Below, one piece after another: positions 1 through 30,865 of a stretch of DNA of 30,865 nt. The stretch's first letter is position 1; every line of letters starts with the position of its first letter. A program made the translations under genes and the position numbers. Below the pieces are notes generated by a model, which was not told the DNA's origin, did not search any database, and worked only from the letters and a program-made list of their open reading frames with translations. Source of the stretch: an uncultured Ruminococcus sp. (lineage in GTDB: Bacteria > Bacillota > Clostridia > Oscillospirales > Acutalibacteraceae); assembly GCA_934476515.1 (NCBI GenBank), contig CAKSNZ010000026.1, forward strand, positions 1 to 30,865. The letters are read 5' to 3'.

Positions 1-49
1 CAACTTGAGTTTTAATTAACTCAAAGTCATTTTCGGGTTTCTTGTTCGT

Positions 50-67
50 TGTTTAATTTTCAAGGTC
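50..67 (-). promoter_or_regulatory. boxA-like element of a probable rRNA leader
   Basis: Read on the minus strand this is GACCTTGAAAATTAAACA, similar to the TTCTTTGAAAACT stretch found before 16S genes in Firmicutes, where it serves as a boxA antitermination site. It lies about 75 bases downstream of the strong promoter at 143-171. A 7-bp inverted repeat (TTGAGTT/AACTCAA) sits nearer the window edge and could belong to a processing stem. No 16S sequence is inside the window, so the rRNA assignment is inference. Confidence 0.5.
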
Positions 68-142
68 CGTTGTTCCTTCTGAGTTTCTTCCTTACTCTCG
101 ATTTCTCTTAAGTTTTTCCGTTTCCTCAGCGGAACGTGTTTT

Positions 143-171
143 ATTATACGGCTATTTCTCAACTTTGTCAA
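143..171 (-). promoter_or_regulatory. Very strong promoter, probably of an rRNA operon leaving the window
   Basis: On the minus strand the sequence has a perfect -35 TTGACA (166-171), a 17-base spacer and a perfect -10 TATAAT (143-148). Immediately upstream, at about 172-210, are runs of A on the minus strand that resemble an UP element. No coding region follows before base 1. Together with the boxA-like sequence this fits the P1 promoter of an rRNA operon transcribed leftwards. A tRNA or other stable-RNA operon is the alternative. Confidence 0.8.
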
Positions 172-401
172 CACTTTTTTTCAACTTTTTTTAATTTTTT
201 TTAAATTTCTTTTCACTACGCTATATATTGATATTTTAATTAATTTTTACACAATATATAGTTATATTAGATATCAATAATTGCTATACTATTTGATAAT
301 TCTTTGTATTTCCCACAAAATTATTTAAAATATTTTTTTAAATTTAATTTTCACTTTCAAATTTATTTCTATTATCCACAATTAATTCCTATTTTCTTCT
401 T

Positions 402-437
402 ATAATAAAACAGCCGATGCTTTATTTTGCACCGGCT
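402..437 (-). terminator. Rho-independent terminator, probably of ackA
   Basis: On the minus strand a 9-bp stem (AGCCGGTGC with GCATCGGCT, one G-U pair; 412-420 and 429-437) is followed by GTTTTATTAT. It is the first terminator-like hairpin after the ackA stop, about 190 bases downstream, so the repeat at 518-597 would lie in the ackA 3' untranslated region. Confidence 0.6.
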
Positions 438-517
438 AGATTATTTAAAGTATTTAATAAATGAATATAACTTATTCTTTTACAAACAATATTATTAATG
501 TATTATGATTTAATATG

Positions 518-597
518 TAACATTGTAAACAAGTTTACAATGTTAACCACTCCTTCCGTCTTTGCTACGCAAAGCCACCTCCCTCAGCGAGGGAGGC
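518..597 (-). repeat. Triple-hairpin repeat, family 1, copy A
   Basis: Read on the minus strand the element has three hairpins. Hairpin 1 is an 8-bp perfect stem, CCTCCCTC/GAGGGAGG, with a GCT loop (578-596). Hairpin 2 is CTTTGC/GCAAAG with a GTA loop (560-574). A linker containing GGAAGGAGTGGTT follows. Hairpin 3 is a 13-bp perfect inverted repeat with a TT centre inside AAACTTGTTT (518-530 and 533-545). The copy at 15119-15194 has the same linker and hairpin 1, but hairpins 2 and 3 differ in sequence and still pair. There is no coding capacity. It lies between the ackA stop and the ackA terminator. Confidence 0.8.
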
Positions 598-624
598 TTT
601 GAAAGTTTTATTTTTTATATTAAA

Positions 625-1833
625 TTACTTATCCATCTTTTCAACTAGAGCCTGAGTATCTCTTGCGATAACAAGTTCTTCGTTAGTTGGGATAACATAT
701 ACAGGGATTTTACTATCATCAGTAGTTAGTAGTGCTGTGCCGTCAGCAGTTTCATTTCTTTCGTCATCACACTTAATACCTAGTACATTTAGGTAATCTA
801 GAACTGCTTTTCTTAGATGTGTCTGATGTTCACCAATACCTGCAGTAAAGCAGATACCGTCACAACCACCTAGTGCAATATAATATGAACCGATTGTCTT
901 AGCAATCTGATAATATAGCATCTGGTGAGCTAAGTGTGCTCTTTCATTACCGGAGTCTTCAGCTGCACAAACATCACGGTCATCTGATGATACACCGGAA
1001 ATACCTAGTAAACCGGACTTCTTATTTAGGATTGTATCCATTTCTTTTGCAGATAGACCTTCTTTTTCCATAATATATGTAACAACAGAAGGGTCAAGTG
1101 AACCGGAACGAGTACCCATCATAAAGCCATCTAGTGGAGTTAGACCCATTGATGTATCGATAACTTTACCACCTTCAATAGCAGTGATTGAAGAACCGTT
1201 ACCAATATGACAAGTGATAAGCTTTGTATCCTTAATATCCTTACCTAGTAATTTAGCAAGTTTACCTGAAACATATCTATGAGATGTACCGTGGAAACCA
1301 TATCTACGGATAGAATACTTTTCATAATATTCATAAGGTACTGCATACATATATGCTTTTTCAGGCATTGTAGCATGGAAAGAAGTATCAAATACAGTAA
1401 CCATTGGAGTATCTTTACCAAATACACTTTGAGCAGCCTTGATACCCTGAACTGCACCAGGGTTGTGTAGTGGAGCTAATGGTGAAAGAAGGTTAATCTG
1501 TTCAATAGTAATAGGTGTAACAACTGTTGATTCGTGGAAAATTGCACCACCCTGAACGATTCTATGGCCAACTGCACCAACTTCTTTAACATCAGAAATA
1601 ACACCTACTTCTGGGTCAGTTAGAAGTTCTTTAACCTGCATAAATGCTTCTGTATGGTTATTCATTTCAACTTTAACAGTCTTTTCTTGACCTTTATAGT
1701 TCTTATAACCAACTAGGCTATCGCCAACACCGATTCTTTCGCAATTACCTTTACATAGAACTGATTCGTCTTTCATATCAAACAACTGATACTTAAGAGA
1801 AGATGAACCAGCATTAATTACTAATACTTTCAT
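625..1833 (-). CDS. ackA: Acetate kinase
   Basis: This 402-residue protein matches acetate kinase throughout and is of normal length. The enzyme interconverts acetate plus ATP and acetyl phosphate plus ADP in the cytoplasm, giving ATP during fermentation. Visible motifs are NAGSSSLKYQ at the N-terminus (N7), GHR with R91, FDTSFH with D149, GFHGTSHRYV with H181, and a C-terminal TNEE with E385. These are the positions of the known catalytic residues of the ASKHA family. The ATG is preceded by AGGAGG at 1838-1843. The usual partner pta is not adjacent. The gene appears monocistronic, reading from the promoter at 1888-1916, and lies divergent to the TmcAL-like gene, whose enzyme also consumes acetate. 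Confidence 0.97.
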   Translation of the reverse strand: MKVLVINAGSSSLKYQLFDMKDESVLCKGNCERIGVGDSLVGYKNYKGQEKTVKVEMNNHTEAFMQVKELLTDPEVGVISDVKEVGAVGHRIVQGGAIFHESTVVTPITIEQINLLSPLAPLHNPGAVQGIKAAQSVFGKDTPMVTVFDTSFHATMPEKAYMYAVPYEYYEKYSIRRYGFHGTSHRYVSGKLAKLLGKDIKDTKLITCHIGNGSSITAIEGGKVIDTSMGLTPLDGFMMGTRSGSLDPSVVTYIMEKEGLSAKEMDTILNKKSGLLGISGVSSDDRDVCAAEDSGNERAHLAHQMLYYQIAKTIGSYYIALGGCDGICFTAGIGEHQTHLRKAVLDYLNVLGIKCDDERNETADGTALLTTDDSKIPVYVIPTNEELVIARDTQALVEKMDK

Positions 1834-1845
1834 TATATCCTCCTG

Positions 1846-1874
1846 TTGAATGATTCATTCATTTGTTATATAAT
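1846..1874 (+). promoter_or_regulatory. Promoter of the TmcAL-like gene
   Basis: TTGAAT (1846-1851), a 17-base spacer and TATAAT (1869-1874) read towards the gene at 1934. The -35 half lies in the ackA 5' untranslated region. It overlaps a 7-bp perfect inverted repeat, TGAATGA-T-TCATTCA at 1847-1861, which could be an operator. Confidence 0.65.
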
Positions 1875-1887
1875 AATTAACGATATT

Positions 1888-1916
1888 ATTATAAGTCAAA
1901 AATTGTAGTATTTCAA
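1888..1916 (-). promoter_or_regulatory. Promoter of ackA
   Basis: On the minus strand TTGAAA (1911-1916), a 17-base spacer and TATAAT (1888-1893) lie about 55 bases upstream of the ackA start. Its transcript runs through the plus-strand promoter at 1846-1874, so the two promoters face each other and their transcripts overlap. Confidence 0.7.
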
Positions 1917-1933
1917 GTATTTAGGAGATTTTT

Positions 1934-3076
1934 ATGATATACGGTTTGGTATCGGAATTCAATCCTTTTCACAATGGTCATAAGTGGCTGATTGACAAGG
2001 TTAAAACTGAAAATGACACGGTAGTTACGGTAATGAGCAGTAGCTTTGTGCAAAGAGGTGACATATCTATTATTAGCAAAATGGATAGAACCTTTGCCTC
2101 ACTAAAAAATGGTGTTGACCTTGTATTGGAATTACCTTCTGTTTACTCATTGTCAAGTGCAGAGGACTTTGGGAAAAGCTCTATTGAGATTTTGAAAGGT
2201 ACCAATATAATTGACAAAGTCGTTTTTGGCAGTGAATGTGGTGATGTTGATTTACTGAAAAAGGGAATTTCTGCTCTTAAAGATAAAAATGTACAAAACA
2301 TTATAAAAGAAAATATGAATAAAGGTGTTACCTATCCCAAGGCTATTCATAATTCTATATTAGAATTATATTCTGATGAAATTGCAAATTTATTTGATGG
2401 TTCTAACAATATATTGGGTATGGAATATTTAAAGTCACTTGAAAATAGCAACATATCAGCAATTACTTTTTCTAGGAAAGGTGCTGGGCATAATGATGAA
2501 TTTTCCAGTGGTGACTTTGCCAGTGGTAGTTATATAAGAGATAATTATTCTAGCAGAGAATTATATACACCTAAATACCCTATTACAGATACTGCAAAAA
2601 TTGAAAATATTGAGAAAATTATTCTTTACAAACTATCTTCTATGACAGAAAATGACCTTAGAAATATTCCTGATGTTCAGGAGGGTTTTGAAAATAGGAT
2701 AATTAAAGTTGTTCAAAATACTAACAATTTTAATGAATTATGTGAAAAACTGAAAACTAAAAGATACACAATGTCAAGGATTAGGAGAATAATTTGTAGG
2801 GCAATTCTTGGTATTGATAATTCTGTTAAAGGAATTAGTGTACCATACATTAGGGTGCTTGGTTTCACAGAAAAAGGCAGTAAATTGCTGAAAGAAATCA
2901 AGAAAAATGGCACTTTGCCACTAATAACTAATGTGAAAACCGGTTATGATAATCTTGATAATAATGGTAAGAAAATTCTTGAAATTGAGAACCTTGCAAC
3001 TAGGTTGTGGTCACTGGCAAGTTGCAACAACACTATACTAAACAATGAATTTACTCAGCAAATTATTAAAGGATAA
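1934..3076 (+). CDS. tmcAL: TmcAL-like tRNA(Met) cytidine acetate ligase
   Basis: The 380-residue protein has the N-terminal GLVSEFNPFHNGH of the nucleotidyltransferase family long called YlbM and now TmcAL. HNGH at residues 13-16 is the HIGH-type nucleotide-binding motif. A later SRKGAGHND and an SGSYIR stretch also fit the family. TmcAL enzymes activate acetate with ATP to acetyl-AMP and acetylate the wobble cytidine of elongator tRNA(Met), which secures reading of AUG. Length is close to the usual 390-400. AGGAG at 1923-1927 precedes the ATG. The gene sits alone, divergent from ackA and convergent with feoB, and ends at the shared terminator at 3092-3121. The family assignment is firm; the exact reaction is inferred from family knowledge. 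Confidence 0.85.
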   Translation: MIYGLVSEFNPFHNGHKWLIDKVKTENDTVVTVMSSSFVQRGDISIISKMDRTFASLKNGVDLVLELPSVYSLSSAEDFGKSSIEILKGTNIIDKVVFGSECGDVDLLKKGISALKDKNVQNIIKENMNKGVTYPKAIHNSILELYSDEIANLFDGSNNILGMEYLKSLENSNISAITFSRKGAGHNDEFSSGDFASGSYIRDNYSSRELYTPKYPITDTAKIENIEKIILYKLSSMTENDLRNIPDVQEGFENRIIKVVQNTNNFNELCEKLKTKRYTMSRIRRIICRAILGIDNSVKGISVPYIRVLGFTEKGSKLLKEIKKNGTLPLITNVKTGYDNLDNNGKKILEIENLATRLWSLASCNNTILNNEFTQQIIKG

Positions 3077-3091
3077 GTTAATATACAGAAC

Positions 3092-3121
3092 AAAAACCTT
3101 CTAAATTTTAGAAGGTTTTTT
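3092..3121. terminator. Bidirectional terminator between the TmcAL-like gene and feoB
   Basis: A 9-bp stem, CCTTCTAAA/TTTAGAAGG, is extended by A5 on one side and T5 on the other, so both strands present a hairpin followed by a T run. The feoB stop codon (3101-3103) lies inside the stem. Confidence 0.85.
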
Positions 3122-5200
3122 CTTTAAAAGAATATTAATTATAATTCCCACAAAGAATATTGATGCTATTGTAAAAACATTTAATTGCACTTCACCTAGA
3201 AAAAATCCTATTAGCTGGTAAATAATCAATGATATTATGTAGGCAAAAATATTTTGATATAGCAATGCGAAAATAAATAACTTCCTGCTTACAAGTTCCT
3301 TTTTCATTGCAATTATTGAGGCGATGCAAGGGGAATTTAGCAAGTTAAATACCAGGAAACTAATTGCTGAGGAATATGTTGGCAGAACTGATTTTATAGT
3401 TTCATTGGAATTTAGAAACACATTTAGTGATGAAACGATATTTTCTTTTGCGAAAATTCCTGAAAAAGTTGCACCGATACATTGCCAATTGTTAAAACCC
3501 AAAGGATAAAACAAATTTGAAATTGACGCTGAAAAATAACACATTAGTGAGTTATTTTGATTTTCACCATTTAAATAGGTGAATTTTCCATTAGCAAAAC
3601 CGAAATTAGAAAGTAACCAAATGATGATACAAGCCACCACCAAAACAGTCCCGGCCTTAATTAAAAAGGCTTTTATTCTTTGGAATAGATGTGTAAAAAT
3701 CGTGGTTAATGAAGGTAGATGATAGTTAGGAATTTCCATTATGAATGGTGAATCTGTTGTGGTTATAATGTTTAGATTACTGAGAATTAATGAAGAAATC
3801 AGCACAAAAATAATTGAAGAAAAATAAATTATCGGTGCTACAAGAAAGTTATTTGAGAAAATTGTACTGCTAATAAGTGCAATAATTTGCAACTTTGCAC
3901 TACAAGGCACATTTGTTGTGGTGATGACTGTAATAATCTTTTGCTTTTTATTTTCAATAGTTTTTGTTGACATTATAGCCGGTACACCACAACCTGAACT
4001 AATAAGTAAAGGAATTATACTTTTACCTGAAAGACCAAATTTTCTGAAAATTTTGTCCATAATAAAGGCTATTCGGGACATATAACCTATGTCCTCTAAT
4101 ATTCCTAAAAAGAAAAATAATGCAATTAGTTCAGGAACAAAAGCTATAACACTACCTACACCATTGATTATACCGTCACAAATTAGTGAAATTAGAATAT
4201 TCGAACAGTTAATAGTGGTGAGAAAAGTTTTTATACTGTTACTTAACAAGTCATCAAAAATTACTGATGTAATAAAGTCGGAAGTTAAATTTCCTACCAA
4301 ACTAACGGATATGTAATAAATAAGAAAAATTACTAGAATGAAAATTGGAATAGCAGTATATTTCCCTAAAAGAATATTATCTACTTTATTTGAACTATCG
4401 CTAGACTTGCTACCGGCTGAGTAGCAATTGCTGAGAAGAACTTCAACAAATTTATACCTTTCATTTATTATTAGTGCTACTGATTCATCATTATATAATT
4501 CTTCACAAGAATTAATTTTACTATTTATTTTATTTATAGTTTTTAAATTTAGATTTAGTGAATTTAAAATATATTTATCTTTTTCAAAAATTTTTACTGA
4601 ATAATATCTTGATTTTTCTTTAATAGAATTATTATTGATTTTGCTTTCAATATATTGCAAAGTATTTTCCACATTAGAATTATATTTCATAAATTTAGGT
4701 GGTGAAGTTTTATTATTCGCAACTTGGATTGTTGTACTGATTAAGTTATCTATGCCTAAATTTTTAAGTGCTGAGATTTCTACCACTTTAATACCCAGTA
4801 TTTTTGACAGTTTTTCTATATAAATTTTACCACCGTTTTTACGGACAACATCCATCATATTTATTGCAACAACTATGGGTACACCTATTTCCATAAGTTG
4901 AAGTGTTAGGTATAGATTTCTCTCTAATTTTGTTCCGTCAACAATATTGATAATTACATTTGGTTTTTCGTTTACAAGGTAATTTCTTGCAACAACTTCT
5001 TCCGGTGAATATGGGGATAGTGAGTAAATCCCGGGTAAATCGGTTATAGTTATGTTATTATGATTTTTTAATATACCCTCCTTACTCTCTACCGTTACAC
5101 CTGACCAATTACCTACATACTGATTGCTACCGGTTAATAGATTGAACAAAGTTGTTTTGCCACAATTAGGATTACCTGCAAGTCCGATTTTTATATTCAT
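3101..5200 (-). CDS. feoB: Ferrous iron transport protein B (FeoB)
   Basis: From the ATG at 5200 the product is 699 residues, a normal FeoB length. The N-terminal G domain shows G1 GNPNCGKT (9-16), a G2 threonine in GVTVE (about 36), G3 DLPG (54-57) and G4 NMMD (114-117). A helical spacer follows, and the C-terminal half (from about 280) has many hydrophobic segments including the Gate-type stretch SGCGVPAIMS. It should import Fe(II) across the inner membrane under G-protein control. An upstream in-frame ATG at 5224 has no ribosome binding site, whereas AGGTGA sits correctly before 5200, so I chose 5200. No feoA or feoC is visible nearby, which is uncommon but known. No convincing promoter or Fur box was found in the 60 bases upstream. 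Confidence 0.93.
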   Translation of the reverse strand: MNIKIGLAGNPNCGKTTLFNLLTGSNQYVGNWSGVTVESKEGILKNHNNITITDLPGIYSLSPYSPEEVVARNYLVNEKPNVIINIVDGTKLERNLYLTLQLMEIGVPIVVAINMMDVVRKNGGKIYIEKLSKILGIKVVEISALKNLGIDNLISTTIQVANNKTSPPKFMKYNSNVENTLQYIESKINNNSIKEKSRYYSVKIFEKDKYILNSLNLNLKTINKINSKINSCEELYNDESVALIINERYKFVEVLLSNCYSAGSKSSDSSNKVDNILLGKYTAIPIFILVIFLIYYISVSLVGNLTSDFITSVIFDDLLSNSIKTFLTTINCSNILISLICDGIINGVGSVIAFVPELIALFFFLGILEDIGYMSRIAFIMDKIFRKFGLSGKSIIPLLISSGCGVPAIMSTKTIENKKQKIITVITTTNVPCSAKLQIIALISSTIFSNNFLVAPIIYFSSIIFVLISSLILSNLNIITTTDSPFIMEIPNYHLPSLTTIFTHLFQRIKAFLIKAGTVLVVACIIIWLLSNFGFANGKFTYLNGENQNNSLMCYFSASISNLFYPLGFNNWQCIGATFSGIFAKENIVSSLNVFLNSNETIKSVLPTYSSAISFLVFNLLNSPCIASIIAMKKELVSRKLFIFALLYQNIFAYIISLIIYQLIGFFLGEVQLNVFTIASIFFVGIIINILLKKKPSKI

Positions 5201-5262
5201 TTTGTCACCTAAACTTTCTACCATACAGTTTATTCTATGAAACAGAAAATATTACAAGGCAA

Positions 5263-5292
5263 CAAAAAACACCACCCAAAAATGGGTGGTGT
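5263..5292 (-). terminator. Terminator of the biotin carboxyltransferase operon
   Basis: On the minus strand a 9-bp perfect GC-rich stem, ACACCACCC/GGGTGGTGT (5269-5292), with an ATTTTT loop is followed directly by T6. It lies about 20 bases after the stop of the 5S/OadA-like gene. Confidence 0.92.
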
Positions 5293-5310
5293 AATTAATT
5301 TAGTTTACAA

Positions 5311-6708
5311 TCAAACCGGATGAATCATATTTTCTTTGTCAGCGTTGTTGTTAAGTCCGATTTTCTTATTTCTACGCTTTTCAAAGAAGTCCTTAGCTAC
5401 CTTAGGGAACATAGCATAAGAAAGTACATCTTCTTCCTTTTCTGCGAAAGGAGCAGCTTCTTTCTTTAGTTCTTCCAGTTCAGGCTTTAGTAGGTCAGCA
5501 GGACGACAGTCGATTGGCTGCATATCGCCAATAATCTTTGTTCTGAATTTAGGGTCGATTGGTAGTGGAGTTGTACCATACTTACCTGCAACAAGATCCT
5601 TAAATTCATTTGTAACCATCTTATATCTTTCACCTGTGATAACATTGAATACTGCCTGAGTACCAACAATCTGTGATGATGGTGTAACTAGTGGTGGGTA
5701 ACCTGCATCCTTACGAACATTAGGAACTTCCTTCATAACATCAAGAAGCTTATCTTCCTTACCGGCCTGTTTTAGCTGAGAAAGTAGGTTAGATAGCATA
5801 CCACCAGGAACTTGATATAGTAGAGCTGATGCGTCTGTAGCAAGCATCTTAGGGTCAATTAGACCACTGTCTAGATACTTCTGTCTTAGTCCCATAAAGT
5901 ATTCACGAATGTTAGCTAGAGCAGCTAGGTCAAGACCTGTGTCATATTTTGTACCCTGGAATGCAGCAACAATTGATTCTGTTGGTGAATGAGATGTACC
6001 GTCAGCTAGTGGTGACATAGCAGTATCAACAACATCACAACCATTTTCTACAGCCTTCATAATACACATTGATGATAGACCTGCAGTAGCATGTGTGTGT
6101 AGCTGAATTGGAATATTAACTGCCTTCTTAAGATCCTTAATTAGGCTTTCACACTTATATGGTGTAAGTAGAGCAGCCATATCCTTGATACAGATAGAAT
6201 CTGCACCGATAGCTTCAATCTTCTTAGCATAGTCAACATAGTATTTGTTATCAAATACAGGACCTGTTGTGTAACTCATAGCGATCTGTGCATGAGCACC
6301 TTCCTTTTTAGCAGCCTTAACAGCTGTTTCAAGGTTCTTAATATCGTTAAGAGCATCGAAAATTCTGATAATATCAATACCGTTAGCTACTGACTTCTGA
6401 ACAAAATATTCAAGAACATCATCAGCATAGTGACGATAACCAAGCATATTCTGACCACGGAATAACATCTGTAGCTTTGTGTTAGGACATTCCTTACGAA
6501 GTGTACGAAGTCTTTCCCATGGGTCTTCATCTAGAAATCTTAGGCAAGCATCAAATGTTGCACCACCCCAACATTCTAGTGAATAAAATCCGATTTTATC
6601 TAGTTCTGGGAGAATTGGTAACATATCAGAAAGTGGCATTCTTGTAGCAAGAAGTGACTGATGTGCATCTCTAAGAACTGTTTCTGTAATTTTTAGTTTC
6701 TTAGCCAT
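5311..6708 (-). CDS. 5S/OadA-like carboxyltransferase subunit (pyruvate/oxaloacetate)
   Basis: This 465-residue protein is the pyruvate/oxaloacetate carboxyltransferase module shared by oxaloacetate decarboxylase alpha, pyruvate carboxylase subunit B and the 5S subunit of transcarboxylase. It has a TIM barrel with ETVLRDAHQS (metal ligand D14), CIKDMAALLTP (K175, the lysine carbamylated in the family) and LHTHAT (H204, H206). It stops before the C-terminal biotin domain found in many OadA proteins; that domain is the separate next gene upstream. AAGGAAG precedes the ATG. It is last of three genes with a 20-base gap and ends at the terminator at 5263-5292. No oadB or oadG gene is present, so 5S of a transcarboxylase is as likely as OadA. 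Genome annotation would probably call it oadA. Confidence 0.88.
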   Translation of the reverse strand: MAKKLKITETVLRDAHQSLLATRMPLSDMLPILPELDKIGFYSLECWGGATFDACLRFLDEDPWERLRTLRKECPNTKLQMLFRGQNMLGYRHYADDVLEYFVQKSVANGIDIIRIFDALNDIKNLETAVKAAKKEGAHAQIAMSYTTGPVFDNKYYVDYAKKIEAIGADSICIKDMAALLTPYKCESLIKDLKKAVNIPIQLHTHATAGLSSMCIMKAVENGCDVVDTAMSPLADGTSHSPTESIVAAFQGTKYDTGLDLAALANIREYFMGLRQKYLDSGLIDPKMLATDASALLYQVPGGMLSNLLSQLKQAGKEDKLLDVMKEVPNVRKDAGYPPLVTPSSQIVGTQAVFNVITGERYKMVTNEFKDLVAGKYGTTPLPIDPKFRTKIIGDMQPIDCRPADLLKPELEELKKEAAPFAEKEEDVLSYAMFPKVAKDFFEKRRNKKIGLNNNADKENMIHPV

Positions 6709-6728
6709 TTTAATCTTCCTTCCAGTTA

Positions 6729-7088
6729 TTAGCCGATTGTTACAAGTACTGTACCTGAGTCAACAGAGTCACCCTTGTTAACACAAATAGAAGTAACTGT
6801 ACCTGAGCAAGGAGCATTGATTTCGTTTTCCATCTTCATAGCTTCCAAAATTACAACTGGTTCGCCTTCTTTAACTGTTGCACCGTTAGCAACCTTAATA
6901 TCAAGAACTGTACCAGGCATAGGTGATTCAACCTTTGTACCTGCACCTGCTGATGGAGCTGGAGCAGCTGCCGGTGCTGGAGCTGCAGCTGGAGCTGGAG
7001 CAGAAGCTACTGGTGCTGAAGAAGCACCTGTTTCTTCAACCTGTACATCATATGTTGTGCCATTAACTGTAATCTTTAAATTTTTCAT
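6729..7088 (-). CDS. Biotin carboxyl carrier protein (1.3S-like)
   Basis: A 119-residue protein: a short N-terminal beta segment, an Ala/Pro-rich flexible linker at about residues 24-50, then a biotinyl domain with the EAMKMEN signature in which K85 is the expected biotin site. The same layout is seen in the 1.3S transcarboxylase subunit and in gamma subunits of Na+-pumping decarboxylases. Its biotin would carry the carboxyl group between the two flanking carboxyltransferases. GGGGAA precedes the ATG at a fitting distance. It lies 27 bases after the carboxyltransferase gene and 20 before the 5S-like gene, consistent with co-translation. Confidence 0.92.
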   Translation of the reverse strand: MKNLKITVNGTTYDVQVEETGASSAPVASAPAPAAAPAPAAAPAPSAGAGTKVESPMPGTVLDIKVANGATVKEGEPVVILEAMKMENEINAPCSGTVTSICVNKGDSVDSGTVLVTIG

Positions 7089-7115
7089 CTTAAATTCCCC
7101 TTTGATTGTAATATA

Positions 7116-8411
7116 TTAACCGATTGTTGAATGTTTCTTTGGCAGAGTAGAAACTCTCTTGCTCATTAGCATTGTTACTGACTGACCAAGAACAGTTCTT
7201 AGTTCTGCTTCTGTAACGATATTTTCGATAACACCGTCTTCAGCAGCCTTAAATGCTGATAGGTTAGCCTGAGCAAATTTTTCAGCTACCTTTGGCTGAT
7301 CCTTAACAGGAACTTCCATTTTTTCAGGAGCTAGTAGGAATGTTGCTGCCATTTCGTTAAGTGGAGAAACAACTGCTTCAGGTAGAGCAAATGTTAAATC
7401 TGTCATTGCACCTGAACCTGCCATTGCTACATATACAGGACCTACTGCCTTACCTGTAATAACTGTAATCTTTGTTGTTGTAGCTTCTGCATAAGCATTT
7501 GTAACAGAAGTTGCAGCACCAAGACAATCAAAGCCTTCACTATTTAGGAATGTGATAACAGGAATTGAGAAAGCATCACAGAAAGAAACAAGCTTTGTAA
7601 TCTTCTTGCCGTCAGGCTTCTGAATCTTGCCACCCTTAGTCTGTACAACACCAACAACTTCGCCCTGTAGTCTAGCAAAACCAACCTTTGCAGTTTCGCC
7701 AATATGGTCATATAGCTTAACATCAGAACCTGCATCAAGTGTCTTGCATACAATGCACTTGCCTTCAGGATCAGGACCGAATTCTTCTGCACAAGGAGCA
7801 GTTGAAAGGTTGTTAGATGGCATATAAAGGATAAGATCCTTAGCTTTAGAAATAGCGTCTTCCTTATCTTCAGCGATAATTGCAACTGAACAGTCACAAC
7901 CTTCATCATCAGAAGTCTGAACAGAAATCTTAGCATCCTTAGCCTTGATAACAAAGTCAGCAGAAGAAGCTGTAATAGCAGAAGTACCTAGACAATCTGA
8001 TAGTACAACAGAAATCTGTGGTACAACACCTGAAAGTGTACTTGCTGCGTGAAGAACTGTACCGTAAGCGTTTAGAAGTTCATTACCTTCCTTTAGCTTA
8101 CCACCTAGGCTGTCATAGATACCTACAACAGGTGCACCGTTCTTTAGTGCAAGGTCATATACCTTCTTTAGTTTTGCTGCCTGTGCCTTACTCATAGCAC
8201 CGTTTGCAACATCAATATTCTGACAAAAAGCATAGCAAGGTAGTCCGTTTACAGAACCATAACCGGCAACAGCTTCTGCATAGTTGTCACCTGACTTTGC
8301 ATATGTGTCAATTTCAATAAAGCTACCCTCATCAAAAAATTCTGTAATTACCTTATAAGCAGAAGTTTTTGAGATTTCAGCCTTAGCCTGAGTAATTTTT
8401 TCTGTACTCAT
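7116..8411 (-). CDS. Compact 12S/MmdA-like acyl-CoA carboxyltransferase
   Basis: The 431-residue protein belongs to the crotonase-fold carboxyltransferases (12S of transcarboxylase, MmdA, PccB). Recognisable pieces are FFDEGSFIEID, AVAGYGSVNG, ANGAMSKAQAAKLKKVYDLA, KNGAPVVGIYDSLGG, SGVVPQISVVLSDCLG, LYMPSNN and a C-terminal AYAEATTTKITVITGKA. It is shorter than the usual 500-520 residues: much of the N-terminal 70 residues and about 30 residues between the two carboxylase lobes are missing. The family's DSGGAR and CAGGA-type oxyanion motifs appear as DSLGGK and DCLGT. Substrate (methylmalonyl-CoA, malonyl-CoA or other) cannot be read from the sequence. It is first of the three-gene operon, with AGGA before the ATG and the promoter at 8470-8498. 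Confidence 0.82.
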   Translation of the reverse strand: MSTEKITQAKAEISKTSAYKVITEFFDEGSFIEIDTYAKSGDNYAEAVAGYGSVNGLPCYAFCQNIDVANGAMSKAQAAKLKKVYDLALKNGAPVVGIYDSLGGKLKEGNELLNAYGTVLHAASTLSGVVPQISVVLSDCLGTSAITASSADFVIKAKDAKISVQTSDDEGCDCSVAIIAEDKEDAISKAKDLILYMPSNNLSTAPCAEEFGPDPEGKCIVCKTLDAGSDVKLYDHIGETAKVGFARLQGEVVGVVQTKGGKIQKPDGKKITKLVSFCDAFSIPVITFLNSEGFDCLGAATSVTNAYAEATTTKITVITGKAVGPVYVAMAGSGAMTDLTFALPEAVVSPLNEMAATFLLAPEKMEVPVKDQPKVAEKFAQANLSAFKAAEDGVIENIVTEAELRTVLGQSVTMLMSKRVSTLPKKHSTIG

Positions 8412-8469
8412 CTCTATTCCTCACTTTCGTGTATTTATACTGTGTCTATATTAAAATACTACATAAATC

Positions 8470-8498
8470 ATTATATCCCAAAATATATTTTTTTACAA
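8470..8498 (-). promoter_or_regulatory. Promoter of the biotin carboxyltransferase operon
   Basis: On the minus strand TTGTAA (8493-8498), a 17-base spacer and a perfect TATAAT (8470-8475) lie about 60 bases upstream of the first gene. The -35 box begins where the T tail of the preceding terminator ends. Confidence 0.72.
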
Positions 8499-8534
8499 GA
8501 AAAAAGTGTGCAAAGATTTATTTTTGCACACTTT
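8495..8534 (-). terminator. Terminator at the end of the scp-gerW-dacF-rluB operon
   Basis: On the minus strand a 12-bp perfect stem, AAAGTGTGCAAA/TTTGCACACTTT (8503-8514 and 8523-8534), with an 8-base loop is followed by TTTCTTG. It lies about 430 bases after the rluB stop, so the long 3' untranslated region would contain the repeats at 8735-8962. Confidence 0.75.
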
Positions 8535-8734
8535 AAATAATTGTTGAAGATTTATGCGTAATTTATAGTCAAATTGCTCAAAAATACGCAAAAACATAAG
8601 CCTAGAATTAATAGTGTATTTTCCTATTATTATGAACAAAATGTATATAATTGTACACATTTAATTTAATAATAAAATACTTAGTTAAAGTTATATAAAC
8701 TAACTTTGTTGACCACTTACCAACAGAACAGTCA

Positions 8735-8962
8735 TCACGCTTTATTAACGGGCGAACAATTAAGTAAACATCAAAGAAAACGAGCCATAGGTGAAGTTTG
8801 ATTTGTTAATGTGAACTTATGCAAAAGCTTTTTTCATAAAAAACTTTTGTAGTGAATTTCCTACAACTGTAAGCCAAAATTTTTATAAAAATTTCTACAA
8901 CTGTGGGTCAAAACTTTTATAAAATTCATACAACTGTTAGCCTTAGCTTTTATAACAATTCA
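8735..8962 (+). repeat. Family-2 repeat, copy C (degraded, variant body)
   Basis: This copy shares a 78-base block (8750-8827) with 30673-30750, differing at three positions. The block starts at GGGCGAAC and includes an ATCAAA/TTTGAT inverted pair. After it, copy C has an extra hairpin (CAAAAG...CTTTTG, 8822-8849) that the other copy lacks. The right end carries the family's terminal motif CTACAACTGT(A/G)(A/G)G(C/T)C. The left terminal repeat is not recognisable. No coding capacity. Confidence 0.75.
8861..8962 (+). repeat. Tandem repeat of the family-2 terminal motif, three units of about 34 bases
   Basis: Three diverged units begin at 8861, 8895 and 8928, each with the form (C)TACAACTGT-NNG(C/T)C-AAAA-TTTTATAA. 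The unit is the right terminal repeat of family 2 plus a T/A tail. Single copies occur at 15401-15420 and 30770-30790. The array ends four bases before the rluB stop codon. Confidence 0.8.
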
Positions 8963-8965
8963 TAA

Positions 8966-9718
8966 TTAAATTGAATGTGATGATGGGTTTGGATTTGCCA
9001 CTAATTTATCTATTTCTTTTTGTGTTAAATCTCTCCAGTCACCTGTTTTTAGCATACCAAGTTTTACTGTACCAATTGCAGTTCTCTTTAGTCTTGCAAC
9101 TTCTAAGCCTAACTGTTCACACATTTTTCTAATCTGTCTGTTTCTGCCTTCGTGAAGTAGAATTTCAAGCACAACTCTGCCCTCTTGACGAGTGATAACA
9201 CGAACTTCACAAGGCTTTGTTTTGTAACCGTCAATAGTCATACCCATCATCATTTGTGTAACTTGTTCGTCACTAATGCTAGGTCTTACTGTTACTCTGT
9301 AAACCTTATAAATATCTTTCTTTGGGTGAGTTACTGTGTTTGCAAACTCACCGTCATTTGTCATAAGTAGCATACCCTCACTATCTCTGTCTAGTCTGCC
9401 TACAGGATATACTCTTTCTTCAATGTCAGAAACTAATTCTGCAACACATTTTCTTCCCATTTCATCACTCATAGTTGTAACATAACCACGAGGTTTGTGT
9501 AGCATAATATATCTTTTCTTAGGCATTGCAGTACCCTTGATTCTTTTACCCTTAACAAAAACCTTATCATTTATAGGGTCAACCTTGTCACCGATAACTG
9601 CAACTCTTCCGTTAACCTTTACACTACCTTGTCTGATTAAATCTTCTGACTTTCTTCTGGATGCTACTCCACAATCAGCCATCATTTTCTGTAATCTTAC
9701 TAATTCTTTCTTAGCCAT
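8966..9718 (-). CDS. rluB: 23S rRNA pseudouridine synthase, RluB type
   Basis: A 250-residue protein with an N-terminal S4 RNA-binding domain (about 5-60, RLQKMMADCGVASRRKSEDLI) and an RsuA/RluB/RluE pseudouridine synthase domain. The catalytic aspartate is D110 in GRLDRDSEG, and HKPRGYVTT and LHEGRNRQIRKMCE are further family motifs. The family isomerises a uridine in helix 89 of 23S rRNA; RluB versus RsuA specificity is by similarity only. Its ATG overlaps the end of the carboxypeptidase gene by 8 bases (ATGGCTAA), implying translational coupling. In other Firmicutes rluB also sits with scpAB and a dac gene. Confidence 0.93.
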   Translation of the reverse strand: MAKKELVRLQKMMADCGVASRRKSEDLIRQGSVKVNGRVAVIGDKVDPINDKVFVKGKRIKGTAMPKKRYIMLHKPRGYVTTMSDEMGRKCVAELVSDIEERVYPVGRLDRDSEGMLLMTNDGEFANTVTHPKKDIYKVYRVTVRPSISDEQVTQMMMGMTIDGYKTKPCEVRVITRQEGRVVLEILLHEGRNRQIRKMCEQLGLEVARLKRTAIGTVKLGMLKTGDWRDLTQKEIDKLVANPNPSSHSI

Positions 9719-10826
9719 TGAACAATTCCTTTATAAAATCCCAGAAACTTTTTTCCGTTTCCTTATACTCAATATCTTCTTGATACTTTATTATATTTTT
9801 CTCAAGAAGTTTTCCATTCCTATAATAATTTATAACACCTGCTTTGTCACCTTTTTTTATTGGGCAATAAGCAAATGGTGAAAGAAATATCTTTCTTTCT
9901 ATTTTATCACTTTTGTTATTTAGAATAAATACTTTTTCTTTTAGCTTTATATTTGTCTTATCCTTAACTCCACCAACTAGCTGTTGAGTTAAAATTTCTT
10001 CTTTAAAAACTTTTGTCTTTACCTTAGAAAAGCCATAGTCATATAAACTTATATGGTCTTTCCAATCATTCTTATCACCTAAAGTTACTGCAATCAGCGT
10101 TATGGCATTTTTCTTAGCAATAGTAACAAGGCATCTTCCGGCACTTTCCGTATAACCTGTTTTGCCACCGATACAATTTTCATACAGAGAAAGAAGTCTG
10201 TTGTGGTTTTGATATGTAACAATTTTATCCTTTGGTGAAACGAAAGAAACTGTCATAGATTTACTACCACAAATCTTCATAAACTCTTTATTCTCAGAAC
10301 ATTCCTTCATCAAAAGAGCCATATCATAGGGTGTGCTAAAATGGTTATCATCATCAAGTCCCGAGGGTGTTACAAAGTTAGTGTTTTCCATACCAATCTG
10401 CTTTGCTCTTTTGTTCATTAATTCTGCAAACTTTTCTTTACTACCTGCAATCTTAATTGCAGAGGCAGTGGCAGCATCATTACCGGATGGCAAAAGCATA
10501 CCCACACACAAGTCCTTTAGTGTTACCTTTTCATTAACTTTAAGGTACATTGAGCTACCTTCTTCTATCATAGATTTCTTAAAGGTAACTATAGGGTTAT
10601 TGTGCTTTTCTGCATATTCGATAGTTAATAAAGCAGTCATTAACTTTGTAGTTGATGCCATCTTCATTTTTACATTTTCATTTTTTCCATACAATACTGA
10701 ATTATTATCCACACAATAGAGAACTGTTCCCATTGCTGATGTTGTAACTTCAGTTGCCTTAACATTTATAATAAGTAATGAAAATGAAAAAACAAATAAA
10801 ACTAAAAGCGAAATTACTCTCTTCAA
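9711..10826 (-). CDS. dacF: D-alanyl-D-alanine carboxypeptidase (DacF/PBP5 family)
   Basis: A 371-residue S11-family penicillin-binding protein that trims the terminal D-Ala of peptidoglycan pentapeptides outside the membrane. A signal peptide is visible at residues 1-24. The active-site triad is S58-TT-K61 (STTK), S114-G-N116 (SGN) and K222-T-G (KTG). The C-terminal about 120 residues form the usual beta-rich stalk and end without an obvious amphipathic anchor. The start is TTG with GAGGTGG four bases upstream. That site is inside the hairpin at 10829-10858. The gene lies 55 bases after gerW and overlaps rluB. The association with scpAB and gerW favours the sporulation-linked DacF branch, but DacA/DacB function cannot be excluded. 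Confidence 0.9.
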   Translation of the reverse strand: MKRVISLLVLFVFSFSLLIINVKATEVTTSAMGTVLYCVDNNSVLYGKNENVKMKMASTTKLMTALLTIEYAEKHNNPIVTFKKSMIEEGSSMYLKVNEKVTLKDLCVGMLLPSGNDAATASAIKIAGSKEKFAELMNKRAKQIGMENTNFVTPSGLDDDNHFSTPYDMALLMKECSENKEFMKICGSKSMTVSFVSPKDKIVTYQNHNRLLSLYENCIGGKTGYTESAGRCLVTIAKKNAITLIAVTLGDKNDWKDHISLYDYGFSKVKTKVFKEEILTQQLVGGVKDKTNIKLKEKVFILNNKSDKIERKIFLSPFAYCPIKKGDKAGVINYYRNGKLLEKNIIKYQEDIEYKETEKSFWDFIKELFNG

Positions 10827-10828
10827 AA

Positions 10829-10858
10829 TACCACCTCAAAATATGTTATGAAGTGGTA
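10829..10858 (-). promoter_or_regulatory. Hairpin covering the dacF ribosome binding site
   Basis: On the minus strand TACCACTTC (10850-10858) can pair with GAGGTGGTA (10829-10837) as a 9-bp RNA stem with one G-U pair and a 12-base loop. GAGGTGG is the only ribosome binding site for the TTG start at 10826. There is no T run after the stem, so it does not look like a terminator. Confidence 0.6.
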
Positions 10859-10881
10859 CATACTATTAGTACAAATGCAAA

Positions 10882-11316
10882 TTACATTTCTACTTCATTA
10901 TCATCAACTGTAATTTCAGGTGTTGTACCGTTGTCTTTATTTTTCTTTTTATCTTTCTTAAAGAAACTACCGATTTTGTCGAAAGCCTCAGGAACAATAT
11001 CCATAACCTTATCAAAAGTACCTTCACTTTCAGTAACCGGAATCATTCTTACTTCACCTTTGCAAACAGTTAAGAAACCTACAGGTGTGATTTTGATACC
11101 TGCACCTGAACCACCACCAAAACAATCTCTACCGTCTTTCTTTGATGGAAAATCAGAACCACCACTTGCAAAACCATAACTAACCTGAGAAACAGGCACA
11201 ATTACAGTACCATCAGGTGTTGTAATTGGATCACCGATAATAGTATTTACATCAACCATTTCTCTAATTTTCTGCATTGTAACGCCCATTAGGCTTTCAA
11301 TAGGATGTTCACTCAT
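10882..11316 (-). CDS. gerW: GerW (YtfJ) family sporulation protein
   Basis: This 144-residue protein has the GerW/YtfJ signature: an N-terminal helix with the IGDPITTPDGT segment, then VIPVSQVSYGFASGGSDF and a glycine-rich FGGGSGAGIKITPVGFLTV. The C-terminal 30 residues are charged and low-complexity. In Bacillus subtilis GerW is a forespore protein needed for the germination response to L-alanine, and its gene ytfJ is beside the DUF2953 gene ytfI, as here. The biochemical role is not known. AAGGAGAATT precedes the ATG, and the gap to the DUF2953 gene is 11 bases. Its presence suggests a spore-former, or a relative that keeps the gene. Confidence 0.92.
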   Translation of the reverse strand: MSEHPIESLMGVTMQKIREMVDVNTIIGDPITTPDGTVIVPVSQVSYGFASGGSDFPSKKDGRDCFGGGSGAGIKITPVGFLTVCKGEVRMIPVTESEGTFDKVMDIVPEAFDKIGSFFKKDKKKNKDNGTTPEITVDDNEVEM

Positions 11317-11327
11317 AGCAATTCTCC

Positions 11328-11972
11328 TTATCTAAATTTCATTTTTAAATATGTCTTAATTAATTTGAACAATGCACCAAATGCAATCTTCAAAATAAAT
11401 ATTATTCTTATTGAACCATATAAATAAGCAAAAGCTGTTGTTTTGCTGTCTTCATTAAAGTCACATACCACATCAGCAGTATAGTCCTCAATATTAAGAG
11501 TAGTATATAACCTACCCATTACAGGATAAACTACTGCACAAACTGCACCATAACCTAAAGCAGTATCACTTGGGTCATCTCCACCTAAAGTGATTTTTAC
11601 ATCAAAGTTATGAATTATAAAGTACTTAAAGAAATTACTTAAAGAACCTTTTGCAATAGAAAGTAGTCTTTTCAAAATATCCAAAAGACCTGACACACCT
11701 TGTTTTTTTAATAAAGCAGTAGATTTGCTTTCTTTTTTAGTGTCATTTTTTTTAGTTTTCTTCTTAGTATTTTTCTTTTTGGTTTGTGATTTTGGTTTAT
11801 TGGAAGTACTTTTCTTTTTTGCTTTCTTTTCTTTAATAATATTAACTTTTATGAACAGTATTTTTAGGGTAACTTTTGGTTTATCCCTATACTCTGCTAT
11901 TACATTTATCTTAATTAAGCTGATTAAGAAAAGAAAAAGTAATATAGAAAATATTATGATGAGAGCAGTCAT
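11328..11972 (-). CDS. DUF2953 protein (YtfI-like)
   Basis: A 214-residue protein from the ATG at 11972. One hydrophobic N-terminal segment (about 2-22) is followed by an EYRDKPKVTLKILFIKVNI beta stretch, then a lysine-rich low-complexity linker at about 48-88 dominated by Lys, Thr and Ser. The DUF2953 core includes DVKITLGGDDPSDTALGYGAVCAVVYPVM. No function is established. Its position directly before gerW matches ytfI-ytfJ in Bacillus. A GTG one codon earlier (11975) abuts the scpB stop; I prefer the ATG because AAGGAG is six bases from it and only three from the GTG. That ribosome binding site is inside the last codons of scpB. Confidence 0.82.
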   Translation of the reverse strand: MTALIIIFSILLFLFLISLIKINVIAEYRDKPKVTLKILFIKVNIIKEKKAKKKSTSNKPKSQTKKKNTKKKTKKNDTKKESKSTALLKKQGVSGLLDILKRLLSIAKGSLSNFFKYFIIHNFDVKITLGGDDPSDTALGYGAVCAVVYPVMGRLYTTLNIEDYTADVVCDFNEDSKTTAFAYLYGSIRIIFILKIAFGALFKLIKTYLKMKFR

Positions 11973-11975
11973 CAC

Positions 11976-12605
11976 TTACTCCTTAGTTGCCATATCAACA
12001 ATTTCTTCCGGTGTACCTGTGACTTTTTCATCTTCATTATTTTGTGTAGAAGTTTCCTCATTATCCTGATTATCAGAGTCATTTTCTTCCTTTTCATCCT
12101 TTGGAATTGGAGGAAGTTCATCAATTGAACTGATATTGAAACATTTTAGGAAATTCTCGGTAGTACCATAAAGCAAAGGCCTACCCGGTAATTCAAGCCT
12201 ACCTTGTTCTTCAATCAGTCCTTTAACAGTCAGTGAACCGATTACACCGGAACAGTCAACACCACGAATTTGCTCAACAAATGCCTTAGTTACAGGTTGG
12301 TTATATGCAATAACAGATAGGACTTCCATTGCAGCACCGGAAAGTGGTTTCTTTCTGCTTAAATCCATAACTGTTCTTATTTGTTCTCCAAACTCCTTAT
12401 GAGTTACAAACTGAAAGTTATCCTTGTATCTCATTAGCTTAAAGCCATGATTTTGGGTATTAAATTCTTCTTTAAGTTCTTCCAAAAGGCTTTCTGCTTT
12501 TTTAGGAGTTATTTCAAGGGACTGGGCAATTCTTGTAATTTCTACTGACTCACCGGCAGCAAAAAGTATTGCCTCCATAGCTCTTTTCATTTCTTCATTA
12601 CTCAT
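11976..12605 (-). CDS. scpB: Segregation and condensation protein B
   Basis: A 209-residue ScpB, the winged-helix partner of ScpA and SMC in the condensin complex that compacts and segregates the chromosome. Two winged-helix domains are readable: MKRAMEAILFAAGESVEITRIAQ at the N-terminus, and the family core LSGAAMEVLSVIAYNQPVTKAFVEQIRGVDCSGVIGSL in the second. The C-terminal 40 residues are acidic, Asn/Glu-rich and probably disordered. GAGGA precedes the ATG. It follows scpA by 19 bases and abuts the DUF2953 gene. Confidence 0.95.
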   Translation of the reverse strand: MSNEEMKRAMEAILFAAGESVEITRIAQSLEITPKKAESLLEELKEEFNTQNHGFKLMRYKDNFQFVTHKEFGEQIRTVMDLSRKKPLSGAAMEVLSVIAYNQPVTKAFVEQIRGVDCSGVIGSLTVKGLIEEQGRLELPGRPLLYGTTENFLKCFNISSIDELPPIPKDEKEENDSDNQDNEETSTQNNEDEKVTGTPEEIVDMATKE

Positions 12606-12624
12606 ATATTATTCCTCAAAAGAA

Positions 12625-13368
12625 TTAAATCATTTTTACTTCAGCATTATCTCCGTCACCTTCAACCCTTACTCTCTTGCCTTTTACAAGTTCAAGAACT
12701 GCAAGGAATGTTGCTACAAGGTCACTTCTGCCTTCAGCAGCCTCAAAAAGTGAACTGTACTTTACAGTTTTTCCTTTATACAGCTTTCTCATAACGGTAA
12801 TAATCTTGGACGAAACAGAAACAATCTTTCTGCTGACAATACCTGAAAAAGCATCTTTAGGTGGTGGTAGCTTTGCTTTACCTCTGCCAACTGCTGAGAT
12901 ATATGCTTTTACCATATCATTAGGGTCATGACTTCTGTTATAAGTCATATCAAAATTCATCTTACTAGGCTCTTTTGAATAATAATCAAAACAAACCATA
13001 GGTGCAAGTTTCTGTGCAATCTCTTTACACAATTTATATTCAATCAGCTGACCTGTAAGTTCCTTTTGAAGTTCCTCAGCCTCTTCCTCATACTTAGGAA
13101 GTAACATTACCGACTTAATATGCACAAGCCTACTTGCCATTTGTAAAAATTCAGACTCAATATCCATTTCGTTTTCTTCCATAATCTTGATTTGTTCAAG
13201 ATACTGGTCTATTAAGTCAGAAATAACAATATCACAAATGTCAATCTTATTCTTTGCGATAAGAGTCAGCAATAAGTCAAGTGGTCCGTCAAAAACCTCT
13301 GTATGGTACTGAAACTTTTGATTTTCGTTATTCTCAGGTGGAGTCACCATTACATTATTTTCTACCAT
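12625..13368 (-). CDS. scpA: Segregation and condensation protein A
   Basis: The kleisin subunit of the SMC-ScpAB condensin; 247 residues from the ATG at 13368. The family core FDGPLDLLLTLIAKNKIDICDIVISDLIDQYL is clear near the N-terminus, followed by EFLQMASRLVHIKS, and a C-terminal winged helix with LFEAAEGRSDLVATFLAVLELVK. A longer form would start at GTG 13383 inside the protease gene. The ATG two bases after that gene's stop is simpler, although neither has a strong ribosome binding site, which suggests translational coupling. Confidence 0.94.
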   Translation of the reverse strand: MVENNVMVTPPENNENQKFQYHTEVFDGPLDLLLTLIAKNKIDICDIVISDLIDQYLEQIKIMEENEMDIESEFLQMASRLVHIKSVMLLPKYEEEAEELQKELTGQLIEYKLCKEIAQKLAPMVCFDYYSKEPSKMNFDMTYNRSHDPNDMVKAYISAVGRGKAKLPPPKDAFSGIVSRKIVSVSSKIITVMRKLYKGKTVKYSSLFEAAEGRSDLVATFLAVLELVKGKRVRVEGDGDNAEVKMI

Positions 13369-13370
13369 AG

Positions 13371-14066
13371 TTAGAATGCCCACAAGAAAGGTAACTTAGC
13401 AACAAAGTCAATACCGTTCTGTACAAAATTACTTAAATATGCAAGTGGAGTTGATAGGAAACCCATCCATAGTAAAGCAAATAATGCAAACATAATATAT
13501 CTTTCATACTGATAGAATTTATATACTAATCTATCAGGTAAAAATACAAATAGAATCTTTGAACCGTCAAGTGGTGGTATCGGTAGCAAATTAAATACTG
13601 CAAGATAAACATTAATCATAACATAGTATCTTAGGAAATAACCGATATAACCACCAACAGTAGTCAAAAATAATGATGGTGCAAATGCTCCGATACCGAA
13701 GAAAATTAGATCACCCACAAGGGCTGCAATTAAGTTTGCAACAGGTCCTGCCAAGGCAGTAATAGCCATACCTGTCTTTTCATTCTTAAAATTACGAGGG
13801 TCAATAGGTACAGGCTTTGCCCAACCAAAACCAAAACATAATAGACAAATTGAACCCATTACATCTATATGTGCAAGTGGATTAAAGGAAAGCCTACCTC
13901 TGTATTTTACAGAAGTATCACCTAGTTTTAGTGCAGTAAATGCGTGAGCCCATTCATGGAAAGGTAGCACAAGAAAGATAATTACAAGCAGTGCTAAAAG
14001 CTGAATTACAATTGACTGAAAATCAACTTGACCTCCACGAAAAGCAGAGATTAGTTCACTTAACAT
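13371..14066 (-). CDS. Site-2 protease family (M50) membrane metalloprotease
   Basis: From the ATG at 14066 the product is 231 residues with about five hydrophobic segments. HEWAH (37-41) is the zinc-binding HExxH inside a membrane helix, and NLLPIPPLDGSK later supplies the third-ligand NPxDG-like motif. This is the small YwhC/YdfG-type branch of intramembrane proteases with no PDZ domain; substrate unknown. The longer form from ATG 14096 is unlikely: that codon lies directly after the TATAAT of the promoter and has no ribosome binding site, whereas AGGTGA precedes 14066. The first gene of the scpA-rluB operon; in many Clostridia this protease gene precedes scpA. Confidence 0.9.
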   Translation of the reverse strand: MLSELISAFRGGQVDFQSIVIQLLALLVIIFLVLPFHEWAHAFTALKLGDTSVKYRGRLSFNPLAHIDVMGSICLLCFGFGWAKPVPIDPRNFKNEKTGMAITALAGPVANLIAALVGDLIFFGIGAFAPSLFLTTVGGYIGYFLRYYVMINVYLAVFNLLPIPPLDGSKILFVFLPDRLVYKFYQYERYIMFALFALLWMGFLSTPLAYLSNFVQNGIDFVAKLPFLWAF

Positions 14067-14099
14067 AAATTCACCTATTTTCAATTTAATATTCATTTT

Positions 14100-14128
14100 A
14101 TTATATCGTATATATAGAAAAATTACAA
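14100..14128 (-). promoter_or_regulatory. Promoter of the protease-scpAB-gerW-dacF-rluB operon
   Basis: On the minus strand TTGTAA (14123-14128), a 17-base spacer and TATAAT (14100-14105). Transcription would begin near 14094, inside the region an automated caller would translate, and supports the 14066 start. Three TTGTAAT-like stretches follow one another just upstream. Confidence 0.72.
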
Positions 14129-14248
14129 GGTTATTAAAGAAAAATTACAGGAATATTACAAAATAATTGTTTTTCTGTACATTTCCGTTGAGAAGTGTTG
14201 ATTTTTTCGATATTATTAATATAAAAATAATTTATTTTCAAAAAACAC

Positions 14249-14277
14249 TTGCAAAATCAAGAAATATCTGTTATTAT
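14249..14277 (+). promoter_or_regulatory. Promoter of rpmB
   Basis: TTGCAA (14249-14254), a 17-base spacer and TATTAT (14272-14277), giving a leader of about 49 bases before the rpmB ATG. Confidence 0.68.
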
Positions 14278-14332
14278 ATCATAGTTGCTAAATGTAAAAC
14301 GACTATTTAAATTGCTAAGGAGGTGCAGACAC

Positions 14333-14521
14333 ATGGCAAAGTGTGATTTCTGCGGTAAAGGCGTTACTTTTGGTATTAAGGTATCTCACTCACATAGAAG
14401 ATCTAACAGAACTTGGAAGCCTAATGTACAGAGAGTTAAGGCTATTGTTGACGGTCAGCCTAAGCGTGTTTACGCTTGCACCCGTTGCTTACGTTCAGGT
14501 AAGGTTACAAGAGCAGTCTAA
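14333..14521 (+). CDS. rpmB: Ribosomal protein bL28
   Basis: A 62-residue large-subunit protein, normal for Firmicutes. CDFC at residues 4-7 and CTRC near the C-terminus form the four-cysteine zinc site of the C+ type of L28; many bacteria carry zinc-free paralogues. HSHRRSNRTWKPNVQ is the family core. The ATG at 14333 has AAGGAGGTG at 14317-14325; an in-frame upstream TTG at 14285 is not a likely start. Monocistronic, with its own promoter (14249-14277) and terminator (14550-14580), divergent from the protease-scp operon. Confidence 0.96.
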   Translation: MAKCDFCGKGVTFGIKVSHSHRRSNRTWKPNVQRVKAIVDGQPKRVYACTRCLRSGKVTRAV

Positions 14522-14549
14522 TTTAATAGATAACTTAAACGAAAGTACT

Positions 14550-14580
14550 GACCAGAGTTTATACTCTGGTCTTTTTCTTT
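14550..14580 (+). terminator. Terminator of rpmB
   Basis: A 9-bp perfect stem, GACCAGAGT/ACTCTGGTC (14550-14558 and 14563-14571), with a 4-base loop followed by TTTTTCTTTT, 28 bases after the stop. Confidence 0.93.
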
Positions 14581-14846
14581 TGTCTAAATTTTATAGATTG
14601 TTCACTAATAAACTTGTTGCGTATGGTCGTGTATGGTTTGTACCCCTTTTCAAAACTTCTCTATATAATATATTTATATTTTCTTGTATAAAGAATAATA
14701 AAAACCCTAAAACCCTACACCATTTCCGTTAGTATTTTGTCTTATCTAAATATTATACTGCAAATTTTAGTTTATCAATTTTGTTTGTGGGTAAAGATTA
14801 ATCAGTTTTACAAATTAGGGTTTGTAGAGTTGTTTATGTAATGTAG

Positions 14847-14884
14847 ATAAATTAGATAGTAACCGATTTATTCATCTAATTTAT
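14847..14884. repeat. 11-bp inverted repeat
   Basis: ATAAATTAGAT (14847-14857) and ATCTAATTTAT (14874-14884) are perfect inverted copies around a 16-base loop, followed on the plus strand by AGTTTTT. All A/T-rich, so terminator strength is doubtful. It borders the family-1 copy E cluster. Confidence 0.6.
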
Positions 14885-14894
14885 AGTTTTTCCC

Positions 14895-15026
14895 TCCTTC
14901 AGTCGATTTATAAAAGGTAAATTGCCGTTCCGTCAATTTACAATCGACTAGCTTTTCTAGCGAAAACGGCAAACCCTTTGTCCCTAACGGGACATTTCCC
15001 TTAGCAAGGGAATACCTCGTCTGAGG
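14895..15026 (-). repeat. Family-1 repeat, copy E, with nested hairpins
   Basis: Read on the minus strand, TTCCCTTGCTAAGGGAA (14996-15012), then ATG, then GTCCCGTTAGGGAC (14980-14993), then CAAAGGG repeats the order of copies A and B: hairpin 1, three-base joint, hairpin 2, AAAGG linker. Hairpin 1 shows a paired change (C-G in A and B, T-A here). Beyond the linker is a larger structure: AGTCGATT/AATCGACT (14901-14908, 14942-14949) enclosing GTAAATTG/CAATTTAC (14917-14924, 14934-14941). TTGCCGTT, largely within that loop, is complementary to AACGGCAA at 14965-14972. A short CTAG/CTAG hairpin (14948-14960) and CCTC/GAGG (15015-15026) complete the cluster. Confidence 0.7.
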
Positions 15027-15118
15027 GAGCCTTTGTCTTTATCACAATTTCTACTAATTTATAAAGTTCGTACTATTTAGAAATTACGTAATAAGTTTAG
15101 ATTTGTACAGACCTTGTT

Positions 15119-15194
15119 GCCTCCCTCGCTGAGGGAAGTGTCACCGAATGGTGACGAAAGGAGTGGTTGATATTTTAAACTTGTTTAAAATATC
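15119..15194 (+). repeat. Triple-hairpin repeat, family 1, copy B
   Basis: Hairpin 1 TCCCTC-GCT-GAGGGA (15122-15136), hairpin 2 GTCACC-GAAT-GGTGAC (15140-15155), a linker GAAAGGAGTGGTT, and hairpin 3, a 12-bp perfect inverted repeat with centre AAACTTGTTT (15169-15180, 15183-15194). The flanks match copy A almost base for base; hairpins 2 and 3 have changed on both sides so that pairing is kept. Confidence 0.82.
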
Positions 15195-15246
15195 ATCATG
15201 GCTGAAACTTTCCTCTATTTCTAACTACAAAGTATAAGAAAATTAT

Positions 15247-15415
15247 GAGTTACAGGTGTAGGGTCCAACATCGTTGGACCGAGCAAATTAACCTCTTTAT
15301 TGGCATATTGCCCTATGTAGATATTATAAATTTATAATCTGCAAATAGGACAAAAATCCCATAGGTATCACACTTTTTAACGGGCGAACGGTGTTCGCCC
15401 CTACGACTGTGAGCC
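15247..15415 (+). repeat. Family-2 repeat, copy B (complete, short form)
   Basis: A 169-base element with imperfect inverted ends (GTTACAGGTGTAGGG on the left; CCCCTACGACTGTGAGCC on the right). Inside each end is an 8-bp palindrome with a three-base loop: GGTCCAAC-ATC-GTTGGACC (15262-15280) and GGGCGAAC-GGT-GTTCGCCC (15382-15400). The body at 15331-15389 matches 30622-30680 at 57 of 59 positions, with weaker similarity further left. No coding capacity and no transposase nearby. Confidence 0.82.
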
Positions 15416-15481
15416 AAAATTTTGCTATAATTTACACCTACAAACCCAAATTTACAAAACTAATATTCTTAATCCACAGAC

Positions 15482-15516
15482 AAAAAGAAAGTAGGATTAC
15501 ATTACTAATGCAATCC
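15482..15516 (-). terminator. Terminator of uvrA
   Basis: On the minus strand GGATTGCAT pairs with ATGTAATCC (15508-15516 and 15494-15502; one G-U pair) around a 5-base loop, followed by TACTTTCTTTTT. About 80 bases after the uvrA stop. Confidence 0.75.
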
Positions 15517-15593
15517 CACAAATACTTTGATTTTTTAATATAAAATTTCTTAAATTAAAGCCATTATAAAGTAAAAGCTTTTTTAAATTAGAA

Positions 15594-18419
15594 TCACTTC
15601 AACATTTTCTTTAGATACTGACCGGTATAGCTTTCCTTAACTTTGGCTACTTGTTCCGGAGTACCTGTAGCAACAAGAGTACCACCTCTATCGCCACCCT
15701 CAGGACCTAGGTCAATAATATGGTCGGCAGTTTTGATTAAATCAAGGTTATGCTCGATAACCACAACTGTGTTGCCTGTATCAACTAACTTTTGAAGTAC
15801 CTCAATAAGTCTGTGAACATCGGCAATGTGCAGACCTGTTGTTGGTTCATCAAGAATATAAATTGTCTTGCCGGTACTTCTCTTGGAAAGTTCTGTTGCA
15901 AGTTTAACTCTCTGTGCCTCACCACCTGAAAGTGTTGTTGATGATTGTCCGATTTTAATATATCCAAGACCTACATCATAGAGAGTTTGTAATTTTCTTG
16001 CAATCTTAGGAATGTTTTGGAAGAACTCACAACCCTCTTCTACTGTCATTTCAAGTACATCATAAATTGACTTACCTTTGTACTTAACTTCAAGAGTTTC
16101 TCTGTTATATCTTTTACCTTTACAAACATCACAAGGTACATAAACATCAGGTAAAAAGTGCATTTCAATCTTGTTAATACCGTCACCTTGACAAGCCTCA
16201 CATCTGCCACCTTTTACATTAAAGCTAAATCTACCGGGACCATAGCCACGCATTTTGGCATCATTTGTATTGGCATAAAGTGAACGAATATCACCGAATA
16301 AACCTGTATATGTTGCAGGGTTACTTCTTGGTGTTCTGCCGATTGGACTTTGGTCAATTTGGATAACCTTATCTAGGTTTTCAATGCCCTCAATTTTCTT
16401 ATGCTTACCGGCTTTACACTTTGCTCTGTTAAGTTCTTTTGCTAATTTCTTATAAAGAATTTCATTGACTAGTGAACTTTTACCACTACCTGATACACCG
16501 GTAACACAAACAAACTCACCTAGTGGAATTTTTACATTAATATTTTTTAAATTATTTTGCTGAGCACCGATAATTTTTAGGAACTTGCCGTTACCCTTTC
16601 TTCTTTCAGTTGGCACAGGAATTGTTCTTTTCCCTGATAGATACTGACCTGTTATGGACTTTTCGTTTGCCATAATTTCTTCACAAGTACCTTGTGCTAC
16701 AATTTCACCACCATGAATACCAGCTCCGGGACCTACATCAACAATGTAGTCAGATGCTCTCATTGTGTCCTCATCATGTTCAACAACAAGCACAGTATTA
16801 CCGTTATCTCTAAGTGCTTTTAGAGTATCAAGCAGTTTGTCATTATCTCTCTGATGAAGTCCTATTGATGGTTCATCAAGAATATACACAACGCCCATTA
16901 GTGATGAACCGATTTGTGTTGCAAGTCTGATTCTTTGACTTTCACCACCTGAAAGAGTACCTGTACTTCTAGATAGTGTTAAATATTCAAGACCTACTGA
17001 ATTTAAGAATGACAGTCTGGAATTGATTTCCTTTAGGATAGACTTACCGATAAATTTCTCTCTATCTGTAAGTTGTAAATTCTTTAAGAATTCCACAGCC
17101 TCAACTACCGACATATCACAAAAATCTGAAATATTCTTGCCACCAACTGTAACAGCTAAACTTTCTTTTCTTAGTCTTTTACCGTCACATTCATCACAAT
17201 GGTGTTCAGACATATAACCTTGGATTTCTTCTTTAATCCAATTTGAATTAGTTTCTCTGTATCTTCTTTCAAGGTTACCTATGATACCCTCAAAATCGGT
17301 TTCGTAACTTTCAAAGCCTTTTCTCTGAGAAAATCTATGAATCTTGAACTTCTCACCTTTAGTGCCGTAAAGTAAAATATCAACAATTTCCTTTGGTAAA
17401 TCTTCTATAGGTGTATCAAGAGAAAAGCCATAATGGTCAGCAAGACCAACCATATATGCCTCGGCAATAGTATTGCCTTCTAATGCCCAACCACTACCCT
17501 TTAGACCACCTTGTCTGATTGACTTACTAGGGTCAGGGATAATTAGGTCAGGGTCAATTTTCATAAATACACCGATACCTGTACACTTAGGACAAGCACC
17601 AAATGGGTTATTAAAAGAAAACATTCTTGGTGTAATTTCTTCTACAGAAATACCATGCTCGGGACAAGCATAGTTTTGGCTATATGTGATTTCTTCACCA
17701 CCTACTATGGCTACAACTGCAATACCCTTTGCAAGTTTCATTGTTGTTTCTAAAGAGTCGGTAAGCCTACCTCTGATAGAATCTTTTACCACCAGTCTAT
17801 CTACAACAATTTCTATATTATGTTTTTTATTTTTTTCTAATGAAATTTCTTCTGATAGGTCATAAATGTTACCATCAACTCTAACTCTTGAGAAACCACT
17901 TTTTCTGGCTTGCTCAAGAACTTTTTGGTGCATACCCTTCTTTCCTCTAACAACCGGTGCCAGAATTTGGAACTTTGTACCTTCTCCTATTTCCATTACA
18001 GAATCAACAATTTGGTCAATAGTTTGTTGCTCAATTTTCTTGCCACATACAGGACAATGAGGTACACCTATTCTTGCATAAAGTAATCTCAAATAATCGT
18101 AAATTTCAGTAACAGTACCAACTGTTGACCTAGGGTTCTTGGAAGTTGTTTTTTGGTCAATAGAAATTGATGGTGAAAGTCCCTCAATAGACTGTACATC
18201 AGGCTTTTCCATTTGACCGATAAACATTCTTGCATATGAAGAAAGTGACTCCATATATCTTCTTTGACCCTCAGCATAAATAGTATCAAAAGCGAGTGAA
18301 CTTTTACCACTACCTGATAAACCTGTAATAACTACAAGCTTATCCCTAGGGATAGTAACATCAATATTCTTTAAATTATGTTCATTTGCACCTTTTACTA
18401 CAATTTTATCAAGACTCAT
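15594..18419 (-). CDS. uvrA: Excinuclease ABC subunit A
   Basis: A 941-residue UvrA, the ATP-driven damage-recognition dimer of nucleotide excision repair that loads UvrB onto lesions. Two ABC ATPase modules are present: the first Walker A GLSGSGKS is at 33-40, the second GVSGSGKSS is in the C-terminal half; both have LSGGE(S/A)QR signatures and ILDEP Walker B motifs. Zinc modules [15 protein letters not shown] and CEACQGDG...CDVCKGKR are visible. An upstream GTG (18434) would add five residues, but AGGAG sits five bases before the ATG at 18419, so I use the ATG. uvrB and uvrC are not adjacent. It follows ftsH with only a hairpin between, and no separate promoter is evident. Confidence 0.97.
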
Positions 18420-18440
18420 AATTCTCCTACCCACATAAAA

Positions 18441-18473
18441 ACAGATAGAGGCAGACTAAGAAAGGTCTGCCTC
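18441..18473 (-). terminator. Hairpin between ftsH and uvrA, possible leaky terminator
   Basis: A 9-bp perfect stem, GAGGCAGAC/GTCTGCCTC (18448-18456, 18465-18473), with an 8-base loop. On the minus strand the T run (GTTTTTATG) begins only five bases after the stem, so termination may be partial and allow uvrA expression from the ftsH operon. Confidence 0.55.
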
Positions 18474-18480
18474 AAGTTTA

Positions 18481-20367
18481 TTAATTTTCTTCAACAGAAT
18501 TATTTTCTTCTGCTTCTTCCATTGGCATAACGAATGTGCCGTCCATTACAGCAGCAAAGTCTTCGCCATTCATCTTTTCATACTTAATTAGGTACTGAGC
18601 AACCTGATGTAGCTTGTCAATATGTGTCTTTAGAATATTAACAGTCTTATCGTAGGCATCAGTAATAATTGTATGAATTTCATCATCAATAGCAGCAGCA
18701 GTCTTTTCGGAATAATCCTTAACCTGACCCATATCTCTACCGATGAATACTTCTTGGTTACCACTACCATATAGGATTGGGCCTAGCTTATCGCTCATAC
18801 CAAACTTAGTAACCATCTTCTTAGCAGTATTTGTAGCCTTTTCAATATCGTTACTTGCACCTGTAGAAATATCACCCATAATAAGAGCTTCAGCAACTCT
18901 ACCACCTAGGCAAACAATAATATCTTCAAGCATTTCTTGTTTACTGTTGTATGACTTATCTTCAGAAGGTAATGGCATTGTGTAACCACCAGCCATACCT
19001 CTTGGAATAATTGAAATTTCATGAACAGGGTCTTGTGTTTCACATTCATGGAATGCAATAGCATGACCTGCTTCATGGTAAGCAGTAAGTTTCTTTTCCT
19101 TTTCGGACATAACCTTGGACTTCTTCTCAGCACCAACAACAACCTTCATTGTAGCGTCTTGAATCTGTTCCATTGTAATTGCCTTTAGGTTCTTTCTTGC
19201 TGCTAAAAGTGCTGCTTCGTTAAGTAGGTTAGCAAGGTCAGCACCTGTAAAACCGGCAGTAGTCTTAGCAATATCTCTTAGGTTAACATCAGGAGCAAGT
19301 GGCTTTTGTCTTGCGTGAACCTTTAGGATAGCCTCTCTACCGGCAACATCAGGGTAAGAAACAACAACCTGTCTGTCAAATCTACCGGGACGCATTAGAG
19401 CCGGATCAAGAACATCAGGACGGTTAGTAGCTGCAATTAGGATAACACCTTCGTTTGCACCGAAACCATCCATTTCAACAAGCAACTGGTTAAGTGTTTG
19501 TTCTCGTTCATCATGGCCACCACCAAGGCCTGTGCCTCTCTGACGACCTACTGCATCAATTTCGTCAATGAAAACAATACATGGTGAATTTTTCTTAGCA
19601 GTCTGGAACAAATCTCTAACTCTTGATGCACCAACACCAACGAACATTTCAACAAAGTCTGAACCTGAAATTGAGAAGAATGGTACACCGGCTTCACCGG
19701 AAACAGCCTTTGCAAGTAAAGTTTTACCTGTACCCGGAGGGCCTACAAGTAGCACACCCTTAGGAATTCTGGCACCTAAAGCCTGGAACTTGGCAGGGTT
19801 CTTTAGGAATTCAACAACTTCTTCAAGTTCTTCTTTTTCTTCATCAGCACCGGCAACATCATCAAATGTTGTTTTGCGTTTTTCATCATTTTCGTTCTTA
19901 AACTTAGCTTTACCGAACTGCATTTCCTTGCCGCCCATTGCACCCATCTTACGAAATAGAAGCACATAAACGAAAATAAGAATACCCATAATGATAACAG
20001 TTGGCAGAATACTATATAGTAAAGAGTTATCGGCAGCTCTCTGAATATCATATTCCATAGGTTTATCCTTATGGTTGTTGTTGTAGTCAGTAATGTACTG
20101 GTCAACCTTGTCAATAAATAGTTGAGTAGATGCTAACTTATAGGTCATTGTACTTTTGTTATCAACCTTATCAATCAGCTTCATTTCGATTTCACCTGTA
20201 CCGTCATTTACGGTGAAACTCTCAACATTTTGTTTCTGGAACTGATAAACAACATCACTATATGTGCAGTTTGATGTACTTCTGTTACTAAACATAAAGA
20301 ACATTACAAGTAACACCAAAACCGGAATAGCAATGTAAATCAGTTTTTTCAGACTATCTTTCTTCAT
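18481..20367 (-). CDS. ftsH: ATP-dependent zinc metalloprotease FtsH
   Basis: A 628-residue membrane AAA+ protease that degrades misassembled membrane proteins and regulatory proteins. Two transmembrane segments (about 8-26 and 118-138) flank an extracytoplasmic domain. The ATPase has Walker A GPPGTGKT (209-216), Walker [13 protein letters not shown] (from about 263), and the second region of homology with [23 protein letters not shown] (431-435) is the zinc site. The C-terminus is acidic. It lies 17 bases after hpt, as in the classic tilS-hpt-ftsH order. Confidence 0.97.
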
Positions 20368-20384
20368 ATGATTCTCCTTGCTCT

Positions 20385-20933
20385 TTATTCCTCAGTATCT
20401 GAATATACAGATTCCTTAAGAACACCTATGTATGGAAGGTTTCTGTAATATTCGGCATAGTCAAGACCAAAGCCAACAACAAAAAGGTCATCAATTTCTT
20501 GACCGGAATACTTAACCGGTACTTCCTTTTTTCTGCGACTAGGCTTGTTTAGAAGTGTGGCAATCTCAACAGATGCACAGTTCTTAGCCTTAAAATACTG
20601 TAACATAAATGACAATGTGTTGCCACTGTCAATAATATCTTCAACAATTAGGATATCCATATTTTCAGCAGGTGTGGACATATCCTTTACGATATTTACT
20701 CTACCACTGCTTTCTGTACCTGAGCCATATGATGACACAGCCATAAAGTCAATTACACAAGGAATAGTAACATACTTCATAAGTTCAGCCATAAAGCAGA
20801 TACTACCCTTTAGCAGGCAAAGCAAAACCAGGTTCTTGCCCTTATAGTCTTTGCTGATTTGAGTACCAATATCCTTGGCAATAGCAGTAATTTGTTCCGG
20901 AGTTAATAAAACTTCTTTAATATCATTTTCCAT
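20385..20933 (-). CDS. hpt: Hypoxanthine phosphoribosyltransferase
   Basis: A 182-residue purine-salvage enzyme that makes IMP or GMP from hypoxanthine or guanine and PRPP. The PRPP-binding motif is [10 protein letters not shown] (97-106), with [17 protein letters not shown] and [12 protein letters not shown] upstream as family signatures. A start at 20972 would overlap tilS by 31 bases; the ATG at 20933 has TTGAGG at the right distance, leaves an 8-base gap after tilS, and begins [15 protein letters not shown] like homologues. In Bacillus, HprT can also bind FtsH and TilS partners in operon context; here only the gene order is seen. Confidence 0.95.
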
Positions 20934-20941
20934 AGTGAACC

Positions 20942-22270
20942 TCAATTTTGTGTAATTATTATCTTTACACATTCTTTCATATTATTTTTCACAACAGCTT
21001 TTTCAGAAACTGCTATGCCCTCTATCCAATGAACTTGGTTTCCATCAGCTAAAACAAGAAGGCTATCTCGCTTTTCTTCAGGAATTTTCAGTTCGTTCAT
21101 CAGTTTCTTTAGACTTTTTGTAATCTTTCTTTTTGCAAGAAAAATTGTGTCACCTGCAAGTCGGTTACGAAGTCGAAGACTTGGAGTAATTATATCACTA
21201 CTAATATAATTCTTACTAGCGAATTTGTCAAATTTTCCGTTAATTTTCACATTCTCAAAGGAAATAACTTTGTCATTATATACAATTGGCTTTTCTATGT
21301 TTATTTTTGCTGAATAAAATTCATTATCATTTGTCTTTGCTATTCTAAAAAGTCCTTGTTTGTTAATGGCAGATAAATTTTTCTTTAAATTTATTTTACC
21401 CCCATTTTCTATAATAGTCAAAGTTTCTTCTATATGTTTCCTAGAATATGTAAAATTATTCTGTCTAAACAAAATTGCAATTGCTTCTTTCAGCACAACA
21501 ATGTTGGCATCTTTCAGCTTATTGGTTAAGTAGCCTTCCCCACTTTGAGCAATCTTTAAAAGCAGTTGACCACTTTTCTCAATATATTCTGCAATTTCAC
21601 TTAATGTACTGTTCATTTGCAAAACAGTATTTTCAACAGATGGATTAATTTCTTTTAGTACAGGGATAACATTGTGACGAATTTTATTCCTTGTATATTC
21701 ATCAGTAAGGTTTGTACTGTCTGTCACATATTTTAAACCGTAGCCCTTACAATATTCTTCAATTTTCTCCCTTGAAGTATTGATAAGTGGTCTGATAATA
21801 TAATCCCTAACTTTCGGAATACCGGAAAGTCCTTTTAATGAAGCACCTCTGGTCATATTATAAATTGTTGTTTCTAAATTATCATCGGAATTGTGAGCAG
21901 TTGCAATTTTAGCATTGTATTTTTCTGCTAAAGAATTAAAGAATTCATATCTGCAATTTCTGCCACATTCCTCGTGACTAATCTTTAGTTCATTTGCTAA
22001 CTTATCAACATCAACTTCTTTTACAAAAAGCTCAATGTTGTTTTGCCTACAAAGTTCTTTGCAAAACTCCATATCACTGTTTGACTCTTCACCACGCAAA
22101 TGGTGGTTAAGATGACAAGCCATAACCTTAAGGTTATACTTGTCCTTTAACAAAACAAGATTATGGAGTAAGCACACCGAATCTGCTCCACCTGAAAGTG
22201 CAACAATTACAGTATCTCCATAATCGACCATATTATATTGATTTATTGTTAATTCAATTAAATTATTCAT
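20942..22270 (-). CDS. tilS: tRNA(Ile)-lysidine synthetase
   Basis: A 442-residue TilS that attaches lysine to C34 of tRNA(Ile)(CAU) so that it reads AUA. The PP-loop SGGADS is at 26-31, followed by the family's HLNHHLRGEESNSD and a TAHNSDDNLET stretch. The C-terminal substrate-binding domain with GD(T/R)...KKLMNELKIPEEKR is present. The ATG overlaps the dnaB stop by 8 bases (ATGAATAA), so the two are probably translationally coupled. Expected to be essential in an AT-rich genome that uses AUA codons. Confidence 0.95.
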   Translation of the reverse strand: MNNLIELTINQYNMVDYGDTVIVALSGGADSVCLLHNLVLLKDKYNLKVMACHLNHHLRGEESNSDMEFCKELCRQNNIELFVKEVDVDKLANELKISHEECGRNCRYEFFNSLAEKYNAKIATAHNSDDNLETTIYNMTRGASLKGLSGIPKVRDYIIRPLINTSREKIEEYCKGYGLKYVTDSTNLTDEYTRNKIRHNVIPVLKEINPSVENTVLQMNSTLSEIAEYIEKSGQLLLKIAQSGEGYLTNKLKDANIVVLKEAIAILFRQNNFTYSRKHIEETLTIIENGGKINLKKNLSAINKQGLFRIAKTNDNEFYSAKINIEKPIVYNDKVISFENVKINGKFDKFASKNYISSDIITPSLRLRNRLAGDTIFLAKRKITKSLKKLMNELKIPEEKRDSLLVLADGNQVHWIEGIAVSEKAVVKNNMKECVKIIITQN

Positions 22271-23630
22271 AGTTATGTTCTAATGAAGAGAAACGCATAA
22301 ACTCACCTTGCCAATGAAGTTTAACTGCACTTGTTTCACCATGACGGTTCTTGGCAACTAAACATTCTGCTGAATTAAGGTCAACTTGAGCGTTTGCAGC
22401 ATCTTCTCCCTTATCTGCATAGTAACCTTCTCTGTATAGGAAAAGAACAATATCGGCATCCTGTTCGATAGAACCGGAATCTCTAAGGTCAGAAAGCATA
22501 GGCTTATGGTCCGGTCTTTGTTCACTTGCACGAGATAGCTGAGAAAGACAAATTACCGGAACATTAATATCCTTTGCCATAATCTTTAAGTTTCTTGTAA
22601 TTTCTGAAATTTCTTGAACTCTGTTGTTGGTAGCTTTTGCTGAACTCATAAGTTGCAAGTAGTCGATAATTACAAGGTCAACACCTCTAAGTCTTCTTAA
22701 CTTAGCTTTCATTTCCGGAACAGTAATGCCTGAAGTTTCATCAAGGTAAATTTCTGTTTTACCAAGAACATCACTGGCAGAAATAATTCTCTGCCACTCT
22801 TCATCATTAAGTTTACCTGTTCTAAGCTTAACACCACCAACAAGTGCTTCAACAGAAAGTAAACGAGATGCCAGTTGTTCCTTTGTCATTTCCAGAGAGA
22901 AGAAGGCAACCTTCTTCTTACTTTGAACTGCAACACTTCTTGCTATATTAAGAGCAAAAGAAGTTTTACCCATACCGGGTCTGGCTGCAAGAAGAATCAA
23001 GTCAGAACGGTTAAGACCTGTAATAACTCTGTCTAGGTCAGAAATACCTGTAGAAATAGCCTTGTAATTTTCATCCTCTTTACTTAGCTTTTCAAGTCTG
23101 TCAAATGTTTGATAGATAACTCTGTCAATTCTTTCAAGACCATCTACTGTTTTACCTTGACGAATATCAAAAATCTTCTGTTCGGCAGCATCAATCAGTT
23201 TATCCGGTTCAACAGTACCGGAACTTGCTGTTTCTATAATATCTCTTGACGCTTCAATTAGCTGTCTTAAATTAAATTTGTCCCTTACCAGCTTTGCATA
23301 TTCAACTGCATTTGTAATTGACGGACAACTGTTTGCCAAATCAAACAAATAGGTTTTGCCGGTAGCTTCATCAAAATCCTTCTCAGACTTTAAAGCCTCC
23401 AAAAGTGTAACAGAGTCAAGTGGTCTGGACTCTGCAAACATTTCGGTCATCTTACCGTATATAACCTTATGGGTTTGAATATAGAAATAATCAGGATTAG
23501 GAATAATCTCGATTATACTATCAAGGCAACTGGGTTCCATTACAAGTGCACCTAGGACTGCTTGTTCAGCCTCAGGTGAATATGGCAAATTCATACTGTC
23601 ATAAGGACCTATTGTACCTATTTCAGCCAT
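22263..23630 (-). CDS. dnaB: Replicative DNA helicase DnaB (DnaC in Bacillus)
   Basis: A 455-residue hexameric helicase. The N-terminal domain (about 15-120, LPYSPEAEQAVLGALVM) binds primase and loader; a linker helix leads to the RecA-like ATPase with Walker A ARPGMGKTS (216-224), Walker B DLVIIDYLQLM, and the arginine-finger/ISRP-like GSIEQDADIVLFLYR region. No intein is present. It follows rplI by 9 bases, the common Firmicute order rplI-dnaB near the replication origin, though no origin is seen in the window. Confidence 0.97.
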   Translation of the reverse strand: MAEIGTIGPYDSMNLPYSPEAEQAVLGALVMEPSCLDSIIEIIPNPDYFYIQTHKVIYGKMTEMFAESRPLDSVTLLEALKSEKDFDEATGKTYLFDLANSCPSITNAVEYAKLVRDKFNLRQLIEASRDIIETASSGTVEPDKLIDAAEQKIFDIRQGKTVDGLERIDRVIYQTFDRLEKLSKEDENYKAISTGISDLDRVITGLNRSDLILLAARPGMGKTSFALNIARSVAVQSKKKVAFFSLEMTKEQLASRLLSVEALVGGVKLRTGKLNDEEWQRIISASDVLGKTEIYLDETSGITVPEMKAKLRRLRGVDLVIIDYLQLMSSAKATNNRVQEISEITRNLKIMAKDINVPVICLSQLSRASEQRPDHKPMLSDLRDSGSIEQDADIVLFLYREGYYADKGEDAANAQVDLNSAECLVAKNRHGETSAVKLHWQGEFMRFSSLEHNYE

Positions 23631-23639
23631 AATAACCTC

Positions 23640-24086
23640 TTATGCTTCTGTTACCTGTACTTTAATATTTGCAACAATACCGTTATATAGCTTTACTGTA
23701 GCATTGTATGTACCAAAAGCCTTAATATCTGTATCAAGAGTAACCTTTCTCTTATCTACAGAAATTGCATACTGTTTCTTAATTTCCTGAGCAATTTCCT
23801 TTGATGTAACAGAACCGAATAGTCTGCCATTAGAACCGGCTTTTGCAGTCATTTTGAAGACCTGACCCTCTAGTTTGTTCTTACTTGCAGTTGCCTGTTT
23901 AATCTGAGTATCAATCTTAAACTGCTTACTGCTTTCAGCATTCTTTAGTTCATTCATAGCCTTGTTATCAGCTTCGGCAGCTAGATTTCTTGGGAAAAGA
24001 AAATTACGAGCATAACCGTCAGATGTTTCTACTAGCTCACCTTTTTTACCTAAATTTCTAACATCTTGTTTTAAAACTACTTTCAT
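23640..24086 (-). CDS. rplI: Ribosomal protein bL9
   Basis: A 148-residue L9 with the two-domain layout: an N-terminal RNA-binding domain MKVVLKQDVRNLGKKGELVE with DGYARNFLFPRNLA, a long connecting helix, and a C-terminal domain with SNGRLFGSVTSKEIA. Full length. The ATG overlaps the gdpP stop in an ATGA, so it is translationally coupled to gdpP, as in Bacillus yybT-rplI. Confidence 0.97.
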   Translation of the reverse strand: MKVVLKQDVRNLGKKGELVETSDGYARNFLFPRNLAAEADNKAMNELKNAESSKQFKIDTQIKQATASKNKLEGQVFKMTAKAGSNGRLFGSVTSKEIAQEIKKQYAISVDKRKVTLDTDIKAFGTYNATVKLYNGIVANIKVQVTEA

Positions 24087-26041
24087 TTTAAAATTCCTTT
24101 CTTCCTAAGTTCTTTGATTTTTGCAATTAACATATTTTCTGCTATTTCTTGATTTTCAACCTCTAGCTGACAAGCTGCCATTGTTAAATGACCTCCACCA
24201 CCCAGAGCCTCCATAACTACCTGCACGTTCATTTTGCCATAACTTCGTGCAGAGATACCTATGGTTTTATTGTCTATTCTAAATATTACAAATGATGAAT
24301 TTACACCCTCAAAGCTAAGTAGTTCATCTGCTGCTTGAGCAGCAACCACTCTAACATTTTGTACACCATCATTTGCGTGAGAAATTGCAATAGTATCAAT
24401 AACTTTTGCATTACAAACAATCTCAGACTTTGTTCTGTAGGCCTCAATATCACCTGAGAAAAGTCGCTTAACATTAACAGTATTAGCACCTTTCTGCTTT
24501 AGATAAGCTGCTGCCTCAAAGGTTCTTACACCTGTTTTAATAACAAAGTTCTTTGTATCAAGCATAATACCGGAAAGTAATGCACCGGCCTCAAATCCAC
24601 TTAAATAATCATCACCTATATATGAAATAATTTCAGAAACCATTTCACAAGCTGAAGACGCAAGTGGTTCATGGAAAAAGATAAGTGCGTTATTGATAAA
24701 GTTGACCATTTTTCTATGGTGGTCAATTACAATAACCTTTTTACACTTTTTATAAATTTCTTTACTTTCAATAAATGTACTGATGTGAGTATCTAAGATA
24801 ATTAACAAAGTACCGTTATTTATTTTCTTAAGTCCCTCATCAGGTGTAATGAAAGCATTTTCAAGTCCATTTTCTTTTGCTGAGTCAATAAGTTGCCTTG
24901 CATTACTTGTTCTTTCGTTACAAACTATATAAGCCGTTTTGTTAAGTGACTTTGTGATTGTGCTATACATACCGATTGATGCACCTACACAGTCAAGGTC
25001 ACTGTAGTTATGTCCCATTAAGATTACATTGTCAGCTTTTAGGATAGTGTTCTTAATATTACCGGCAAAGGTTCTTGTACGAACTTTACTACGCTTTTCA
25101 ACACCGGCAGAAACACCACCATAAAACTCATATTCATCATTAATAGAAACTGCTACCTGGTCGCCACCTCTGCCAAGTGCCATTTCAAGAGCTTTCTTAG
25201 CAGCCATATCACTTTCTCTGATACTGTCTTTACCTCTACCTATACCGATAGAAACAGTAGCACTTTTACCTTCAAGTTTAATATCTCTAATTGTATCAAG
25301 GATTTTAAACTTACCCTCAGTAATTTCTTTAATAGCTGACTCTTCAAAGATTAGCATATATCTTGTTGGTGAAATTTTGGTGTACATAGCGTTGTTCTCA
25401 CTTGCCCACTTCTGAACAGTTCGTTCAACTGCCAAAAGAATTTCACCCTCAGTTTCACCATCTGAGTCAGTATCAAAGTCATCTGCATTATCAAATAGCA
25501 CAAATGCTACTGAGGCTTTTTTGTTGTAAAAATCATTTTCAATATTTCTATAATATGTATCGTCAATATAGTAAAGTACAGTAGTTTCCTTAGATAAATT
25601 ACCAAACACTCTGTAATATTTATCATTAATATGAAGTTTAATGGGCTTTTTAGAAATAAAGTCCCTTAATTTTCTTGTACCGATATATGTATCTATCTTA
25701 TAGCCTATTGGGTCTTTACCCTTTGACAATACATTTGTAAAACTCCTGTTAGTCCAGATAATATCATTATGAGGACCAACAATCACTATAGGAAAATCAA
25801 AATTTTCCAAATATACTTTATCTACATCAGCAGTTCTTTCAACTGCACCCTTTATCAGTCCTCTAACATATTTTCTGAATTTTAAATTCATTATGAGGAC
25901 AAAGGCTAAACTAGCCAAGGAAACAACAAATTCAACTATAAATAGATAAACATTATATCTAATTGAGATAAAAGACATTAAGCACATTAACACTGCAAAA
26001 ATCAAGAACATAGGTGTTAATGACCATTTCTTTCTGTTCAA
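24083..26041 (-). CDS. gdpP: Cyclic-di-AMP phosphodiesterase GdpP
   Basis: A 652-residue membrane protein that hydrolyses c-di-AMP. Domains in order: two transmembrane helices (about 8-52), a PAS-like domain (about 75-160), a degenerate GGDEF domain (about 175-310) ending GRGGDQVAVSI, and the DHH/DHHA1 phosphoesterase with GHNYSDLD (343-350), LDTH (417-420), DHH (440-442) and GGGGH near the C-terminus. The PDMD of most homologues is SDLD here, keeping both metal-binding aspartates. The start is TTG with AAGGAGG well placed at 26051-26057. It lies 49 bases after rnj and may be co-transcribed with it. c-di-AMP controls potassium and osmolyte transport and wall homeostasis in Firmicutes. Confidence 0.93.
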   Translation of the reverse strand: MNRKKWSLTPMFLIFAVLMCLMSFISIRYNVYLFIVEFVVSLASLAFVLIMNLKFRKYVRGLIKGAVERTADVDKVYLENFDFPIVIVGPHNDIIWTNRSFTNVLSKGKDPIGYKIDTYIGTRKLRDFISKKPIKLHINDKYYRVFGNLSKETTVLYYIDDTYYRNIENDFYNKKASVAFVLFDNADDFDTDSDGETEGEILLAVERTVQKWASENNAMYTKISPTRYMLIFEESAIKEITEGKFKILDTIRDIKLEGKSATVSIGIGRGKDSIRESDMAAKKALEMALGRGGDQVAVSINDEYEFYGGVSAGVEKRSKVRTRTFAGNIKNTILKADNVILMGHNYSDLDCVGASIGMYSTITKSLNKTAYIVCNERTSNARQLIDSAKENGLENAFITPDEGLKKINNGTLLIILDTHISTFIESKEIYKKCKKVIVIDHHRKMVNFINNALIFFHEPLASSACEMVSEIISYIGDDYLSGFEAGALLSGIMLDTKNFVIKTGVRTFEAAAYLKQKGANTVNVKRLFSGDIEAYRTKSEIVCNAKVIDTIAISHANDGVQNVRVVAAQAADELLSFEGVNSSFVIFRIDNKTIGISARSYGKMNVQVVMEALGGGGHLTMAACQLEVENQEIAENMLIAKIKELRKKGILK

Positions 26042-26090
26042 TTTACTGCCTCCTTTCGGCTAAAAATTCAATCAAAAATTTTAATATAAA

Positions 26091-27965
26091 TTATACTTCC
26101 ATTAAGATTGGTAAAATCATAGGGCTTCGGCCTGTTTTGTTAAAGATAACCTTTGAAACATCATCTTTAATTCTATTCTTAATAACGCCCCATTCGTGAA
26201 TGTTATTGTCACAACAATCATCAAGTACATATAAAGCAGTTGACTTAATATCTTTCATTAGGTCTTCACTTTCTCTTACATATACAAAACCTCTTGAAAC
26301 AATATCAGGACCGGAAATAACATGACCGTCATATACATCAAGGGATGCAACAATAATAATCAAACCATCCTGAGCAAGGTGCTTTCTGTCTCTTAATACG
26401 ATACTACCAACATCACCAACACCAAAGCCATCAACAAATACCTTACCTGCCGGTACTTTTGGTAGTTCTTTCATAAAGTTTTCGTTAAGTTCAAGCTGAG
26501 TACCAATGTCAGCTATAAAGGTATTCTTCTTGTCAATACCAAGAGAAACTGCAATATCCTGACTTTTTCTTAAATGCTTTTGTTCACCATGTACCGGAAT
26601 GTAGTACTTTGGCTTTACAAGACTTGTAATAATCTTATGTTCTTCAGCACAAGCATGACCTGAAACATGAACTTCATACATTGACTCATAAACAACTCTA
26701 CAACCTTTTTTGAGAAGTTCATCAACAACATTACCCACTGACTTTTCATTACCGGGAATTGGGTTAGCTGAAATAATAATAAAGTCACCTGTACCAACAG
26801 TAATCTTTCTGTGGTCAGAGAATGCCATTCTTGTTAGAGCTGACATTGGTTCACCCTGTGAACCTGTTGTTACAAGAACAATCTCTTGTGGTGTATATTG
26901 TGGAATTTGGTCAATATCTATAATAATATTTTCCGGAATATCAATATAGCCAAGTTCATTAGCTACTTTCATATAGTTAATCATTGACCTACCGGAAAAA
27001 GCAACTTTCCTGCCAAATTTCTTAGCACAATTAATAATCTGCTGTACTCTGTTAACATTACTTGCAAATGTTGCAATAATGATTCTTTCTTTTTCTGCCT
27101 TTTGGAAAAGGTTTTTAAAGCTATCATAAACAGTATGTTCTGTTGGTGTATAGCCCTCTCTTGATGCATTTGTTGAGTCTGACATTAAAGCCAAGACACC
27201 CTCACCACCAAGTCTTGCAAATCTGTTAAGGTCAATCATACCACCTGAAATTGGTGTACAGTCAATCTTAAAGTCACCTGTATGAACAATAGTACCTGCA
27301 GGTGTATGAAGAGCAATTGCTACTGCGTCAGGGATTGAGTGGTTAACATGGATAAACTCAGCAGTCATCTTACCTAGTTTAACTTTATCACCGGCTTGAA
27401 CTGTAATAAGTTCTGTGCTTTGTAATAGAGAATGTTCCTTAAGTTTATTCTCTACAAGGCCTAAAGTTAAAGGTGTACCGTAGATTGGTGCTGACATTTC
27501 TGTCAGTAGATATGGTAAACCACCGATATGGTCCTCATGACCATGAGTCAGTAAAATAGCCTTTACCCTATCTTTGTTCTGAATTAGATAAGTAAAGTCA
27601 GGTATTACAAGGTCAACACCTAACATTTCACCATCAGGGAAAGCCATACCACAATCAAGTACAATAATTTCATCTTCACATTCAAACAGTGTAATATTCT
27701 TACCGATTTCGTTAAGACCACCTAGGAATGAAATCTTAATTGATGGCTTTGTCTTTTGAATAGGCTTGTTATACTTTTTGCCGTTAACATTAATTCGGTT
27801 ACTGTTTCTTTTACTATTACTGTTAAAGTACTTCTTACCGTTACCCCTGTTGTTTCTGCTACTGTTCTTGCCATTGTTGTTACGATTCTTATACTGATTT
27901 TTGTTATGGTAATTGTTTCTTCTGTTATTACCATTATTTCTCTTGGCATTATTTTCTGAATTCAC
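26091..27965 (-). CDS. rnj: Ribonuclease J
   Basis: A 624-residue RNase J, an endo- and 5'-exonuclease of mRNA decay and rRNA maturation. From about residue 75 (KISFLGGLNEIGKN) it is a standard metallo-beta-lactamase/beta-CASP enzyme with HGHEDH (141-146), HTGDFK, SDSTN and a HVSGHA motif. The first 74 residues are an Asn/Arg/Lys-rich tail of very low complexity and would be disordered and basic, perhaps binding RNA or the degradosome. The start is GTG with GGAGG seven bases upstream. Promoter at 28141-28169, giving an untranslated leader of about 170 bases. Only one RNase J is in the window, so J1 or J2 cannot be assigned. Confidence 0.93.
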   Translation of the reverse strand: MNSENNAKRNNGNNRRNNYHNKNQYKNRNNNGKNSSRNNRGNGKKYFNSNSKRNSNRINVNGKKYNKPIQKTKPSIKISFLGGLNEIGKNITLFECEDEIIVLDCGMAFPDGEMLGVDLVIPDFTYLIQNKDRVKAILLTHGHEDHIGGLPYLLTEMSAPIYGTPLTLGLVENKLKEHSLLQSTELITVQAGDKVKLGKMTAEFIHVNHSIPDAVAIALHTPAGTIVHTGDFKIDCTPISGGMIDLNRFARLGGEGVLALMSDSTNASREGYTPTEHTVYDSFKNLFQKAEKERIIIATFASNVNRVQQIINCAKKFGRKVAFSGRSMINYMKVANELGYIDIPENIIIDIDQIPQYTPQEIVLVTTGSQGEPMSALTRMAFSDHRKITVGTGDFIIISANPIPGNEKSVGNVVDELLKKGCRVVYESMYEVHVSGHACAEEHKIITSLVKPKYYIPVHGEQKHLRKSQDIAVSLGIDKKNTFIADIGTQLELNENFMKELPKVPAGKVFVDGFGVGDVGSIVLRDRKHLAQDGLIIIVASLDVYDGHVISGPDIVSRGFVYVRESEDLMKDIKSTALYVLDDCCDNNIHEWGVIKNRIKDDVSKVIFNKTGRSPMILPILMEV

Positions 27966-28140
27966 TTACTGTCCTCCGTTTTTCTTTATAATCTTTATAT
28001 TAAAAAATATATGTATTAATGTGATGACACTCTAATAATTCCGTACAGATGTATCAATTCACTATCAACCTAAATTTAAAAATACCGATGAGTTAGTATT
28101 AAGTAACTAATGATACTACTCCACAATATAGTTATATTAT

Positions 28141-28169
28141 ATAATACTATTATTTATATTTAAAGTCAA
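28141..28169 (-). promoter_or_regulatory. Promoter of rnj
   Basis: On the minus strand TTGACT (28164-28169), a 17-base spacer and TATTAT (28141-28146). It is the best match in the region and implies a leader of about 170 bases. Confidence 0.6.
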
Positions 28170-28249
28170 GACCACTACACCCTGACAAAACTATTTTACC
28201 AAGTAATGGATAAAAGTAGTATTGGCTTAATTTCTATAAATATAAGTTG

Positions 28250-28278
28250 TTGATATTTTTTATTTAATATGATACCAT
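28250..28278 (+). promoter_or_regulatory. Possible promoter of rnhA
   Basis: TTGATA (28250-28255), a 17-base spacer and TACCAT (28273-28278) preceded by TGA, an extended -10 arrangement that may offset the weak hexamer. Confidence 0.45.
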
Positions 28279-28302
28279 ACAAAATATAGAAAAGAGGTAG
28301 CT

Positions 28303-28740
28303 ATGAAGAAAGTAGAAATTTTTACAGACGGTGCTTGTTCCGGTAATCCCGGTCCCGGTGGATATGGAGCAATACTAAGGTACAACGGTCACGAAAAAGA
28401 AATAAGTGGTGGTGAAAAAGAAACCACAAACAACAGAATGGAACTACTTGCAGTTATTGAGTCACTAAAGTTACTAAAAGAACCTTGTGAGGTTATGCTT
28501 TATTCCGACTCACAATATGTTTGCAATGCCTTTAACCTTGGTTGGATAAAGAAGTGGCATACAAATAACTGGATGAGAAACAAGAAAGAATCAGTTAAAA
28601 ACCCTGACCTATGGAAAGAACTATATGCACTTTGTGAAAAGCACAAGGTAACATACAATTGGGTTAAAGGTCATGCCGGTCATCCTGAAAATGAAAGATG
28701 TGACACTTTAGCAGTTAATTTTTATCAGCAATACTTATAA
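28303..28740 (+). CDS. rnhA: Ribonuclease HI
   Basis: A 145-residue type I RNase H that cuts the RNA strand of RNA-DNA hybrids. The DEDD catalytic residues are D9 ([14 protein letters not shown]), E47 (NNRMELLA), D69 (LYSDSQYV) and D134 (NERCDTLA), with H124 in VKGHAGH. There is no extra hybrid-binding domain; the length matches the Escherichia coli type. GAGG precedes the ATG. It stands alone, divergent from rnj and convergent with nrdR. Confidence 0.96.
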
Positions 28741-28760
28741 TTAAAATTTTATTATTACAG

Positions 28761-28798
28761 AGAAAAAGAGGTTATCTAAAAAACAGATAACCTCTTTC
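28761..28798. terminator. Bidirectional terminator between rnhA and nrdR
   Basis: A 13-bp perfect stem, AAAGAGGTTATCT/AGATAACCTCTTT (28765-28777, 28785-28797), with a 7-base loop. The T run is good on the minus strand (TTTTTCT, for nrdR) and short on the plus strand. Confidence 0.88.
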
Positions 28799-28822
28799 TA
28801 TATACCTAAAAATCCTAAAATA

Positions 28823-29278
28823 TTATTTTTCTTTTAGTAGCTTAGTTAGCTCTTCCATAAATGTGTTTATATCCTTAAAAGAACGATAAACCGAGGCAAA
28901 ACGAACATAAGCAACTTCATCAACAGATTTTAACTTTTCCATTGTTAACTCACCGATAGACTGAGAAGTTACTTCCCTATCAAGTGAACTTTGAAGTGTA
29001 CTTTCGATAGAATCAACAATTTGGTCAACTTGTTCAAGAGAAACAGGTCGCTTTTCACAAGCTCTAAGAATACCTGCAGTTAGCTTATTTCTGTCAAAAA
29101 CTTCTCTTGACTTGTCACGCTTTACAACAATAATCGGTACACTTTCGATTACTTCATGTGTTGTAAATCTCTTCTTACAATTTAAACATTCTCTACGACG
29201 ACGAATTCTCTCACCATCATCAGCAGGTCGAGAATCAATAACTTTACTTTCTTCGTAACCACAGTAAGGACACTTCAT
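28823..29278 (-). CDS. nrdR: Transcriptional repressor NrdR
   Basis: A 151-residue NrdR, the ATP/dATP-sensing repressor of ribonucleotide reductase genes. The N-terminal zinc ribbon has C3-P-Y-C6 and C31-LN-C34; the ATP-cone follows from about residue 46 ([30 protein letters not shown]). Normal length. GGAG precedes the ATG. No nrd reductase gene is in the window. Its promoter carries an NrdR-box-like sequence in the spacer, so it may control itself. Confidence 0.96.
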
Positions 29279-29329
29279 ATTACCACTCCAAAATATAACT
29301 AAACTATGTGTTTATAATTCTATAATAAA

Positions 29330-29357
29330 ATTATACCACAATATATAGTAGAAACAA
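29330..29357 (-). promoter_or_regulatory. Promoter of nrdR with embedded NrdR box
   Basis: On the minus strand TTGTTT (29352-29357), a 16-base spacer and TATAAT (29330-29335) with an extended TGG in front of the -10. The spacer (29336-29351) is, on the plus strand, CCACAATATATAGTAG, whose central CAATATATAG fits the NrdR-box core CwAtATaTwG at all ten positions. Confidence 0.68.
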
Positions 29358-29516
29358 GTTAAAGTTTCATTACAAATAGGTTACAATATATCACTTTTTC
29401 TCAGTATTTATCTATATTATTCAATATACACAAGGTAATTTTCTGTTGTGTCTAATATTAATCAACTTTTTGTAGAAATTTGTCGAATAAAATACATCTG
29501 TATTAACAAATGGTTA

Positions 29517-29544
29517 TTGAATTATTATTAAAGAATAATATAAT
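29517..29544 (+). promoter_or_regulatory. Promoter of the PF06541-type membrane protein gene
   Basis: TTGAAT (29517-29522), a 16-base spacer and a perfect TATAAT (29539-29544), about 27 bases before the start codon. Confidence 0.6.
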
Positions 29545-29570
29545 GTATATAAAAAGAATGGTGATGAGAT

Positions 29571-30359
29571 ATGGATTTTCACATTAGTGTATATACCATA
29601 GAAAATATATTCCTATGGTTAATAATTTACAGTGTTATTGGGTGGATATATGAAAGTACATTATGCTCAATAACAGAAAGAAGATTTGTCAACAGAGGTT
29701 TCCTCAACGGCCCTTACTGCCCTATTTATGGTTTTGGTGCAATACTTGATATTTTATTATTAGGTTGGGTTAAGAACCCTATACTGCTATTTGTATTAAG
29801 TGCAATTCTAACTTGCACCCTTGAATATATAACATCATACCTTATGGAAAAGCTATTCCATGCAAGATGGTGGGATTATTCAAACAGAAAGTTCAACATT
29901 AACGGCAGAGTATGTTTAATCGGTGCAGTGGTATTTGGCACATTGTCACTAATACTGATAAAGTTAGTTCATCCACTTGTACTAAAAATGATTGGTATGA
30001 TGAGCGACACTTTATTCCACACAATTGTTATTGCACTTGCAGTTATTTTCATTACAGATAATGTTGTAGCTATTGCAGGTTTCTGTCACTTTGATAAGAA
30101 AATCAAGAAATTTGCTGATGAATTAAAACTTCAAACAGAAAAGCTTTCTGAAAATATTAAGGCTAAAACAGAAAATATCAAAAGCAAAACCAACATTCAA
30201 GTTCCAAGTGTATTTTCCGATATTCAAGAAAATTTAGCTAAGAAATTTAACTTCCAAGAAAAAAGAATGTTGAAAGCCTTCCCTAAATTTAAATCAATTA
30301 ATTATAACGAAGTTCTAGAGGACCTAAAAGAAAAACTAAAAATTAAAAGGAGAAAATAA
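29571..30359 (+). CDS. PF06541-type (CmpB/putative ABC permease) membrane protein
   Basis: A 262-residue integral membrane protein. Residues 1-175 have about five hydrophobic segments and the family signatures FLWLIIYSVIGWIYES, RGFLNGPYCPIYGFGA, LEYITSYLMEKLFHARWWDYS and NINGRVCLIGA. PF06541 proteins are often labelled putative ABC transporter permease, but no ATPase partner is here and the function is not established. The C-terminal tail from about 178 is cytoplasmic-looking, lysine-rich and helical, with the repeat ENIKAKT/ENIKSKT near 205-220, a likely coiled coil or amphipathic helix. GGTGATGAG precedes the ATG. Single gene, own promoter; no clear terminator before the repeat at 30536. 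Confidence 0.8.
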   Translation: MDFHISVYTIENIFLWLIIYSVIGWIYESTLCSITERRFVNRGFLNGPYCPIYGFGAILDILLLGWVKNPILLFVLSAILTCTLEYITSYLMEKLFHARWWDYSNRKFNINGRVCLIGAVVFGTLSLILIKLVHPLVLKMIGMMSDTLFHTIVIALAVIFITDNVVAIAGFCHFDKKIKKFADELKLQTEKLSENIKAKTENIKSKTNIQVPSVFSDIQENLAKKFNFQEKRMLKAFPKFKSINYNEVLEDLKEKLKIKRRK

Positions 30360-30535
30360 TTTAATTTTGTTTTTTTAAGTTTGTCTTTTCTTGTCCTTTA
30401 GATTGAAATATCTTTGATAAATTAGGGTTTGTCTTTTTAATTTTGATTGTGTGTTAAGGTAAATTCCTTTTAAATACAATCGGCAATAAAGAAAAATTCA
30501 AAGTGAGAATACGAACTTAAAACCATATTAAACTA

Positions 30536-30784
30536 TGACTCACAGTTGTAGGGGACATCATTGATGTCCCGTTATAAACTATCCTATTTATCGGTATTAC
30601 CCACTGTGTAGTAAGTTATAATTTATAATCTGCAAATAGGACAAAAAGCCCATAGGTATCACACTTTTTGACGGGCGAACAATTAAGTGAACATCAAAGA
30701 AAACGAGCCATAGGCGAAGTTTGATTTGCTAATGTGAACTTATGCAAAAGTTTTTTGTAGTGAAGCCCCTACAACTGTAAGCCA
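30536..30784 (+). repeat. Family-2 repeat, copy D (complete, long form)
   Basis: A 249-base element with 19-base terminal inverted repeats: TGACTCACAGTTGTAGGGG (30536-30554) and CCCCTACAACTGTAAGCCA (30766-30784) match at 17 of 19 positions. Just inside the left end is GGGACATC-ATT-GATGTCCC (30552-30570). The body at 30622-30680 matches copy B, and 30673-30750 matches copy C, so this copy joins the two. In place of the right-hand palindrome seen in copy B it carries the 78-base block. No coding capacity. Confidence 0.85.
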
Positions 30785-30841
30785 AAATTTTGTTGTAATT
30801 TTGTCCTATGTAGTTACCTTAAATTTGTACATATTCGCCAG

Positions 30842-30865
30842 TCTCCCTTGTGTAAAGGGATAAGT
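30842..30865 (+). repeat. Truncated family-1-like repeat, copy F
   Basis: TCCCTT-GTGTA-AAGGGA (30844-30860) followed by TAAGT resembles hairpin 1 plus the joint of family 1 (TCCCTC-GCT-GAGGGA-AGTG in copy B). The window ends before hairpin 2, so membership is tentative. Confidence 0.45.

Follow-up and report, generated by a model that had tools for sequence, protein, structure and literature searches.

Two repeats in a 30,865-nucleotide stretch of DNA from an uncultured Ruminococcus sp. (the window, by which we mean the whole stretch that was analysed) raise the question of what keeps three hairpins in place while the letters of their stems change. The preliminary description of this DNA proposed either a functional RNA fold or a mobile palindrome whose movement requires hairpins; on the evidence below, the mobile palindrome fits best and the functional RNA fold fits less well. 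Copy A lies at 519-596 on the minus strand and consists of hairpin 1 (CCTCCCTC GCT GAGGGAGG; 578-596), hairpin 2 (CTTTGC GTA GCAAAG; 560-574, stems 574-569 and 565-560), the G-run GGAAGGAG with a TGGTT linker (545-557), and hairpin 3 (AACATTGTAAAC TT GTTTACAATGTT; 519-544). Copy B lies at 15120-15194 on the plus strand, with hairpin 1 at 15120-15138, hairpin 2 (GTCACC GAAT GGTGAC) at 15140-15155, GAAAGGAG and the TGGTT linker at 15156-15168, and hairpin 3 (GATATTTTAAAC TT GTTTAAAATATC) at 15169-15194. Copy B is contained in a composite repeat block (14778-15541, no strand assigned), and upstream of it the plus strand carries a unit of right-end type (14892-15031) with CTCCTTCAGTC, a long hairpin 2, and a hairpin-1 remnant split by other palindromes.

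Folded as single-stranded DNA, each copy formed three hairpins and none of 200 shuffles was as stable (z -7.6 for copy A, -6.5 for copy B), which bore out the preliminary description in taking the two triple-hairpin copies as real. Its further statement that every change is matched on the opposite arm did not hold: C15121 faces A15137 in hairpin 1 of copy B, leaving one broken pair, and GGAAGGAG of copy A is GAAAGGAG in copy B. With up to 3 mismatches allowed, the hairpin-1 motif had 4 matches in the window against 0.04 expected, namely the exact sites in A and B, the reverse reading of A, and a weak site at 14997-15012. A covariance model matched copy A at 550-596 (66.4 bits, E 9e-15, copy A being among the 38 model-building sequences) and copy B, which was outside that set, at 15120-15163 (37.6 bits, E 7e-8). 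Chance palindromes were set aside as an explanation by the excess of hairpin-1 matches, by the stem excess over shuffled middles and by the covariation against shuffles, the last two of which are given below.

Further palindromic sequences were observed in the window. Palindromes beside GTAGGG/CCCTAC at 15255-15285, 15378-15412 and 30543-30575 have constant flanks and exchangeable stems (GTCCAAC/GTTGGAC, GCGAAC/GTTCGC and GACATC/GATGTC), with pairing kept there too; they look like GTAG-tagged REPs. A 92-base repeat at 8742-8833 and 30665-30756 (93% alike) starts GGGCGAACAATTAAGTGAACATC and looks as if another hairpin element had entered the loop of a GGGCGAAC palindrome. The end of the window (30839-30865) is apparently a further left end with a different hairpin 1 (CTCCCTTGTGTAAAGGGA), a sequence that is present in several units carrying a DUF559 gene, which are described below.

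The wider distribution of the repeat was followed through the fixed frame around the variable hairpin 2, CTCCCTC-loop-GAGGGAG...GGARGGAG, in which GGTG precedes and ACGG follows hairpin 2. The pattern CTCCCTC-N3-5-GAGGGAG-N14-40-GGARGGAG was found in 46 of the 295 genomes of the order and in 32 of 148 genera, and the backwards pattern, used as a control, had 0 matches in the same 295 genomes. Named genomes held the pattern in at least 118 stretches, with 80 loci listed; among the matches listed, many were titled Clostridia or Oscillospiraceae, and some Selenomonadales and Bifidobacterium. The covariance model had matches in 50 of 120 genomes of the family. The left-end pattern also occurred in 36 viral-contig stretches (L216-L251). 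Two gene families recur beside these viral-contig elements, which look like phage terminase and portal genes.

Hairpin 2 was hypervariable yet paired. A perfect stem of at least 5 bp was present in 132 of 168 distinct middles (the remainder includes chance matches) against about 6% of shuffled middles, and the longest perfect stem was 5-7 bp in 110 of the 168. Watson-Crick pairs filled 542 of 577 stem cells in 93 of the 96 distinct sequences analysed, the other three having been dropped by a stricter-frame rule that itself keeps only foldable ones, and all four pair types were used at each of stem positions 2 to 6. Among 38 aligned left ends, from which only helix 2 was used and in which helix 1 was distorted by rows with 4-base loops, 65 hairpin-2 cells were changed on both sides, at five of six pairs. 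Over the whole structure these left ends had 66 double-changed cells compared with 16.4 in shuffles (0/500) and at most 31 in slid controls; one of the five whole-structure measures, the number of pairs changed on both sides, was not beyond shuffles (6 vs 4.8, 82/500). The covariation that had been read from copies A and B thus stands pair by pair once relatives are added, but not between A and B themselves, in which hairpin 2 is swapped whole with no compensated point changes. The proposed check by covariance model in related genomes was confirmed in that many copies were found and hairpin 2 pairing was kept.

Within a single genome the change took another form. The nearest genome, G001, has half of the window's sampled 31-letter words in common; BLAST of copy A gave 61 whole or partial matches in it, and the covariance model of hairpins 1 and 2 gave 36. 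Among 59 placements in G001 there were four hairpin-2 forms (two short, two long) and three hairpin-3 forms, with 8 of the 12 combinations present. The copies are a mosaic, and within the genome change is the swap of whole palindromes. The hairpin-3 form of copy A was absent among these 59 placements and that of copy B was common; hairpin 3 was seen only in G001 and window copies and lies outside the widespread frame. In the blocks inspected, most G001 copies lay some tens of bases 3' of a right-end unit. Two loci (L017, L018) have the family hairpin 1 interrupted by another hairpin element (TAAGTGAGCATCC...AACTTATGCA). At L012, L019 and L312 a transposase-bearing insertion, presumably IS30-like, abuts or splits the hairpins, and it also occurs just 3' of the DUF559 gene.

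The site of copy A was empty in G001. Window positions 1-506 and 617-1900 match there side by side, so that a stretch of 110 bases around copy A (507-616, minus strand) is missing after ackA. The two matches overlap by 15 and 6 AT-rich bases, no clear target duplication was seen at copy A, where the flanks are AT-rich or diverged, and no right end was found within 600 bases of it. Where the window has copy B, G001 carries a block that differs from it, together with some 12 kb of other sequence.

The largest recurring family of open reading frames beside the elements was a small nuclease found at five loci and identified as DUF559 (PF04480); next in size came the phage genes of the viral contigs and a two-member family. 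The left end of readable units runs GAGGGAGGTG, hairpin 2, ACGGAGGGATTG and ATG or similar, followed by the DUF559 gene, and the right end, inverted, runs CAATCCCTCAGTC, hairpin 2, GACAGCTCCC and hairpin 1. The G-run stands where a ribosome-binding site would be expected before the gene, and the G-run GGAAGGAG of copy A occupies the same position that precedes the DUF559 start codon in gene-bearing units. At seven loci (L256, L257, L268, L271, L274, L276 and L278) the DUF559 reading frame stops at a TGA that belongs to the right-end hairpin, an open reading frame having been returned by the ORF finder in 14 of 30 DUF559 loci.

The gene was bracketed by a matched inverted hairpin, defined as a stem and loop recurring inverted 250-900 bp away with at most 1 mismatch, at 19 of 30 DUF559 loci of the order compared with 2 of 30 Y1 loci in the same scan; the other 11 DUF559 loci had no such pair. 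The scan used 6-bp stems; requiring identical full hairpins gave few pairs, as the left and right ends do not share the same outermost base pair of hairpin 1. The span was 430-455 bp in 14 of the 19 bracketed units, and the full unit is about 445 bp. Counted by side, with short-flank loci omitted (7 DUF559, 9 Y1), 34 of 46 sides of DUF559 matches had paired hairpins within 250 bp, against 7 of 42 sides for Y1_Tnp, and farther out at the same DUF559 loci 2-3 of 46 windows had them. DUF559 was present in 40 of 147 genomes of the order (taken as G001 and G037-G182), divided as 16 of 22 pattern-bearing genomes against 24 of 125 others (p 1.5e-6). Y1 was not enriched (9 of 22 against 44 of 125).

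We therefore put forward, with a probability of roughly 0.62, that a family of very small DUF559-bearing mobile elements has hairpins 1 and 2, together with GGARGGAG, as its left terminal structure; for copies A and B, a solo left end is the best reading. An alternative, unlikely but to be taken seriously, is that DUF559 is a frequent passenger within hairpin ends that some other enzyme moves. This would agree with the 6 of 22 element-bearing genomes in which no DUF559 match was found, with the occurrence of solo ends, and with the DUF559 gene of G001 that lies outside such ends. It is opposed by the uniform unit, in which DUF559 is bracketed with its ribosome-binding site and stop codon inside the ends, by its rank as the largest recurring family beside the elements (Y1 being the sole other enzyme compared), and by similar bracketing with quite different hairpins in distant bacteria. 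Outside the order, in plasmid-record flanks from 20 of 38 records, a matched pair was present at 7 of 20 DUF559 loci (three Deinococcus, three Sphingomonadales and one Pseudanabaena) against 0 of 311 control windows, and no matched pair was found at the remaining 13.

Several of these distant loci had noteworthy neighbours. In Sphingomonas, one such DUF559 gene lies between sufB and sufC. The DUF559 genes of L343 and L348 sit in ordinary clusters, paaD-paaZ in Deinococcus with matched hairpins and transhydrogenase subunit genes in Sphingomonas with no matched pair. In Shinella, Sinorhizobium and E. coli (L336, L339, L341), palindromic repeats occur on one side of DUF559 with no matched pair found; we take them to resemble rhizobial RIME and E. 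coli boxC.

The DUF559-bearing family differs in occupancy between orthologous sites. G083 and G039 carry a DUF559 unit at a site that is empty in G101 and G064, with HSP overlaps of 41 and 31 bp. The filled sites have a 39-40-bp flanking direct repeat, and the empty site of G101, read directly, has a single copy; for the L262 unit, the empty site of G064 is given by overlapping HSPs only, a direct motif search there having found nothing. The L258 unit has a 56-bp flanking repeat with 1 mismatch. Flanking-repeat scores were 107, 78 and 75 in three units, which include one insertion counted in two genomes (L262 and L263), against a background maximum of 26 in 270 pairs; no clear flanking repeat was found in the other 14 of 17 gene-bearing units tested. 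L281 and L090 are likewise one place. G064 has a 163-bp gene-less copy with both ends that three sister genomes lack, and no target duplication was readable there, the flanks being AT-rich or diverged. Gene-less two-ended copies comprised 16 matched pairs of 100-275 bp. G064 and its sister genomes also hold left ends with no right end recognised within 700 bases, although one of these left ends does have a right end that escaped the strict pattern. DUF559 units sit at unrelated places. These results indicate that shape is kept while sequence is free, that the gene-bearing unit is defined, and that presence and absence occur at orthologous sites, in one gene-bearing and one gene-less case.

The RNA explanation, according to which the repeats are structured RNA (a 3'-UTR stabiliser or terminator-like element) under transcript selection, is improbable. 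Copy A does lie where the preliminary description placed it, in the 3' region of ackA (625-1833, assigned by TIGR00016), downstream of the stop codon and before a terminator-like hairpin near 415-440, and from this position it is probably transcribed. There was also a mild tendency to follow an open reading frame of like orientation, as 56 of 91 intergenic placements did. Among non-Watson-Crick stem cells, G.T exceeded A.C by 9 to 1 (p 0.011), which marks the written strand as the folding strand and is silent on DNA versus RNA. Against selection on a transcript, the window had 0 Rfam matches at gathering score, the sites are polymorphic between close genomes, and 84 of 207 placements are inside open frames called by a naive ORF caller, 42 in each orientation. 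The RNA fold (z -3.7 for A and -3.9 for B, 0/200 shuffles as stable for each) is less outstanding than the DNA fold, and the minimum-energy RNA fold of copy A has another stem in place of hairpin 2, which the centroid retains. The loops of hairpin 2 also speak against RNA: of 93, 41 are GNA triloops and 13 are GNRA tetraloops; the C-GNA-G loop confers high stability on DNA hairpins. A regulatory RNA was set aside as the main reading on the Rfam result, the polymorphic sites and the stronger DNA than RNA fold, and we lean towards DNA as the folding molecule.

Template switching during replication keeps palindromes symmetric (quasi-palindrome correction), and stems of passive copies might covary in this way without selection; the exchange of whole palindromes rather than single pairs in G001 would suit it, but it leaves unexplained why the frame is constant, certain loops are preferred, a gene-bearing unit exists and the target is duplicated, and it is very improbable. 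It is equally hard to believe that a RAYT (Y1) transposase moves these repeats as ordinary REP elements, since the likeness of the hairpins, head-to-head pairs and composite blocks to REP arrangements, as described in the excerpted text of PMC3733652, is outweighed by the absence of GTAG at these hairpins, a single weak Y1 match in G001 (26.4 bits), and a Y1 gene that is rarely bracketed and not enriched in pattern-bearing genomes; on the Y1 results that transposase was set aside as the mover.

The reading as left ends of a DUF559-bearing family also draws on the protein. Residues D41, E52, D54 and H58 were invariant in 17 of 17 DUF559 proteins and are putatively catalytic. The predicted model (mean pLDDT 80.9) was closest to the catalytic domain of the homing endonuclease I-Bth0305I and then to 3HRL, with Vsr weaker, and the structure match to 3r3p had E 9.5e-5. 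Judged by this model, DUF559 would have the fold and the conserved acidic and histidine residues of Vsr and I-Bth0305I-type homing endonucleases. A Caulobacter DUF559 protein is termed Vsr-like and tied to the SOS response in the excerpted text of a 2026 paper.

In the full unit, the left hairpins 1 and 2, the G-run and one DUF559 gene are followed by the inverted right hairpin 2 and hairpin 1. DUF559, as the candidate mover of these ends, may recognise the shape of the paired hairpins, with the DNA probably single-stranded or extruded, and nick the two target strands tens of bases apart, after which repair synthesis would produce the target duplication. Short copies and solo ends may have been moved in trans, or may be remnants. 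Other observations count against this role of DUF559. The best DUF559 gene of G001, a strong match beside which the genome has a second, partial one, abuts other coding sequence and is without these hairpin ends, and the window itself showed no DUF559 gene that could be assigned to copy A as its mover; for the window this is the weakest point. In addition, G001 blocks place the right end before the left end, an order not accounted for by a simple unit.

Gut Clostridia, like other bacteria, commonly carry palindromic repeats between their genes, and whole groups of these repeats have no known moving enzyme; the small DUF559 unit, whose ends match, is a direct candidate for that role. If hairpin-marked DNA is moved by a Vsr-like nuclease alone, such units would rank with the smallest mobile elements that are autonomous, and shape recognition would account for the free change of stems with pairing kept. 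A broader proposal, which we hold tentatively and at rather less than even odds, is that DUF559 with shape-coded hairpin ends constitutes a new, widespread class of minimal mobile elements inserting with duplications of tens of bases, and that several palindromic repeats of different phyla that lack a partner belong with it (among them CGTC-tagged repeats, and RIME and boxC by likeness only). A search of a library of PubMed Central papers found no paper linking DUF559 to such hairpin repeats.

Among known systems, the CGTC-tagged repeats, as presented in the excerpted text of a 2013 survey (PMC3733652), have no dedicated transposase, and Clostridia are not named for them in that text. The present family shares with them free stem variation, head-to-head pairs and the lack of a known transposase, and its hairpin 2 read on the other strand is CCGTC-stem-loop-stem-CCAC, that is, a CGTC tag and a CCA-like tail. 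In our set the reverse-strand GACGG = CCGTC was present in 93 of 93 analysed hairpins, ACGG having belonged to the search frame, and GTGG, CCAC on the reverse strand, was present in many. The stems of CGTC-tagged repeats are 8-9 bp (PMC3733652, excerpted text), whereas perfect stems here are mostly 5-7 bp, hairpin 2 adjoins a fixed hairpin 1, and copies of it flank a DUF559 gene. With REP/RAYT systems the family shares short intergenic palindromes, composite blocks and a nuclease gene between repeats, but it has no GTAG tag and its partner gene is DUF559, not Y1. The likeness to MITEs is partial: complete copies such as L328 have inverted ends, copies A and B being solo; short gene-less copies occur, as does a gene-bearing partner sharing those ends; and of 17 gene-bearing units, 3 had a clear target duplication (two of these being a single insertion), with none read at copy A. 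Unlike MITEs, its ends are conserved by shape, its flanking repeats are 39-56 bp, and its partner is a nuclease with a predicted homing-endonuclease fold. Free-standing homing endonucleases of the I-Bth0305I and Vsr fold resemble it in the predicted fold of DUF559, closest to the I-Bth0305I catalytic domain, and differ from it in that the units here occupy unrelated scattered sites and have structured ends and gene-less copies. The family thus lacks a tested defining feature of REP/RAYT systems and of CGTC repeats, and resembles both, and MITEs, in part.
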